NCBI GenBank assembly: GCA_020073085.1
Contig: JAIQFV010000023.1
Coordinates: 35,732 to 99,731 of the forward strand
DNA length: 64,000 bases
DNA from: Terriglobia bacterium
Lineage (GTDB): Bacteria > Acidobacteriota > Terriglobia > JAIQFV01
Direction: 5' to 3'
Positions 1-64,000 of the stretch are shown here, piece by piece. A model generated the notes under the pieces. That model was not told the DNA's origin, searched no databases, and saw only the letters and a list, made by a program, of their open reading frames with translations. How positions within the stretch are numbered: position 1 is the first letter of the stretch; each line of letters begins with the position of its first letter. The position numbers were made by a program, and so were the translations under genes.

Positions 1-2972
1 GTCGAGAGTGGTGTCCCGAAATTGGATTGCCGGACGAGGGTCAGCGGGGTGGGCTGTTGCGGCGTACCCGTCGACAAAGACCACTGCGTCGTTCGCACGC
101 TGTTGAAGTTGGTCCGGTTGAAGATGTTGAACCCTTCAAAGATCAACTGCATCCGGGCCCGTTCGTAAATCGGAATCTCGCGAGTCACGCGGGGATCCAG
201 GGACACGAAATTCGGGAGTGTGAAGGTATCACGACCCACCCCGGGGAATCGATCCGTCTGTTGGTTCGAATCCCCGTTTAAATCTCCACCTCCCACCTTC
301 GCGGTATAGGGTTGGCCGGACTGCGCCGTCAAAATACCGCTGAGCGACCACCCGCCGGCCAGGGCTCGAGCGAGCGGGTTCGCCAGACCTTTCGCATAGT
401 TGGCTAAATCCCAAACACCGCTCACCACAAAACGATGCCGCTGGTCATTGATTCCCAGTGCCCGATCCGAACGGACATCAAAGGTATTGAATATCTGCTT
501 TCCGTCATCCCCGCTGCTAAACGGAACGACGGACGTGGCGTCAGGAACATCATCGATGACCTTGCTATATGTGTAAGCCATCATGAGCTGATAGTTCTGA
601 GAGAATCGCTTGTTCAGGGAAATCGTCATCCCGTGGTAGATGGAGTTGGCATCACTTTCAAAAGTCGCGATGCGGAGAAAGTGGCTGAGAGGCCTGGGAT
701 TGCCAAAGAAGGGGAAGGTCACCTGTGGACCGTCCTTTGTGGGCAGGGTCTTGAGCACGGGCGGCGCCAGGTTGCGATCAATAGTGCGCTGCAATTTGAC
801 TCCCCGAACGCCCAGATACGAGACAGTGAGGGAAGTGTCTTTCATGATCTGATACTCCACTCCGAAACTTCCCTGCTGAACGTACGGCTGCACATAATCC
901 TTCGAAAAAACAAAGATGGTCGCTGGAGGAGGGGCAGCCCCGGTAGGAATTGCCGAAAGAATATTCGGATAGGTGGGAACCCCGGTACCGGTGAAGGTCA
1001 GGGTTTGGACGTTGATCCCGTTATTGGAGTGGGCTGTTCCCACCATGATCGACGGCGTGCGCCCATAGAAAATGCCATATCCTCCGCGCACCACCAGCCT
1101 GTCCGACCCCTTGGGCTTCCAGGCAAATCCAAATCGGGGTCCAAAGTTGTTCTTATCGGTATTCAGAAAGCTGGTATCAATCCCCGCCGCGGCCAGTTGT
1201 GGGTCCGGATTCTTGGTGGCGGGTTGATTGAAATCCTGGATGTCGTAACGCAATCCAAAATTCAAGGTCAGATTGGACGCGGCATGGAATTCATCCTGAA
1301 CGAACCATCCCAATTCCCAGAAATCCGGGAATGTGGAAGGCCCTGAAGTGCCGTTCCCGGGAAAGGCTTGAACGTATTTCTCTCCCGACCCGTTCGGAAC
1401 TCCACCGGCAAAGCTGGCCAGGCTGTTGAACGTGTACGCGCCGAAAAAGTTGCCGGGAAAAAAGTTAAGGATGCGATCGATGTTGACGTCGAATCCCGCT
1501 TTGAAGTTATGGCGGCCAAAGGTGTGTGCCACATTGTCGACGAACTGAATGCGCTTTATCGTCGTTTCCCGCGGGCTAAAAGAATTGCGACCGATGGTTA
1601 AAACGGTTTGTCCCCCTTCATTGATCACTGCTTCGGGTTTATCGCTGTTGGCCAGCCCCGGCTCCTTGTCGCGCGCAAACTGGAAGCGGGCTTCATTGAC
1701 AGTATTCTTCCACAGGACTGAGGTGAGACCGGCACTCACGGTGTCGGTGAAAACATTGGAAGCTCCGGTATGTTGAGACGAATTCTGTGCTCCGCCGTTC
1801 TCAAAGCCCTCGCCATTGAATTTCTGATGGTTGAAACGGCCGGTCAGGTGATTGTTCTGAGTCATCTGCCAATCGACCTTCCACAGGAAAACGTCCTGGT
1901 TCTGGGTCCGATTCCAGCTGTTGGCAAGGGGGGTGAGTAGGGCCAGGCCCTGTTGCGTCGCGGCATCGGTCAGGAACGGCTGCTTCCCGCCCAGGAATAC
2001 CACGTTCGGTTGCGTGTTCCGTTGTCCGTCGTAGTCAAAAAAGAAGAACGCCTTGTTTTTCACGATGGGACCGCCGATGTTGCCGCCGAACTGATTGAAG
2101 TGAAAAGGCGACTTGGGGCGGTTCAGTGAATTGTTGAAAAAGTCGTTGGCGTTGAGCGATTTGTCGCGGTAAAACTCAAAGGCAGTCCCATGGAAAGCGT
2201 TTGTGCCCGACTTCGTGACGACATTGATGACGGCGCCACCGGCGCGGCCGAATTCCGCGGAGTAGGAATTCGAGTTCACCTGGAATTCCTTGACCGAATC
2301 CTCGCTGAATTGGTAGGGAGCGCGGCCGGACCCGGTGCGGCCGAGGGTCTGACCGAAGAACGTATTGTTGTTGTCGGTGCCATCAATCTGCAAGCTGTTC
2401 AAGGTCCCGCGCTGGCCCGCGAAACTGATATCCCCGAGGCGGTTGTCCCGCGTCACTCCCGGAGTCAGCAAGACGAAATCGATGAAATTCCGGCCATTGA
2501 CGGGCAGATCGGCGATCGAGACGTCACCGACCGTATTCGACACGCTGCTCCGCGTTGTTTCCACCACCGGCGCCTGCTCCGTGACCGTAATGGTTTGCTT
2601 TTGACCCGCCACCGCCGCCGTGAAATTCACCGTGAGGACCTGACCGACGGTCAGTTTCACCGAGGAGGCCTTCGAAGTGCTGAAACCCGCCGCCTGAACC
2701 GTGACCTCATACTCACCCACGGGGAGCGCCGAAATGCGGAAGTAGCCGGCGGTGTCGGTGGTCATCGAACGGGTCAATCCGGTGGCCAGATTTTTTGCGG
2801 TCACCTGGGCCCCGGGAACCACGCCGCCCGACGGGTCCACCACGGTCCCTTCGATGGTCCCTCCGGTCGATTCCGCCTGTGCAAATGAAACACACGCACT
2901 CCCTGCAATCATGAGCAGCGCAGCCATCACGACGCAAAATATTCTGCAGAAATTTTCAGTTCTTGTTGTCAT
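1..2972 (-). CDS. TonB-dependent receptor with N-terminal carboxypeptidase-regulatory domain (Oar-like), C-terminus cut by window edge
   Basis: Large outer-membrane beta-barrel transporter or adhesin-like receptor. Reading from an ATG at 2972 (AGGAGG ribosome site at 2981-2986, 8-base spacing) the frame stays open to base 1, about 990 residues. Residues 1-32 form a signal peptide ending in SFAQA. A carboxypeptidase-regulatory Ig-like domain follows (GTVVDPSGGVVPGAQV, then GYFRISALPVGEYEVTV). The plug carries DLPVNGRNFIDFVLLTPGV, LQIDGTDNNNTFF and EFQVNSNSYSAEFGRAGG, all typical of the acidobacterial Oar-like group. The barrel-end motif FEGFNIFNRTNF lies only about 45 residues from the window edge, so probably few residues are missing. 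It is divergent from the next receptor. The substrate cannot be told. Confidence 0.93.
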   Translation of the reverse strand, partial: MTTRTENFCRIFCVVMAALLMIAGSACVSFAQAESTGGTIEGTVVDPSGGVVPGAQVTAKNLATGLTRSMTTDTAGYFRISALPVGEYEVTVQAAGFSTSKASSVKLTVGQVLTVNFTAAVAGQKQTITVTEQAPVVETTRSSVSNTVGDVSIADLPVNGRNFIDFVLLTPGVTRDNRLGDISFAGQRGTLNSLQIDGTDNNNTFFGQTLGRTGSGRAPYQFSEDSVKEFQVNSNSYSAEFGRAGGAVINVVTKSGTNAFHGTAFEFYRDKSLNANDFFNNSLNRPKSPFHFNQFGGNIGGPIVKNKAFFFFDYDGQRNTQPNVVFLGGKQPFLTDAATQQGLALLTPLANSWNRTQNQDVFLWKVDWQMTQNNHLTGRFNHQKFNGEGFENGGAQNSSQHTGASNVFTDTVSAGLTSVLWKNTVNEARFQFARDKEPGLANSDKPEAVINEGGQTVLTIGRNSFSPRETTIKRIQFVDNVAHTFGRHNFKAGFDVNIDRILNFFPGNFFGAYTFNSLASFAGGVPNGSGEKYVQAFPGNGTSGPSTFPDFWELGWFVQDEFHAASNLTLNFGLRYDIQDFNQPATKNPDPQLAAAGIDTSFLNTDKNNFGPRFGFAWKPKGSDRLVVRGGYGIFYGRTPSIMVGTAHSNNGINVQTLTFTGTGVPTYPNILSAIPTGAAPPPATIFVFSKDYVQPYVQQGSFGVEYQIMKDTSLTVSYLGVRGVKLQRTIDRNLAPPVLKTLPTKDGPQVTFPFFGNPRPLSHFLRIATFESDANSIYHGMTISLNKRFSQNYQLMMAYTYSKVIDDVPDATSVVPFSSGDDGKQIFNTFDVRSDRALGINDQRHRFVVSGVWDLANYAKGLANPLARALAGGWSLSGILTAQSGQPYTAKVGGGDLNGDSNQQTDRFPGVGRDTFTLPNFVSLDPRVTREIPIYERARMQLIFEGFNIFNRTNFNSVRTTQWSLSTGTPQQPTPLTLVRQSNFGTPLS

Positions 2973-3701
2973 TGGACCTGCCTCCTGTCGGCGAGTTGAA
3001 ATTACGTTTCGGGTCTTGAAGTCGTCGTGCATAACCGGGCTCTCCATCCGGGTTACACGATGACCCCCTCAAAACATGGGGTAGTCTCCGGTTGAAAATT
3101 CGAAATTTCTTTAGTCAGACTGGCTTGAAGTATTCGCAGGAAAAGGTAAAGGAATTCCCGAAAATTTTCAATCAATTTTCGGATGTTCATATACCGGTTC
3201 CCATAGTGCTTTGAGTCAAGGAAGGTCTGCAATTCATCCTGCAGAAAATCTGCGTCCAAGAATCCGCTGAGATGTCACCGCGCATCAGGACTGGCAATTG
3301 CAGCGAAATCTCATCTTTACGTCACCGATAGCTTCGGAAGACGATTTCATCCTTATAAGAAATTGTTTCTCTTTGGACTCGAATCCTCCAAATTCCCAGA
3401 AACCATAGTGGCCTTCCAAAAGTTGGAATTCAGCACCGCCACCCTTGGGCACTGAGATCTTCATGCACGGTAACTGTTGAATGTTCAGATTTTACTAGGC
3501 CCCTAAAATTCAATAAATTTGGCCATCTAGATGCACGTTGGTAGATCTAGGCATTGGAGGCTTTGCCACTCTCTCGCAGTACGTATCCCAACCTAGTGTT
3601 ATGACAACCGAAACCGGCGGCATACTTACCAGAAACCGGTCACAAGTGTGCAACACCAAGCAGTCTTACCATGTAATCCTAAAACCAAAAGGAGCTACGC
3701 A
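2973..3701. other. Divergent intergenic region between two receptor genes
   Basis: A 729-base gap between divergently transcribed receptor genes, AT-richer than its flanks. It must hold both promoters and leaders, but I could not pick convincing -35/-10 pairs. A 68-codon minus-strand frame at 3053-3259 has no recognisable family. Nothing else was found. Confidence 0.5.
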
Positions 3702-6700
3702 ATGATTAAAAGGCTTTTAATATGCGCCCTGTTTGTGATTCTCGCTGGGCTGATGACATCGACCCTCTGGGCGCAGGGTCAAGGTACAGGATCGATCGAA
3801 GGAGTCATTTCGGATACCACGGGCGCCGTGATGCCGGGTGTCAAGGTGGTTGTCCGAAACCTCGGCACCAACGCCATCCGCGAACTTATGACGGACGGCT
3901 CGGGACATTACCGCGCCGACTTGCTGCCGCCGGGGGAGTATGAAGTCACGGCGACGATGACAGGCTTTGCAACGGCGAAGATCGAGCGGTTGACCCTGGT
4001 CGTAGGGTCATCGCATGCAGCGGATCTCAAGATGCAAGTCGCAGGTGGTCAGGTCACCGTCGAAGTGACCAGTGAAGCGGCCGTAACCGACCCCGAACGA
4101 ATTGAAATGACTTCGACCGTCGGGGAGCGGGCCGTTCAAGATCTTCCCATCAATGGACGTCGCTGGGAGAACTTTGTCCTCCTTACGCCCGGAGTCACGC
4201 CGGATGGCGATTATGGTCTGGTGAGCTATCGCGGGGTTTCGGGACTTTACAACAACAACTCGATTGATGGCGCCGACAACAATCAGGCGTTCTTCTCCGA
4301 AGCGCGGGGACGCACGCGCATCTCTTACACCATCAGCCAGGCTGCCGTGAAGGAATTTCAAGTTGGCCTGAGCAATTTCTCGGCAGAATTTGGTCGAGCA
4401 GCCGGCGGTACCGTGAATGCCGTGACCAAGTCCGGCACCAACGATATCCATGGCGAGGGTTTCTACTTTCTCCGCGATGGATCGTTCATGGCCAAGAATC
4501 CACGCGTCAATGCTTTGTCGACCCTGACTGAAGACCAGAAGAAACCGCCGGAACGGCGACAGCAGTTCGGAGGCTCAGTGGGTGGGCCCCTGGTGAAGGA
4601 CAAGGTGTTTTTCTTTGCCAACTATGACCAGCAGAAGCGACACTTCCCGGGGTTCGTCATTCCCGACACCCCTTACAACCTCGTCGCCTGCACTGTCCCC
4701 GGATGTGCCGCCACGATCGCCTTTCTCAACACCCAGAGCGGCCTGTTCGAACGCTCGGGCGACAATTATGTTCTGCTGGGAAAGCTCGACTGGATGATTA
4801 ATCAGAATAACACGTTAACAAGTGCGTACAATTTCCAGAAATGGAACTCGCCCAATGGAATCCAGACTCAATCCACGATCACCGTTTCCCCGTCTGCCAA
4901 TGGATTGGATCGCGTCCGGACCGACATGCTCAATCTGCGTCTCACCTCGGTCCTGACCGCCAACACGGTCAATGAATTCCGTTTTCAATTTGGGCGTGAT
5001 TTCGAGTCTCAGATTCCGAACTCCCCCGGCCCGTCGGTTTCCTTCACCGGAGGCATCAGCACCGGCATGCCCAACTACCTGCCGCGAGCCGCATATCCGA
5101 ATGAAAAGCGATTTCAATTCGCAGACAATTACTCGTTCATCCATGGAAACCACTCCTTCAAGGCGGGAGCGGACATTAACTACGTCCGGGAACTCCAAAT
5201 CAACCTCTACAACGGAGGCGGGACGTACAGCTATACGAGCTTGAACAATCTGGCTTCCGATTGCCCGGCTCAAGCCAGCGGCTGCGTCCCGGTCAGCAGC
5301 GGCGCCACCACGGGAAAGCATTACAGCAACTTCCAGCAGGCCTTTGATCTAACGGGCCAGAACGGGCTCCTCTTCTTCCCCACTACCGACTGGAACCTCT
5401 ACCTCCAGGATAATTACCGTTTCCGTCCCTCGTTTACTTTGTATTTTGGAATACGGTATGAATACTCGCAGCTGCCACAACCCACCAATGGAAATTCGGC
5501 CTTCCCCCTCACACAGACGTTCAACAAGGACACCAATAATTTTGGTCCGCGTTTTGGATTTTCGTGGGACGTGGGTGGAACGCACAAGACTGTTCTGCGA
5601 GGCGGCTATGGAATGTACTATGGACGCACCTCCAACAGTGCCATCGCCAATGGCCTGCTCAACAATGGGATCGTGAATTCCAGCTACTACATTACTCCGA
5701 CCTCTCCCGTCTCCCCTGTGTTCCCGAATGTGCTCACCGGACCGCCCTCGGGTGCGGCGGCATCAACGCAGACCATCAACGAGTTTGCGCCTGATTATGT
5801 CCGGCCGGTCATTCACTCGGTGGACCTGGTGCTCGAACGTGAACTCTCTCACGGGGTGACCGTTTCCGGATCCTATCTCATGAGCCGCGGCCAGCGCCTC
5901 CCCACCTTCCGGGACACCAATCTCCCGACGCCGACCGGAACGATCACTTACACCCTCCCCGATGGCTCTGCTCAAGGACCATTCCCGGTCTACCTCGGGT
6001 CCCGGCCAAACTCGGGAGCGGGCGCCATCATCATGACGGAGAGCGTATTGAACTCCAGTTACAATGCCTTCGTGATGAATATATCCAAGCGAATGAGTCA
6101 CGGGGTTCAGTTGCAGTCCAACTTCACCATCGCCAAGGCGATTGACAACGGCCAGAGTTCGCAGACCAACTTTGCGAGCTACAGCCAGCAGTTTGATCCC
6201 AACAACTTGAGCCTTGAAAAGGGACTCTCCCGATTCGATGTGCGCAAACGTTGGGTCACCAACTTCATCTTGGCCCCGTCGGTCAGCCGTTACACCGACA
6301 ATGCTTTTGTCAAGGCGGTCTTTAATGATTGGCAGTTCGGCGGCATTATGACCTTCTCCGATGGCAAGCCCCAGACGGCAACCATCAGCGGCGGACTTTC
6401 GGGAACGACAGTGACCTCCACGACCAACGGGACGGGAGGCAGTTATCGCGTTCCGTTCGTGGCGCCGGGATCCTATACCGGTACGGGTCAGGCCACCGTG
6501 GATATGCGGTTCACTCGTACCTTCAAGGTCAGTGAAAAGGCGAAGTTCCAGTTTATCTGGGAAGGATTCAACCTGTTCAACCGGGTCAATTACACCAGCT
6601 TCAATCTGATCCAGTTTCAAACCGGGACCGTCCAGAAGACCGGAACCAACTTTGTACTGCCGCTGGCGCCCTACTCCAAGCAGGCATTCCTTGCACCTAT

Positions 6701-6764
6701 CAACGTGGGAAATACCATCTTTGGCCCGCGTGAGTTTCAGATGGGCTTGAAGTTCATCTGGTAA
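3702..6764 (+). CDS. TonB-dependent receptor, Oar-like, 1020 aa
   Basis: Outer-membrane TonB-dependent receptor of the carboxypeptidase-regulatory type. The ATG at 3702 is preferred over the upstream ATG at 3648 because AAAGGAG lies just ahead of it and it starts a clean signal peptide (residues 1-24, ending TSTLWA). Regulatory domain at about 29-110 (GSIEGVISDTTGAVMPGVKV); plug at about 120-260 with QDLPINGRRWENFVLLTPG, NNNSIDGADNNQAFF and FSAEFGRAAGGTVNAVTKSG; the rest is beta-barrel ending in the aromatic FIW typical of BAM substrates. Two cysteine pairs in loops (CTVPGC and CPAQASGC) are shared with the next gene. It is a clear paralogue of the 7520-10588 gene and is followed by a strong terminator, so it is probably monocistronic. 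The substrate is unknown. Confidence 0.95.
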   Translation: MIKRLLICALFVILAGLMTSTLWAQGQGTGSIEGVISDTTGAVMPGVKVVVRNLGTNAIRELMTDGSGHYRADLLPPGEYEVTATMTGFATAKIERLTLVVGSSHAADLKMQVAGGQVTVEVTSEAAVTDPERIEMTSTVGERAVQDLPINGRRWENFVLLTPGVTPDGDYGLVSYRGVSGLYNNNSIDGADNNQAFFSEARGRTRISYTISQAAVKEFQVGLSNFSAEFGRAAGGTVNAVTKSGTNDIHGEGFYFLRDGSFMAKNPRVNALSTLTEDQKKPPERRQQFGGSVGGPLVKDKVFFFANYDQQKRHFPGFVIPDTPYNLVACTVPGCAATIAFLNTQSGLFERSGDNYVLLGKLDWMINQNNTLTSAYNFQKWNSPNGIQTQSTITVSPSANGLDRVRTDMLNLRLTSVLTANTVNEFRFQFGRDFESQIPNSPGPSVSFTGGISTGMPNYLPRAAYPNEKRFQFADNYSFIHGNHSFKAGADINYVRELQINLYNGGGTYSYTSLNNLASDCPAQASGCVPVSSGATTGKHYSNFQQAFDLTGQNGLLFFPTTDWNLYLQDNYRFRPSFTLYFGIRYEYSQLPQPTNGNSAFPLTQTFNKDTNNFGPRFGFSWDVGGTHKTVLRGGYGMYYGRTSNSAIANGLLNNGIVNSSYYITPTSPVSPVFPNVLTGPPSGAAASTQTINEFAPDYVRPVIHSVDLVLERELSHGVTVSGSYLMSRGQRLPTFRDTNLPTPTGTITYTLPDGSAQGPFPVYLGSRPNSGAGAIIMTESVLNSSYNAFVMNISKRMSHGVQLQSNFTIAKAIDNGQSSQTNFASYSQQFDPNNLSLEKGLSRFDVRKRWVTNFILAPSVSRYTDNAFVKAVFNDWQFGGIMTFSDGKPQTATISGGLSGTTVTSTTNGTGGSYRVPFVAPGSYTGTGQATVDMRFTRTFKVSEKAKFQFIWEGFNLFNRVNYTSFNLIQFQTGTVQKTGTNFVLPLAPYSKQAFLAPINVGNTIFGPREFQMGLKFIW

Positions 6765-6784
6765 ATCCGTAGAGGATTCAAATG

Positions 6785-6823
6785 GGGCAGGAAGGATCAT
6801 CCGATCCGACCTGCCCTTTTTTT
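6785..6823 (+). terminator. Rho-independent terminator after receptor gene
   Basis: Stem GGGCAGG (6785-6791) pairs with CCTGCCC (6810-6816), with an inner GGAT/ATCC helix, followed by seven T. It lies 20 bases after the receptor stop codon. Confidence 0.85.
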
Positions 6824-7519
6824 GTTTCGTTAAGGGCCCCGGGTTCCCTCTCCCCCTTCCAACACTGAACATAAATTCCGAACTCAGTGACGAGTGATCT
6901 TCTCTTCAAAAGCATACAGAATGGATCAGTTGATTCATTTTGAGATGGGACAATGTCTCCAGGAGAACCAGGAACGCGTACTGACCGACCTCAGTAGGGA
7001 CTCGAGAGTTCCACCATCCGGACGGGATGCCCCTTCCCCTGGATGGGAGACTTTAACTGGACTTCGAGATCTTCATTCTTTTGTCATGCGCTTGTAACAT
7101 CACTCCTCCATACTGATCCTCCACCTGAAATTGAACTGCGCATGAGGTCGACCCGGAGTCATCCCGCGGGTTCAAGCGGCTCCTGATTTAATAAACCATA
7201 GGAGGATTCCCAATATTTGTATAAAGTGGATAAGCTTAGTCTGGATTCGCCTGTGATGTTTGCAAAGTCCTGAATTATCAATAACTTTTTTACCTGAAAA
7301 CCTTGTGACTTTGGCTGAGTACTTGCATGAAATTCCAGTAGATGTCGCAGCTTACGTTTAAGATTTTTCATACCCGGAACTCATCTGACCAAGCCGACCA
7401 TTATGATTGATGGTTTAGAGAGGGGATTCTCTTCTGCCCTGGGCTCAGGAAGTGGTCGTCGGTTTTATGATCTGCCAAAACCAACCAATCCGCCAATTCC
7501 AACAAAAAGGAGTTGCTCA
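6824..7519. other. Intergenic region between paralogous receptors
   Basis: About 700 bases without a supportable gene. Short frames (6894-7097 plus, 7159-7371 minus) show no family features. The leader directly before the next receptor (from about 7480) resembles the leader of the previous one: both have an AAAAGGAG-type ribosome site a few bases before the ATG. Promoter elements were not convincingly identified. Confidence 0.45.
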
Positions 7520-10500
7520 ATGAAAAAAAGCACCATGCTTCGTGTTATGTTTTTTATGCTGTGCAGTATCGTGGCAGCTTGCCTCTGGGCGCAAGGCCAG
7601 GGTACGGGATCGATTGAAGGAACCGTAACCGACTCGTCCGGTGCTGTGATTCCGGGCGTCAAGATTGTGATTCAAAACCTGGGAACCAATGCGACGCGGG
7701 AGATGACGACCGACGCCTCGGGTCATTATCGCGCGGATATTCTTACTTCCGGCGAGTACTCCATCACCGCGAGCCAATCCGGCTTTGCGACCGCGAAGCT
7801 TGAGAAGGTGACGGTGTTCGTTGGAACCTTAACCTCTGGCGATTTGAAAATGGGGGTCGCCGGGACCCAGCAAACGGTCGAGGTCACAGCGGAAGCTCCG
7901 CTGACTGACGCCGAAAAAATCGCCGTCGGGGGCTCCGTGGGCGAACGCGCCATTGAGGACCTTCCGGTGAATGGCCGCCGATGGTCTAATTTCGTCCTTT
8001 TAACACCCGGCACGATTCCGGATGGGACCTTCGGCTTGGTCAGCTATCGCGGGATATCGGGACTTTATAACAACAACTCCATTGATGGGGCGGACGACAA
8101 CCAGGCCTTTTTCTCGGAAGCCAATGGCCGCACCCGAACGCCCTATGCCATCAGTCAGGCTACCATCAAGGAATTTCAGGTGGGGTTGAGCAATTATTCG
8201 GCAGAATTTGGCCGTGCCGCGGGCGGGACAGTCAATGCCGTCACAAAATCCGGCACCAACCAGTTCCACGGAGAAGGCTTCTACTTCTTGCGAACGAAGG
8301 CCTTCATTGCCATGGACCCTTTCATCAAGGCCCAAGGCAAACCCCAACCCGATGAAAGACGCCAGCAGTTCGGAGGCGCCGTGGGCGGTCCCCTCGTCAA
8401 GGACAAGCTTTTCGTCTTCGGAAACTATGACGAGCAACTCCGCAACTTCCCTATCACGACGCTCCCGAATGTTCCTCTGGCATCACAGGCCTGCACCGTG
8501 CCCGGGTGCGCCGCAACACTGGCATTCCTCAATAGCCAGGTCGGCACCTTCCCGCGCCAGGGGAATAACTATATTTTTCTAGTCAAAATGGACTGGATCA
8601 TCAACCAGAACAACACCCTGACGGGCGAGTACAATTATCACAAGTGGCACTCCCCCAACGGCATTCAGACAGCCGCGACGGTCACCGTCTCACCCTCCGC
8701 GAATGGCAGCGATGATGTGCGGACCGATCTCCTGACCACCCGGCTGACTTCGGTGTTGTCCGGCAGCAAGGTCAACGAATTCAGGTTCCAGTTTGGCCGT
8801 GATTTTGAATTCGAGTTTCCCAATGCGCCGGGACCCAGTGTTTCCTTTACCAACGGCATTAGTTTTGGTCAGCCCAATTTCCTGCCTCGGGCGGCTTTCC
8901 CGGATGAAAAGAAATTCCAGTTTGCCGACAACTACTCTTTTGTCCATGGAAACCATTCCTTCAAGGCGGGCATGGACATCGTGCATTACAACGAATTGCT
9001 CATCAACCTGTTCAGCGGGGGTGGCGTCTACACCTATGGAAACGCATTTTCATTCAACGGGGGAAGCAGTCAATTGAATGCCCTGGCAGCAGACTGCCCG
9101 CCTCAGGCCACCGGTTGTGTACCTCTCGCCTCAGGGGCGACCACTGGAAAGCATTACTCTTCGTTCGTTCAAGCGTTTGACCTGACGGGCCAAGCGGGCC
9201 GGTCCAGTTTTGCCACAACCAACTGGAACTTCTATTTCCAGGACAATTGGCGAGTCCGCCCGAGTCTCACGCTGTACCTCGGAATTCGATATGAATTTCA
9301 GCATCTGCCCCAGCCAGGAGCCGCCAACCCAGCAGTTCCGCTAACAGGCCAAATCAACCAGGACACGAACAATTGGTCCCCCCGGATTGGCTTCTCTTGG
9401 GATGTGTTTGGAAACCACAAGACAGTTCTTCGCGGCGGGTATGGCATCTATTACGGTGTGACCTCAAGCAGCTATGTGTCAAGTTCCATAACCGGAAATG
9501 GAATGATTCAGACCAGCCTCTCTTTGAACCCGACCCGGGCGACCGATTTACCGCTCGCTCCCGTTTTCCCGAACATCCTGACGACCGCGGGAGGAGTTCC
9601 TGGCGCCATCACGCTCTTTGATCCGAATTTTGTGGAACCTGTGATCCACTCCGCTGATCTGGCTATCGAGCGTGAGTTGGGGAACGGCTTGACGATTTCC
9701 GGATCGTACCTGTTCAGTCGCGGGCTCCACCTTTTTGCGACCTCAGACCTTAACCTTCCCCCCCAGACGGGAACCGTAACCTACATTCTTCCCAATGGGA
9801 CCCCCGCGGGAGCGTTTCCGTTCTATAGTGGGGCACGACCCAATACGGCAGTCGGGGCTGTGATTGCGGCCCAGAGTGTCGCCAATTCGACCTACCACGG
9901 ATTCGTCTTCTCCTTGAACAAGCGGTTTAGCCATGGGGTCCAGGTCCAATCCAATTTCACACTCTCCAAGGCCATCGACACAGGGCAAACCTCATCAACC
10001 TTCATTCCCACGTTTCCCTCGGCCTTCGACCAGAACAATCGGAGTTTGGAGAAGGGCCTTTCGCAATTTGACGCCCGTAAGCGGTGGGTAACGAACTTCC
10101 TCTTGTCACCCTCCGTGAGTCGATATACGGACAATGCCTTTGCGCATGCATTGTTCAACGATTGGCAGTTCAGCGGGGTCTTGACTCTTTCAGATGGCAA
10201 GGCGTTCACTCCGAATTTCAGTGGCGGAAGCGTCGGCCTGGGTGCGACGAACGGAAGCAACGGAAGCTTCAGGGTGCCCTTTTTGGCGCCTGGATCCTTC
10301 ACGACGCCGGGTTTCGCTGCGCTGGATATGCGGTTCACTCGTAATTTCAGGGTCGGTGAGAAGGCCCACTTCCAGTTCATTTGGGAAGGGTTCAACCTTT
10401 TCAACCGGGTGAACTACACCGGCTTCCTGGGCAACCTGTTTAATGCAAGCACGAAGGTTACAGGGGGCAATGCGGTCGTCACCTTGAGCAACCCCAGTGC

Positions 10501-10588
10501 CTCGTCTACTTTCCTGGCTCCGACCGCGGACACCAGCTTCTTCAACGGACCGCGTGAATTCCAGCTGGGGTTGAAGTTCATCTGGTAG
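7520..10588 (+). CDS. TonB-dependent receptor, Oar-like, 1022 aa (paralogue of preceding gene)
   Basis: Second copy of the same receptor type. The ATG at 7520 has AAAAAGGAG upstream and begins a signal peptide (MKKSTMLRVMFFMLC... to about residue 24); an upstream in-frame start at 7403 would bury it. Regulatory domain (GSIEGTVTDSSGAVIPGVKI), plug (EDLPVNGRRWSNFVLLTPG, NNNSIDGADDNQAFF, YSAEFGRAAGGTVNAVTKSG) and barrel follow, ending FIW. Long runs are identical to the 3702-6764 protein, including the loop cysteine motifs, so the pair arose by tandem duplication. The stop codon TAG lies inside a dispersed palindrome (10585-10610), whereas the paralogue ends in TAA with no such element. The ligand is unknown. 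Confidence 0.95.
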   Translation: MKKSTMLRVMFFMLCSIVAACLWAQGQGTGSIEGTVTDSSGAVIPGVKIVIQNLGTNATREMTTDASGHYRADILTSGEYSITASQSGFATAKLEKVTVFVGTLTSGDLKMGVAGTQQTVEVTAEAPLTDAEKIAVGGSVGERAIEDLPVNGRRWSNFVLLTPGTIPDGTFGLVSYRGISGLYNNNSIDGADDNQAFFSEANGRTRTPYAISQATIKEFQVGLSNYSAEFGRAAGGTVNAVTKSGTNQFHGEGFYFLRTKAFIAMDPFIKAQGKPQPDERRQQFGGAVGGPLVKDKLFVFGNYDEQLRNFPITTLPNVPLASQACTVPGCAATLAFLNSQVGTFPRQGNNYIFLVKMDWIINQNNTLTGEYNYHKWHSPNGIQTAATVTVSPSANGSDDVRTDLLTTRLTSVLSGSKVNEFRFQFGRDFEFEFPNAPGPSVSFTNGISFGQPNFLPRAAFPDEKKFQFADNYSFVHGNHSFKAGMDIVHYNELLINLFSGGGVYTYGNAFSFNGGSSQLNALAADCPPQATGCVPLASGATTGKHYSSFVQAFDLTGQAGRSSFATTNWNFYFQDNWRVRPSLTLYLGIRYEFQHLPQPGAANPAVPLTGQINQDTNNWSPRIGFSWDVFGNHKTVLRGGYGIYYGVTSSSYVSSSITGNGMIQTSLSLNPTRATDLPLAPVFPNILTTAGGVPGAITLFDPNFVEPVIHSADLAIERELGNGLTISGSYLFSRGLHLFATSDLNLPPQTGTVTYILPNGTPAGAFPFYSGARPNTAVGAVIAAQSVANSTYHGFVFSLNKRFSHGVQVQSNFTLSKAIDTGQTSSTFIPTFPSAFDQNNRSLEKGLSQFDARKRWVTNFLLSPSVSRYTDNAFAHALFNDWQFSGVLTLSDGKAFTPNFSGGSVGLGATNGSNGSFRVPFLAPGSFTTPGFAALDMRFTRNFRVGEKAHFQFIWEGFNLFNRVNYTGFLGNLFNASTKVTGGNAVVTLSNPSASSTFLAPTADTSFFNGPREFQLGLKFIW

Positions 10589-10610
10589 TAACGAATTCAT
10601 TCGTTACTAC
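10585..10610. repeat. Dispersed palindrome with AACGAATTCATTCGTT core
   Basis: A 26-base near-perfect inverted repeat: arms GTAGTAACGAAT and ATTCGTTACTAC around TC. It starts at the last base of the final Trp codon and supplies the receptor's TAG stop. The same core, in both orientations, recurs eight times in the 15.1-16.0 kb tandem array, so this is a dispersed REP-like element. Confidence 0.8.
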
Positions 10611-10617
10611 ATTTTGG

Positions 10618-10651
10618 GCAGGAAGGGTAGCAAGTCCCTTCCTGCTTTTTT
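10618..10651 (+). terminator. Rho-independent terminator after second receptor
   Basis: Ten-base stem GCAGGAAGGG (10618-10627) with CCCTTCCTGC (10636-10645), 8-base loop, then six T. Sequence and placement match the terminator of the upstream paralogue, so the duplication included it. Confidence 0.88.
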
Positions 10652-10801
10652 GTTTCGAGAACGGCATTCCAGGTCTTCTCAAGGGTGGTCCTGCGATCCG
10701 GCGAATTTATCCATCGCGGATGACGGTTCAGATTGCATTTTCATCGGGGCCAGCTTAGAATGCGGTTCTACCCTCTGGAATCGCTCACAACAGGTTTCGA
10801 C

Positions 10802-12535
10802 ATGGCACAGGCATCAATGAACAGAAGCAGTGCCACACTCCTACGAGCCCTGGCTTGCGGGCTGATTTTCCTCCTCACGAATTCTTTTGCCGCCAGTAAA
10901 AAGACAAAGCCTGCGACCGACACCCCGGACGCAGTTGGCAAGTTCAAGGTCGCTGTAGACCTGGTGTCGGTCAATGCCGCGGTGACCGACAAGAAAGGAA
11001 ACCCGGTCACCAGTCTCACTCAGAACGACTTCCAAGTCCTGGAGGAAGGCGTCCCTCAAACGATTACTGTTTTTCGCGTGCAAGCAGCGCCCGGCGCTGT
11101 GGTCGCCGGCCCCGCCTCAAGTGAGAGCCCCGCTGCGGCCGATGCCATCAATCTTCTCTCGCGCAAAGTCATCCTCTTCGTGGATGACTATCACTTGAAT
11201 TTCGAGACCCTGGCCCAGTTGAAAAAAGCGGGCGAGAAGTTCATTGAGAGCGGGCTCACTCCGACGGACCTGGTGGCCCTGATCACCGCCTCCGGCAAGA
11301 ATTCCACCGAGTTTACCAAGTACCGGGATTACGTGGTGGCCAACCTGAAGAATGTCTCTCCTATTGAGACAATGCATCGTCAAACCTCCGACTGCCCTCC
11401 CCTGACGGATTACCAGGTCACGCTGATCAGCGCGCAGGAGGAACATGCGGGCGAAGCTTTTGACGTGGCGGTGAATGACACCATTCATTGTGCCAACCTG
11501 GAGGGTCTACCGAATGCCGCCGACATCGCAGCCAATATGGTGAAGGCCGCCGCCCGGTCGAGGAATGCAGAAATCGTCGAGGACTCCCGTCGCACCTTGT
11601 ACGCCCTTCAGGCGCTGGCGCGACGGCTGCGCGCCATCGAAGGCCCCAAGCTGGTGGTGTTCCTCTCAGGGGGATTACTGACCCGGGAGATTGTCTCGCA
11701 ACTCCAGGACGTCATCGACGCCGCGATCCGCGCCAATACCATCATCGATTCAATCGATGCCAAGGGTCTGGTGGCAACCCCCCCGGGAGGCGACGCTTCC
11801 AGTTCCCTTCCCATTTCCCCCCAAGCCGCTATTATGCGGTCCCGACTGGATTCCGACGAGCGGTACGCCAAGGAGGACGCTCTCAATGCCCTGGCCGCTG
11901 ACACCGGGGGCACCTTTTTCCACAACAGCAATGATTTGTTGGGGCAAATGAAGGCGGCGATCTCTCGAACCCAGGTGAGTTACCTGTTGGGTTATTACTC
12001 CACCAACCCAAAACGTGATGGGACCTTCCGCAAGATCGTGGTCAAAGTGAATCAGCCCGGTGTCACTGTGTCCGCGCGCAAAGGTTACTTTGCCCCCAAG
12101 GGAGAAGAAGCCTTTGAGGTGGCCAAGAACGAAGATATCCGGGAGGCGCTGCGGACCGCCGAAGATCTGAAAGAGATCCCGGTGACCGTCGGATTCAACG
12201 TCACTCATCCGGATCCCGTTCATACCCTGGTCTCCATCCAAACGCGGATTGACGTCCGAAAGATTCGCTTTCAAAAGCGCGAGAACCGCAACCGCAATAT
12301 CTTTACGATTGTCACGGTGGTCTATGACTCCAATGACCACTACGTCGAAGGCCGGGAAACGCGGATCGATTTCAACCTCACGGATCCGAGTTACCGGAAC
12401 GTCATGGAAGAAGGGCTGCTCGCACAGGCGAGTTTTCGATTGGAACCCGGCAGTTACAGACTCAAGACCGTCGTGCGCGAGGCCGGGGAGACAAAGCTGG
12501 GTAGCGCCACTAAAACGATTGAGATCATGAACTGA
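10802..12535 (+). CDS. Exported VWFA-related protein (acidobacterial type)
   Basis: Member of the VWFA-related family expanded in Acidobacteriota; the molecular role is unknown. ATG 10802 or 10817 both give a plausible signal peptide (MNRSSATLLRALACGLIFLL); neither has a strong ribosome site. After it comes the family's N-terminal Ig-like segment (VDLVSVNAAVTDKKGNPVTS, DFQVLEEGVPQTITVF), then a VWA fold beginning VILFVDDYHLNF and continuing to about residue 380. The usual MIDAS DxSxS is replaced by DDYH, so metal-dependent adhesion of the classical kind is doubtful. The segment SYLLGYYSTNPKRDGTFRKI and the KGYFAPK motif are typical of this family. It is followed 56 bases later by a related gene, probably co-transcribed. 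Confidence 0.85.
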   Translation: MAQASMNRSSATLLRALACGLIFLLTNSFAASKKTKPATDTPDAVGKFKVAVDLVSVNAAVTDKKGNPVTSLTQNDFQVLEEGVPQTITVFRVQAAPGAVVAGPASSESPAAADAINLLSRKVILFVDDYHLNFETLAQLKKAGEKFIESGLTPTDLVALITASGKNSTEFTKYRDYVVANLKNVSPIETMHRQTSDCPPLTDYQVTLISAQEEHAGEAFDVAVNDTIHCANLEGLPNAADIAANMVKAAARSRNAEIVEDSRRTLYALQALARRLRAIEGPKLVVFLSGGLLTREIVSQLQDVIDAAIRANTIIDSIDAKGLVATPPGGDASSSLPISPQAAIMRSRLDSDERYAKEDALNALAADTGGTFFHNSNDLLGQMKAAISRTQVSYLLGYYSTNPKRDGTFRKIVVKVNQPGVTVSARKGYFAPKGEEAFEVAKNEDIREALRTAEDLKEIPVTVGFNVTHPDPVHTLVSIQTRIDVRKIRFQKRENRNRNIFTIVTVVYDSNDHYVEGRETRIDFNLTDPSYRNVMEEGLLAQASFRLEPGSYRLKTVVREAGETKLGSATKTIEIMN

Positions 12536-12591
12536 ACCCGGTGGGTTGCCAGAATGTTCCGGACGGCTCGCCGACAAAGGGAGAGAAATTC

Positions 12592-15012
12592 ATGAGAATC
12601 AAGAATTGGCTCATTTGGTCGGCCCTGTGCCTTTTCGTCATGGGGGGATTCATTGGTGCGGGCGCGGCCCTCAAGGCCTCAGCGCCCCAGGCCCCTTCCC
12701 CGCAGACCGCCCCTGCGGCCCCCTCGGCTCCAGCTCCGCAGACAAACAATCAGCCCTCCCTTTCCAATCAGAATGTGATTCGCATTGAAGTTCCCGTCGT
12801 TACGGTCGACGTGGTGGTCACCGACAAGAAAGGAAAGCCGGTGAAAGGACTGGCCAAGGGGGATTTCAAGCTCCTCGAAGACGGCGTGGCGCAAAATCTC
12901 ACCAACTTCGAATATCTCAGTGAAGAGGAACCCACTGGAGAACTGGCTTCCATCACCACGGATCGCCCCCTCGGCGGCGAACGGCAAAACTATATCCTGT
13001 TCCTGTTTGACAACACGTCGATGGATCCCAGCAGCCAGGAGCGTTCTCGCCATGCTGCCGCGAAGTTCATCGACGAAAATCTACGCACCGGGGACCTGGT
13101 CGCCATTGCCAACTATCGAAATTCCATGCAGATTGTTCAGAATTTCTCCGGCAATAAAACGCGTCTCGCCCGGGCATTGGGCGTCCTCGTGACTGGGGAG
13201 TCCATTGATAAAACGGATACCGGCGCCAATGCCCCGTCCAACACGCCCTTTGATCGCGCGCAGCAGAGCCTCCGATCCCTGGGCGCTCAGTTCGACGCGC
13301 GCAATCTCATGATTGCGATGCGGGGATTGTTCAATTCAATGCGTCCCATCAAAGGCCGGAAATCCTTGATTGTGTTTTCGGGAGGGATTTCCCTCTCCGC
13401 GGACAATCATGTGGACCTGATCGCGGCCATTGATGCTGCCAACAAGGCCAACGTGACGGTGTACACCATCGATGCGAAGGGCTTGAGTGTGGACATGCCC
13501 ACCCCCAACACCCCGAACCCGCGCCGTATGAGTTCCAATTCCTCAACCTCCACGCCGGCTCTCGGTTCTTTCGTGAATTCCTTCCAGGGATCCCCTCGAG
13601 GCGGTGGAGGAGCCCCCGGGGGGGGCAGCGGCCGGCCGGGCGGTGGAGCGCCCGGAGGAGCACCCGGCGGAGGAGCCCCAGGAGGTAATCCGGGCGGCTT
13701 TCCAGGCGGCAATCCCGGCGGGTTCCCGGGAAGCAACACGGGCAACCCCAGGGGGAATACCGGCAACTTCCCGGGCAATGACCCCATGGACCCCAATAGC
13801 AATAACCCGTTCGGAAATCGAAATCCGCTGGACCGAAGACTCGACCAGATGACTTTGAGCGACCTCAAGGATGTGTTGCTCAGCATGGCCACAGAAACCG
13901 GTGGGTTTTACATCCGGAATTCAAACGATTTTAATCGCGGCCTTCAGGAAATCAAATCCGAGATGAGAAACTTCTATTCACTCGGATATGAATCGAATAA
14001 CCAGGTGCACGACGGGAAATTCCGAGCGATCAAAGTGGAAATGGTGAAGAAGGGCTTCAACATCAAGTACCGAAAAGGTTATTTTGACAAGAAATCCCAG
14101 GACGCGCTGGCCGGAACACCGGCAGAAAAGCCTTTGAATAAGGCCATCGAGGAAAGCAGCCCCTTGACCGCCCTTCCGGTGCAACTCGTCTCCGACTACT
14201 TCTATGAGGGTCCCAGCCAGGCTCGCGCCCCGGTGAGCGTGCGTCTCCCCATTTCCAAGTTGAGGATGAAAAAAGACAAGGGTCTGCGCAGTGATGCGAT
14301 CGACATTCTGGGGGTGGCGCTTCGCGAAGACGGGACGAAGGCGGCCCGGTTCAGCGACACCATGAATCTGAGGATGGAGAACGATCAATGGAAGAAACTG
14401 CCCGAAAATGCGACCGTCACATTCCCCAATTACTTTCGCCTGCCCCCCGGTAAGTACCGGCTGAAGGTGGCTGTACATGATGAGGGGGACCTGGTGGGCA
14501 CGGTCGAACAGCCTGTCGAAATCCCGCCTTACGCCGGCGGTCAGTTTACTACGAGCAGCCTCGTCCTAAGCAGCGAGGTCCGGCCGCTTTCCGGGTTGAT
14601 CAGCAGCCTCGAATCGGAACTGCTCGACGATAAGAACCCCCTCATATCCAATGGAATGAAGGTGTACCAATCCGTCGACAAGAGGTTCTATGCGGGCACG
14701 GCGGTGTGCATCTATTTCAGTCTTTACAATCTGACAGTCGATCCGAATCAGAAGAAACCGTCCTTGCTGTTGAGTTATTCGCTGATCTCCAACGACAAGC
14801 TGGTCTTTCAGATGCCTCTGTCCAGCATCACTCAGCTTCCCGCCATCGAAAACGGCGTGCTTCCGGTGGGGATGTGGGTACCTCTCAAGGACTTGACTCC
14901 CGGGCACTACACCATCCAGGTCATGGTCCGTGACGGGCTGACCAATGTCACGCATTACTTGCGCGACCAATTTGATGTCGAGGCCGCCCAAGAGAGTGTG
15001 GCCAAGAAATAG
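12592..15012 (+). CDS. Exported VWFA-related protein with glycine-rich insert (acidobacterial type), 806 aa
   Basis: Second VWFA-related protein. ATG 12592 follows AAAGGGAGA; residues 1-27 look like a signal peptide, followed by an Ala/Pro/Gln-rich linker. The family segment VVTVDVVVTDKKGKPVKGL leads into a VWA fold starting ILFLFDNTSMDPSSQ, where DNTSM stands in the MIDAS position. At about residues 337-400 (13600-13800) an insert rich in Gly, Pro and Asn made of short GGAPGG and NPGGFPGG repeats splits the domain. The fold resumes at LSDLKDVLLSMATETGGFYI and ends with the family motif NFYSLGYES. A beta-rich C-terminal part follows. The last ~20 codons have been duplicated downstream in a tandem array. 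Confidence 0.85.
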   Translation: MRIKNWLIWSALCLFVMGGFIGAGAALKASAPQAPSPQTAPAAPSAPAPQTNNQPSLSNQNVIRIEVPVVTVDVVVTDKKGKPVKGLAKGDFKLLEDGVAQNLTNFEYLSEEEPTGELASITTDRPLGGERQNYILFLFDNTSMDPSSQERSRHAAAKFIDENLRTGDLVAIANYRNSMQIVQNFSGNKTRLARALGVLVTGESIDKTDTGANAPSNTPFDRAQQSLRSLGAQFDARNLMIAMRGLFNSMRPIKGRKSLIVFSGGISLSADNHVDLIAAIDAANKANVTVYTIDAKGLSVDMPTPNTPNPRRMSSNSSTSTPALGSFVNSFQGSPRGGGGAPGGGSGRPGGGAPGGAPGGGAPGGNPGGFPGGNPGGFPGSNTGNPRGNTGNFPGNDPMDPNSNNPFGNRNPLDRRLDQMTLSDLKDVLLSMATETGGFYIRNSNDFNRGLQEIKSEMRNFYSLGYESNNQVHDGKFRAIKVEMVKKGFNIKYRKGYFDKKSQDALAGTPAEKPLNKAIEESSPLTALPVQLVSDYFYEGPSQARAPVSVRLPISKLRMKKDKGLRSDAIDILGVALREDGTKAARFSDTMNLRMENDQWKKLPENATVTFPNYFRLPPGKYRLKVAVHDEGDLVGTVEQPVEIPPYAGGQFTTSSLVLSSEVRPLSGLISSLESELLDDKNPLISNGMKVYQSVDKRFYAGTAVCIYFSLYNLTVDPNQKKPSLLLSYSLISNDKLVFQMPLSSITQLPAIENGVLPVGMWVPLKDLTPGHYTIQVMVRDGLTNVTHYLRDQFDVEAAQESVAKK

Positions 15013-15994
15013 CTGGGGTCCACGTACTGAAGTCGAAACGCCTTCCGCAGAGCGCATGCGGGAGGCGTTTTTTTGTGCCTGAGAGGAACCTGCCTGCTCA
15101 GCGTAGGAACGAATTCATTCGTTGCTCAAATTCGTCAATTGCCACCCCCTGAACGTCCCTCAGGAGCTGCGCTCGTAGGAACGAATGAATTCGTTACTAC
15201 AATTTGAAGTTCATTACTTGCGCGACCAATTGGATGTAGAGGCCGCTCAAGAGAGTGTGGCCAAGAAATAGCTGGGGTCTACGTACTGAAGTCGAAACGC
15301 CTTCCGCAGAGCGCATGCGGGAGGCGTTTTTTTTTGCGCCTGAGAGGAACCTGCCTGCTCAGCGTAGGAACGAATTCATTCGTTGCTCCAACTCGTCAAT
15401 TGCCACCCCCTGAACGTCCCTCAGGAGCTACGCTCGTAGGAACGAATGAATTCGTTACTACAATTTGAGGTTCATTACTTGCGCGACCAATTGGATGTCG
15501 AGGCCGCCCAAGAGAGTGTGGCCAAGAAATGGCTGGGGTCCACGTCCTGAAGTTGAAACGCCTTCCGCAGAGCGCATGCGGGAGGCGTTTTTTTGCGCCT
15601 GAGAGGAACCTGCCTGCTCAGCGTAGTAACGAATTCATTCGTTGCTCCAACTCGTCAATTGCCCCCCCCTGAACGTCCCTCAGGAGCTACGCTCGTAGGA
15701 ACGAATGAATTCGTTACTACAATTTGAGGTTTATTACTTGCGCGACCAATTGGATGTAGAGGCCGCTCAAGAGAGTGTGGCCGAGAAATAGCGGGGGTCC
15801 ACGTACTGAAGTCGAAACGCCTTCCGCAGAGCGCATGCGGGAGGCGTTGTTTTGTGCCTGAGAGGAACCTGCCTGCTCAGCGTAGTAACGAATTCATTCG
15901 TTGCTCCAACTCGTCAATTGCCACCCCCTGAACGTCCCTCAGGTGCTACGCTCGTAGGAACGAATGAATTCGTTACTACAATTTGAGGTTTATT
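14952..15994. repeat. Tandem array, four copies of a 259-261 bp unit
   Basis: Equivalent points fall at 14952, 15212, 15473 and 15732, and a partial restart at 15991. Each unit holds the last ~20 codons of the VWA gene, a rho-independent terminator, the palindrome AACGAATTCATTCGTT and, about 57 bases on, its reverse complement AACGAATGAATTCGTT. Copy 1 is the real gene end; copy 2 keeps the stop codon, copy 3 has TAG changed to TGG, copy 4 has small substitutions. The array ends exactly on the stop codon of lpxD on the opposite strand. Confidence 0.9.
15037..15074 (+). terminator. Terminator after VWA gene, copied in the tandem array
   Basis: Twelve-base stem AACGCCTTCCGC (15037-15048) with GCGGGAGGCGTT (15058-15069), one G-T pair, then a T run to 15074. 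Copies lie at 15296-15334, 15557-15594 and 15816-15854; the last has a T run broken by G and is probably weaker. Confidence 0.85.
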
Positions 15995-17033
15995 CCTTTT
16001 CCGGGCGCTCTTTCATCTGCTCCGACAGGGCGTCGAGCCGCCGCGCCAACTCTCGAACGCTTTTCTGAAGCTCCGGCAATTTTGCGAAAACGGCGGTCGC
16101 CTTGAGCCATTGATAATTCTCTATGGCAGGAGACCCTGAAATCACCTGCCCGGCGGGCACATCGCGCGGAATCCCGGACTGGGCCGTGACCACGACGCCA
16201 TCCCCGATGGTGAGGTGTCCCGCCACGCCCACTTGACCTGTTAACACAACGTCCTTCCCCACCACGGTGCTGCCCGCCAATCCCACCTGCGCGCAAAGCA
16301 GCGAATTCTCCCCCACCGTGGAGGCATGTCCCACCTGCACCAGGTTGTCGATCTTTGCGCCTTTCTTGACCCGGGTCTCTCCGATCGTTCCGCGATCAAT
16401 CGTCGAATTGGCGCCGATTTCGACATCATCTTCAAGGATTACAATTCCCGACTGCACCATCTTGTAATAGCTTCCATCCGATTGCTTGGCAAACCCGAAG
16501 CCGTCCCCTCCCACGACGACACCATTCTGAAGGATGACGTTGTTCCCCAGAAGACAGTATTCGCGGACCACCACATTCGCATGCGCGAAGAAATGATCGC
16601 CAATCCGCACTCCTCGGTAAATCGTAGCCGGCCCCACCAGGACGGCATCATTGCCGATCACTACATCTTCGTGTATCACCACATAGGGACCCACATGGGC
16701 GCGTGCTCCGATGCGGGACGTCGGGTCGATGCAGGCGGTGGTGTGAATGCCCGGGGAGTATTGCGGAGGGGAGTAGAATAACTCGATAGCTTTGGCGAAG
16801 GTCAGATAGGGATTTTCGCAGCGCAACGTTGCCTGGGGCAAAGGGGCGAAATCCTCCGAGACAATGAGGGCGGAGGCGCGGGTGGTTTTTGCGGCCGCCA
16901 CGTACTTGGGATTCGAAATGAAGGTCAAATCTCCTTCGCCGGCGGTTTCAATCCCAAGCACCCGGCGAATTTCGATGCCGCTGTCCCCCTCCAGGCGGCA
17001 GTTCAACCGTTTTGCAATCTCTCCAAGGCGCAT
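15990..17033 (-). CDS. lpxD: UDP-3-O-acylglucosamine N-acyltransferase LpxD
   Basis: Adds the second 3-hydroxyacyl chain (from acyl-ACP) to UDP-3-O-acylglucosamine in lipid A synthesis; cytoplasmic homotrimer. At 347 residues it has the usual length. Residues 1-95 form the uridine-binding domain (ETAGEGDLTFISNPKY), followed by a left-handed beta helix of hexapeptide repeats (GARAHVGPYVVIHEDVVIG and on). His236 in NLVQVGHASTVG corresponds to the catalytic histidine of the family. The C-terminal helix (LQKSVRELARRLDALSEQM) is present. Its stop codon coincides with the edge of the tandem array. It is divergent from murJ, with 104 bases between. No other lpx genes are nearby. Confidence 0.95.
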   Translation of the reverse strand: MRLGEIAKRLNCRLEGDSGIEIRRVLGIETAGEGDLTFISNPKYVAAAKTTRASALIVSEDFAPLPQATLRCENPYLTFAKAIELFYSPPQYSPGIHTTACIDPTSRIGARAHVGPYVVIHEDVVIGNDAVLVGPATIYRGVRIGDHFFAHANVVVREYCLLGNNVILQNGVVVGGDGFGFAKQSDGSYYKMVQSGIVILEDDVEIGANSTIDRGTIGETRVKKGAKIDNLVQVGHASTVGENSLLCAQVGLAGSTVVGKDVVLTGQVGVAGHLTIGDGVVVTAQSGIPRDVPAGQVISGSPAIENYQWLKATAVFAKLPELQKSVRELARRLDALSEQMKERPEKE

Positions 17034-17137
17034 TCATCCGTCTCCATGGATAACAACGAGGTGAACTCCAGCGTAAATTCGCAGGTGGGTCCGATTGCCA
17101 GTTAACTTCGGCGTATGCTAGTATACGCGGGTTTTTC
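17034..17137. promoter_or_regulatory. Divergent promoter region lpxD / murJ
   Basis: The 104-base gap between divergent starts must carry both promoters. A TATGCTAGTATAC stretch at about 17113-17125 could supply a -10 for murJ, but no good -35 or ribosome site was found, so the assignment is weak. Confidence 0.35.
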
Positions 17138-18184
17138 ATGCCGAACAATTCTCCAATGCACGAGCCGCCATCCCAGACCCAGCAGAACAAGCTGCATATC
17201 CTGAAGCACGCCGGAATCATTACTTCGATCACCCTGGTGAGCCGTATCCTGGGTTACGTCCGCGATCAGAGGATCACGTTTCTCCTGGGGACCCTTCCTG
17301 CAAGTGATGCTTATACGGTCGCTTATCGTATTCCCAACCTCCTTCGCCGCCTGGTCGCCGAGGGGGCCATGACCGCCTCGTTCATTCCCGTGTTTACTCA
17401 CCTGCTCAAAGAGGAAGGCCGGGAAAAGGTCTGGGAATTTGCCAACAAGTTCTTTTGGACCATGGCGTTCGTGTTGACGGGTCTGGCCGTGGTCGGGGTC
17501 ATTTTTTCACCATTTTTCATCGATCTCGTGGCTTCAGGGTTCAGGCATAAGCCCAGTTATGACCTGACCGTTTATCTCAATCGCATCATCTTTCCCTATG
17601 TGTTCTTCATCGGACTGGCGGCGCTGGCCTCCGCCATCCTGAACTCGTTCCATAGCTTTGCCGTTCCTGCCGCGACTCCCATTGCCCTGAATATCTCCAT
17701 CATCACCCTTTCATTCTTTGCCTTTCGATTTCAGGAACCTGCGGTGTCGCTTGCCATAGGGGTCGTTCTGGGGGGGCTGCTGCAACTGCTCATCCAGATA
17801 CCGCAACTGCGGAAGCACGGGATGACGTTCCATTTTGGAGTGTCGCTGACCCATCCCTCCATTCGGAAGGTAGCCCGGCTGATGTTTCCGGTGTTCTTTG
17901 GAGTCGGGGTGGCGCAGTTGGGACTCATCATTGATACGCAGTTTGCTTCGTACCTCTTTGCCGGCGCTCAGGCTTCGCTGTATGTAGCGGACCGCGTGAT
18001 GGAACTGATTCTAGGCGGGTATGCCATTTCCGTGGCGACGGTCATTCTGCCCATGCTCTCTCAACAAGCGGCGGAAAATCAGATTGCCGACATGCGGAAG
18101 ACACTCGCCTTCTCCCTGCGCATTGTCTCTTTCATTGCCATTCCCTCGACGGTGGGATTGAATTCAATGCGCAATCGACGATGA
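17138..18184 (+). pseudogene. murJ: MurJ lipid II flippase, N-terminal fragment (frameshifted)
   Basis: MurJ flips lipid II across the inner membrane and normally has about 510-530 residues with 14 membrane spans. This 348-residue frame covers roughly the first ten spans, with family motifs SRILGYVRDQ, SDAYTVAYRIPNLLRRL and EGAMTASFIPVF. Homology ends after IPSTVGL (Leu codon 18158-18160); six unrelated residues and a TGA follow. The family continues in another frame from Glu-Phe-Asn at 18160 onward (EFNAQSTMITA). The roughly 15 residues normally found between these points (a LREPIxRLLFExG-type segment) are absent, which suggests a deletion near 46 bp that also shifts the frame. It could be a real inactivation or an assembly error. 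The start at 17138 has no clear ribosome site; 17156 is an alternative. Confidence 0.85.
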
Positions 18185-18771
18185 TCACGGCGCCCCCCCT
18201 GATGTTTTTTGCCTTTGGCCTCTGCGCATTCGCTTTGATCAAAGTCGTCGTCCCTGCCTTCTACTCCCTGCACGACACCAAGACCCCAGTTAAGATTGCC
18301 GCCACCGCCTTGAGTTTCAATCTCATTTCAAACTTTCTAGTCAGCCGCCCTGAACACGTGGAAGGGTCTTTGAGGCATGTTTTCGGTTTCTTTGCGGGAA
18401 TTGCCAATACCTTCCATATCCCCTCGCTTCAGAACGGCGGTCTGGCCCTCTCTACCTCGCTCGCTGCTTACATCAATCTTTCCATCCTCGTTTATGTTTT
18501 CCAAAAGAACCACGGACGCTTTGTGACCCGCGAGGTCTTGATCTCAGTCTTCAAGGCCGCCCTCTCCTCGCTGGCCATGGGGCTGGTCTGCTGGTATGTC
18601 ATTCGGATTCCGGGCTGGTACACCGGCCAGCACTTTGCCAAGCAGGTCGTGGCGTTCACCATCACCCTGGGCCTCGGGACCGCGGCCTACTTTGGTCTGG
18701 CCATGATCATGCGTTGTCCTGAACTCGAAGAAGTCTGGGGTATCGCAACGCGACGCAAGGTCAAAGAATAA
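18181..18771 (+). pseudogene. murJ: MurJ lipid II flippase, C-terminal fragment
   Basis: Continuation of the broken murJ. The family sequence resumes before the ATG (from 18160) and runs through APPLMFFAFGLCAFALIKVV and VPAFYSLHDTKTPVKIAATA to the end of the gene, covering about the last four spans. Its ATG overlaps the stop of the first fragment (ATGA), so translational coupling is formally possible, but the missing linker would still leave a damaged transporter. A separate 196-residue gene is unlikely. Confidence 0.82.
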
Positions 18772-18930
18772 GAACCATCTTTGCAACGGGCAGAAGAATG
18801 CAGCGTCGTCTGCCTTTTCGCGGTGGACTCCATGGGCGCACCCCGCAAAGAGATCTCTTCCTGCAACGCTGATCCCCCCTCCTGAATTTTTTCTTTTCCG
18901 TTTTCAGTTCATTCGTTCTACTCTTCTCTC

Positions 18931-19821
18931 ATGCAGCGGCACATTGATGCCTATCTCAACTATATTCGCGTTGAAAAGGGCCTGGCGAGTAACACCCTGG
19001 AGGCATACGGGCGAGATCTTGCCCTTTGGAAAAGATTTTTTGCGGACCGGAAGGAGAATCCGTCCCTGGAGTCGGTATCTCGCAAGGAGGTGGTGGAGTT
19101 TCTCCAGTGGCTTTACCAGCGGGGGTTGAATAGCCGGTCTGTCGCACGCGCGCTGACTGCACTTCGAAACTTCTTCAAGTTCTTGGAACTGGATGGAATT
19201 GTACAGAGCAACCCCACCGCTCAGGTGGAATCGCCGAAACTCTGGAAGAAACTGCCCAAATACCTCTCCATCGCCGAAGTCGAACAGCTTTTGAATGCTC
19301 CTGACCTGGAAACACCTATCGGATTGCGCGACAAGGCGATGCTTGAGCTTCTCTATGCGACGGGTTTGCGGGTCACCGAGCTGGTCAGCTTGAAGTTTAC
19401 CAATCTCCATCTGGACCCGGGCTACGTCCAGTGCCTTGGAAAAGGAGATAAAGAACGGATTGTCCCCCTGGGCAAGTCGGCGGCTGCATGTATCGAACGA
19501 TACATTGCCAAGGCACGCGAGGAACTCCTGAAGCCGCGCCGGTGCGACTTCCTGTTCGTCACCCATCGCGGTGACCGCATGACCCGGCAGTCCTTCTGGA
19601 TCATCATTTCCAACTATGGGCGCAAAGCCGGATTGAAGACTAAGCTGACCCCACACCTGCTGCGCCATTCCTTCGCCACCCATCTGCTGGAGCGAGGTGC
19701 CGACCTGCGCTCAGTCCAGACCATGCTGGGCCACGCCGATATATCCACGACCCAGATCTACACTCATGTGATCAACACCCGCTTGAGAGAGATCTATCAG
19801 AAGCATCATCCAAGGGCGTGA
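18931..19821 (+). CDS. xerD: Tyrosine recombinase XerC/XerD type, 296 aa
   Basis: Site-specific recombinase that normally resolves chromosome dimers at dif with its partner and FtsK. Length and all catalytic residues match the Xer family: Arg147 (GLRVTEL), Lys171 (LGKGDKERIVPL), His242 and Arg245 (HLLRHSFATH), His268 (MLGHADISTTQIYTHV) and nucleophile Tyr277. An N-terminal SAM-like core-binding domain covers residues 1-90. It stands alone after murJ; no attachment site, integron cassettes or phage genes are seen, so a housekeeping role is more likely than a mobile integrase. XerD rather than XerC is a weak preference. Confidence 0.88.
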   Translation: MQRHIDAYLNYIRVEKGLASNTLEAYGRDLALWKRFFADRKENPSLESVSRKEVVEFLQWLYQRGLNSRSVARALTALRNFFKFLELDGIVQSNPTAQVESPKLWKKLPKYLSIAEVEQLLNAPDLETPIGLRDKAMLELLYATGLRVTELVSLKFTNLHLDPGYVQCLGKGDKERIVPLGKSAAACIERYIAKAREELLKPRRCDFLFVTHRGDRMTRQSFWIIISNYGRKAGLKTKLTPHLLRHSFATHLLERGADLRSVQTMLGHADISTTQIYTHVINTRLREIYQKHHPRA

Positions 19822-20157
19822 GGGGCGGAGGTAGGTGGTAGGTAATAGGTGGTAGGTGATAGGAGAGCGAAGGCGGAAGTTAGAGGTCAGAAGTCGGATC
19901 GAACCGCAGGGGCGGACAGCGGTGCGCCCACGCCCATACTTGGGGAAATAATTACTAGCTCTTTAACAGAATTCGTGCGGAGTGGCGCAATAAAGAGTTC
20001 ACCATTAGGAGGCCAGGAATACAGGAGAATAAAAACCTTCAATCCGAACTAAATTTGATGTTCCTGCTGGGGAGGACTTCCCATCGACTCCCTAGTGTCG
20101 TGTTTCTTGGCCTCCTAATGAAATCTGTCATTGGTCCCGGCTTGTTCGGGTAAGGTT
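19822..20157. other. Intergenic region with simple repeat and a 13-bp inverted repeat pair
   Basis: Directly after xerD lies a purine-rich simple stretch of GTAGGTG-like units (about 19831-19862). Farther on, CATTAGGAGGCCA (20003-20015) is matched by its exact reverse complement TGGCCTCCTAATG (20108-20120), bounding a 118-base segment. A 67-codon frame at 19849-20052 runs through the simple repeat and is not believed. Confidence 0.6.
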
Positions 20158-21333
20158 TCAGGACAATAGCAATTGCAGAAAGCTGGTCCCCCGGGAAAGA
20201 GTAAAATCGAAGTTCTCGGCCACGGTCTGGCCCAGGTCGGAGAGCGAGGAGCGGGTCCCCAGATTGAGATTCCCCCGGGACGTCTTCGAATAGGCGAGCA
20301 GCGGAACATATTCACGGGTGTGGTCGGTGGTCTTCATATAGGTCGGATCACAGCCATGGTCGGCGGTAATCATCAACAGATCATCGGACCGCATCACCTC
20401 CAGCAATAGCCCTAACTGCCGGTCAAACTCTTCCAGCGCATTGGCATAGCCGGCGACGTCGCGGCGGTGGCCGAACAGCATGTCGAAATCCACAAGGTTG
20501 GTAAAGATCATGTCGACCGTCATTGACCGGGTGGCTTCGATCGTGCGTTCCATCCCCTCCGCATTGTTTTTCATTTTGACGTGTTCGGAGATCCCGCGTC
20601 CGCTATAAATGTCGAAGATCTTCCCCACGGCATAAACCGTTCGTCCCTTTTCAGCCATCAAATCCAGCAGCATCGGCCTGGGCGGATCGATCGCATAATC
20701 ATGCCGCCGCTCGGTGCGGGTGAAACTACCCGGCTTTCCGATAAACGGCCGGGCGATGACGCGCGCGACGCGATCCTTTCCAACGAGCAGTTTCCGGGCG
20801 ATCTCGCACATGTGGTAAAGCTCCGCGACCGGGATGATCTCTTCGTGGGTCGCAATCTGAAAGACGCTGTCTCCCGATGTGTACACAATCGGAGACCCGG
20901 TACGCAGATGCTCTTCGCCGAGATCCTTGATGATTTCAGTGCCGGAGGCAGGGATATTCCCAAGGGTTTTTCGTCCAATGGCCTTTTCGAAAGCCTCAAT
21001 GAGGTAGGGTGGAAACCCGTGCGGATAGGTCGGGAATGCAACCTCGGTCAAAATGCCGGCCATTTCCCAGTGCCCGGCGGTCGTATCCTTCCCTTTCGAA
21101 GCAAGGGCCATCTTCCCATAAGCGCCAATGGGAGGGCCATTCGGGGAGACATTCGGCAGGGGGCGGATGGCGCCCAGCCCCAATCGACCCAGATTCGGCA
21201 ACGTCAGCGGGCGGGATTGACAAACGTGGCCGAGCGTATCGGTCCCGGCATCCCCCCAGTCGGCAGCATCCGGCATAGCGCCGATGCCGACACTGTCGAG
21301 CACGATGGTGAGAATTCGTTTGAAGGGTGACAT
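20158..21333 (-). CDS. deoB: Phosphopentomutase DeoB
   Basis: Interconverts ribose or deoxyribose 1-phosphate and 5-phosphate, linking nucleoside phosphorolysis to central metabolism; cytosolic, Mn-dependent, alkaline-phosphatase fold. The 391 residues match the family. Metal-site motifs are visible: DSVGIGAMPDA at residues 13-23, the KGKDTTAGHWE loop with Thr84 aligning with the phosphorylated Thr of the Bacillus enzyme, DFDMLFGHRRD, and TADHGCDPTYMKTTDHTRE. Last gene of the salvage operon, 63 bases after the amidohydrolase, which fits its role of disposing of the sugar phosphates released by DeoA and PunA. Confidence 0.95.
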   Translation of the reverse strand: MSPFKRILTIVLDSVGIGAMPDAADWGDAGTDTLGHVCQSRPLTLPNLGRLGLGAIRPLPNVSPNGPPIGAYGKMALASKGKDTTAGHWEMAGILTEVAFPTYPHGFPPYLIEAFEKAIGRKTLGNIPASGTEIIKDLGEEHLRTGSPIVYTSGDSVFQIATHEEIIPVAELYHMCEIARKLLVGKDRVARVIARPFIGKPGSFTRTERRHDYAIDPPRPMLLDLMAEKGRTVYAVGKIFDIYSGRGISEHVKMKNNAEGMERTIEATRSMTVDMIFTNLVDFDMLFGHRRDVAGYANALEEFDRQLGLLLEVMRSDDLLMITADHGCDPTYMKTTDHTREYVPLLAYSKTSRGNLNLGTRSSLSDLGQTVAENFDFTLSRGTSFLQLLLS

Positions 21334-21396
21334 GCCGGATGAATGGTCCCTGTGTTGAGTCTTCCCGATGCCCTTCCCGGGGCGACCGGATTCGTC

Positions 21397-22803
21397 CTAA
21401 TTGGTTGCTTTCAAGCTGGCCAAAATCTTAGCACGGAACTCCCGGGCCTTCTGGAAAATCTGGTCTTCACTCAGTGTGAGAACGCGCCGGTGCCGCATGA
21501 CAATCCGCCCGTCAATGATCGAGGTATCCACATCGCAAGCCTTGATGGAATACGCGAGTCCCGCGTAAAAGTCGTACAGCGGAACAGCATTGGCGCGGTT
21601 CAGGTCGATGACAATCACATCGGCCTTCTTTCCAGCTTCGAGCGATCCGATCTCCTTCTCCATGTTTAAGACTCGAGCCCCGCCGAGGGTGGCCATCTCG
21701 ACCGACTGACGCGCCGGAAGCGCCTTCGGATCCATCAGGGAGATTTTCTGCAGCTTGGAGGCAAGGTCGATCTCTTCGAACAGGTTGAAATCATTGTTGC
21801 TCCCCGCCGGTCCGTCGGTCCCCAGACCCACATCCAGTCCCGCCTGAATCATCTTCATGACCGGCGCCACACCGCTGGCCAGCATCATATTGCTGGACGG
21901 GTTATGGGCGCATCCGACCTTGAACGCTTTCAAGGTCGCGATATCCTGATCGTCCACCCACACGCAATGGGCGGCCACGACGGAATCCTCCAGGAATCCG
22001 ATGTTCTTGAGATGCTGGACCGGGCTGGCATGGTACCGCGCCTTGATGTCCTCGTCCTCGGTCTTGGTCTCGGCGACGTGGATCAAGATCGGGGCATGAT
22101 ACTGGTCCGCCAATTCCTTCGCGGCCATGAGATGCGCCGGTGACACCGTAAAGGGCGCGTGAGGAGCCACGGCGGGGGTGATCAGAGAATCCTTCTGGTA
22201 TTGTTTCAAGAACTGGGCCGTGTAGCTGACCATGGCATCGAAGCTCTTATTGTCGGGAGCCGGGAAATCGAGCCAGGTCTCCCCGAGCACGGCCCGAAGC
22301 CCCGCCTGCTTGGTCGCCCGCGCCACCTGATCCTCAAAATAGTACATATCGGCGAACGTGGTGACGCCCGACTGGATCATCTCCATGTCCCCCAGCAGCG
22401 AACCCCAATAGACGAACTCCGGGGTCACGTTCTTCGCTTCTGCCGGGAAGATGAATTTCTCCAGCCACTCTTTCAGTGGCAGATCGTCGGCGATGCCCCG
22501 TAACAAAGACATCGGCACGTGTGTGTGGGTATTGATCAGGCCGGGCATCACTAACTGGCCCGAAGCCTGGATTGTACGGAGTGAGCGGTATTCTTTTTCC
22601 AGCTGCGACCGTGGCCCGACCGCAACGATCCGGTCCTTTGCGATCGCCACGTATCCGTCCTCGACAATCTCCCGGGACGCGTTCATAGTCAGGACCGTCC
22701 CGCCGGAAATTACGAGGTCGACCGTTTTCTGACCCAAAAGTGTCGAAGACAGCACCAGCAGGATGACGAGAAACCATAACAATCGTGGGGCCCGCATAAT
22801 CAT
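21397..22803 (-). CDS. Amidohydrolase of the SAH/MTA/adenosine deaminase-chlorohydrolase family with signal peptide
   Basis: Metal-dependent aminohydrolase resembling S-adenosylhomocysteine / methylthioadenosine deaminases. ATG 22803 is chosen because the longer frame would overlap the whole cdd gene. Visible motifs: HTHVPMSLLRG (metal pair), GVTTFADMYYFED, HAPFTVSP, HVAETKTED, CAHNPSSNMMLASG, GLGTDGPAGSNNDFNLFEE and the C-terminal GSLEAGKKADVIVIDL. Unusually for the family, residues 1-24 (MIMRAPRLLWFLVILLVLSS) form a signal peptide or anchor, suggesting a periplasmic location. It lies 11 bases after cdd within the salvage operon, so deamination of an adenine nucleoside outside the cytoplasm is a reasonable inference. 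The exact substrate is not certain. Confidence 0.85.
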   Translation of the reverse strand: MIMRAPRLLWFLVILLVLSSTLLGQKTVDLVISGGTVLTMNASREIVEDGYVAIAKDRIVAVGPRSQLEKEYRSLRTIQASGQLVMPGLINTHTHVPMSLLRGIADDLPLKEWLEKFIFPAEAKNVTPEFVYWGSLLGDMEMIQSGVTTFADMYYFEDQVARATKQAGLRAVLGETWLDFPAPDNKSFDAMVSYTAQFLKQYQKDSLITPAVAPHAPFTVSPAHLMAAKELADQYHAPILIHVAETKTEDEDIKARYHASPVQHLKNIGFLEDSVVAAHCVWVDDQDIATLKAFKVGCAHNPSSNMMLASGVAPVMKMIQAGLDVGLGTDGPAGSNNDFNLFEEIDLASKLQKISLMDPKALPARQSVEMATLGGARVLNMEKEIGSLEAGKKADVIVIDLNRANAVPLYDFYAGLAYSIKACDVDTSIIDGRIVMRHRRVLTLSEDQIFQKAREFRAKILASLKATN

Positions 22804-22814
22804 AACTTGGCCTG

Positions 22815-23228
22815 CTATTTCTTTTTCTTCAGAAAACTTTGATCGAAGGGTCGCGGGAACAATTTCGACATTCGGAATTGTTCGGTCTTCCCCTCCAGGT
22901 TGGAAAGGACTACGGGGATATCGCCGCAAAATTCCCAGATGATCTGGCGACACGCCCCGCAAGGCGGGGTCAAATGCTTCGTCGCGGTGACAACCGCGAT
23001 TTGCTGGAATCGATCGGCTCCCTCTGAGACGGCCTTGAAGATGGCCACGCGTTCGGCACAAATCGTCAGCCCGTAAGTCGCATTTTCAACGTTGCAGCCG
23101 GTAAAAACGCGCCCGTCCCCGGCCACAAGCGCCGCCCCCACCTTGAATCGGGAAAAGGGGGCATGCGCCCGCTCCCGCGCCTTCCGGGCTATTTCGACGA
23201 GTTGCTTAACGGGAATTGGTTTTCTCAT
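22815..23228 (-). CDS. cdd: Cytidine deaminase
   Basis: Deaminates cytidine and deoxycytidine to uridine forms. The 137 residues are the short homotetrameric type. The zinc site is complete: Cys57-Ala-Glu59 (TICAERVA) with Cys90 and Cys93 (PPCGACRQ); substrate motif GCNVENATYG at 44-53. Start overlaps the punA stop as ATGA (23225-23228), indicating translational coupling. The tail ends in four lysines. Confidence 0.95.
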   Translation of the reverse strand: MRKPIPVKQLVEIARKARERAHAPFSRFKVGAALVAGDGRVFTGCNVENATYGLTICAERVAIFKAVSEGADRFQQIAVVTATKHLTPPCGACRQIIWEFCGDIPVVLSNLEGKTEQFRMSKLFPRPFDQSFLKKKK

Positions 23229-24067
23229 TGGTGGTGTGAATCCAGCTCGTGCAGGCGAGGGATAATCGCTCGCAGCAATCGAATGAAATCGCCCTTGACC
23301 CGCTCGCCTGTGAGCATCACTTCCTCATGATTGACCTTTTGCTTGCTCACGCCTGCCGCCATGTTCGTGATGCAGGAGATTCCGAGACACTTTACCCCCA
23401 TGTGATTGGCCACAATCACTTCCGGGACAGTGGACATTCCCACCGCGTCGGCGCCTAAGGCCCGGAGCATCCGGATCTCCGCCGGAGTTTCATAACTCGG
23501 TCCAGTGAGGCCTGCGTAAATCCCTCGGTGGACCGACAAGGTGAGCTTGCGTGCCGCGGCCGAGGCCACTTTCCGCATCTCCCGGTCATATGCGTCCGAC
23601 ATGTCAAAGAACCGCAAACCAAACCGGTCTTCGTTGGGACCCATCAATGGGTTCGTGGACTGCAGGTTGAGGTGATCTTCGATGATCATCAGACGTCCGG
23701 GCCTGAACCTCTTGCTGATCCCCCCGGCGGCATTGGTGAGAATCAGGCGCTTGACCCCCATTCGGGCCAGCACCTTTGTGGGAAAGGTGACTTCCTGCAT
23801 CGAATAACCTTCGTAGAAGTGGACCCTTCCCTGCATAACCGCAATGGGTATCTTTCCAATTTCCCCCAGGACCAGGTTGCCGGAGTGACCCTGCACGGTC
23901 GATCTCGGAAAGTGCGGAATCTCCTGGTAAGGAACCACCTGGCGGTTCGCGACCTGATCCGCAAAGGCCCCCAGCCCTGACCCTAGCACGACGGCAATCC
24001 TGGGCTGCAACTCGGACCGGTGCCGCAAAAACTCAACGGCGGTCTGCACCTTGTCAAATTCGCTCAT
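23225..24067 (-). CDS. punA: Purine nucleoside phosphorylase (trimeric, PunA type)
   Basis: Cleaves purine (deoxy)ribonucleosides with phosphate to base and pentose-1-phosphate. The 280 residues fit the trimeric class: VLGSGLGAFADQV (phosphate loop), FPRSTVQGHSGNLVLGEIG, GRVHFYEGY, LILTNAAGGISKRFRPGRLM, GLTGPSYETPAEIRMLR with GADAVGMSTVPEVIVANHMG, and CITNMAAG. It follows nupC by 27 bases and overlaps cdd by 4 bases, within the salvage operon. Confidence 0.95.
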   Translation of the reverse strand: MSEFDKVQTAVEFLRHRSELQPRIAVVLGSGLGAFADQVANRQVVPYQEIPHFPRSTVQGHSGNLVLGEIGKIPIAVMQGRVHFYEGYSMQEVTFPTKVLARMGVKRLILTNAAGGISKRFRPGRLMIIEDHLNLQSTNPLMGPNEDRFGLRFFDMSDAYDREMRKVASAAARKLTLSVHRGIYAGLTGPSYETPAEIRMLRALGADAVGMSTVPEVIVANHMGVKCLGISCITNMAAGVSKQKVNHEEVMLTGERVKGDFIRLLRAIIPRLHELDSHHQ

Positions 24068-24094
24068 TAGGACGTACTCATCCTTTCAATAATT

Positions 24095-25366
24095 CTACAG
24101 GAGAATCCCGGCGATGGAGGCTGTCAAGAAATTAGCCAGCGTCCCGGCGAGCACCGCCTTCAGTCCAAGACGCGCCAGGTCATGCCGGCGGCTGGGGGCC
24201 AGGGCCCCGATGCCGCCGATCTGAATTCCAATCGACGAAAAGTTGGCAAATCCGCACAGGGCAAAGGTCGCGATGGTGAACGAGCGCGGGTCGAGAACGG
24301 CCCGTTGGGCGCCCAAACCGCTGTAGGCAATGAATTCATTCAACACGAGTCGGGTCCCCAACAGATTTCCTACATTCACGCAATCCTTCCACGGAATCCC
24401 CAACGCCCAGGCCACCGGGGCAAACACTGCACCGAAGATTCTCTCCATGCTCAGCGGGTGACCGCGAAACGGAACCAATCCCAGCAGGCCATTCATAAGG
24501 TAGATGAGGGCGATGAACGAAATCAACATGGCGGCCACGTTAAGGGCCAGGCTGAGCCCCTCACCGGTGCCGCGCGAAGCGGCATCCAGGATGTTCACGT
24601 CCGTCCTCTCCACTTCCAGTTTTACCTTTCCCGCGGTCTTGGGCTCCCCGGTTTCCGGAACGAGCATCTTGGCCATCATGATGGTCCCCGGGGCTGTCAT
24701 GATGACCGCCGTCAACAGGTTTTCGGCGCGGGCCCCGAAAGCGATGTAGGCCGCCATGATCCCGCCTGAAATATGGGCCATGCCCGAGGTCATAACACAC
24801 ATCAATTCGGACTCCGTCATATCATTCAGATATGGCCGGATCGTCAGGGGCGCTTCGGTCTGTCCCATGAAGATCGAGGCGGCCACATTCAAGGATTCCG
24901 CGCCGCTGGCGCCCATCAACCACGTCATGACCTTGGCAAAAATGCGGACGATGACCTGCATGACGCCCAGGTAATAGAGGATGGCAAACAGGGCCGCGAT
25001 GAAGATGATGGTGGGCAGGACCTGGAGCGCAAAAATACTCACAAAATTCAGGGCCGGGTCGCCTTCCTGGAGGGGATGGCCCACGACGGCCTCGATGAAA
25101 TGGATCATCGCGGCCCGGGAGCCGAGGGGTCCAAAAACAAAATTCGACCCAAATTGCGAATACGAGAGCAGCTTATTGATGGCGTCGCCGAGCCTCTTGA
25201 ATAAATAAACACCGGGGGTCCATTTAAGAACGATTAAAGCGAAGGTGATCTGCAGACCAAGCCCCCACCCCACCGTCTTCCAGCGGATGGCCTTGCGATT
25301 GGTCGAGAGCAGGTAAACCAGCAGGGGGATCGTCACCAATCCCACGAGCCCAGTGAAATGATGCAT
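24095..25366 (-). CDS. nupC: Concentrative nucleoside transporter (CNT/NupC family)
   Basis: Inner-membrane cation-coupled nucleoside symporter, 423 residues. The family signature GASGAESLNVAASIFMGQTE is present, followed by SELMCVMTSGMAHISGGIMA and, near the C-terminus, LGTRLVLNEFIAYSGLG and GFANFSSIGIQIGGIGALAP. About ten hydrophobic spans are visible. It sits 18 bases downstream of deoA and upstream of punA, so it would feed the phosphorylases encoded beside it. Confidence 0.94.
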   Translation of the reverse strand: MHHFTGLVGLVTIPLLVYLLSTNRKAIRWKTVGWGLGLQITFALIVLKWTPGVYLFKRLGDAINKLLSYSQFGSNFVFGPLGSRAAMIHFIEAVVGHPLQEGDPALNFVSIFALQVLPTIIFIAALFAILYYLGVMQVIVRIFAKVMTWLMGASGAESLNVAASIFMGQTEAPLTIRPYLNDMTESELMCVMTSGMAHISGGIMAAYIAFGARAENLLTAVIMTAPGTIMMAKMLVPETGEPKTAGKVKLEVERTDVNILDAASRGTGEGLSLALNVAAMLISFIALIYLMNGLLGLVPFRGHPLSMERIFGAVFAPVAWALGIPWKDCVNVGNLLGTRLVLNEFIAYSGLGAQRAVLDPRSFTIATFALCGFANFSSIGIQIGGIGALAPSRRHDLARLGLKAVLAGTLANFLTASIAGILL

Positions 25367-25384
25367 CGAGGCGCCTCCGAAATT

Positions 25385-26689
25385 TTATTCCAGGACTTCG
25401 TAAATGAGAGGTGGAGCTTTGTCGGCAGTGGGAGAGATCAAGTAGGCCGAGTTGAGCAGTTCGAGGGCCGCCGCCAATCGAGACTCATCATTGTAGAGAA
25501 CGGTGCAGAGGGGATCCCCCGCCTTCACCGGATCTCCGACTTTCTTATGAAGCTCAAAACCGACGGCATGGTCGATCTTGGAGTCCAGGCGCTCCCGTCC
25601 CGCCCCCAGCAGCATCGCCGCGATGCCCATTCTCTCGGCGTGGATTCCCTCGACGTACCCGGAAGAAATGGAAGAGAATCGGAATCGTTTCTGGGCTGTG
25701 GGAAGCAAGCTGTAATCGTCCACGACGCGCGGGTTGCCCCCCTGAAGTTGAATGATCTTCCGGAAGGTCTCCAGCCCCGCCCCGCTTTTCAGCAGGGACA
25801 AGATTTTCTGCCGGGAGTCGTCCAGGGTCCGCGCCGGCTCCCCCAGCATGAGCATATGGGCCGCGAGTTCCACCGACAGGAAGGTCAGGTCTTCCGGCCC
25901 CTTGCCCTTCAGGGTTTCCACCGCCTCGATGATTTCGAGTGAATTCCCGACTTTATTCCCAAGGGGTTGATTCATGTCGGTAATGAGGGCCACCACCCGC
26001 TTTCCCATCCCTTTTCCGATCTCGATCATCGTTTGGGCCAGCCGCCGGGAGTCCTCCAGCGTCTTCATGAAGGCCCCCACCCCGGTCTTGACATCGAGCA
26101 CCAGGCCGTCAATTCCCTCCGCCAGCTTTTTGCTCATGATGGAGGCGGAGATCAGGGGATAGCTTTCCACGGTTGAGGTCACATCCCGGAGGGCGTACAA
26201 CTTCTTGTCCGCGGGAGCGATATCTTTCGTTTGCCCGATCAAACCGCAACGGACCTCCTTCAGCATCGATTTGAACTGGGAGAGCGACAGGTTGACGTTG
26301 AATCCCGGAATTGACTCCAGCTTATCGAGAGTCCCCCCGGTGTGCCCCAATCCCCGGCCCGAGATCATGGGCACATACACTCCCCCCGCGGCCGCCAGGG
26401 CGGCCAGAATAAAGGACGTCTTATCGCCCACCCCCCCGGTGGAATGTTTATCCACTTTCGGGCCCGGCAGATCGGACAAATCCATGGTGGCGCCGGACTG
26501 GATCATGGCGTGAGTCAGGGCGACGGTTTCCTCCACGTTGCAGCCGTTGAGGAACATCGCCATCAACAGGGCGGACGCCTGATAATCAGGGATGATTTCC
26601 TTCGTGTAGTTGGAGACAAAAAATGAGATTTCGCTTTCGGAGAGGATCTCGTGGTCACGCTTTTTTCGGATTATATCGACAGCTCGCAT
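25385..26689 (-). CDS. deoA: Thymidine / pyrimidine-nucleoside phosphorylase
   Basis: Phosphorolysis of thymidine (and perhaps uridine) to base plus pentose-1-phosphate. ATG 26689 begins MRAVDIIRKKRDHEIL, the canonical family start; a TTG at 26713 in the same frame would add eight residues. Motifs: phosphate site KVDKHSTGGVGDKTS, GRGLGHTGGTLDKLE, SIMSKKLAEGIDGLVLDVKT and the C-terminal domain with VGFELHKKVGDPVKAGDPL. First gene of the salvage operon and divergent from argR. No good ribosome site precedes the ATG. DeoA and Pdp cannot be told apart by eye. Confidence 0.93.
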   Translation of the reverse strand: MRAVDIIRKKRDHEILSESEISFFVSNYTKEIIPDYQASALLMAMFLNGCNVEETVALTHAMIQSGATMDLSDLPGPKVDKHSTGGVGDKTSFILAALAAAGGVYVPMISGRGLGHTGGTLDKLESIPGFNVNLSLSQFKSMLKEVRCGLIGQTKDIAPADKKLYALRDVTSTVESYPLISASIMSKKLAEGIDGLVLDVKTGVGAFMKTLEDSRRLAQTMIEIGKGMGKRVVALITDMNQPLGNKVGNSLEIIEAVETLKGKGPEDLTFLSVELAAHMLMLGEPARTLDDSRQKILSLLKSGAGLETFRKIIQLQGGNPRVVDDYSLLPTAQKRFRFSSISSGYVEGIHAERMGIAAMLLGAGRERLDSKIDHAVGFELHKKVGDPVKAGDPLCTVLYNDESRLAAALELLNSAYLISPTADKAPPLIYEVLE

Positions 26690-26938
26690 GGGGCAGGCGG
26701 AAGTCCCGTTCAATTCATCCGTAAAGAGCGCTCAGACTATTCGAACTGATACCCAATGTCAAGCGCTTCTCGACATCTTCCCCGCAATCCCCGGGGCCGG
26801 CGAAGCCGATCGACCCCGCTGTTTCAACCCCCCGCTCCGGCCCGTTTCCGGCGGCCTTTCCCCCCTCGGCCTTTCCCCCGCGGCCCTCACCGAGCCGGGG
26901 CTCCGGGGTTCGCCGCAACGCCGCCTTGAAATTTTCTC
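26690..26938. other. GC-rich intergenic segment between deoA and argR
   Basis: About 250 bases, very rich in C and G in the middle (26800-26930), without a supportable gene. It presumably holds the promoter of the salvage operon; no clear CytR- or DeoR-type operator was recognised. Confidence 0.4.
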
Positions 26939-26991
26939 TTGACGCCCGCGGCCCGTTTGTATAATTATGCGTCTATGACAATAAATATGCA
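26939..26991 (+). promoter_or_regulatory. Promoter of the arginine cluster overlapped by two ARG-box-like sites
   Basis: TTGACG (26939-26944) and TATAAT (26960-26965) make a sigma-70-like promoter with a short 15-base spacer; TAATTA two bases on would give 17. Over the -10, TGTATAATTATGCG (26958-26971) matches the ArgR consensus TGAATAATTATTCA at 11 of 14 positions, and ACAATAAATATGCA (26978-26991) at 10 of 14. Their centres are 20 bases apart, close to the 21 of paired E. coli ARG boxes. The next gene is argR itself, so ArgR autorepression of the whole cluster is inferred. Confidence 0.65.
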
Positions 26992-27009
26992 CGACCGCGG
27001 CGGCCCGCG

Positions 27010-27462
27010 ATGACCAAACAGCTACGGCACGAAGCCATCCTCCGGCTGGTGCGGTTGAAGCCGATCCCCAACCAGCAGGTGCTGCAACAGGAGTTGCGGA
27101 AGGTCGGGCTGGAGGCCACCCAGGCCACGCTCTCACGGGATCTCTCCGAGCTGGGGCTGGTAAAGACCGTGGAGGGCTACAAGCTGCTCGCCCAGGTGGC
27201 GGAGCTGCCGCATGCTTCGAACAGCGAGCTGCGCCGGATGTTGCGGGAGTTCATGCGCGAGGCCACGGCGGCCAACAACCTCCTCGTGGTCAAGACGCCC
27301 ACCGGCAGCGCCAATGCCCTCGGCATCGCCCTGGATAATGCCGCGCTTTCGGAGATTGTCGGAACCGTCGCGGGCGACGACACCATTCTCGTCGTCACGC
27401 GGTCGGCAGCCACCGCACGGAGCCTTCGCAAGAAATTCTTTCATCTGGTGTCTTCGAATTGA
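27010..27462 (+). CDS. argR: Arginine repressor ArgR
   Basis: Arginine-responsive hexameric repressor, 150 residues. N-terminal winged helix (HEAILRLVRLKPIPNQQVLQ, then EATQATLSRDLSELGLVKT) binds ARG boxes; C-terminal domain (NLLVVKTPTGSANALGIALD, VGTVAGDDTILVV) binds arginine and oligomerises. First gene of the arg cluster, 19 bases past the second ARG-box-like site, and overlapping the argC start by four bases. Confidence 0.95.
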   Translation: MTKQLRHEAILRLVRLKPIPNQQVLQQELRKVGLEATQATLSRDLSELGLVKTVEGYKLLAQVAELPHASNSELRRMLREFMREATAANNLLVVKTPTGSANALGIALDNAALSEIVGTVAGDDTILVVTRSAATARSLRKKFFHLVSSN

Positions 27463-28547
27463 AATCGCACCCGAACCAGAAAACGCAGGGCATTCATGCC
27501 TCGGTGATCGGCGCCACAGGCTACTCCGGAATGGAACTGGCCCGCCTCTTGACCCGGCACCCGCACGTTCGCCGCCTGAGCCTTTTTTCGTCCCCTGTGG
27601 CCCATTCCGCCGGCGGACCCCATGGAACGAAAGGGTCTCACTCCACTTCTCACGACCCGGAGTTTCTCGTTCGAAAGGACACCCGGCTCCAGGTCCGGCC
27701 ATTTGATGAAGCGGAGTTGGTGGAGTCAAATCCCGACTTGGTTTTCTTCGCGACGCCGAATGAGATTTCGCACGAACTGATCCCCCGCTACATGGCTCAG
27801 CCCTTCCGGATGATTGATTTGAGCGGGAGTTTTCGTCTGCACGATGCCTCCCTCTATCCGCGATGGTACGGGTTCACTCATGTGGCGCCGGACATGCTTT
27901 CCCGGTTTGTCTATGGCCTCGCGGAGGACAATGCGGCGGCCATCGCCAGGGCCCAATGGGTGGCCAATCCGGGATGCTACGCCACCTCCGTCCTTTTGCC
28001 GTTGCTGCCGTTGATGAAAGACGGATGGATTGACTGGAGTTCCCCGGTCATTTGTGACTCCAAATCGGGGGTCAGCGGCGCCGGGAAACAGCCCACCCAC
28101 AACACCCATTTCTGTGAAGTCTCCGACTCCTTCCGGGCTTATTCCGTGTTCACCCATCGCCATCTCCCCGAGATCGAACAACACCTCGGTTTGAATGCCG
28201 GTGACAAGCTCATTTTTACGCCGCACCTCCTGCCCATCAACCGGGGGATCCTTTCGACGTTGTATTTCAAAACACGGACCCTCCGGACGGAGGAAGAGCT
28301 GAGAACGCACCTCGTCAAGGGGTACGAAAAGGCCCCCTTTGTCCGCGTTTTCCCGGCCGGCGAATTGCCTCAAGTCAAGTGGGTGACGCATACGAACTAT
28401 TGCGACATCGGAGTCCGGGCGGAGGAGAACTCCACCTGGGTCGTCATGGTCTCCTGCCTCGACAACCTGGTGAAAGGAGCAGCGGGCCAAGCCGTTCAAA
28501 ACATGAACCTGATGTTCAACTACGCGGAACAGTCCGGCTTGGAATAG
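27459..28547 (+). CDS. argC: N-acetyl-gamma-glutamyl-phosphate reductase
   Basis: NADPH-dependent reduction of N-acetylglutamyl phosphate to the semialdehyde, third step of arginine synthesis. Likely TTG start at 27459 overlapping the argR stop; the only later option, a GTG before IGATGYSG, would leave almost no N-terminus. Motifs: Rossmann IGATGYSGMELARLL, FFATPNEISHELIP, catalytic cysteine in VANPGCYATS, and SKSGVSGAGK. Length 362 is slightly longer than usual because of a Ser/Gly/His-rich loop at about residues 45-70. Confidence 0.93.
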   Translation: MKSHPNQKTQGIHASVIGATGYSGMELARLLTRHPHVRRLSLFSSPVAHSAGGPHGTKGSHSTSHDPEFLVRKDTRLQVRPFDEAELVESNPDLVFFATPNEISHELIPRYMAQPFRMIDLSGSFRLHDASLYPRWYGFTHVAPDMLSRFVYGLAEDNAAAIARAQWVANPGCYATSVLLPLLPLMKDGWIDWSSPVICDSKSGVSGAGKQPTHNTHFCEVSDSFRAYSVFTHRHLPEIEQHLGLNAGDKLIFTPHLLPINRGILSTLYFKTRTLRTEEELRTHLVKGYEKAPFVRVFPAGELPQVKWVTHTNYCDIGVRAEENSTWVVMVSCLDNLVKGAAGQAVQNMNLMFNYAEQSGLE

Positions 28548-28550
28548 ACC

Positions 28551-29345
28551 ATGGCGACTCGAATCCTCGTGAAGATCGGCGGAAGCTTGTTGAATACAGA
28601 GTCGCACCAAAAGGTCATTGCCCGACAGATTGCGGAACTCATTCAAGAAGACACCCAGGTCATTGTCGTGCATGGGGGTGGAAAGCACCTGACTTCCCTG
28701 TTGAACCGGCTCGATATCCCTTCCCATTTTCACGAGGGGCTGCGCCTCACAAGCGCGGAAGCCCTGGAAGCTGCCCTGATGGTGCTGGCGGGCCTGGTGA
28801 ATAAAAGACTCGTGGCCGCCTTTGTCTCGGTCGGCAGCCGGGCGGTCGGCGTATGTGGTGGCGACGGGGGCGCGATCAGTGCCGAAAAATTTCGGCACAC
28901 CGCAGTGGACTATGGCTTCGTCGGGAGCGTCTCAAAGATCCGTCCCGATCTGATAGAACTGCTGCTTCGAAATGATTTTCTGCCGGTCATCGCTTGCATC
29001 GCCCTCGGGGCCGACCATCATTATTACAACGTGAACGCGGATCAGATGGCCGCGGCCTGCGCCGTCGCCTTGCAGGCCGACCAGCTGGTGTTCCTGACCG
29101 ACGTCGACGGCGTCCTGAATGAACATAAGGCCGTTATCCCCAGCATCAGCCCGCGGAAGATCAACCGCCTGATGGCCCGAAAGATCGTTTCCGGAGGCAT
29201 GTTGCCCAAGCTGAAGGCATGCCTTACGGCACTGGAGGGCGGGGTGAGCGGCATCAACATTCTAAATGGTTCCGAAGAGGGTTGCCTGATCCGTCTGATC
29301 GCCCACGGCGAGCCCCTCGGAACAGTGATTCGAACGGAGGCCTAA
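28551..29345 (+). CDS. argB: Acetylglutamate kinase
   Basis: Phosphorylates N-acetylglutamate, second step of the pathway. 264 residues of the amino-acid kinase fold: VKIGGSLL (residues 7-14), VVHGGGKHL, GLRLTSAEALEAALMVLAG, VGVCGGDGGAI, NVNADQMAAACAVALQADQL, LTDVDGVLNEH, and SGGMLPKLKACLTAL. Lacks the N-terminal helix found in arginine-inhibited hexameric enzymes, so feedback inhibition is uncertain. Three bases after argC. Confidence 0.95.
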   Translation: MATRILVKIGGSLLNTESHQKVIARQIAELIQEDTQVIVVHGGGKHLTSLLNRLDIPSHFHEGLRLTSAEALEAALMVLAGLVNKRLVAAFVSVGSRAVGVCGGDGGAISAEKFRHTAVDYGFVGSVSKIRPDLIELLLRNDFLPVIACIALGADHHYYNVNADQMAAACAVALQADQLVFLTDVDGVLNEHKAVIPSISPRKINRLMARKIVSGGMLPKLKACLTALEGGVSGINILNGSEEGCLIRLIAHGEPLGTVIRTEA

Positions 29346-29348
29346 GCC

Positions 29349-30554
29349 TTGAACACTGCCAGTTCTGCTGTAATCCCACTCGACCAACAGTACGTATTCC
29401 CCACTTATGACCGGGCGCCGGTGGTCTTCGTCCGTGGAGAAGGGGCCGAGTTGTTTGATGAAAAAGGGACACGGTATCTGGATTGTCTGAGTGGAATTGC
29501 GGTCAACGCGCTGGGTTACAATCACCCCCGCCTTGTTGCCACGCTCGCCGACCAGGCTGCAAAAATCCTTCATGTCTGCAACCTCTTTCATAACGAGTAC
29601 CAGGCGCCGCTGGCCCGGAAGCTTTGCTCCATTTCGGGCCTCCAGTCCGCGTTCTTCTGCAACAGCGGGACCGAGGCGATCGAAGCGGCCATCAAGGTGG
29701 CGAGGAACCATGCGTTTCGTGCCTCCGGGGGATCCAGCCACCAGAAATGTGAGATCGTCGCTTTAGAAGATTCCTTCCATGGGCGCACGCTCGGCGCCCT
29801 GTCGCTCACCGGGCAGAAGAAATACCGCGAGCCCTTTGAGCCTCTCATCCCGGGCATCCGGTTCGTCCCGGCAAATGAAACGGCGGCATTGCATGCAGCC
29901 GTGAACGAGAAGACCTGCGCCCTCATCATGGAGCCCATCCAGGGCGAGGGAGGCATTCGGGTTCTCTCCCGGGAATTCCTCAGCGCCGCGCGCGCCTTGT
30001 GCGACCGTCATGGGGCCCTGTTGATTTTCGATGAAGTTCAATGCGGTCTGGGAAGGACCGGATTTTACCTCTCTTATCAAGGAAAAGGCGTGCAGCCGGA
30101 CCTGGTGACCCTCGCGAAGCCGCTCGGACTCGGGATCCCCATGGGAGCACTCCTGGGGACCACAGCGACGCGGGACGATCTGACGGCCGGGACCCACGGA
30201 TCAACCTTTGGCGGGGGTCCGCTGGCCTGCCGGATGAGTCTCGAGTTTTTCCGGATCATGGAGGAGGAGGGGCTGCTGGAGCGAATCCGCACGCTCGGAA
30301 TCCATTTCGCCGAGGGGTTAAACCAACTGAAGAGAAAATTCTCGTTCGTGAAAGAGGTCCGGGGCGAGGGATTAATCTTGGGTATGGAATTGGACTTCCC
30401 GGGAAGGGATCTCGTTCGCACGTTGCTCCAGCGCGGCTATGTCATCAACTGCGCTCACGAAAGGGTCTTGCGTTTTCTACCGCCCTACATCATTACCGAA
30501 GCCCAACTGGATCGCCTGGTAAAGGCACTGGACGGGGCTTTCGCGGCGCTTTGA
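29349..30554 (+). CDS. argD: Acetylornithine aminotransferase
   Basis: PLP-dependent conversion of N-acetylglutamate semialdehyde to N-acetylornithine. TTG start at 29349 is supported by GGAGG at 29336-29340. 401 residues of class-III aminotransferase: [19 protein letters not shown] (phosphate-binding), [42 protein letters not shown] and Schiff-base Lys257 in [12 protein letters not shown]-terminal [19 protein letters not shown] is typical. Three bases after argB. Confidence 0.95.
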
Positions 30555-30636
30555 TTCACACCGGGCGATGATCGAGGATCACCCGACGAATAAGGATTTG
30601 TTTTTTGCAGCTCATCAGGTCAGAAAGGCCAAATCG

Positions 30637-31866
30637 ATGCCAAGAACAGCAAAAAAGGTAGTGCTCGCCTATTCCGGCGGGCTTGACACTTCCATCATTA
30701 TCCCCTGGCTGAAAGAAAACTATGGTTGCGAGATCATCGCCATGGCAGCCGACGTGGGCCAGGTAGAAGAACTGGATGGCGTGCAGGAAAAGGCGCTCTC
30801 GACGGGTGCCTCGAAGGTCTACATTGAAGACCTTCGGGAAGAGTTTGTGAGGGAGTATATCTGGCCCACCCTGCGTGCCGGCGCCGTCTACGAATCCAAG
30901 TACCTGCTGGGGACCTCCTTTGCCCGGCCGGTTATTGCCAAACGCCAGGTGGAAATTGCCCTGATCGAAGGGGCCGACGCCGTGGCCCATGGGTGCACGG
31001 GCAAAGGCAATGACCAGGTGCGCTTCGAACTCACCTACAAAGCCCTCGCCCCGCAGCTCAAGGTGATCGCCCCATGGCGCGAATGGTCGATCCAATCGAG
31101 AGAGGATGCGATCGATTATGCGGAAGCGCGGAAGATTCCGATCACAGTCTCGAAGGAGAAGATTTACAGCCGTGACCGAAATCTTTGGCACGTGTCCCAT
31201 GAGGGAGGACGCCTTGAGAGCCTGAAAAACGACCCGGAAGACTCCATGTGGATGATTACGTTGTCCCCGCAAGAGGCCCCCGACCGGCCGGCACGGGTGA
31301 CCATGGGGTTCGAGCGCGGGACCCCCGTGAGCGTCAATGGCGATCGGTTGGGTCCCGTCGCGCTGCTGGAGACCCTCAATGCCATCGGCGGGGAGAACGC
31401 CGTCGGCCGCATTGATCTGGTCGAGAACCGCCTGGTGGGAATCAAGTCCCGGGGCTGCTACGAGACGCCCGGCGGGACCCTCTTGCACTGCGCCCACCAC
31501 GAGCTCGAGTCTCTGTGTCTTGACCGCGAGTCTCTACACCTTAAGGAGCAACTGGCGATTCGGTATGCGGAACTGGTTTACTACGGCCAGTGGTTTACTC
31601 CTTTGAGGGAAGCCCTGGATGGGTTTGTGAATGAAACCCAGAGGACGGTGACCGGCGAGGTGACCCTCGAACTTTTCAAGGGGAATGTCAGGGTGATCCG
31701 ACGCTCGTCTCCTAATTCGCTCTATCGGGAAGACCTTTCTTCTTTCACGATGGGCGACGCCTACAATCAGAAAGACGCCGAGGGCTTCATCAACTGCATG
31801 GGCCTTCCAATCAAAGTGAAAGCGATGCTGGATGGAAAATCGGAAGCAGTCAAAACGACCAATTAG
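30637..31866 (+). CDS. argG: Argininosuccinate synthase
   Basis: ATP-dependent condensation of citrulline and aspartate. ATG 30637 ([19 protein letters not shown]) is preferred to the in-frame ATG at 30568 because AAAGG lies 8 bases upstream and it matches the normal family start and length (409 residues). PP-loop [48 protein letters not shown]. argF would be expected before it in many clusters but is absent here. Confidence 0.95.
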
Positions 31867-33274
31867 GCGTGGGGTCTCGCTGTCGAGGGCCTTGTGGGGA
31901 GGCCGTTTCCGGGAGTCGGCCGCGCCGGAGTTTTCCCGGCTGAACAACTCGTTTCCCTTCGACCACCGGCTGCTCCCTTTTGACATCGAGGGAAGCGTCG
32001 CCTATTCGAAAGCACTTCAACGGGCCGGCGTCCTCAAAACGACGGAGGCCGTGGCGATTCGCAGGGCCCTTCGGTCGCTCGCGAGGAATTGCTCCATCCA
32101 TCCCCGGCTGGTCCACAATGCGCTCGCGCATTACGAGGATGTGCATTCCTTCGTCGAAGCCAAGTTGATCGAGCGGGTCGGAAAGATCGGGAAGAAAATT
32201 CATACAGGACGAAGTCGAAATGATCAGGTGGCCTTGGACCTTCGCCTGTACTTGCGACACCATTGCGGGCAACTGCGCCGTCAGCTCGTCCTCTTGATGA
32301 AAACCCTGACCGCCAATGCTCAAAGAGATTTGACGACGGTTCTGCCGGGTTACACTCACCTGCAACGAGGCCAGCCCGTGCTGTTGGCGCATTACTGGAT
32401 GGCTTATTTCGAAATGTTTTCGCGCGACTGGGAGCGGATGACGTCGACCCTGGGGCATATCGATGTGATGCCGCTCGGCTCCGGCGCGCTGGCCGGAAGC
32501 GGTTTTCCAATCGATCGACGGCTCCTGGCGAGGGAGTTGGGTTTTGAGTCGATTTCCAGGAACAGCCTCGATGCCGTCAGCGACCGGGATTTTGCAGTGG
32601 AATTCCTTTGTAGCGGCTCCCTCTTGATGACGCATCTGAGCCGGCTCGCCGAGGACTTGATCTTATACTCCACGGCGGAATTCGATTTTGTCGAGCTGAG
32701 CGATGCCGTCACGACCGGCAGTAGCCTGATGCCACAGAAGAAGAATCCGGACGCCCTGGAGCTGATCCGGGGGAAAACCGGCCGCGTCTTTGGAAACTTG
32801 CTGCAGCTGCTCGTCACCCTGAAGGCATTGCCCCTTGCTTACAACAAAGATCTTCAAGAAGACAAGGAGTGTATCTTCGACACTGTGGATACCCTCGATG
32901 TGGCGCTGGAGGCGATCCCCGTGGTCCTCCGGACGCTCAAGGTCAAAACAGAGAGAATGAAGCAGGCTGCAGAATCGGGATACCTGAATGCCACGGAGTG
33001 TGCGGACTATCTGGTCCGGAAGGGCCTCCCGTTCCGTGCCGCTCACGAAGCGGTTGGAAAGGTCGTTCTCCACGCGCTTGAACGCGGGCTTTCCCTGGAA
33101 CGATTGAGCCTGCGGGAATTCAAGTCCTTCTCACCGCTGTATGGTCCCGACCTCTTTGACGCTATTAACTTGAAACATTGTATCGAGAGCAAATCTTTGG
33201 AGGGAGGTACGGCAACCATCCATGTCAAGAGAGCCATTAAGAATGCACAACGACGCATCGCCCAGATTCAGTAG
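31832..33274 (+). CDS. argH: Argininosuccinate lyase
   Basis: Splits argininosuccinate to arginine and fumarate. Fumarase/aspartase superfamily: LWGGRFRES near the N-terminus, [37 protein letters not shown], and the signature [20 protein letters not shown]. The ATG at 31832 gives 480 residues and overlaps argG by 35 bases; a TTG just before LWGGRF would remove about 20 residues and match the usual start. It overlaps the following gene by about 50 bases. Confidence 0.93.
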
Positions 33275-33755
33275 CCAGAAACCACCCCAGGCGTTACCCG
33301 AATTCGCAATCCGCGGCGCCCGGCTGTCGGATGCGGCAGCCATACAATCGATCATCGAAACCTATGCCCGTCAGCGGCTGATGCTCCCGCGTTCCCTGAT
33401 GCAGATCTACGAAAACGTGCGCGACTACTGGGTGGCGGTGGACGATGGAAGCGTCGTGGGGGTGGGAGCCCTGCATTGTTTCTGGGAGGACCTCGTGGAG
33501 CTGCGGGCGCTTGCGGTGGCCCCTGTGTACAAAGACCTGGGTCTCGGTCGCCATATTGTCCTTCACCTGATCGCCGAGGCCCGGACAATGGGGGCCTCCA
33601 CAGTCTTCGCATTCACCTACATTCCCCAGTTCTTCTCGAAGTTCGGGTTTGAACAAGTGCCGCATCACAGCCTTCCGCTGAAGGTCTGGAAGGACTGTAT
33701 CAATTGCTCCTTCTTCAACAACTGCAACGAGATCGCAATGATCAAGAGGCTCTGA
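33222..33755 (+). CDS. argA: Short GNAT-type N-acetylglutamate synthase (ArgA-like)
   Basis: Probable acetyl-CoA:glutamate N-acetyltransferase of the short type, with only the GNAT domain and none of the kinase-like domain of classical ArgA. 177 residues. Family motifs seen: IRGARLSDAAAIQSIIETYA, LMLPRSLMQIYENVRDYWVA, VELRALAVAP and acetyl-CoA loop DLGLGRHIVLHLIAEA, FTYIPQFFSKFGFEQV, and the cysteine-rich end VWKDCINCSFFNNCNEIAM. Start 33222 overlaps argH; ATG 33243 is an alternative. Its cluster also carries argJ, so two acetyl entry routes may coexist. Confidence 0.85.
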   Translation: MSREPLRMHNDASPRFSSQKPPQALPEFAIRGARLSDAAAIQSIIETYARQRLMLPRSLMQIYENVRDYWVAVDDGSVVGVGALHCFWEDLVELRALAVAPVYKDLGLGRHIVLHLIAEARTMGASTVFAFTYIPQFFSKFGFEQVPHHSLPLKVWKDCINCSFFNNCNEIAMIKRL

Positions 33756-33862
33756 GGGCTGGCGTGGTTCCGTCCAAGGTCCATCGGCGGGTTTTGTCCA
33801 TTCCTCTCGTTTTCTCTTTACAAATACAAATTCCTCGCCATAATTCATTCTCTCGTGCCAGT

Positions 33863-35920
33863 ATGAAAGCAATCATTTCCCAATTTGTGTTAACCGGGTT
33901 GTTCCTGGCGTTTTTGTTGTGCCCCACCAGCTCCTCCGCGCAATGGCGGTCTTTGGGACCATTCGGGGGGGATGTGCGGTCGCTCGCGCAGGATCCCATC
34001 CAGCCCCAACGCCTCTACCTCGGCACGGCAGACAGTCAGATTTACGTCTCAACAGATGATGGGGACCGCTGGGAGCGGTTGGCGGCGGTGGCACCACGGT
34101 CGGATTTCATTGTGGATCACATTGTGATCGATCCCGCCCACCCCAGTCGAATCTTTGCCGGGGTCTGGTCAGTGACCGATAATGACCAAGGCGGGATATT
34201 CGTCAGCCTCGACTCCGGACTCTCCTGGAAAGAATTACCGGGCATGAGAGGGCAATCCGTGCGCGCGCTGGCGATGGCCCCCTCCAACCCTGAAATCCTC
34301 GTTGCCGGCACTCTCGAGGGGGTATTTGAAACCGCCGATGCCGGGCAGTCCTGGAAACAGATCTCTCCTCCCCACCACGGGGAGATCCGGAATGTCGAAT
34401 CTATTGCCGTCGATCCCCGAAACCCGGAGATCATCTATGCCGGGACCTGGCACCTGCCTTGGAAAACAACGGACGGTGGAAAGAGCTGGATCCAAATCCA
34501 TCGCGGGATGGTCGAGGATTCTGATGTCTTCGCCATCTTCATTCATCCGACGCTGCCGGACAGCGTTCTACTCAGCGCCTGCAGTGGAATTTACGAGACC
34601 TCCAACGGAGGCAATCTGTGGTCAAAGTTCAAGGGGATCCCTTCATCCAGCCGCCGCACTCGTTCCATCGTGGCGGATCCCGGCGATCCCAGAGTCATTT
34701 ATGCCGGTACGACCGAGGGTTTGTGGAAGACCGTCGATGGGGGCGCCGCATGGAATCGGATGACCTCCCCGTTGCTGACTGTGAATTCAATTGTCATCGA
34801 TTCCCGGGATCACTCCCGAATCCTCCTGGGTACTGATGACTCAGGCGTTTTGATGAGCAGCAACGGGGGACGGGGGTTCACGCCTCTGAACGAAGGCTTT
34901 ACCAGCCGCGCTGTCTCCACCGTGCTTTTCGACCGTCGCACGGCGGGAAGTTTTTACGTCGCGGTTCTCTATGACTCCGAAAAGGGCGGCGTCTTCCGGA
35001 CCGAAAATGGAGGAATCACATGGAGGCAACTGATCGATGGCTTGACTTCCACCGATGTGCATACCCTTTTCCAATCGCCCACTGATTATTCGCTTTGGGC
35101 CGGAACTTCGGATGGGGCGTTTGTCTTGAGCGCTTCGACGGGCCGATGGCGACGGGCAGATTTAAATGTCGGACTTCCGGCCGCTTCTTCGACCCCGGTC
35201 CGGCCAGGTTCCGGGGCCGCGAGAGGGTTGGGCGGCGTGATGGGGTTCTCGGGAGACCCGCGGTCTGGCCACTTTTTTTATGCCGCCGCGCGGCGAGGGC
35301 TCTTTGTCTCTCGCGATTCGGGCGCAAGCTGGAGGCGGCTCACGCCTCCTTCGGGAAACAGCGTTGGAACAGCCGTTCTTGCTTCAACGGACGGGCGGAT
35401 TGTTTACGCCACATCCGCCGGTCTGTTCTTCTCGAGGGATCGGGGGGGGCATTGGAATGCGATCCCTTTGGAAGACGGACCGGGAATCGTCCATTCCATT
35501 GTGGCTTTCCCGGATAATGAAGAGGTTCTCTTAATGGCAACAGGGCGGGGTGTCTACCGGTCCACCGATGGGGGCGCCACCTGGACCCGCTCGGGGATAG
35601 GCCTTCCGCGCTCCGAAATTGCGGATATTCGCTTCGACACCCAACACGGGATCGAAGTGTATGTGACGGAATCTCACGTGGGATCGATCTATCATTCCCC
35701 CGATCGGGGGGAGACTTGGGAATGGATCAAGCCCTTCCCGGACACAGGACTGAAGTGCCGGTCGATTCTCCCGGATCCTTTCGATCCATCGCATGTTTAC
35801 GCATTGTTCTTCCGCGAAGGGTTGTATTCATTGGATGTTGGGACTTTTTCAAAACTGAAAAACGCGCCGCCGGACGGCCGCTCCCGAAGCCCGCTGAACA
35901 TTAATGACCAAGCCAAGTGA
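33863..35920 (+). CDS. Secreted BNR/Asp-box beta-propeller protein
   Basis: Exported protein of 685 residues from ATG 33863, which opens a signal peptide (MKAIISQFVLTGLFLAFLL, then PTSSSA). About twelve Asp-box repeats of the form S/T-x-D/N-x-G-x-x-W are visible: STDDGDRW, SLDSGLSW, TADAGQSW, TTDGGKSW, TSNGGNLW, TVDGGAAW, TENGGITW, SRDSGASW, SRDRGGHW, STDGGATW, SPDRGETW. This implies one or two propellers as in sortilin/VPS10-like or Ycf48-like proteins. No catalytic sialidase residues were recognised. It sits inside the arginine cluster between argA and argJ, overlapping argJ by 17 bases, with no obvious metabolic link. Function unknown. Confidence 0.8.
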   Translation: MKAIISQFVLTGLFLAFLLCPTSSSAQWRSLGPFGGDVRSLAQDPIQPQRLYLGTADSQIYVSTDDGDRWERLAAVAPRSDFIVDHIVIDPAHPSRIFAGVWSVTDNDQGGIFVSLDSGLSWKELPGMRGQSVRALAMAPSNPEILVAGTLEGVFETADAGQSWKQISPPHHGEIRNVESIAVDPRNPEIIYAGTWHLPWKTTDGGKSWIQIHRGMVEDSDVFAIFIHPTLPDSVLLSACSGIYETSNGGNLWSKFKGIPSSSRRTRSIVADPGDPRVIYAGTTEGLWKTVDGGAAWNRMTSPLLTVNSIVIDSRDHSRILLGTDDSGVLMSSNGGRGFTPLNEGFTSRAVSTVLFDRRTAGSFYVAVLYDSEKGGVFRTENGGITWRQLIDGLTSTDVHTLFQSPTDYSLWAGTSDGAFVLSASTGRWRRADLNVGLPAASSTPVRPGSGAARGLGGVMGFSGDPRSGHFFYAAARRGLFVSRDSGASWRRLTPPSGNSVGTAVLASTDGRIVYATSAGLFFSRDRGGHWNAIPLEDGPGIVHSIVAFPDNEEVLLMATGRGVYRSTDGGATWTRSGIGLPRSEIADIRFDTQHGIEVYVTESHVGSIYHSPDRGETWEWIKPFPDTGLKCRSILPDPFDPSHVYALFFREGLYSLDVGTFSKLKNAPPDGRSRSPLNINDQAK

Positions 35921-37136
35921 ACATTGGACGGAAATCCAGGGTGGAGTGACGACACCGCTGAAGTATCAGGCGGCTGCCATCTCTGCCGGAATTAAGCCTG
36001 GCTCGACGAAGAAGGATTTGGCCATCCTGTTCAGTGAATCGGCTTCCTTGTCGGCCGCCCTCTTCACGCAGAACCGTGTTGCGGCAGCGCCGGTGCTGGT
36101 TTCCCGCAGGCTCCTGGCAGAAGCGCGCGGCAGTGTGCGTGCCCTCATTGTGAATTCCGGGAATGCCAATGCCTGCACGGGAAGGCGTGGAATTCGTGAC
36201 GCCGAGAGCATGGCCAGGCTGACGGCGGATGCCTTGAAAATCCCCGCCGGGTCTGCCCTGGTGGCGTCGACGGGGGTGATCGGGGTGACGCTCCCCATGG
36301 ACCGAATCATGCGAGGTATCCCGGCCGTTCTCGAGAAGCTCTCGAACCAGGGAGGATCTGATTTCTCCGAGGCCATTCTGACCACCGATACCCGGAAGAA
36401 AAGCTGCGTGGTGCAGTCCTCGATCGGGGGCCGAATGGTCACCATTGCGGGCGTTGCAAAAGGGTCCGGGATGATTCAGCCCCGGCTGGCGACGATGTTG
36501 GCTTTTGCTACTACGGATGCAAACCTGTCGCTTCCGCTCTTGAAGAAAGCGTTGCACCATGCCGCGAAGGTATCATTCAACCGGGTCACCGTTGACGGCG
36601 ATACTTCAACCAACGATTCCCTCTTTCTACTGGCAAACGGGGCGAGCGGGGCTCGCGCCATTGCGAAGGAAGACAGATGGTTTGACCATTTCCAGCAGGG
36701 GCTCACCCAGGTGTGCACCTCGCTTGCCCGGCAAATTGCACAGGATGGCGAGGGAGCGAAAAAATTCATTGAAGTCAACGTCCGGGAGGGCCGGACGGCC
36801 AAGGAGTGTGAGCAGGTCGCCCGGGCCATTGCCAATTCACCCCTTGTCAAGACAGCGATCGCCGGGGCCGATGCCAACTGGGGACGGATTATTTGCGCCG
36901 CGGGGTACTCCGGAGTTCCTTTCGATCCGGAGCGCTTGAACATCGCCCTGAATGGCCTCCAGGTCTGCCGTCACGGCCAGCCCATGGGCTTCGACGAGAG
37001 GCGGGCCAAGGAGTTGCTCCAGGAACCGGAGGTCCAGATTGATGTTTCGCTGGGCCGCGGGCGCCAGGCGGCTACAGTTTGGACTTGCGATTTGACCGAG
37101 GACTACATCAAAATAAACGCCTTGTATCGAACCTGA
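35904..37136 (+). CDS. argJ: Glutamate N-acetyltransferase / ornithine acetyltransferase
   Basis: Transfers acetyl from N-acetylornithine to glutamate, recycling the acetyl group; some members also use acetyl-CoA. 410 residues. The self-cleavage site is intact: KGSGMIQPRLATMLAF with nucleophile Thr197. Other motifs: ALIVNSGNANACTG, ASTGVIGVTLPMD, TTDTRKK, FNRVTVDGDTSTNDS and the C-terminal ANWGRIICAAGYSGV. ATG 35904 overlaps the end of the propeller gene, suggesting coupled translation. End of the arg cluster. Whether it is mono- or bifunctional cannot be read from sequence. Confidence 0.95.
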   Translation: MTKPSEHWTEIQGGVTTPLKYQAAAISAGIKPGSTKKDLAILFSESASLSAALFTQNRVAAAPVLVSRRLLAEARGSVRALIVNSGNANACTGRRGIRDAESMARLTADALKIPAGSALVASTGVIGVTLPMDRIMRGIPAVLEKLSNQGGSDFSEAILTTDTRKKSCVVQSSIGGRMVTIAGVAKGSGMIQPRLATMLAFATTDANLSLPLLKKALHHAAKVSFNRVTVDGDTSTNDSLFLLANGASGARAIAKEDRWFDHFQQGLTQVCTSLARQIAQDGEGAKKFIEVNVREGRTAKECEQVARAIANSPLVKTAIAGADANWGRIICAAGYSGVPFDPERLNIALNGLQVCRHGQPMGFDERRAKELLQEPEVQIDVSLGRGRQAATVWTCDLTEDYIKINALYRT

Positions 37137-37235
37137 TCAATCTTGGCCTGCGCTGCACACCTGCGGTGATGGGCGATTTTTCTGATTCATCTAAATCATG
37201 AGGGTGGCCATGATAGAAAGCGAAGTGTCCGTATC

Positions 37236-37769
37236 ATGCCGAAATCAAAAATACTGAACTCGAAAAAGCTCTTCACAGGGCAATCCATCGAGCTGGTCCA
37301 GGATTATGTCGTGGAACCCAGCGGCCGCTCGACCACGCGGGAGGTGGTTCGCCATCCCCCGGCCGTGGTAGTCCTTCCCATGATTAACAAGAGCGAAATC
37401 GTGCTGATCCGCCAGTACCGTTACGCGGTGGACGATTTCCTCTGGGAACTGCCCGCGGGGAGCGTTGAGAATGGCGAGTCGATTCTCCAGGCCGGAGGCC
37501 GTGAGTTGGAAGAGGAAACCGGTTATCATGCGGGGACCGTGTCGGAACTGGCCAAGTTTTACTCCGCCCCCGGATTTACCGATGAACAAATGCATTTGAT
37601 CCTGGCATCCCAACTGACCAAGACGGAGGCGCATCCCGACAGCGACGAGAGCATCGAGTGTCATGCCATCTCGCGGGAAAAGGTATTTGCCATGTTGTTC
37701 GGCGGCGACATTATTGATGCCAAGACGATTGCCGGACTCCTGCTGGCAAAATCCAAGTTGAATCTATGA
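37236..37769 (+). CDS. Nudix hydrolase, ADP-ribose pyrophosphatase type
   Basis: Likely hydrolyses ADP-ribose or a related nucleoside diphosphate sugar. 177 residues. A full Nudix box spans residues 75-97 (GSVENGESILQAGGRE then LEEETGY), preceded by VLIRQYRYAVDDFLWELPAG and followed by FYSAPGFTDEQMHL, the pattern of the NudF/ADPRase subgroup. The stop overlaps the ATG of the next small gene (ATGA), so the two are coupled. Confidence 0.9.
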   Translation: MPKSKILNSKKLFTGQSIELVQDYVVEPSGRSTTREVVRHPPAVVVLPMINKSEIVLIRQYRYAVDDFLWELPAGSVENGESILQAGGRELEEETGYHAGTVSELAKFYSAPGFTDEQMHLILASQLTKTEAHPDSDESIECHAISREKVFAMLFGGDIIDAKTIAGLLLAKSKLNL

Positions 37770-38056
37770 GCAGCAAAGCCGGTCGCCGGCGTCCGAATTC
37801 CTCCCGGGGGACGAGGAAGCCGACCAGGACATCAGGGACTCGTTCGGGGATTAAGGAGGCCCGGCCCGCCCAACCTTCCTATAGCGATGAGGGAGTGGAT
37901 CTGACGTTGATTCGATGGATGCCTTCCCTCACTCCGGCGGAGCGCTTGGAGGTCCTGCAGCAGAATGTGCAATCTCTTCTGAGGCTGCGTGACAACAAAC
38001 CGAAGGCCGTGATCGCCATCCTGCAACAAACCTTGAAGGAAAAATCCTCGGCATAA
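37766..38056 (+). CDS. Small conserved-looking hypothetical protein
   Basis: 96 residues, coupled to the Nudix gene by an ATGA overlap. The first 40 residues are basic, rich in Arg/Ser/Thr and probably disordered; the rest (DLTLIRWMPSLTPAERLEVL, QQNVQSLLRLRD) forms amphipathic helices. No signal peptide or membrane span. I do not recognise a named family; the helical part could bind a partner protein or nucleic acid. Confidence 0.65.
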   Translation: MSSKAGRRRPNSSRGTRKPTRTSGTRSGIKEARPAQPSYSDEGVDLTLIRWMPSLTPAERLEVLQQNVQSLLRLRDNKPKAVIAILQQTLKEKSSA

Positions 38057-38174
38057 GGGTAGTGATTGGAGCGAGGGATCCGTCTGGGCTTCAAGAGCCT
38101 TTCAACCGCTAAGAGAATCACCTCATCGACCGGTTTTCCACGCGACTGTACATATCTGCCGTGAGGACCGGGTT

Positions 38175-38204
38175 TTGACAAGGGCGTAAGGTTCAGGCTA
38201 TAAT
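38175..38204 (+). promoter_or_regulatory. Consensus sigma-70 promoter for uvrA
   Basis: TTGACA (38175-38180) and TATAAT (38199-38204), both perfect, with an 18-base spacer, 75 bases before the uvrA ATG. No LexA-type operator was recognised around it, so SOS control is not supported by what is visible. Confidence 0.75.
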
Positions 38205-38279
38205 CGCCAGTTTATGAGGGTGGCCGGGCGGGATACCATGAGGCCGCCACTTTAATTGCGGAGCGGGTAGAGCCTTCGG

Positions 38280-41243
38280 ATGGAGTCGAACAGCAACCTT
38301 ATAGTTCGGGGCGCACGCGTCAACAATCTCAAGAATATTTCCTTTGAGCTGCCGTTCAACCGCCTCACGGTTGTGACCGGGGTAAGCGGTTCAGGAAAAT
38401 CGTCGCTGGCGTTCGACCTGCTTTATGCCGAGGGCCAGCGACGATACATTGAGTCCCTCTCAGCCTACGCCAGACAGTTTCTGGAACGCATCGAGAAGCC
38501 CGATGTGGACAGCATTGACGGCATCATGCCGGCAATCGCCATCCGCCAAAAGACGTCCTCCCGAAATCCACGGTCTACCGTCGCCACAACCACCGAGGTT
38601 TATGATTTTCTCCGGTTGCTGTTCGCCCGCATCGGCGAGACCTACTGTCACCGCTGTGGGGAACAGATTCAGAAGGACTCTCCGGAACAGATTGCCGAAA
38701 GGATTCTCAAGCTTCCCGAAGGCACAAGGTTCTACGTCTTGTTCCCGGTGAGCGCCGCGGCGACAACGGCCCCGCCCTCCGACCCCAAAGCGGTCCGGGT
38801 GAGAAAACCAAAGTCCGGGCCCGTCGCACCCTCCCCGGCCGCCAAGGAAATCCTGGGCGGGATTCGCAAGGGAGGCTTTGGTCGACTGGTTCAAGGCGGG
38901 CGGGTCTTCGAATTCTCCACGCCCGAGTCCCTCATCGACTTGAATTTGAACGCCCCTGTTTATGTGCTGGTCGACCGCCTCTCAGTGAACCCGGACGTGC
39001 GTCAGCGTCTCATCGATTCTCTGGAGACTTGTTTCAAAGAGGGGAAGGGGCAGGCCATCATCCAGGTGTTGGATGATCGGGGGAGCAATTCAATTTCTCC
39101 TCCTGAATTATCTCCAGAAGTTTCCGCCGGAACCTCTGAGGCCGGGAAGGAAGAATCCCTTCTTTTCTTCAGCGACCAATTTGAATGCAAGCGATGCAGA
39201 ATTCCCTATCCTCAACCGGAACCTCAACTTTTCTCTTTTAATAATCCTTACGGCGCCTGCCCGCGGTGTCAAGGGTTTGGAAACACCATTGATTTTGACC
39301 TCGATTTGGTGATCCCGGACAAGAACAAGTCCCTCGAAGACGGGGCCATTGAGCCGTGGACAAAGCTCCAATATCGACACCCGTTGGTGGAATTGAGAAA
39401 ACTGGCCCGCGAAGAGTCTATTCCCCTCAACATTCCCTACTCACAACTTTCCGAGGGCCACAAGAAAATCATCCTGGAAGGAAAGGGACGGTTTCCCGGC
39501 CTGAAAGGCTTCTTTCAATATCTCGAAAGGAAAAAATACAAACTTCACGTACGGGTGTTCCTGAGCCGGTATCGGGGATACTCCCTCTGTCCGGACTGTC
39601 AGGGGACCCGTCTCCGTGTCGAGGCGCGGGACGTTAAGGTCGGAGGCAAGGCGGTTACGGAAATCAATGCGATGACGATCGCAGAGGCCCACGCCTTCTT
39701 TGAACGGCTTTCCCTCACCCCGAGCCAGGAGGCGATTGCGAGCAAGCTTCTTGAAGAGATCCGGCTGCGACTCAAGTTTCTTTATGAGGTGGGACTCCAT
39801 TACATTTCACTGGACCGGCTGGCTTCCACCCTCTCCGGAGGCGAATCACAGCGCATTCAACTCGCCTCGTCGCTGGGCTCTTCCCTTGTGGGAACCTTGT
39901 ATATCCTCGATGAACCGTCCATCGGCCTTCACCCCCGCGATTCGCAGAAGCTCATCGGACTCTTGAAGAATTTGCGCGAGATGGGAAACACGGTCGTGGT
40001 GGTCGAGCATGATGCCGAAATGATGAAGGCCGCGGATTACATCCTTGATCTCGGTCCCGGCGCGGGAGAAATGGGGGGGACGGTGGTTTTCTCGGGCCCC
40101 TTTGATCGGCTCACCCAGGACAGCCATTCGCTGACCGGTCGCTATCTCAGCGGGGACCTGCGAATCAACGTCCCCCGCCAGCGAGCCCGACAGACCGGAA
40201 AATACCTGAAGGTCTTTGGGGCTCAAATACATAATCTAAAAAACATCGACCTTTCGATCCCCCTCGGTTTGATGGTCACCATAACGGGAGTGTCCGGGTC
40301 CGGCAAATCCACCCTGGTCCACAATGTCATTTATGACGCCTACCGCGAACACCGGGGCGAAAAGGTGGGTCATCGGGCTTACTCCCGAATCGAGGGATGG
40401 CAGCATATTAAAGAGGTCATCCTGGTCGACCAATCCCCGATCGGCCGCAGCCCGCGTTCGAATCCCGTCACTTACATCAAGGCATTCGACGCCATCCGCG
40501 ACGTTTTTGCATCCACCCCCGAGGCCCAAAAGCACGGGATGCACGCTGGACATTTCTCCTTCAACATCCCCGGGGGACGCTGCGTAACGTGCGAGGGCGA
40601 TGGCCGAGTCACCGTGGAGATGCAGTTCCTTGCGGACGTGGAGTTGATTTGCGAAGATTGCAAGGGTTGTCGTTTCAAACCATCAGTGCTGGAGGTCAGG
40701 TACAGGGGAAAAAATATCCACGACGTCCTCCAGATGACCGTCCGGGAGGCATTGTCTTTCTTCTCGAACTTTCCCAAAATCGTCAAGAAGCTCAAGGTCC
40801 TCGATGAAGTGGGCCTGGGCTACATTCGCCTGGGGCAATCGGCAACGACCCTCTCCGGAGGAGAGGCCCAACGCGTGAAACTGGCCACGCACCTCGCCCA
40901 GGCAACCAGCGACTCAGTGTTGTACATTTTTGATGAACCAACCACCGGCCTTCACTTTGACGACATCAATAAGCTTCTTCACGCCTTTCACAAGCTCATT
41001 GAAGCGAAGGCGTCTCTCCTGATCATTGAACACAATCTGGACGTGATTAAGTCTTCAGACTGGGTAATCGACCTGGGACCTGAGGGAGGGGATGCGGGAG
41101 GCCAAGTGGTGGCTTACGGAACACCCGAACAGGTGGCAAGGATTGATAAGTCGTATACCGGGAAATATTTGAAGGGAGTCCTCTCAAACAACGGAAACCA
41201 TGATAACGGAGGTGGAATCAGGACCTTGATCTCCAAAAAATGA
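38280..41243 (+). CDS. uvrA: Excinuclease ABC subunit A
   Basis: Damage-recognition ATPase of nucleotide excision repair. 987 residues. First ATPase: Walker A GVSGSGKS at 34-41, signature [17 protein letters not shown], Walker [13 protein letters not shown]. Second ATPase: [37 protein letters not shown]. Zinc modules: CKRC...CPRC in the first half and the canonical [14 protein letters not shown] with CEDCKGC in the second. Slightly longer than typical UvrA because of a Pro/Ala/Lys-rich insert near residues 160-190. Monocistronic; convergent with the TPR gene, with no clear terminator between. Confidence 0.96.
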
Positions 41244-41331
41244 ACCCTCAAAAGACCCTTCGGGAACGCCTCCCCAGCACCCCCACCTCATGATCAAAAC
41301 CCAGCCTGTCCGCTGGTCCGCAGTGGATTCA

Positions 41332-41694
41332 TTACATTAACTTCTTTGTTTCATCTGTTGATTTTGTGGATTTCATCATGTCCTTGAATCCCAGGACCTT
41401 CGCCACGGCCCCTTCATCCTCGGCTTCTTTCTTCATCCCTTTCTTCATGTAAAGCATGGAAAGACTCGAGTGGGCGAGGATGTCATCGGGATCGATGGCG
41501 ATAAGCTGCTTGGCCGCCTCAATGCCTTGGTCCAGTTCGTTAATGGCGTTATAGGCATTAATCAAGGCATGCCACACGTCGGTGTAGCGGGGGTCCATCT
41601 CAAGGGACTGCCTATAGCAGGCGATGGCTTCGGCAAAATTATCTTCCAGGGCGAACATTACTCCCTTTTCGTACAAGTCCTCTTTGGATTCCAT
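41332..41694 (-). CDS. Tetratricopeptide repeat protein, 120 aa
   Basis: Small cytosolic TPR protein. ATG 41694 is chosen because AGAGGGTGAAGGA lies directly upstream; a longer frame to 41769 lacks this. Three TPR-like helix pairs are visible (LYEKGVMFALEDNFAEAIAC, DVWHALINAYNAINELDQGI, ILAHSSLSMLYMKKGMKKEA) with a lysine-rich tail. Likely a protein-protein interaction module; partner unknown. Similar short TPR proteins occur alone in many genomes. Confidence 0.8.
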   Translation of the reverse strand: MESKEDLYEKGVMFALEDNFAEAIACYRQSLEMDPRYTDVWHALINAYNAINELDQGIEAAKQLIAIDPDDILAHSSLSMLYMKKGMKKEAEDEGAVAKVLGFKDMMKSTKSTDETKKLM

Positions 41695-41991
41695 TCCTTC
41701 ACCCTCTTTTTTGGCGGGATTTTTACTTTGCGAAGGACGAGTTATACCATACCCGGGATGGAAGGGCAAAAAGCGGGCGTCCCGTCACATCCCACATCCC
41801 TATTCCGACTTTACCTTTTTCGCTTGAGCTGTGGACGGTGGAGAAATATCCGAATTGTTAGGCCCGAAGACATCAGAATGTAGCCCGGGCGGCGCGGCCT
41901 GCGTCAAGAAAGCAGATTGGAGGGGATAGAGGAGGCCCGATGAATCGGAAGTATGGATCCCGATAACTCTCCGACATCCGTCTGGATGGAA

Positions 41992-42492
41992 TCAGAATGG
42001 ATCCTCGGCCCAGGCGAAGGAGGCCAGGCGCCAGGTTGAATTCTGCCTCACAAAGACCCACGTGCCTCGTCCTTTGTACCCGTGGATGTTCTTATCGGCG
42101 TAAGCATTGGACGTTTTCTTGTAACTGGCCTGGGCCACAATCGCATTGGGAGAAGGAGCGAGCTGGAGGTTTTCAAATGCCAGGCTGACGGCCTGTCCCT
42201 CCCGGAAGTACTGATGATAGTAAAGCCGGGCGCGAGCCAGGTCCATCGATTCGCCGGTGTTGCCATTGACCTCGGTATAATCGGAAAGACACTCATTCAG
42301 GAGCTGGTCGGCATCATGATTCTGATAAGCGGCCTTCTCCCTGTCCAACAGCTCCTGCAGGGCGGCGTTCAAATCCTCCGTCTTTGCAACGGGGCTCTGG
42401 GTGGCGCTTCTTGCCCCGCGCCATTCATCGAATTTCTGGCCCGCGAGATAGCCGCCAATGGCGCCAACCAAAAGAATGCCCAGTAAATACAT
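41992..42492 (-). CDS. Membrane-anchored NTF2-like (DUF4440/SnoaL-like) protein
   Basis: 166 residues. ATG 42492 follows GAAAGGA. One N-terminal membrane span with glycine motif (MYLLGILLVGAIGGYLAGQK), then an NTF2-like cone fold: LQELLDREKAAYQNHDADQL, then MDLARARLYYHQYFREGQAV and GTWVFVRQNSTWRLASFAW. This resembles the DUF4440/SnoaL group, which are often ligand-binding or of unknown function. It is the last gene of a probable tsaC-ydcF-NTF2 transcription unit. Confidence 0.7.
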   Translation of the reverse strand: MYLLGILLVGAIGGYLAGQKFDEWRGARSATQSPVAKTEDLNAALQELLDREKAAYQNHDADQLLNECLSDYTEVNGNTGESMDLARARLYYHQYFREGQAVSLAFENLQLAPSPNAIVAQASYKKTSNAYADKNIHGYKGRGTWVFVRQNSTWRLASFAWAEDPF

Positions 42493-42527
42493 CGTTCCTT
42501 TCACCGAATCACTCTCCCTCTGATGGG

Positions 42528-43136
42528 TTAGATATGGATGCCCAATCGGTAAGCAAAATAAACCAGGACCTCCCGCAGGGAGTGCCAAAACCGGGCGACG
42601 GGCGAGTTCTCAATGGGGCTGCCCGGCGCGGGAGAAGGATACACGAGGATCCCTTCATGCGCAAAAATCGCCTTGCTGCGGAAAAGGTGAAATCCGTCGC
42701 TGACCACAATGCACGAACGGACCCCCTCGTGCTGCAACCGCTCTTTCACGGAACGAACGCTTTGTAAAGTGGTTTCCCCGTTCGGATCGACCTCAATCGA
42801 GGCTGCGGGCACACCGCGTTTCACCAGATACTCCCGGGCAGCTCCCGCCTCCGTAAATTTCTTATCAAGACCGTACCCGCCGGTCGTAATGATTCGCGGG
42901 GCCAGCTTCCTATTGAACAGGTCGACCGAGTGATCCAACCGCGCCTTCAGGACCGGAGAGGGACGTCCATTGTATTGGGCCGCGCCGAGGACGACAATGC
43001 AATCGGATAACTGCGCCTCATCCCGGCTCGCCTGGCGCCGAATCGCGGAATAAATCGACACCCCATAGGCCACGGTCACGATCGCGAGCAATCCCAGCAA
43101 AACCCGCACCACCAGACGTTTTGATTGCCCTGTCAT
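42528..43136 (-). CDS. YdcF/SanA/ElyC-type DUF218 membrane protein
   Basis: 202 residues from ATG 43136. A single N-terminal membrane span (LVVRVLLGLLAIVTVAYGVS) is followed by the DUF218 domain: DCIVVLGAAQYNGRPSPVLK, IITTGGYG, EVDPNGETTLQSV, CIVVSDGFHLFRSKAIF. Relatives influence envelope integrity and vancomycin sensitivity in E. coli, but the reaction is not established. It lies 10 bases after tsaC, probably in one operon. Confidence 0.82.
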   Translation of the reverse strand: MTGQSKRLVVRVLLGLLAIVTVAYGVSIYSAIRRQASRDEAQLSDCIVVLGAAQYNGRPSPVLKARLDHSVDLFNRKLAPRIITTGGYGLDKKFTEAGAAREYLVKRGVPAASIEVDPNGETTLQSVRSVKERLQHEGVRSCIVVSDGFHLFRSKAIFAHEGILVYPSPAPGSPIENSPVARFWHSLREVLVYFAYRLGIHI

Positions 43137-43146
43137 GGTTAACAAG

Positions 43147-43785
43147 CTATAGCCACTTCTTCAACTTGCTCTTGCCGATGACGCCTTCGCGGATGATCTT
43201 GATGGAAGGCCCAGTCAAATCCACAACCGTTGAGGGCTTATCGGCAAGGACCGTACCCCCATCGATCAGCATGTCCACGCGACCGCCAATCTGTCCGAGG
43301 ACCTGGCTGGCGGTGGTACATGAAGGGAGCGTCGAAAGGTTGGCGCTCGTGGCCGTTAAGGGAACCCCCGCGGAGTGGATTAGCGCCCGGGCCAACTTGG
43401 AATTGGGCATCCGCAAGCCGATATTTCCAGTCCCCCCAGTCACTTTGAGAGGAAGGCGGTGCGAGGCGCGCATGACGATCGTCAGGGGGCCCGGCCAAAA
43501 CTCCCGGGCGAGCTCATCAAACGAGTCGGGAAGCTCAGCCGTCAACATGGTGGTTTGTTCCACATCGTCAATGAGCAACAACAAGGGCTTTGAGCGCGGG
43601 CGTCCTTTGATCTGATAGACCCGCTCCACCGCGGCCAGATTGAAAGGATCGGCCCCGAGCCCGTAAAAGGTGTCGGTCGGAAAGGCAACCACCAGACCCG
43701 CCCGGATCGCTATGCCTGCGGGGGTCAACTCCGATTCCTTGAATTTCTTTTGATCCACACTGATGATTTCAGTATCGATGTGCAT
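43147..43785 (-). CDS. tsaC: L-threonylcarbamoyladenylate synthase (TsaC/Sua5/YrdC)
   Basis: Makes threonylcarbamoyl-AMP from threonine, bicarbonate and ATP for t6A37 tRNA modification. 212 residues, YrdC domain only (no Sua5 C-terminal domain). Motifs: GLVVAFPTDTFYGLGADPFN, VYQIKGRPRSKPLLLLI, WPGPLTIVM, GNIGLRMPN, LTATSANLS, and STVVDLTG. Partner gene tsaE lies at 48308. Confidence 0.92.
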   Translation of the reverse strand: MHIDTEIISVDQKKFKESELTPAGIAIRAGLVVAFPTDTFYGLGADPFNLAAVERVYQIKGRPRSKPLLLLIDDVEQTTMLTAELPDSFDELAREFWPGPLTIVMRASHRLPLKVTGGTGNIGLRMPNSKLARALIHSAGVPLTATSANLSTLPSCTTASQVLGQIGGRVDMLIDGGTVLADKPSTVVDLTGPSIKIIREGVIGKSKLKKWL

Positions 43786-44030
43786 GACGGGGAGCGGCCT
43801 CAGGTCTTGAATACGAAGGACAGAGCAGGCACCTGCAAATCATCAAAGCGGTCGCATTATCGCATACTTGAAGGGAATTTTGAACGCCCCATCCGATGCG
43901 ACTTCCCATTGCTTTTTTCAGCCCCAGACTTTATCATTACCCCGCGATTCAACCTAATCGGCGAAATCTGAATCTAATGTTCTGAGTTCCGATAGGTCAT
44001 GGAACCGCACACCCCACTCGGCAGGAGCAG

Positions 44031-46592
44031 ATGACTTCAAATAAATTGCGTTTTTGGGTCTACTTAGCCCTCCTTTTATCCTCCTTTGCAGGCTCCACAG
44101 TTCTTTTATTCGGTCAGCTGAACCCGCTCGCGCTTCCCCAGGCCAAACTGACCGCTGCGATCTCCGCTTCGGATACCACCCTGAGCGTGGACAACGCGAT
44201 TGGGTTCCCGTCCTCGGGAGAGGTGGCCATCGGCACGGAGGTGCTGGCGTACAGTTCATTGACGACGACCTCGTTCGTCATCTCCGCACGGGCCCAGGCT
44301 TCAACCACCGCGGCCGCTCATGACGTGGGTTCAGCGGTCACTTTTTTCCCGGTCCACGCAGGAATGCTGACCTCGTCGATTGATGCCGCAGCCACAACGT
44401 TGAACCTCAATTCCACCACTACCTTTCCGGGGGGGAGCGGTTCGATGCTCATCGATCAGGAAATTCTGACCTACGGGGGTGGAACCGCGAACACGCTCAC
44501 GAACCTGGTCCGCGCCCAGCAGGGAACCACAGCTGCCGCTCACAACGCAGGTGCATTGATCATCGGCCGGGCCGCGCCGGCCCCGATCCAGACCCTGATC
44601 ATCCCCCGATTGATCTCCGCGACAGACAGCTTTTCAGGGATCGCATTGGCCAATCTGTCGGATGGGCCTGCGAACATCATCCTCAACCCGATCAATTCGG
44701 ATGGGACCCCTTTGACCTTCATCGACTCCACGGGCACGGTGGTTTCGGCTTCCAATTCCTTTACGCTAGGGGCCCACAAGCAGTTTGTGGGGGGTATTGC
44801 CGACATGTTCCCGAACCTCGGGAGCGCCACCGATTTCTACGTTCAAATGACCTCGGGCAATGTCAACGCACTGGGGGTCGTAGACGTGGGGAATGTGGAT
44901 CCGGCCTTTGGTCTGAATCGACTCGAGCTGGCTCCCATCTCGGTGACTTCTTCAACCGACGTCATTCTTCCGATCGCGCTCCAGAATTCGCAGCAATTCT
45001 CGAGTGGTGTGGCATTGGAATTGGGGATCGTGACCTCTTCCATTCCGTTCGACATCACAGCGGATTTTGTTGACGCCAATGGAAATGTCGTCCAATCGAC
45101 CACCCTGACGTCCCTGGGGGCCAATCAGCGGTTAATCAAAAGCCTCACCGATCTTTTCTCAAATCTGACTGACCAGACGATCGAGTCGGGATACATTCAC
45201 TTGTCCTCGTTGTCTGCCTTCAACGCTTATGAGATGGTTTTTGTGGGACGAGAGAATGCCTACTTCGACGCCGTGGTGCGTTCGGACGCCGCCCCGGCCC
45301 TGAATATTCCTTTTGCCATCTCGGTGGGTCCGTACGAAACCCGCCTGGTGATCACGGATGGAACCGCCGCGGTATCGGGGCAGGTCCCTGTCGGCGTCGT
45401 CAATGTGAAAGTCACCGCCTTCAACTCCGATGGAAGCCTCTTCACCGGTAGTGGGGTGACTAACCCTGCGCTGGTCTCCTTTCCGGTCTCCGGACAATCT
45501 TCCCAGTTCATCAGCACCCTCTTTGGCCTGGGTCCTGCCCAGGTATTCTCGGGTTATCTCAAGGTAGAGCTTGCGCCCGGCTCTTCATCACCCGGAATTT
45601 TGGCCTCCGCGCTTATCCTTCATACGGAACGGAACCAATTGACGGCTGTCCCGGGACAATTCGTGCCGATGCAGAAGTTTGTTTTGACGCCGGCTTTGTT
45701 CGATCTTCAAATCACCACTGCCCTGTCGCTGGTGAATCCCAATGACTCACCCACGACGGCACAGCTCCAAATCATCCGTGCGGATGGCAGTCAGCAGGAA
45801 TCTCAGACGGTCACGATCCCGGCCGCGGGACAATCCATTGTCGTGCTCTCTTCGCTCTTCCCGGATATCAGCGTGGCATCTGATGGATATATTCAGATCA
45901 CCAGCCCACTCTCCCTCTTCGGCATGCTTGTTTTTGATAACGGGACCTTTCTCGCCTCGGGCTACCCGCTTCGGAGGCCGGATGAATTTGTCGTGTTCCC
46001 CAATCCGATGGGCCTGGCTACACCCCTTGACGCCACGGTTCCTCCCGAGGCTTCGTCGTTTGCCCTGACAGTCCAAATTCCCAATCCGGCGCCGACCGGC
46101 GGGGTGTCGGTCAGCGTGACGCCTCGAAACGCGAATATTGCGACGTTGTCCAGCAATACCATTGCCATTCCTGAGGGCCAGACCAGCGGGACGGTTACGG
46201 TAAGCGCACGCCTTAGCGGCGCGACCGTCATCGACGTCAAGGCCCCCGGATTCTTTACCGACGCCGTCGTTGTAAATGTGCAGAACACTACAGATTTTAC
46301 CTTGTCACGAAACTTGACGATATCTCCTATCAACGTGACGGTCCCCAGCGGGGGGACGCTTCAATTCGCCCTGTCCTTTGATACAACCAATAATCCTCCC
46401 GTTTTATGGAACGTCAGCGGGGTCTTGAATGGGCAGAACGCTGTGGGGACGATTACCCAGAGCGGTTTTTACACAGCCCCCTTGCTGCTGCCGACCGACC
46501 AACCGATTCGGGTCGGTATCAGCGCCACAAACGCCAATACAACGTTTTTTGCCGCCTCCACTACCGTAACCATTCTTCCGCCGCCTCAATGA
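44031..46592 (+). CDS. Large secreted beta-rich repeat protein of unknown function
   Basis: 853 residues. Signal peptide at 1-30 (LRFWVYLALLLSSFAGS). Residues ~35-180 hold two repeats of about 65 residues (TTLSVDNAIGFPSSGEVAIG ... TTAAAHDVGSA; TTLNLNSTTTFPGGSGSMLI ... TTAAAHNAGAL) similar to modules seen in phage tail-associated proteins. Residues ~190-660 contain several looser repeats of about 130 residues with a pattern of LANLSDGPANI, SLVNPNDSPT, then a glycine and a FPNL/FPDI turn. The C-terminus has Ig-like segments (VSVSVTPRNANIATLSSN, then PINVTVPSGGTLQFALSF). No anchor or sorting motif. Function unknown; probably a surface or extracellular scaffold. Confidence 0.75.
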   Translation: MTSNKLRFWVYLALLLSSFAGSTVLLFGQLNPLALPQAKLTAAISASDTTLSVDNAIGFPSSGEVAIGTEVLAYSSLTTTSFVISARAQASTTAAAHDVGSAVTFFPVHAGMLTSSIDAAATTLNLNSTTTFPGGSGSMLIDQEILTYGGGTANTLTNLVRAQQGTTAAAHNAGALIIGRAAPAPIQTLIIPRLISATDSFSGIALANLSDGPANIILNPINSDGTPLTFIDSTGTVVSASNSFTLGAHKQFVGGIADMFPNLGSATDFYVQMTSGNVNALGVVDVGNVDPAFGLNRLELAPISVTSSTDVILPIALQNSQQFSSGVALELGIVTSSIPFDITADFVDANGNVVQSTTLTSLGANQRLIKSLTDLFSNLTDQTIESGYIHLSSLSAFNAYEMVFVGRENAYFDAVVRSDAAPALNIPFAISVGPYETRLVITDGTAAVSGQVPVGVVNVKVTAFNSDGSLFTGSGVTNPALVSFPVSGQSSQFISTLFGLGPAQVFSGYLKVELAPGSSSPGILASALILHTERNQLTAVPGQFVPMQKFVLTPALFDLQITTALSLVNPNDSPTTAQLQIIRADGSQQESQTVTIPAAGQSIVVLSSLFPDISVASDGYIQITSPLSLFGMLVFDNGTFLASGYPLRRPDEFVVFPNPMGLATPLDATVPPEASSFALTVQIPNPAPTGGVSVSVTPRNANIATLSSNTIAIPEGQTSGTVTVSARLSGATVIDVKAPGFFTDAVVVNVQNTTDFTLSRNLTISPINVTVPSGGTLQFALSFDTTNNPPVLWNVSGVLNGQNAVGTITQSGFYTAPLLLPTDQPIRVGISATNANTTFFAASTTVTILPPPQ

Positions 46593-46701
46593 GGGGTGCG
46601 CAGGCCGGCATGAGTTCTGATTTCGCGGAATAATCCAACTCCTTTCATTATCCCGGTTTATCCACAGGGGAGATCCTTTACGCACGCGGTGTGGTGACCT
46701 T

Positions 46702-48306
46702 ATGCGAATTCTCTCTGCGGCGGAGATGCGGGAAGTCGATGAACTGACCAGCGAGCGTCATGGCATTCCCAGCTTGACCCTGATGGAGAATGCCGGATCC
46801 GGGATCGCGGCGCATTGCGCCTCGCGCGTAAATTCCCTTGGCTCGACACAGATCCTCATCGTTTGTGGAAAAGGCAACAACGGCGGCGACGGCCTGGTGG
46901 CGGCCCGGTATCTCATCCAACGCGGCCTGTCCATCCATGTTGTGCTGCTCGCCTCCTACGAGCAGGTGAAAGGCGATGCCCGGGCAAACCTGGATGCGCT
47001 CATTCAGACCGGCCTCCGGCCACACTCCATCATGAAGATTGAGGACTGGGTCGAATACGCCTCTTCGATGCCCGCCCTCGATCTGGTCGTGGACGCCATT
47101 CTCGGCACCGGGCTCACCCATCCGGTGGAGGGATTCCTGTCACAAGTGATTGAGGACATCAACCGGCGTTTTTCCCCCGAAACGGTTCTTGCGGTCGACC
47201 TTCCTTCCGGACTGGTCGCCGATTCCCACGAAGTGGTGGGCCCCGCCATCCGTGCCCATACCACATTGACCATGACGGCTCCCAAGGTCTGCCTCGCCTT
47301 CCCTCCCGCGGCCGAGTTGGCGGGAGAGGTCCAAGTGATTCCGATTGGGAGCCCTGACTCATTAGTCGACGAGAGAGCGAAACAAAACCTTTACTGGTTG
47401 AAGGAATCTGATTGCCGGTTTGTTGTCGCCCCCCGTCCGGTGGGCTCCAACAAGGGCGCTTACGGCCACGCCCTGATCATTGCGGGCTCTGTGGGAAAAA
47501 CCGGCGCCGCCGCCCTGGCGGGCCGTTCGGCCCTGCGGGCGGGAGCAGGACTGGTCACCGTGGCGACTGCGGCCAGCGCCCAGCCCCTGGTGGCTCAGTC
47601 CATGCCGGAGTTGATGACTATTCCGCTGGCCGAAACACCGGTCGGCAGCGTCGATCTCGCCTGTTTTGACTATGGAGTCCTCGACAACGCGCTGTCCGGA
47701 AAGACGGTTCTGGCCATCGGCCCGGGAATGTCGATGTTTCCGGATACCCAGGAATTCATTCGACGCGTGGTGACCCGATACCGGCTTCCCATGATCCTTG
47801 ATGCGGACGCGGTCAATGCCTTTGTGGATCATACTTCGGACCTGGATGGGAAAGGCCGAACCCTCATCCTGACTCCGCACCCGGGGGAATTCGCGCGCTT
47901 GATCCGGACCACTCCGCAAGTCGTTCAGGCCGATCGTAGAGACTTTGCGCGCGAGTTCGCCACGCGACACCAGGTGATCCTGGTGCTGAAGGGGTTCCGC
48001 ACGGTCGTCGCCACACCGGAGGGCGACATCCTTGTGTCTCCGGCGGGAAATCCGGGAATGGCCAAGGGGGGCTCGGGCGATGCGCTGACCGGAATCATGG
48101 CCGGCCTGTTGTCGCAATTCTCAAAGGCGCCCCCTGCCCGGGTCGCGTCCGCCGCTGTGTTTCTTCATGGCCGGGCGGGCGATTATGCGAGAGATCGTTG
48201 GGGAGAGACGGCCATGCTGGCAGGCGATCTGATTGATTCTCTGCCGGAGGTTTTGCGGGACCTCGCTCGTTCAACCACACCCCTGTCTGACCGCACCACC
48301 CTGTGA
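46702..48306 (+). CDS. nnr: Bifunctional NAD(P)H-hydrate epimerase / ADP-dependent dehydratase
   Basis: Repairs hydrated NAD(P)H. 534 residues. N-terminal epimerase (YjeF_N) domain to about residue 215: ILSAAEMREVDELTSERHGI, CGKGNNGGDGLVAARYLI, DAILGTGL, DLPSGL. C-terminal dehydratase (ribokinase-like) domain: GSNKGAYGHALIIAGSVGKT, GAGLVTVAT, ILDADAVNAF, LTPHPGEFARL, and KGGSGDALTGIMAGLL. Followed at one base by tsaE, an arrangement known in many bacteria. Confidence 0.95.
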   Translation: MRILSAAEMREVDELTSERHGIPSLTLMENAGSGIAAHCASRVNSLGSTQILIVCGKGNNGGDGLVAARYLIQRGLSIHVVLLASYEQVKGDARANLDALIQTGLRPHSIMKIEDWVEYASSMPALDLVVDAILGTGLTHPVEGFLSQVIEDINRRFSPETVLAVDLPSGLVADSHEVVGPAIRAHTTLTMTAPKVCLAFPPAAELAGEVQVIPIGSPDSLVDERAKQNLYWLKESDCRFVVAPRPVGSNKGAYGHALIIAGSVGKTGAAALAGRSALRAGAGLVTVATAASAQPLVAQSMPELMTIPLAETPVGSVDLACFDYGVLDNALSGKTVLAIGPGMSMFPDTQEFIRRVVTRYRLPMILDADAVNAFVDHTSDLDGKGRTLILTPHPGEFARLIRTTPQVVQADRRDFAREFATRHQVILVLKGFRTVVATPEGDILVSPAGNPGMAKGGSGDALTGIMAGLLSQFSKAPPARVASAAVFLHGRAGDYARDRWGETAMLAGDLIDSLPEVLRDLARSTTPLSDRTTL

Positions 48307-48307
48307 T

Positions 48308-48772
48308 ATGATTTTCACGATGCCTCGACGAATGGAGCCGACCACCCAGGAAATCTCAACGCACGCTTCCGAGGAGACTTATCAATTTGGCTTCAATCTG
48401 GGGCGGTCTCTTTCAACCCCCCGGAATGTCCTCCTGTTTGGCGAGCTCGGCGTCGGAAAGACGGTTCTGGCAAAGGGATTGGTGTGTGGGCTGGGCATCG
48501 AGGACCCGAACGATGTGGTGAGCCCTTCCTTCACCCTGATCCAGGAGTATCATATCAACGCCAGGATCATCCATCACGTGGACTTGTACCGGGTCGATGA
48601 CCCCCGGGAGATTGAGGGGCTCGGGCTCGAGGAGTTGCTCCTCGATGACTCCGCGTATGTTATCGTGGAGTGGGCAGACAAACTGCCGCTCTCAAATATT
48701 CCGGGCACCATTCACATTCACATGCGAGATTTGGGCGATGACGACCGCGCCATCCAGGTGGAATACCGATGA
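48308..48772 (+). CDS. tsaE: tRNA threonylcarbamoyladenosine biosynthesis ATPase TsaE
   Basis: ATPase of the TsaB-TsaD-TsaE complex in t6A synthesis. From ATG 48308 (154 residues; ATGs at 48320 and 48332 also possible). P-loop GELGVGKT at 45-52, switch SPSFTLIQEY, HHVDLYRVDD, and VIVEWADKLP. Starts one base after the nnr stop and overlaps the next gene as ATGA. Confidence 0.92.
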   Translation: MIFTMPRRMEPTTQEISTHASEETYQFGFNLGRSLSTPRNVLLFGELGVGKTVLAKGLVCGLGIEDPNDVVSPSFTLIQEYHINARIIHHVDLYRVDDPREIEGLGLEELLLDDSAYVIVEWADKLPLSNIPGTIHIHMRDLGDDDRAIQVEYR

Positions 48773-49458
48773 AACTCAATATGGAAATCGTGTCTCTGGA
48801 AAACGACCACCGACGTATGGTCGAATTCGAACCCAAGCTGCTCATCTGTGCTGAATTCTCCGGCTGGAAGCAGGTCCTGGGCGGGGATCAGAAGGCATCG
48901 CTCGAAAAGACGGAGGGGGGCCTTCTGGAAAGAACTCCGCACTTTTTCCCGGTTTCCCCCTACCTGCTGACCAATGACGACAGGATCGTTGTCCAGGGCA
49001 AGCATACGTCCGGCGAAGTGGAATACGTCGCGCTCAAATTTGAAGACGAGGTCTATCTCTCGGTCGGAAGCGATCACTGCGACCGCCAGACCGAGACCTT
49101 TTCGCTGGGGAAATCCAAGCAACTCTGCCCGAAAGTCATGGCGCGACAGATGATCCTTCACCGGGAAATACGCCCCTACCGGGATGAACTGAAGCTGAGT
49201 TCCTTCGTGGCTTCCTATGACCGCAAGGTGCCTTACCAGTCGGCTTTCGTCGCCGACTTGATGCGGCTGGGATCGCTCATCCGCAGTTGCCCGCTGAATA
49301 TCGACCTGAATGGGGCAGTCATGTTCTCGGGCACCGTCCCCACCATTGCCGATATGCCGGCCTACGCCTCGCATTTTTACTTTCAACTTGAGCTGGCGAG
49401 ATTCAAACTTTCGATTGCCCACGACTACGCTATTGAAGTGTTGCCCGAGGCGGTGTAA
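48769..49458 (+). CDS. DUF2848 family protein
   Basis: 229 residues, cytosolic. Motifs GKHTSGEVEYVALKFEDEVY, VGSDHCDRQTE and SKQLCPKVMARQM match the DUF2848 family as I know it, related in fold expectation to fumarylacetoacetate hydrolase-like proteins; the reaction is unknown. Its ATGA overlap with tsaE shows translational coupling, an unusual partner. Alternative: an unrelated hydrolase; the motif match makes that less likely. Confidence 0.75.
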   Translation: MKLNMEIVSLENDHRRMVEFEPKLLICAEFSGWKQVLGGDQKASLEKTEGGLLERTPHFFPVSPYLLTNDDRIVVQGKHTSGEVEYVALKFEDEVYLSVGSDHCDRQTETFSLGKSKQLCPKVMARQMILHREIRPYRDELKLSSFVASYDRKVPYQSAFVADLMRLGSLIRSCPLNIDLNGAVMFSGTVPTIADMPAYASHFYFQLELARFKLSIAHDYAIEVLPEAV

Positions 49459-49491
49459 CCGGTGTGGGCGATATTTTCTCAGGTCCGTTTC

Positions 49492-52323
49492 ATGTTCCAA
49501 TTCATCATTTTCAACGGTCAATCAAAACGCCGTCCCATTTCCGCGGGACGACGACCGTCGTCGGGTCACGAATTTTCCATCCACAGGGATCCACACCACA
49601 GGGTTTTCCTCTCCTGCCTGATGTTTGCCTGCATGATTATTCCTGCCGGTCTTCCGGGCCAATCCGCCCCGCCACGATTGCGCAAGCCGGGCACCCCCGC
49701 GGCCAAGGAACCCGCGCAGCCCACGCCCTCGCGTTTGATCGGGAACTACAAATCACGCGAGGACCACGGCCCCTATTCAAAGGTCATCTACCGCAATGAC
49801 CTTGTCTTGATCGTCAAGGAGCACCATGCCACACCGTTGGCTTCCCTGACTCTGCTCTTGAAGATTCCAGGTCTTGCGCCGACTGCCGAAAACGAATTAT
49901 TGCTGAGAGTCGCAGCGCTGACCCTTCTCCCCTCGAATGAACCCCTCGAAACGAACGGCACAGAGTCGTCCTTCTCTTCCCTTGGCGGAATTACCCGTTC
50001 AACGGTGACGCCGGACCGAATGGAATGGACAGTCACCTTCCCGGCGGAGGCTATCCAGAAAATATATCCACTGGTCGTCCAGAGACTTCTCAAGACGGAA
50101 CCTTCCCCGGAATTGGTGACCTCAGCGCTGAAAACCCTGTCGCGGCCGGAAGGAATGAACGATCGCAGTGCCGGGGGACGCGAGTTATTCATCCTGATGG
50201 GTTACCCGGCCCCAATTTCGGTCCCTTCGGAAGCGACACCTGACCTCTTGACCTCTCTGAAGCAGTTTCTCACACACTCACTCCAGGCCTCCCAGATGAT
50301 TGTTTCGGTTGTCGGAGATTTTGACCGCGAGAGGGTGATTCAACAGGTGGGAGAACACTTCCTGAGGCTTCCGGAACAACCGTCGAAACCTAAGGCCACT
50401 CCTGTTCCCATAAGCCCCACGCCAGGGCTCCAGTACACCCTGCTCCAATCCACGGATGGATTGGCGGGGGCTGGTTTTTATTTCCATTCAAAGCCCGCCT
50501 GGACCCCGACCTTCGCGGTGTTGTCTTCCCTTCTCGCCCGGGGAGAAATGTCTTCGCTGCGCCACGATCTGATGTACCAGCGCGCCCTGATCTCCTCCCT
50601 TTCCGCTGAGGGGCTCCAGGTCGACGGTGAAAATTTCTTTGCAGTCCACTTCTCCTGTCCTTCCGAGGCGCTCGACCAAGCGACTGTTTACCTTCTGGCG
50701 CGCCTTCGCCAAATTACCAGTGCAGCACCCTCCGATGACGAGATGCTGCGGGCGCGTCGACAGTTTACTCTGGCTTGGGAGCTGGCAAATCGGGCGCCTT
50801 CCGCTGTCAGTGAGCGTTTAGCGGAATACGAAGCCGGGCGGGGTTATCTGGCCTACACGACTGTGCTGTCGGATCTCGACAAGGTCACGGCAGAGGAAGT
50901 CGCCGGAGCTGCAAACGGACTGTTCACGCTGGATACAGCACATGCCATCGAGCGCTGGCCGATGGCTCTTGCCTCGAGGCCATTTACTCCCGCGAGCTAC
51001 CGCGATTTTGTCGACCTGGCGGTTCCACGGGCGTTGAACAAGATCGGGAAGAAGGCGGAGCAGGGGAGCGCCAACCTGCCTGCATCCCCGGAACGATCCG
51101 CCCCCTATGTAGGCAACCTCGACCGCAGCCAGTTGAAAGCCGAGCCTTGGAACAAGTATTCCATCCTTCGGGGACCGAATGTCTTTGTCAACGAATTCCA
51201 TCTTTCGCCCCTGGTCACCATCGAGGTCCTCTACCCCGGCGGACAATTCTTCGAATCGAACGACCTTGCGGGCATGACCGCGCTCGCCGTGTGGTCCTCC
51301 ATTCAGTCAACAAAGGACAAGACCCATGACGAATTGTGGTTCCAGCTCGAGTCTCTGGGCGCGACCCTTGTCCCCCTTGTGAAAAACGATCTATTCGGCT
51401 ATGCCCTGACCGCCCCTCCTTCGACGGCCCCCGCCTGTATCGACCTCCTCCTGGAGATGCTCCTGGAACCGAGATTCTCAACGGAGGATGTCGCCGCCGT
51501 GAAGTTGCAACTGCTCGAACAACTCCAATCTCAACTCGAATCCCCGCGGAGTTTTGCAGCCGACAAACTGAGAACCTCTTTTTTCAGTCATACCGACCTC
51601 TACCCTTCCCTCGCTAAGCGGATGGCCACTGTCCGGAAGGCAACGGAGAAGGACATGGCGGCCTGGTGGGAGCGCATCCAGAAGGACATTCAGCCGACCC
51701 TGGTCATCCTGGGCGATACTCAGGGAACGGAATACGTCGCGCCCTTCGCCCGAAAACTCAGCAGCTCTAAATGGAAACCCGGTTCGTTTGAGCCGCTCAG
51801 TACCATCAAGACACCCAAACTGCCGGCCATGGTCCAGGACTCCGTTCAGACCGCCCTGTCTCCACTTTTGATGATGGGTTTCCATGGTCCCGCGTTCGGC
51901 GCCCCGGAGACGGATGTGATTGAGATCGCGAAGTGGCTCTTTAAAGACGTGTTCAATCACCCCCGCGTGACCGAGTTTTTTTACTTGCGGTCGTTCGAGG
52001 GCGACCGGGATGAGCGTCCGGGTGACCCCACCGCCCTTGCCAACCAGGCTCTGAGGCAGATGTCGGCCTTGCTTGCGAGCAACTCGGCTGTCCCCGCCGC
52101 ACAAAAAATGTGGCAGACCGATCGGAAGTTGCAGGATCTGGATTCCGTCTTCAAGGGGCTTTCCTTCTTTCGACGTTCCTTTGGATCCCCTGATGTCGAA
52201 TCGGCGGGCAAGGCTGAGCAGACCGCCTCCCAGATGACGGCCCCTCAACTCCGGGACGCGCTCACTACCATCTTCCAGCCCCAAAACCTGCTGGCCTGCT
52301 ACGTGACCCCATCCTCCCATTAA
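49492..52323 (+). CDS. M16 (insulinase)-like exported protein lacking the zinc motif
   Basis: About 943 residues. Starts at GTG 49462 or ATG 49492 are possible; a hydrophobic stretch (VFLSCLMFACMIIPAGLPGQ) about 40 residues in looks like a signal peptide, so the true start may lie later. Two M16-like halves are recognisable: VVGDFDRERVIQQVGEHFLR in the first and GGQFFESNDLAGMTALAVWS with GDTQGTEYVAPFARKL in the second. The HxxEH zinc-binding motif is not found in either half; the expected GLAHLLEHM positions read ELLLRVAALTLL and DLAGMTALAVWS. Probably a non-catalytic partner or scaffold, as in heterodimeric M16 enzymes. Confidence 0.72.
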   Translation: MFQFIIFNGQSKRRPISAGRRPSSGHEFSIHRDPHHRVFLSCLMFACMIIPAGLPGQSAPPRLRKPGTPAAKEPAQPTPSRLIGNYKSREDHGPYSKVIYRNDLVLIVKEHHATPLASLTLLLKIPGLAPTAENELLLRVAALTLLPSNEPLETNGTESSFSSLGGITRSTVTPDRMEWTVTFPAEAIQKIYPLVVQRLLKTEPSPELVTSALKTLSRPEGMNDRSAGGRELFILMGYPAPISVPSEATPDLLTSLKQFLTHSLQASQMIVSVVGDFDRERVIQQVGEHFLRLPEQPSKPKATPVPISPTPGLQYTLLQSTDGLAGAGFYFHSKPAWTPTFAVLSSLLARGEMSSLRHDLMYQRALISSLSAEGLQVDGENFFAVHFSCPSEALDQATVYLLARLRQITSAAPSDDEMLRARRQFTLAWELANRAPSAVSERLAEYEAGRGYLAYTTVLSDLDKVTAEEVAGAANGLFTLDTAHAIERWPMALASRPFTPASYRDFVDLAVPRALNKIGKKAEQGSANLPASPERSAPYVGNLDRSQLKAEPWNKYSILRGPNVFVNEFHLSPLVTIEVLYPGGQFFESNDLAGMTALAVWSSIQSTKDKTHDELWFQLESLGATLVPLVKNDLFGYALTAPPSTAPACIDLLLEMLLEPRFSTEDVAAVKLQLLEQLQSQLESPRSFAADKLRTSFFSHTDLYPSLAKRMATVRKATEKDMAAWWERIQKDIQPTLVILGDTQGTEYVAPFARKLSSSKWKPGSFEPLSTIKTPKLPAMVQDSVQTALSPLLMMGFHGPAFGAPETDVIEIAKWLFKDVFNHPRVTEFFYLRSFEGDRDERPGDPTALANQALRQMSALLASNSAVPAAQKMWQTDRKLQDLDSVFKGLSFFRRSFGSPDVESAGKAEQTASQMTAPQLRDALTTIFQPQNLLACYVTPSSH

Positions 52324-52860
52324 TGTTGAGTTGCGAAAGCCCGCCGCGGCGGGCCACGATCCCGTCTTTTGGGATCGCAGGTTCTTCTCTAGCGGTCGCA
52401 AAAGCCCGTGATCCAGCAAGGCGGGATCACGGCTACCAGAGCGTAGAGATCAGGGTACAGGCCCGCAGGGCCGACAGATTGTAGCCCCACCTGATGCTCC
52501 GCGCTTTTTGCGGAGCGGAGCGCAGACCCCGTGCATTTAGTGAGCCGGAGCTAGGGTGGGGTAAGGACGAGGAGTACCTCAGTTTAGGCCCGTAGGGCTG
52601 CCAGATTGTAGCCCCACCTGATGCTCCGCGCTTTTTGCGGAGCGAGGGTGGGGTAGCAATGAGAGAAAATGCGAGAGCCCCGCTTGCGGGGCGAAAGAAT
52701 GCCCTTCCGGTCCAGTAAACTGATTATCCGATTCTCCTCGGCGTCTCTGCGGTGAACAGGGTTTGCTTTTCAGACCTGGACGAACTCCTCTCATTTACGC
52801 CCGTCCCCCTCAATGATAGAATGATCATCGCATCCAGAAAAGGAAAGGACGCCTATCCCC
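52324..52860. repeat. Intergenic hairpin elements with TAGCCCCACC ... GGTGGGGTA ends
   Basis: Two related elements at about 52490-52563 and 52608-52656. Each begins GTAGCCCCACCTGATGCTCC, carries an inner hairpin GCTCCGCGCTTTTTGCGGAGC, and ends in GGTGGGGTA, the inverted end. Both are preceded by GGCCCG(C/T)AGGGC and a CAGATT box. A third, weaker hairpin region at 52337-52440 ends in GGCTACCAG. No gene is seen; the segment before the DAHP synthase has AAGGAAAGGA as ribosome site. Confidence 0.7.
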
Positions 52861-53877
52861 ATGTTGATCGTGATGCGGTCGCATGCCACCCCGGAGGAGA
52901 TTCGCAAGGTCTGTGAAACCATTGAGTCGATGGGACTCAAGGCGCATCCTATCCCGGGCGCGGAACGGACTGCGATTGGAGTAACGGGCAACCAGGGCGA
53001 GGTGGATATCGGCGCCCTCGAGGACCTCCCCGGTGTCGTGGAAACCATAGCGGTCTCAAAACCCTACAAACTGGTCAGCCGTGAATTGAAGCCCGAGGAC
53101 ACCATCGTGCGCGTGGGCAATGCGGCCATCGGATGCAAAGCATTGGCGATTATGGCCGGCCCCTGCGCCATTGAAAGTTATGACCAGGCGATGACGGTTG
53201 CAGAGACGGTCAAGAAAAGTGGAGCGCGTTTCTTCCGCGGAGGCGCCTACAAGCCCCGGACCTCCCCATACAGCTTTCAAGGCCTCGGGATCGAAGGGCT
53301 GAAAATCCTGGCCAAGGTTCGAGAGGCCTTTGGGCTTGCGATTGTGACGGAGGCGGTCGATCCTGAGAGCCTGGCCGCCGTCGAAGAATATGCCGACATG
53401 ATTCAGATCGGCGCCCGCAACATGCAGAATTTCTCGCTTTTGAAACTCGCGGGAAGGGCCCGCAAACCGGTGCTTCTGAAGCGGGGGATGTCGGCGACTC
53501 TCGACGAATTTCTGATGGCGGCGGAATACATCATGTCGGAAGGAAACTATCAGGTGGCCCTGTGCGAACGCGGGGTCCGGACCTTTGCGGACCATACCCG
53601 CAATACCCTGGACCTGAGCGTAGTTCCCGCGGTCAAGCGGCTTTCACACCTTCCGATCATCGTCGATCCCAGTCATGGAACCGGCAAACGCGATAAGGTG
53701 ATCCCGTTGTCGCGGGCTGCCATCGCGGTGGGGGCCGATGGTCTGATCATTGAAGTGCATCCGCAGCCCGACCATGCCCTGTCGGACGGGGCCCAATCAC
53801 TTTATCCGACGCAATTTGAGCGTTTGATGTCAGAGATCGGCCAAATCGCTCCCGTGGTGGACCGTACCCTCACCTGA
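52861..53877 (+). CDS. aroF: 3-deoxy-7-phosphoheptulonate (DAHP) synthase, type I-beta
   Basis: First step of the shikimate pathway: PEP plus erythrose 4-phosphate. 338 residues. N-terminal ferredoxin-like regulatory domain at 1-75 ([20 protein letters not shown]), typical of the Thermotoga-type enzyme regulated by aromatic amino acids. Barrel motifs: [64 protein letters not shown], and [13 protein letters not shown]. No other aro genes are close. Confidence 0.95.
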
Positions 53878-53916
53878 TTGATTGAATCCATGCTGCAACA
53901 AAGATTCCCTATCGGA

Positions 53917-55029
53917 ATGTCGAGGTTCGTCCGCTTTCTCCTCGCCCTGGCGAGCGTGACCGCTCTGCTGCTGCTCTTCGCCTGCGAAGACAGTGATTCT
54001 CCGCCATCCACCCCGCCAGAGGGAACACACTTTGCTTACGTTTCAAACGGGCTGGGCAATTCGGTCTCGATCATTGACTTGAAATCCTTTCACGTCGTGA
54101 AAGACCTGCGCGTCGGAAAGAGTCCCACGGGCGCGGCCGCGTGTCCGCAATCGAAGTTCGTCTTCATCGTGAATACAGATTCAAACTCCGTTTCGGTGAT
54201 TGATTCATCGAAGCAGGAGGTGGTCCGGACCATCCCGGTTCATTCCAAACCCTTCTATGTTTTCTTTACACCGGACGGAAGAAGGGCCTTCGTCCCCAAC
54301 TCCGCATCAAATGATGTCTCGGTGATCGACGTCTCGAGATTGGTGGTCGAGAAAACCATCCGGGTGGGCATGGGGCCGACGCAAGCCCTTATGAGTCCGC
54401 ATAAATCCACTCTTTTTGTCGCCTGCTACGTCGGGGCTCAAATTGCGGCCATTGACACAACGGAACTTCGGTTAACCAGCACGATTCCTGGAGTGGCGCA
54501 CCCGACTTCGCTCGCCATTCTTCCGGACGACTCCAAACTCTTCGTCTCAAGCGCCGACACTGGGCAGGTGACCGTGATCGACGCCTTGAAGAAGGAGCGG
54601 ATTGCGACCCTGTTAACGGGAAAATCCCCGGTGTTTCTCCGCCTGAAGCCGGACGGGGGCGAGTTGTTTGTCAGCGATTTTTTGAACGACACCATTTCCA
54701 TCATCAACACCGCCGCTAACGACATCTCTGTGACCTTTCCCGTGGGAAAGCAACCCAACCAGACCGTGGTTACGGGCGACAACACTCGGTTGTTTGTCGC
54801 AAATTTCGGTTCGGGCTCGGTCCTCGCCTTCAACGTCGACGAGCGCACGGTTCTCAATTCAATCCCCGTAGGGTCCGGGCCGGACGCCATGGTGTTGACG
54901 CCCGGCGATCGATATCTGCTGGTCGCCAACTCCCGCTCGAACGACGTGTCTGTTATTGACACCGCCACCAACCAGGTTTTCACGGTCCTTTCGGTCGGTC
55001 CCTCTCCCCGCGCCATCGCCATCCAATAA
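53917..55029 (+). CDS. YVTN-type beta-propeller lipoprotein
   Basis: About 370 residues from ATG 53917; ATG 53890 is an alternative. The start at 53917 gives a compact lipoprotein signal (MSRFVRFLLALASVTALLLL, then FAC lipobox). About seven propeller repeats follow with the 40-residue YVTN pattern: FAYVSNGLGNSVSIIDLKS, FIVNTDSNSVSVIDSSKQ, FVPNSASNDVSVIDVSR, FVSSADTGQVTVIDALK, FVSDFLNDTISIINTAAN, LVANSRSNDVSVIDTATN. Such proteins are common on cell surfaces; ligand and function are unknown. Immediately downstream of DAHP synthase but without functional link. Confidence 0.85.
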   Translation: MSRFVRFLLALASVTALLLLFACEDSDSPPSTPPEGTHFAYVSNGLGNSVSIIDLKSFHVVKDLRVGKSPTGAAACPQSKFVFIVNTDSNSVSVIDSSKQEVVRTIPVHSKPFYVFFTPDGRRAFVPNSASNDVSVIDVSRLVVEKTIRVGMGPTQALMSPHKSTLFVACYVGAQIAAIDTTELRLTSTIPGVAHPTSLAILPDDSKLFVSSADTGQVTVIDALKKERIATLLTGKSPVFLRLKPDGGELFVSDFLNDTISIINTAANDISVTFPVGKQPNQTVVTGDNTRLFVANFGSGSVLAFNVDERTVLNSIPVGSGPDAMVLTPGDRYLLVANSRSNDVSVIDTATNQVFTVLSVGPSPRAIAIQ

Positions 55030-55858
55030 GATTTTTGCTTTCCCCTCGGGTGCCGCAGGCATGCGCTCTTTGCATGCCTGCGATTACCAACGCCCATTTC
55101 ACGGTCTTGGTGATTGGAATTTGCACTTTGGGTTTTGTTTGGAATTTGGGTTATGGAATTTGGGTTATGGAATTTGGGTTATGGAATTTGGATTTTATTT
55201 GGATTTTGGTCTTTGGGATTTGGAATTTAATAAATTGGGGTGCCGCAGGCATGTGCTCTTTGCATGCCTGCGATTGTTAACGTCCATTTCACGGTTTTGG
55301 TGATTGGAATTTGCACTTTGGGTTTTGTTTGGAATGTGGGTTTTGGAATTTGGATTGTATTTGGATTTTGGCCTTTGGGATTTGGAATTTAATAAATTGG
55401 GGTGCCGCAGGCATGTGCTCTTTGCATGCCTGCGCCTCGCGGTTTCCTTTTTACAGACTCGCTTTTGTTTGGAATGTGGACTTTGGTTTTTGTTTGGAAT
55501 TTGGATTTTGGACTTTGGAATTTCCGCTTCGGTGATTTCTCCCGCCCGCGTCAGATCTCCCCTTCTCCGATTAATTCCCTTGAAATCTGCCGAAGCGCGT
55601 CCTACACTTCGAACTGGCCGGCTTCCCCCCTGTCGGGCCCCTCTTTTCAACACGGTGATTGGCTGGCCGTTGGTGCTCACCTGTTTTTCCTTGTTGCCAC
55701 TCCAGGACGGATTGGCGCTTGCCCTACGGAGGCTTGATGAGTATTGCCAGGGATACTCTCGTTTACTCCCTCTCCATTAGAACTCCAATGATGATTCAAG
55801 GCCGTTTTGGTAACCAGCGACCTTTTCTGTGTCGGGGGGCAACCACATCATGGCCTGG
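55030..55858. repeat. Three G/T-rich repeats with GCAGGCATG hairpins, plus non-coding flank
   Basis: Hairpins GCAGGCATG...CATGCCTGC sit at 55055-55081, 55245-55271 and 55407-55433 (spacing 190 and 162 bases), each introduced by GGTGCCGC. Between them the plus strand is almost pure G/T/A with units such as GGAATTTGGGTTATGGAATT and TTTGGGATTTGGAATTTAAT. These read open in several frames and give spurious F/G/I/W/N/L-rich peptides. From 55530 to 55858 composition returns to normal with no gene recognised. Confidence 0.8.
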
Positions 55859-55998
55859 TGGAAGCTTTGGTAGCCCCGCCACGCTTTTTGTGGCGGGGGC
55901 GTTTGGTCGCAGTATGCGGAAAGCCTACAGTTATGGTCAGATTCACGAAAGGGCCCCCGCCGGGCAAAAAACCCGCCGCGGCGGGGGGCTACCAAAGC
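55858..55998. repeat. Single copy of the TGGTAGCC ... GGCTACCA hairpin element
   Basis: Begins TTTGGTAGCCCCGCCACGC, has the inner hairpin CCGCCACGCTTTTTGTGGCGG, then about 90 bases, and ends GGGGGGCTACCAAAGC. Same ends and same left hairpin as the tandem array at 61604-62122. Just after it, at about 56008-56050, is another GGTGCCGCA-led hairpin (CATACATGCG...CATGTGTGCG). Confidence 0.75.
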
Positions 55999-56178
55999 AA
56001 CACCGGGGTGCCGCATACATGCGTTCTTTGCATGTGTGCGCATGCCTGCGAGAGAGGGTATGCCATGAGGGTAGAGATCATTTCGACTTTTCATCAAGGA
56101 CCTCGTACGCCGCAGATTCGGAGAGACATTAGTTGGTTGGCGAAACTGAAATCAACTGTTGGTACTGAGGAGGGATGT

Positions 56179-57102
56179 ATGCGGTTTCTTAAGATTGGCA
56201 CTTTTTTCTTGATACTGTTTGTTACGGCAAATGGCTATTCTCAGGGCTCACAGACGACCAAGCCGGACCCCCAGTCCGCGACTCAAACTCAATCGACTCC
56301 ACCAGATCAGCGAGTGAAATCGCCGCTTGCTTTTGGTTTGGAAGATGGGACCCCCGTCAAACTGCGTCTCAGTCGAACCATCTCGTCAGCAGACGCCCAT
56401 GTCGACGACCGAGTCGATTTTGAGGTTCTAGAGGGCATCAAAGTTGGTGAGGTCCTGGTGATACCCAAAGGTGGGATCGCGTGGGGGACGGTGACCGAGG
56501 CTCAAGCGAAACGCAGAATGGCGCGTGGTGGAAAACTGAATATTAACATTGATGCCGCTCGACTCCTATCGGGTGAAAAAGCCGCATTGCGTGCGATTAA
56601 AGAAGTCAAAGGCGGCGGTCATACCGGAGCGATGACGGGTGGTATCGTCGCCACCAGCATCGTGTTCTTTCCCGCGGCCCCATTCTTCCTATTCATGCAC
56701 GGGAAGGACATCACAATCCCAAAGGGCACGGAGATAACCGCTTATATCAACGGTGACATGAGCTTGGATCCAAAGAAGTTTGAAACCAAGCCAGCGGGTG
56801 AAGCGTCGTCAACACCTGCTGTTCCATCCCCCGCGATGAAACCAATCGATACCAAACCGAGCGCTGAAATATCCGCCGTCTCAATAAAGTCTGTACCTGA
56901 GGGGGCTGAGATAACGGTTGATGGTAAGTATGTGGGGAGCACTCCATCCACTTTGCAGCTCACCCCAGGCGATCACACGATTTCCATTGAGAAATCAGGG
57001 TTCCAAATGTGGCAGAGAACGATTTCAGTGACAACCGGAAGCTCAGTAACTGTGGAGGCAATGTTGGAAAAGGTTCCCGAAACAAAGCCATTGGTGCCGT
57101 GA
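56179..57102 (+). CDS. Exported PEGA-domain protein
   Basis: 307 residues from ATG 56179, preceded by GAGGAGGG. Signal peptide MRFLKIGTFFLILFVTANGY. Middle region (AFGLEDGTPVKLRLSRTISS, VGEVLVIPKGGIAWGTVTEA, then a Gly/hydrophobic stretch GAMTGGIVATSIVFFPAAPF) resembles a domain that recurs in exported proteins but that I cannot name. C-terminal PEGA domain: SVPEGAEITVDGKYVGSTPS, LTPGDHTISIEKSGF. Likely periplasmic or surface-associated. Codon use is visibly AT-richer than the housekeeping genes, consistent with an accessory gene. Confidence 0.75.
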   Translation: MRFLKIGTFFLILFVTANGYSQGSQTTKPDPQSATQTQSTPPDQRVKSPLAFGLEDGTPVKLRLSRTISSADAHVDDRVDFEVLEGIKVGEVLVIPKGGIAWGTVTEAQAKRRMARGGKLNINIDAARLLSGEKAALRAIKEVKGGGHTGAMTGGIVATSIVFFPAAPFFLFMHGKDITIPKGTEITAYINGDMSLDPKKFETKPAGEASSTPAVPSPAMKPIDTKPSAEISAVSIKSVPEGAEITVDGKYVGSTPSTLQLTPGDHTISIEKSGFQMWQRTISVTTGSSVTVEAMLEKVPETKPLVP

Positions 57103-57262
57103 CTAAGTTATTGAGATTGCATGTCCGCAAAGAATCTTCGGACTCGGCAACTTCTCGAAGTCGACTACTGTCCGCATGTTCATAACGACGCACCCGATTT
57201 CTTAGTGTTGGCTAACTTCTCGATTTTGGCAACTGTCTTTAGGTTAACAACGAGGTGACAAC

Positions 57263-57844
57263 ATGGACCCCCTATCCGCATTCAGGACTGAAGTTCTCAG
57301 ACCAATAGTAACAATCGTTGTCCCAGGGTCCATAGCGACGGCACCTTTTGTCCTCCTGGCGAGGTATTACTTTCCCCAAACGTATACTCTGTGGGAACAG
57401 CACCCTTCGGCCTTCGTGACTATTCTCACCGTTTGTGTATTGGCAGTTGGATTCATTCTCGAAGACTTGGGTGGGCATATAGAGAAGGATCTTTGGGACC
57501 ACAGAATCAAAAAGAAATATCAACGACATGATGAAGACTGGTACAAATACCTGCAGTTAAGATTGCAGGATGAAATTATCGGGCAGAGGTACATTCAGGA
57601 TATCAAGACCCGCATGAAGTTTGAACTCTCGATGGTTCCAGCGCTGCTGATTTTCTTAATTGGACTTATATGGACAAACGCAGAATACAAGCTGTGGTCT
57701 ACGTGCGGAAGTATTGTGAGCTCAATCATCATTCTTATAATTGCGGCGTATCTCGCTTATGAATCTTTCTTGAGCGCTGAGATTCTATCGAAAACAAGAA
57801 AGCTGATCTTGGACGCCGCCAGTGGGATGGCCCCCAAAATATGA
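57263..57844 (+). CDS. Hypothetical integral membrane protein, 193 aa
   Basis: ATG 57263 is preceded by GAGGTG with suitable spacing. About four membrane spans: IVTIVVPGSIATAPFVLLAR, FVTILTVCVLAVGFILEDLG, MVPALLIFLIGLIWT, SIVSSIIILIIAAYLAYESF, with a charged cytosolic segment (KDLWDHRIKKKYQRHDEDWY) between spans 2 and 3. No family recognised. Lower GC than the genes before 55 kb suggests horizontal acquisition. It stands alone, 160 bases after the PEGA gene. Confidence 0.68.
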   Translation: MDPLSAFRTEVLRPIVTIVVPGSIATAPFVLLARYYFPQTYTLWEQHPSAFVTILTVCVLAVGFILEDLGGHIEKDLWDHRIKKKYQRHDEDWYKYLQLRLQDEIIGQRYIQDIKTRMKFELSMVPALLIFLIGLIWTNAEYKLWSTCGSIVSSIIILIIAAYLAYESFLSAEILSKTRKLILDAASGMAPKI

Positions 57845-58408
57845 TCCGGCTGCACTCCATAACCCATTGTTCGACCCAAGATAGAAGAAAGTATGCAACA
57901 AAGGGGGTCAGCGAATTTCGGTGCCCGACCCGAACAATGCTGGCGGGCGAAGTTCTGGATTCATCAATAAGCACCTGTGGGAGAGAATTTCAATGTGCAC
58001 CTATACAATCAATCGAATTTTGTTTTTTCGAGCCGCAGTTGGAGTCCTTGCCGCACTGTTATGGTCTTGCACAGTCGCCCAGACGGATTGCGGACAAATT
58101 TGTAGAAAATTTGTAGGGTCAGGTCGAAATTTTCAATTTTTCTCATCCGCCATAATCACAATTGAGAATTTAGACTTGACATATGCTTGTTGGTTGGCTG
58201 ACGCGGTAATAAACCCTCGTATCCCGTAAGTATGCGTACTTCGGGATTGATATTGGGCTGAACTCTATGAGGATACCTTGGATGCTATTGTCGTATGACG
58301 TAATGCCACTCCTTGTGTTTTTGTTTACTGTTGTGGCTTTTGCGAGGGTCGCTTGGGGACTGGGGCTGACCTTCGGCAGGACGAGAAACGTCTTCGCGCT
58401 AAGCGAGA
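57845..58408 (+). other. Intergenic region with two doubtful short frames
   Basis: A frame at 57993-58229 (78 codons, GGGAGAGAA ahead of its ATG) begins MCTYTINRILFFRAAVGVLA and has a lipobox-like LLWSC, so a tiny lipoprotein is possible. A second frame, 58267-58437 (56 codons), begins MRIPWMLLSYDVMPLLVFLF; its last 15 or so codons are read from the REP-like element at 58409, so it is probably a truncated remnant. AT-richer than the window average. Neither is firmly supported. Confidence 0.3.
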
Positions 58409-58838
58409 GTGCCAGGTCTCAAAATTCAACAGGTTGATTGTTGAGACCAAGCACCAACAATAATGTCCGGCTCGTCCAGGTCCGGAAATTGAGAGTCACC
58501 ACCCGGCATGCCAGTCCCCTTCGAGGGGACTTGTCCTAATACAGCCCGCCGGTTTACCGGCGGGAGACTTGGCAAGCTGGAAGTCGTACCCCGATTCATC
58601 GGGGTTGAGTGGGAATGGGTCGGTCGTTAACGGCCGACCGGGGTATGAGGTCAACCCCGATGAATCGGGGTGCAAAACCGAGGGGGGTGGGCTTCCCCGC
58701 CGGTAAACCGGCGGGCTGTACGCAATCAAGCCCCCCGAGGGGGACTGGGATCTCTCGCATGGATCGCGCTGTGGCCCGGAAGAATGCGAAGGTGCCAGAT
58801 CTCTCAATTCAACAAGTTGATGGTTGAGACCCGGGACC
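58409..58838. repeat. Mirror-ordered palindrome unit A
   Basis: Bracketed by REP-like elements (GGTCTCAAAATTCAAC ... TTGAGACC at 58415-58448; a diverged copy at 58790-58838). Inside, in order: GTCCCCTTCGAGGGGAC (58514-58530), CCCGCCGGTTTACCGGCGGG (58545-58564), ACCCCGATTCATCGGGGT (58588-58605), GGTCGGTCGTTAACGG with CCGACC (58618-58639), ACCCCGATGAATCGGGGT (58654-58671), CCCGCCGGTAAACCGGCGGG (58696-58715) and CCCCCCGAGGGGG (58731-58743). Palindromes 5 and 6 are exact reverse complements of 3 and 2; 7 approximates 1. The whole unit is thus an inverted repeat centred on GTTAAC. Confidence 0.9.
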
Positions 58839-58885
58839 TCCAATTCTTATCAGCAACAGGGGGTCAGGCACCGACATTCGCCAAC

Positions 58886-59360
58886 TCTCAAAATTCAACA
58901 AGTTGATTATTGAGACTAAGCACCAACAATTAAGTCCGGCTCGTCCGGGTCCGGAAATTGAGAGTCACCGCCCGGGCATGCCAGTCCCCTTTGAGGGGAC
59001 TTGTCTTAATACAGCCCGCCGGTTTACCGGCGGGAACGGGCGCGTTGGAGGTCGTACCCCGATTCATCGGGGTTGGGAAATGGGTCGGTCGTTAACGGCC
59101 GACCCGGAGATAAGGTCAACCCCGATGAATCGGGGTGCAAAACCGAGGGGGGTGGGGTTCCTCGCCGGTAAACCGGCGGGCTGTACGCAATCAAGTCCCC
59201 CGAGGGGGACTGGGATCCCGGTCGCGCTGTGCCCGGAAGCGGTGCTGAGCGAGTCGGGAAGCGAAAGTGCCAGGTCTCATATTTCAACAAGTTGATTATT
59301 GAGGCCAGGCACGCGCGAAGGTCTCAAAATCAAACCAGTGGAGTATTGAGACCAGGTACC
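58886..59360. repeat. Mirror-ordered palindrome unit B
   Basis: Second copy of unit A with the same order: GTCCCCTTTGAGGGGAC (58984-59000), CCCGCCGGTTTACCGGCGGG (59015-59034), ACCCCGATTCATCGGGGT (59056-59073), a GGGTCGG...CCGACCC palindrome centred on GTTAAC (59082-59105), ACCCCGATGAATCGGGGT (59119-59136), CGCCGGTAAACCGGCG (59163-59178), AGTCCCCCGAGGGGGACT (59194-59211). Left REP-like element at 58886-58917, right ones at 59265-59312 and 59317-59360. Spacer text between palindromes differs from unit A, while the palindromes are nearly unchanged. Confidence 0.9.
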
Positions 59361-59396
59361 ATCGATCTAAGAATCATAAGGAGTCCATTGGCGGCC

Positions 59397-59708
59397 ATGG
59401 CCAACGAGCAAATTGAGTATATCGACCCGGATTCACATTTCTATCTTTTTGAAATCCCTTTCGCCCGGTGCTCCTTTGGAGGGATTCTCTACGAGAGAAA
59501 ATCCGGCGGGTTTGATCTTTATTTGTCCATGGAACCTTCCGACGTCGAGCATCTCGATCTGGCTAAGATTACATGGCTGCGACATCAGGGGGACTCTAAC
59601 AAAGAAACCTTCATCGATCATTACGAAGACACAAAAATGAGCAAGCAGTTAATGTCACAGGCAAAGGACCGCCTTGAAGACTGGCTGCACACTTCGCTGG
59701 GAGCTTGA
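59397..59708 (+). CDS. Small hypothetical protein, 103 aa
   Basis: ATG 59397 (MANEQIEYIDPDSHFYLFEI) or TTG 59388, with AAGGAG at 59378-59383 nearer the TTG. Acidic, soluble, no signal peptide: FARCSFGGILYERKSGGFDL, then HLDLAKITWLRHQGD and a C-terminal helix KDRLEDWLHTSLGA. No family recognised. It begins right after the last REP-like element of the palindrome unit. Function unknown. Confidence 0.55.
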   Translation: MANEQIEYIDPDSHFYLFEIPFARCSFGGILYERKSGGFDLYLSMEPSDVEHLDLAKITWLRHQGDSNKETFIDHYEDTKMSKQLMSQAKDRLEDWLHTSLGA

Positions 59709-59766
59709 GCAGAAGAAGGGGCCAGGCACTGACATTCTCGTTGATTTCTTAGAGGGAGGCAGATCA

Positions 59767-60906
59767 ATGACACCACGTTGGGAGAGGGCGCTTCAGCGGT
59801 GGGTCGAGGCGGGAGTTCTGGAAGGCGTCGTAGCGGATAGGATTCGGGTATTTGAAGCCGACCGCAGCCGCAAGACCGGCATGCGCTGGCCGGTCATTCT
59901 GGCGCTGGCATTCGGAGGACTCATGTTGGGCGCGGGTGTGCTCCTGTTCGTTTCGGCGCACTGGGACAGGCTTTCGCCCGCGTTGCGGCTGGCCGTGGTC
60001 CTGTCGATGGTCGCTCTGTTTCATGTCGCGGCTGCTTTCGTCAGGGATCGATTTGAGGTCCTGGGGATTACCCTGAACGCCGTCGGTACCGCGGCCCTGG
60101 GTGGCGGCATCTTTCTGACTGCTCAAATTTTTAACTTGCAGGAGAATTGGCCGAGCGGGCTCATGCTGTGGACCTTGGGGGCGTGGCTCGCCTGGATCCT
60201 GCTGCGAGATTGGCCTCAACTGACGATGGCCGCGGTGTTGACGCCCGCATGGCTGGTGGGCGAATGGACGGTGAAGACCGAAGGCGTCGGTCTCAGAGCA
60301 GATCGCATCATGTTTCTGGGAATTGCCTTTTTGGCCTTTTCTTTCCTTTCGGCCCGGACACGGGAAAGTGACAGCATCTACCGGCGGGCTCTCGTCTGGG
60401 TCGGTGGGCTGGCTTTGTTTCCTTCGATCGCGTTCCTCATTGAACAGCGACATCGATTCAAGTACGACTACTTTTACGGCAGCCCTCAATCTGTCTCCAC
60501 ACAGCTTCTCGTCGTGGGGTGGCTGGCGGCAATCGTCCTCCCCCTGGTCGTGGCCTATTTTTTGCGGGGACGGAGCAGTTGGGCAAATCTTCTGGCTGTG
60601 GCCTGGGTCTTCCCCCTGGCCTTCATGTTAGATCCGATATGGAACCTCTTTATCTATGTTTGGTGCGCCGTGGGATCGGTCGGGCTCGTCGCCTGGGGTC
60701 TGCGGGAAGCCCAGAAAAGCCGCATCAATCTGGGGGTCATAGGATTTGCATTGACGGTGCTTTTCTTCTACTTCTCAAGTGTCATGGATAAATTCGGCCG
60801 GTCAATCAGCCTGATCGGCCTTGGAGTGTTGTTCCTGGCTGGTGGGTTGGCCCTTGAACGAACCCGTCGACATCTCGTCGCGCGGATTGTGGAGGTGAAA
60901 CCATGA
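59767..60906 (+). CDS. DUF2157 multi-span membrane protein
   Basis: 379 residues from ATG 59767, preceded by GGGAGG. N-terminal soluble part RWERALQRWVEAGVLEGVVA is the DUF2157 start, followed by about ten membrane spans (WPVILALAFGGLMLGAGVLL, ALRLAVVLSMVALFHVAAAF, GTAALGGGIFLTAQIFNLQE and on). The next gene, overlapping by 4 bases (ATGA), encodes a GDYXXLXY-type protein; the two families commonly occur together. The function of the pair is not established. Confidence 0.85.
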   Translation: MTPRWERALQRWVEAGVLEGVVADRIRVFEADRSRKTGMRWPVILALAFGGLMLGAGVLLFVSAHWDRLSPALRLAVVLSMVALFHVAAAFVRDRFEVLGITLNAVGTAALGGGIFLTAQIFNLQENWPSGLMLWTLGAWLAWILLRDWPQLTMAAVLTPAWLVGEWTVKTEGVGLRADRIMFLGIAFLAFSFLSARTRESDSIYRRALVWVGGLALFPSIAFLIEQRHRFKYDYFYGSPQSVSTQLLVVGWLAAIVLPLVVAYFLRGRSSWANLLAVAWVFPLAFMLDPIWNLFIYVWCAVGSVGLVAWGLREAQKSRINLGVIGFALTVLFFYFSSVMDKFGRSISLIGLGVLFLAGGLALERTRRHLVARIVEVKP

Positions 60907-61442
60907 AATCCTGGCAGAAGGGATTGCTCCTGGCGGCATTGCACCTGGGCATTGTGCTCAGCCTGGGAGCAAAGTTGCTGATTGACCGGGCCAACTTGCC
61001 GCGGGTGTGGGCGAAGACAGTGCCGGTAGATCCCGACCTTCCGATTCGTGGACGCTATGTCAGCTTGCGACTCGAAGTGGATGGTTCGCAAATGCCGGTC
61101 GCTCCGAATCCGAAGCATCCAGCCGGAGTCGTGGAATTCACCCCCTACTATGCAGGGTTGGAACGAGTAAGACTTACCATCGAGAACGGCCAGCTGGCGG
61201 CTGTCCCGGCGTCGCAGAACACGGGGGTCCGCGCCCGGAAGCGCAAGTCCGAGGATTCGCCCCTGGTGACTCTGCAGGATCCGATCGCGTTTTATATTCC
61301 CGAGCACGCCCTTGATCCGTCGCGTCGCTTGAAGGGAGAAGAGCTTTGGGTCGAGGTGACTGTCCCCCGCAAAGGTCCGCCACGGCCGATCCAGCTCGGG
61401 GTGAAGAAGGACGGGGTGATCAGTCCCCTTCCAATTCATTGA
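60903..61442 (+). CDS. GDYXXLXY-type membrane-anchored protein
   Basis: 179 residues. N-terminal membrane span (GLLLAALHLGIVLSLGAKLL), then the family motif in the form LPIRGRYVSLRLEV, where GRYVSLRL stands for GDYxxLxY. Arg/Lys-rich middle (RARKRKSEDS) and a C-terminal beta part (GEELWVEVTVPRKGPPRPIQ). Coupled to the DUF2157 gene by an ATGA overlap. Function unknown; a periplasmic partner of the DUF2157 protein is a fair inference. Confidence 0.8.
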   Translation: MKSWQKGLLLAALHLGIVLSLGAKLLIDRANLPRVWAKTVPVDPDLPIRGRYVSLRLEVDGSQMPVAPNPKHPAGVVEFTPYYAGLERVRLTIENGQLAAVPASQNTGVRARKRKSEDSPLVTLQDPIAFYIPEHALDPSRRLKGEELWVEVTVPRKGPPRPIQLGVKKDGVISPLPIH

Positions 61443-61603
61443 GGACGGGGTGGCGCACACATGCGCAGTTGGCCCGCCGCGGCGGGCGGCCTTCTGTGGA
61501 ACCTCGTCACGAGGCTGGAGAGTATGGCGATTCTTTACCGCATACATCGCAAAAAACGCGATGTATGCGCCACCCGGCCAAAGCATCGCCTGGAGGTAGG
61601 TTT
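61443..61603. other. Intergenic leader of the hairpin array
   Basis: Contains GGTGGCGCACACATGCGC at about 61450, a GGCCCGCCGCGGCGGGCGGCC palindrome shortened here as CCCGCCGCGGCGGG (about 61472-61487), and a hairpin GCATACATCGC with GCGATGTATGC around 61540-61570. These resemble the hairpins near 55-56 kb. No gene is seen. Confidence 0.55.
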
Positions 61604-62122
61604 GGTAGCCTCGCCACGCTTTCTGTGGCGGGGGCATGTGACCGCGGCTTGGATTGAACGAGGGTTGATGACCAAACGCTCGCAAAAGCCCCCGCCGGCA
61701 CAGAACGCAGGCGGGGCTACCAAAGCATCGCCTGGAGGTAGGTCTGGTAGCCTCGCCACGCTTTTTGTGGCGGGGGCCTGTGACTGCGGCCTGGATTGAA
61801 TCAGACATGGTGACCGAATGCTCGCAAAAGCCCCCGCCAGCACAGAACGCAGGCGGGGCTACCAAAGCATCGACTGGAGGCAGGTCTGGCAGCCTCGCCA
61901 CGCTTTTTGTGGCGGGGGCAGGTGACTGTGACCGAACGCTCGCAAAAGCCCCCGCCGGCACAGAACGCAGGCGGGGCTACCAAAGCATCGCCTGGAGGTA
62001 GGTTTGGTAGCCTCGCCACGCTTTTTGTGGCGGGGGCCTGTGACTGCGGCCTGGATTGAATTAGACATGGTAACCGAACGCTCGCAAAAGCCCCCGCCGG
62101 CACAGAACGCAGGCGGGGCTAC
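61604..62122. repeat. Tandem array of four MITE-like hairpin elements
   Basis: Starts of GGTAGCCTCGCCACGC fall at 61604, 61746, 61888 (with GGCAGCC) and 62006, giving units of 142, 142, 118 and about 117 bases. Each has a left hairpin CGCCACGCTTTTTGTGGCGG, a GGATTGAA(C/T) middle (missing in the short third unit), then CTCGCAAAAGCCCCCGCC, and ends GGCGGGGCTACCAAAGC, the inverse of the left end. The last unit ends 22 bases before the next gene's ATG. A frame reading through the array from 62004 is spurious before 62145. Confidence 0.88.
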
Positions 62123-62144
62123 CAAAGCGAGCTGGAGAGGTAAC

Positions 62145-63881
62145 ATGAAAAAAAGGGTGACATGCTCCGTTTGGGTCGTGCTCTACATTGCGGTGTTTAC
62201 CGGCACGGCAACCCTGCGGGCGCAAGATACGCGGGACGTCGTCGAGCCCCGTCTACCGCCGGTGTGCATGGCCCTCACGGCGCAACTGTCTGCTCCCGGG
62301 GGAGTTTTGCCGGAAACGAGCGAACGGACACCGGACACGGCCCGGATCCAGGAGGCGATCGACCATTGTCCGCCCGGGCGAGCAGTCAAACTGAAGTCAG
62401 CTGGCACTAGAAACATCTTCCTTTCCGGGCCGCTGCTGCTGAAGGCCGGTGTAACGCTCCTAGTGGACGCCAATACGGCGCTGTTCGCGTCGCGCAATCC
62501 CCGCGATTACGATCTCACGGCCGGAAGCTGCGGCGTCGTCAACGAGAAAGGGCACGGATGCAAGCCCTGGATACTGGCGGAGAACGCCCCCGCAAGCGGC
62601 ATCATGGGCGACGGGGCGCTGGACGGGCGGGGCGGCGCGAAGCTGCTCGGCCAAGACGTGTCCTGGTGGGACCTGGCTCATACCGCCAAGGTCCTCGATA
62701 AGCAGCAGAGTGTCCCGCGGATGTTAGTCGTGCGGAAGTCTGACGATTTTACGTTGTATCGCATCACGCTGCGTAACTCCCCCAACTTTCACGTGGGGGT
62801 GGAACGCACCAATGGATTCACTGCCTGGGGCGTCAGGATCCTCACCCCGAAAACCGCGAGAAACACTGACGGCATCGATCCTTCGTCCTCCACCAACGTG
62901 ACAATCACCCACTGCTTCATCGCAACGGGAGACGACAATATTGCGATCAAGTCGGGGAGCGCGGGTTCAGCTTCGAATATCACCATCGCCGACAACCATT
63001 TCTATAGCGGCCACGGGATGTCGATCGGCAGCGGCACCAGCGGCGGTGTAAGCGGTGTTCGCGTGATCGACCTGAGCATCGACGGCGCGGACAACGGGAT
63101 CCGCATCAAGTCGGATCGCAGCCGTGGGGGGCTGGTGCGCGATGTCGTCTATGAAAATGTGTGCATGCGGAACGTCACCAACCCGATTGTCCTGAATACG
63201 AGGTACACCACGTTCCCTGGAAACCTCCTGCCGCTCTATCGCGACATCTTCCTGAAGAACGTGCACAGCGTAACGCCGGGCGCTATCATGCTGCTTGGCC
63301 TCGATGAGCAGCACCGAATGGGTGTGGGCCTCGACAACGTCACGGTGGATGGCTTGCAGGCGGATGATATCCGGGCAGAGCATGCCGAGGTGCGTGTCGG
63401 CCCGCGGCGCGGCAATGTCGAGCCCCGCGGAAACGACGTCTCGGTGAGCAGTGCCGGTGTCGAGCCTGGCGTTGCGGTGGATTGTGGAAACCGTTTTCCC
63501 GCGTTTGCGGACAACACGACTGCCCCCGCGGCGGCGATGACGGTACCTCCAGAGGATCCGACTTTCTACGTGGCGGCATCGGGAACGGGCGACTACTACT
63601 CTATCCAGCGCGCGATCGATGTCGCCCCGCCCGACGGCGCCGTCATTTCCATCGCTCCCGGCACGTATCGAGAAGCGCTGACGATAGCAAAACCCAATAT
63701 CCGGCTGCACAGCCCCTACCCGGACGCCCGGAAGACCGTCATTGTTTCCGACAGCAGTGCCGACACCCCAGGCGGCACCGTGAAGTCGGCCACCATGACT
63801 GTACTGGCCGATAATTTCGTCGCCGAAAATCTGACCATTGCCAGCGGAGAAATGGGGACAGCCCCAATACTGTTCATTTAA
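62145..63881 (+). CDS. Secreted GH28 polygalacturonase fused to a truncated pectinesterase domain
   Basis: 578 residues from ATG 62145 with GGAGAGG upstream; signal peptide to about residue 27 (MKKRVTCSVWVVLYIAVFTG...LRAQ). GH28 right-handed beta helix with all catalytic motifs: NTDGIDPSSS, ATGDDNIAIKSG, SGHGMSIGSGT and GIRIKSDRSRGG. From about residue 480 a pectinesterase domain begins: DPTFYVAASGTGDYYSIQRA, IAPGTYREALTIAKPNIRL, TVKSATMTVLADNFVAENLT. It breaks off after NLTIA; the next 12 residues are unrelated and end in TAA, and pectinesterase-like NDFNRDGA appears immediately after the stop. The pectinesterase active site is not in this frame. The GH28 half could still be active against polygalacturonan. 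Confidence 0.82.
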   Translation: MKKRVTCSVWVVLYIAVFTGTATLRAQDTRDVVEPRLPPVCMALTAQLSAPGGVLPETSERTPDTARIQEAIDHCPPGRAVKLKSAGTRNIFLSGPLLLKAGVTLLVDANTALFASRNPRDYDLTAGSCGVVNEKGHGCKPWILAENAPASGIMGDGALDGRGGAKLLGQDVSWWDLAHTAKVLDKQQSVPRMLVVRKSDDFTLYRITLRNSPNFHVGVERTNGFTAWGVRILTPKTARNTDGIDPSSSTNVTITHCFIATGDDNIAIKSGSAGSASNITIADNHFYSGHGMSIGSGTSGGVSGVRVIDLSIDGADNGIRIKSDRSRGGLVRDVVYENVCMRNVTNPIVLNTRYTTFPGNLLPLYRDIFLKNVHSVTPGAIMLLGLDEQHRMGVGLDNVTVDGLQADDIRAEHAEVRVGPRRGNVEPRGNDVSVSSAGVEPGVAVDCGNRFPAFADNTTAPAAAMTVPPEDPTFYVAASGTGDYYSIQRAIDVAPPDGAVISIAPGTYREALTIAKPNIRLHSPYPDARKTVIVSDSSADTPGGTVKSATMTVLADNFVAENLTIASGEMGTAPILFI

Positions 63882-64000
63882 CGATTTTAATCGTGATGGA
63901 GCGCTTCTTATAGGACTTGCCCGCTGCGACTCCGTGGCGGCTGTGGTATCGGCACAACAGGCGCTTGACGCCGCGAGGATTGGATCGTCCGCGGCTGGAA
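63882..64000. other. Sequence after the interrupted pectinase gene, to window end
   Basis: Reading on from 63882 in the same frame as the preceding gene gives NDFNRDGALLIG and then sequence I cannot assign to pectinesterase. No gene start is recognised before the window edge. Confidence 0.4.

Follow-up and report, generated by a model that had tools for sequence, protein, structure and literature searches.

Background

IS608-type ends carry same-strand hairpins. Among the Y1 TnpA proteins, subclass 1.2 is characterized in PMC6006769 by the motifs DH[IV]H, WQ and YIKNQKEHH; it is entered as "REP: no" in Table 1 of that paper, generally occurs without typical terminal hairpins and is found mainly in Cyanobacteria and Bacteroidetes. 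The same paper describes a class 3 TnpA of Solibacter usitatus, present in about 600 copies, which resembles both an insertion sequence and a REPtron. REP dimers with structured spacers, as set out in PMC3733652, are the nearest published relative that we found of hairpins internal to such an element, and a seven-hairpin architecture was not described in the RAYT/REPIN and acidobacterial-repeat literature as far as it was accessible, subscription papers being thinly covered.

The repeat analyzed here lies in a stretch of 64,000 nucleotides (hereafter the window; contig C23, positions 35732-99731, of a Terriglobia genome designated G000). It resembles the REPIN/BIME elements associated with RAYT (TnpAREP) in its inverted pair of REP-like hairpins, outward foot tetranucleotide and dispersed copies, and in that one single-copy Y1 gene (at C25, and at C22 of the related genome G001) is bracketed by similar repeats. 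In contrast, it has three hairpins per half and a central one where a REPIN has one per half, its foot is ACAG (NNAG in relatives) rather than GT[AG]G, its candidate enzyme has a YxxNQxxHH signature and scores under the REP_Tyr_transpos cut-off whereas RAYT is of class 2 with YxxNP, and the seven full-length copies of G000, together with partial copies on seven contigs, are few by REPIN standards. As tests for a GTAG foot and a class-2 enzyme failed, we do not file the element as a REPIN, though it appears REPIN-like in its working. With IS200/IS605 elements and their gene-less derivatives of the MITE/PATE type it shares hairpin ends and an enzyme that passes the IS200/IS605 NCBIfam model, and no target duplication is visible at the one site compared, where the junction is too diverged to define a target; unlike those, its ends are reverse complements of each other with an ordered three-hairpin series, and its tnpA is single-copy in the assembly rather than a multicopy insertion sequence. 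Compared with subclass 1.2, as that group is presented in PMC6006769, the C25 TnpA has the DH[IV]H, WQ and YxxNQxxHH motifs, the Y motif differing in two to three residues, and a low copy number, but multi-hairpin ends and miniature copies, and it occurs in Acidobacteriota; its signature is subclass-1.2-like. Class 3, as described there, is likewise an acidobacterial Y1 gene with several atypical flanking hairpins and copies across the genome, but has YV[VI][AENY]EQ and a CnGA foot in place of YVQNQREHH and ACAG, and we rejected a class 3 TnpA as the cognate enzyme on account of this unmatched motif. We propose that the seven-hairpin repeat is probably a REPIN-like miniature transposon without a gene, which a Y1 IS200/IS605-type TnpA encoded elsewhere in the genome would mobilize in trans.

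Architecture of the two window units

Two units, A and B (Table 1), each comprise seven GC-rich hairpins (P2-P8) in mirror order around GTTAAC, on which the middle hairpin P5 is centred. P3/P7 and P4/P6 are reverse-complement pairs, with loops of TTTA against TAAA and TC against GA on the left and right sides, and ACAGCCCGCC and GGCGGGCTGT are mirrored as well; the outermost pair, P2/P8, is the loosest and less exact. Six of the seven hairpins in either unit passed a hairpin test (at least 7 stem positions, 1 mismatch allowed), whereas dinucleotide shuffles (300 each) averaged 0.24 and 0.23 passing hairpins and never had more than 2. Alignment of each unit to its own reverse complement scored 95 and 102 against a mean of about 0 and a maximum of 24 (200 shuffles each); these shuffles rule out chance. 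The mirrored series, the reverse-complement relation of its right-hand hairpins to the left-hand ones and the mirrored ACAGCCCGCC/GGCGGGCTGT had all been noted in a preliminary description of this DNA and are borne out, at the places given there and far above shuffles. The unit size of about 400 bp given in it needs correction: the elements measure 229-234 bp and recur with a period of 458-470 bp, as a tandem duplication whose period includes a separate palindromic repeat. The latter (GGTCTCAAAATTCAAC..GTTGAGACC), previously taken for REP-like flanks or ends, belongs to a different dispersed family, with five copies at 58401-59359 and four more matches on C1, C56 and C9. The GGTCTCAA repeats that flank the window copies form a family separate from the element and were rejected as its ends, being absent from the other displayed copies except the close relative at G001:C43.

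Table 1. Positions in the window of the hairpins, feet and adjoining repeats of the two seven-hairpin units
Feature	Position	Strand	Basis
Unit A, whole element of seven hairpins (P2-P8), 234 bp	58513..58746	.	sequence; homology limits of other copies
A-P2 (H1) AGTCCCC..GGGGACT	58513..58531	+	sequence
A foot ACAG, outer side of H2	58541..58544	+	ACAG in 24/26 half-units
A-P3 (H2) CCCGCCGGTTTACCGGCGGG	58545..58564	+	sequence, copy alignment
A-P4 (H3) ACCCCGATTCATCGGGGT	58588..58605	+	sequence, copy alignment
A-P5 centre GGTCGG..GTTAAC..CCGACC, corresponding to the H4 that follows tnpA directly	58618..58639	+	
A-P6 (H3')	58654..58671	-	
A-P7 (H2')	58696..58715	-	
A mirrored foot, CTGT on +	58716..58719	-	
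A-P8 (H1'), imperfect in unit A	58729..58746	-	
Unit B, complete seven-hairpin element, 229 bp	58983..59211	.	
B-P2 (H1)	58983..59001	+	
B foot ACAG	59011..59014	+	
B-P3 (H2)	59015..59034	+	
B-P4 (H3)	59056..59073	+	
B-P5 centre GGGTCGGTCGTTAACGGCCGACCC	59082..59105	+	
B-P6 (H3')	59119..59136	-	
B-P7 (H2'), 1 arm mismatch	59161..59180	-	
B mirrored foot, CTGT on +	59181..59184	-	
B-P8 (H1')	59194..59211	-	
Left extension gtccggctcgtcc..aattgagagtc, outside hairpins, common to a subset of copies	58462..58512	+	
Separate 54-nt palindromic repeat (family D1), 1st of five, outside element	58401..58454	+	repeat comparison

Copies in the genome and its relatives

A 971-bp query returned 58 matching pieces from G000, and single inspection of the stronger ones resolved seven full-length copies at six loci (A and B of the window, C15, two loci on C2, C11 and C6, the last with its final hairpin broken), a copy on C12 that has lost its right half, and partial copies on C43, C34, C55, C11, C10 and C8, spread in all over eleven contigs. 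Scanning GTDB with P4-gap-GTTAAC recovered one other assembly only, the MAG Terriglobia SRVP_39 of the same genus (G001), with the scope that records of the window genome or very close ones may be omitted from the scan; this MAG holds six full-length copies (C43, C87, C68, C31, C71 and C17). A class-wide search of 399 genomes (E up to 1e-6, two candidates scored per genome) gave matches in G000, G001 and G002, the last with one end module. G002, from another genus of the same family, has its own seven-hairpin chain at C34:40877 (L040). The hairpin order thus recurs across G000 and in G001, and is not unique to the locus at which it was first noticed. Alignment of 26 halves from 13 copies showed that the left half and, once reverse-complemented, the right half follow one consensus, which reads inward as a hairpin, TG, about 7 nt, TACAG and CCCGCCGG-TTTA-CCGGCGGG (H2), followed by 25-30 nt, ACCCCGATTCATCGGGGTTG, 10-14 nt and the central palindrome; the foot ACAG is present in 24 of the 26.

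Whole or in part, the element occupies five loci in both G000 and G001, two of the five pairs being truncated or partial. The copy at G001:C31 is missing at the matching site on G000:C43, where the flanks lie 20 bp apart against 451 bp in G001; by eye, this 451-bp segment comprises some 180 nt of left extension, followed by the seven hairpins and roughly 20 nt more. No target-site duplication is visible at this sole comparable site, whose junction is too diverged to define a target, and the missing copy could reflect a deletion in G000. Relative to C31, the right homology of copies that reach P8 stops at or within 12 nt of that hairpin. On the left, about half of the copies lose homology within 10 nt of P2, and the window copies, C15, C71, C2a, C68, C11, C17, C12 and C87 remain homologous for 27-181 nt more. 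This left extension (L101:4703-4883), which reaches a length of about 180 nt, travels with about half of the copies and, being also part of the presence/absence segment, is not explained by a simple model in which the hairpins are the ends. The comparison at G000:C6 is unclean: its copy is absent from G001, but the G001 site holds another mirrored hairpin chain. This second chain (G001:C53:38720-39150, L121) is made up of CACCCCGATTTATCGGGGTG / AACCGATTCATCGGTT / AACCGTTGAAACGGTT / CACCCCGATGAATCGGGGTG, and a Y1 gene at G000:C30:37034 (L070) is flanked by hairpins similar to it; long perfect palindromes on AGGGACTGTCCCTAGGGACTGTCCCT lie both upstream and downstream of the C6 copy (L113). The flanks of the C2b copy map to two different G001 contigs. 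Orthology of the window copies with G001:C43:46723 was considered and rejected, as the gene to their left has its counterpart on G001:C1 and none of the other flanking genes was found in G001.

A Y1 transposase gene between similar ordered ends

At G000:C25 hairpins and gene occur in the order H1-H2-H3-tnpA-H4-H3'-H2'-H1', the tnpA being of the IS200/IS605-type Y1 family and single-copy in the assembly, and its orthologue at G001:C22 likewise stands as one Y1 gene between similar end modules (tnpA-locus modules L029, L066 and L057). Outward from the gene, the left side presents AGCCCCGTTCACGGGGCT (H3), CCCGCCGGTTTACCGGCGGG (H2) with TACAG, and GGCCCGGTTCACCGGGCC (H1), with H2-H1 repeated; the right side begins with CGCCCGTCAACGGGCG (H4) 13-16 nt past the stop codon and continues with H3', H2' and H1'. 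The dispersed P2-P8 copies match this locus position by position, with P5 standing for tnpA plus H4. Since P5 variants contain CCCGTTAACGGG (C10, C8) or CGTCAACGG (C6), P5 resembles H4, and the miniature corresponds to the chain minus tnpA, namely 3+1+3. The linker and foot before H2, TGATTGCGTACAG, are identical in C25 and the right half in the window; near-identity between C25 and the dispersed copies is confined to H2, the ACAG foot and the H1-H2 linker, the stems of H1 and H3 being different.

The C25 TnpA (L066:6822-7241), of 140 amino acids, has the motifs DHVH, HWQEG and YVQNQREHH. Its Y1_Tnp domain scores 81.2 bits, above the cut-off; against the NCBIfam model transpos_IS200 (NF033573) it reaches 74.8 bits (cut-off 55), and against REP_Tyr_transpos (NF047646) it stays below the cut-off of 80 with 24.8 bits. 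The nearest solved structure is that of the IS608 TnpA (E 6.9e-6). The best relative of this protein in G002 is 37% identical, though G002 has a seven-hairpin copy.

Hairpins flanking other Y1 transposases

Among 65 Y1 matches in G000, G001 and G002, 61 were examined (four second-domain or neighbouring matches being left out), of which 53 are flanked by 400 bp or more on either side. Two or more flank hairpins matched in mirror order at 8 of the 18 YxxNQxxHH genes, at 1 of the 23 class-2 genes and at 4 of the 12 unassigned ones in these three genomes, totals in which orthologous genes count twice. When downstream flanks were swapped within the 18 YxxNQxxHH genes (10,000 permutations), the sum averaged 4.3 and never exceeded 24, against the observed 40. 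Ten of these 18 have fewer than two mirrored flank hairpins, and two of the ten were recovered in a wider set; the chains at C1 and G001:C4, hidden in the 18-gene set by ORF-based ends, show three hairpins each there. Class relatives of the C25 TnpA occur in 83 of 399 genomes (E up to 1e-12), and 30 loci from this search together with two others made up the wider set, 29 of them with enough flank: eight have at least two mirrored hairpins, six at least three and 21 fewer than two, the sum being 38 against a permuted mean of 4.5 and a maximum of 17. A phylum-wide draw of 21 matches yielded 18 loci (two own matches and one without a locus were left out), with at least one mirrored hairpin at ten, at least two at four and at least three at one, summing to 16 against a mean of 5.2 and a maximum of 13.

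In a tree of 44 C25-type proteins and four class-2 outgroups, the C25 TnpA falls in a clade of ten from four families (support 100/99), eight of which are multi-hairpin, that is, with at least two hairpins mirrored across the gene; of the remaining two, G023 has two mirrored hairpins by eye and G052 has one. The multi-hairpin state requires seven changes over the tree against a shuffled mean of 11.5, with an equally low value in 1 of 500 shuffles, and is clustered without a single origin. Scoring the hairpins in direct rather than mirror order gave 31 against 40 for the 18 genes, 26 against 38 for the 29 loci and 17 against 16 for the 18 phylum loci, whereas in the clade of ten the mirror-order sum is 24 against 14. 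Direct order scores nearly as high outside this clade because the palindromes are strand-symmetric and some loci are arrays; hence, the presence of matching hairpins on the two sides of the gene is secure in all sets, but their mirror order mainly within that clade.

The outer foot of H2 contains NNAG, immediately or with an offset of one base, in all 17 hairpins of the foot comparison, and at most H2 hairpins of the phylum set, with exceptions; the feet in relatives are GTAG, CTAG, TCAG, CCAG or TTAG. Gene-less mirrored chains were also found in G023 (C10, C6, C1 and C12) and in G008, where there are 18 matching pieces, four of them displayed, with CTAG feet on both sides; the outer flanks of these G008 chains (L193, L203, L208 and L213) also share an inverted sequence, TGGATTATTCATGAA.. 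G052 contains no match to the G037 chain. The C1 chain is dispersed at one further place each in G000 (C6:14742) and G001 (C90:31406), so that gene-less copies are not general.

Folding and stem covariation

Folding was carried out on unit B, where the lowest-energy DNA structure is one long stem on either strand (-88.2 and -82.7 kcal/mol, against -62.7 and -59.5 kcal/mol for the local hairpin chain) because the mirror order lets the two halves pair; RNA energies also favour the long stem, with z = -15.9. The folded form is ambiguous between long stem and chain, and the earlier view that either strand would form nearly the same hairpin chain needs correction for this unit, whose lowest-energy DNA form on both strands is the long stem. 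Over the 13 full-length copies, 95.5% of pairing cells are paired against 92.7% in shuffles, and 8 of 60 stem pairs have changed in both partners, where shuffles give 3.6 and sliding the partners gives 0-3, which supports the compensating stem changes noted previously over random divergence of the arms; one P7 pair is unpaired in 9 of the 13. At three loci common to G000 and G001 there are 16 differences in 359 stem sites against 33 in 285 spacer sites (Fisher p = 9e-4), one of the three showing the opposite trend (5/119 in stems, 1/94 in spacers). Slower stem change fits selection, homogenization or template-driven repair of the palindromes; mobility alone does not require it, and the simple model leaves it unexplained.

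Proposed mechanism and alternatives

The element best fits the description of a gene-less derivative whose parent would be a single-copy, IS200/IS605-like transposase unit with composite ends. With the cleavage and foot logic taken from PMC6006769 and PMC8266576, we envisage that, while the DNA is single-stranded, a dimer of TnpA guided by the outward-facing foot would bind the H2 of either end and would cut and rejoin one strand, whereby the piece between the ends would be copied or moved. We predict that H1, H3 and P5 determine the specificity of the enzyme or ensure that H2 is presented correctly. The pair of units in the window arose by tandem duplication of one copy along with the neighbouring unrelated repeat. 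How TnpA acts, what each hairpin does, which strand is used and the movement itself are all inferred. This simple model explains neither the lack of a close TnpA in G002 nor why gene-less copies of the C1 chain are nearly absent.

The first guess of the preliminary description, that a transposase elsewhere moves a non-autonomous element, is the best supported account, since similar ordered ends bracket a Y1 gene; this bracketing also speaks against a structured RNA or host-selected regulatory element, such as an attenuator or bidirectional terminator, that is repetitive by coincidence. The stem covariation, the slower change of stems at the common loci (with one locus opposite) and the RNA fold of unit B would suit such an RNA, but the hairpins are palindromic on both strands, sequence inspection reveals no T-run after P2 or P8, and one copy is missing from one of the two species, making this account very unlikely. 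A known RNA family was rejected, the best Rfam score being 22.7 bits against a gathering score of 112.

BIME-like platforms bind gyrase, IHF or nucleoid proteins. Were the repeat a platform of this kind for chromosome organization, its link to tnpA would be historical only, and stem conservation over the common loci taken together and the persistence of copies, some truncated or partial, at the five loci of both species could be understood in these terms; yet the copies are few, the partial ones are patchy and there are presence/absence differences, which makes it improbable, even with the host-physiology roles of REP/BIME reported in PMC6006769. Spread by recombination or segmental duplication alone, with no dedicated transposase, appears the least probable: the tandem duplication in the window and the extension travelling outside the hairpins speak for it, whereas the dispersal over eleven contigs, the homology limits near P8 and, in the other half of the copies, near P2, and the presence/absence difference between matching flanks run counter to it.

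Returning to the transposon reading, we tentatively suggest, as a wider possibility that we hold to be somewhat doubtful, a distinct acidobacterial IS200/IS605-like branch with composite ends of 2-3 different hairpins, ordered and mirrored between the two ends, of which the middle one would carry the guide foot and the others act as a family barcode, the 3-1-3 elements being its passengers. If so, the gene-less 3-1-3 elements would give the 1.2-like TnpA group the hairpin substrate reported missing. A striking unnamed repeat is here linked to a transposase, and Y1 transposases with the signature of a group described as REP-less are seen to be bracketed by ordered multi-hairpin ends and to have miniature copies. 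Such ordered ends offer a simple genome search for elements of this type, and the C25 TnpA and the seven-hairpin element provide a test pair for hairpin reading and REPIN-like spread.

Other repeats in the window

Four tandem copies with a period of about 260 bp at 15105-15979 (also 10585-10610) contain a palindrome pair with GTAG (GTAGGAACGAATGAATTCGTTACTAC); these pairs look like classical REP-type doublets of another family. At 55195-55680 and 61535-62146, overlapping mechanical ORFs on the minus strand contain short repeats that translate as the recurring words RRHAKSTCLRHP and PPPQKAWRGYQ.
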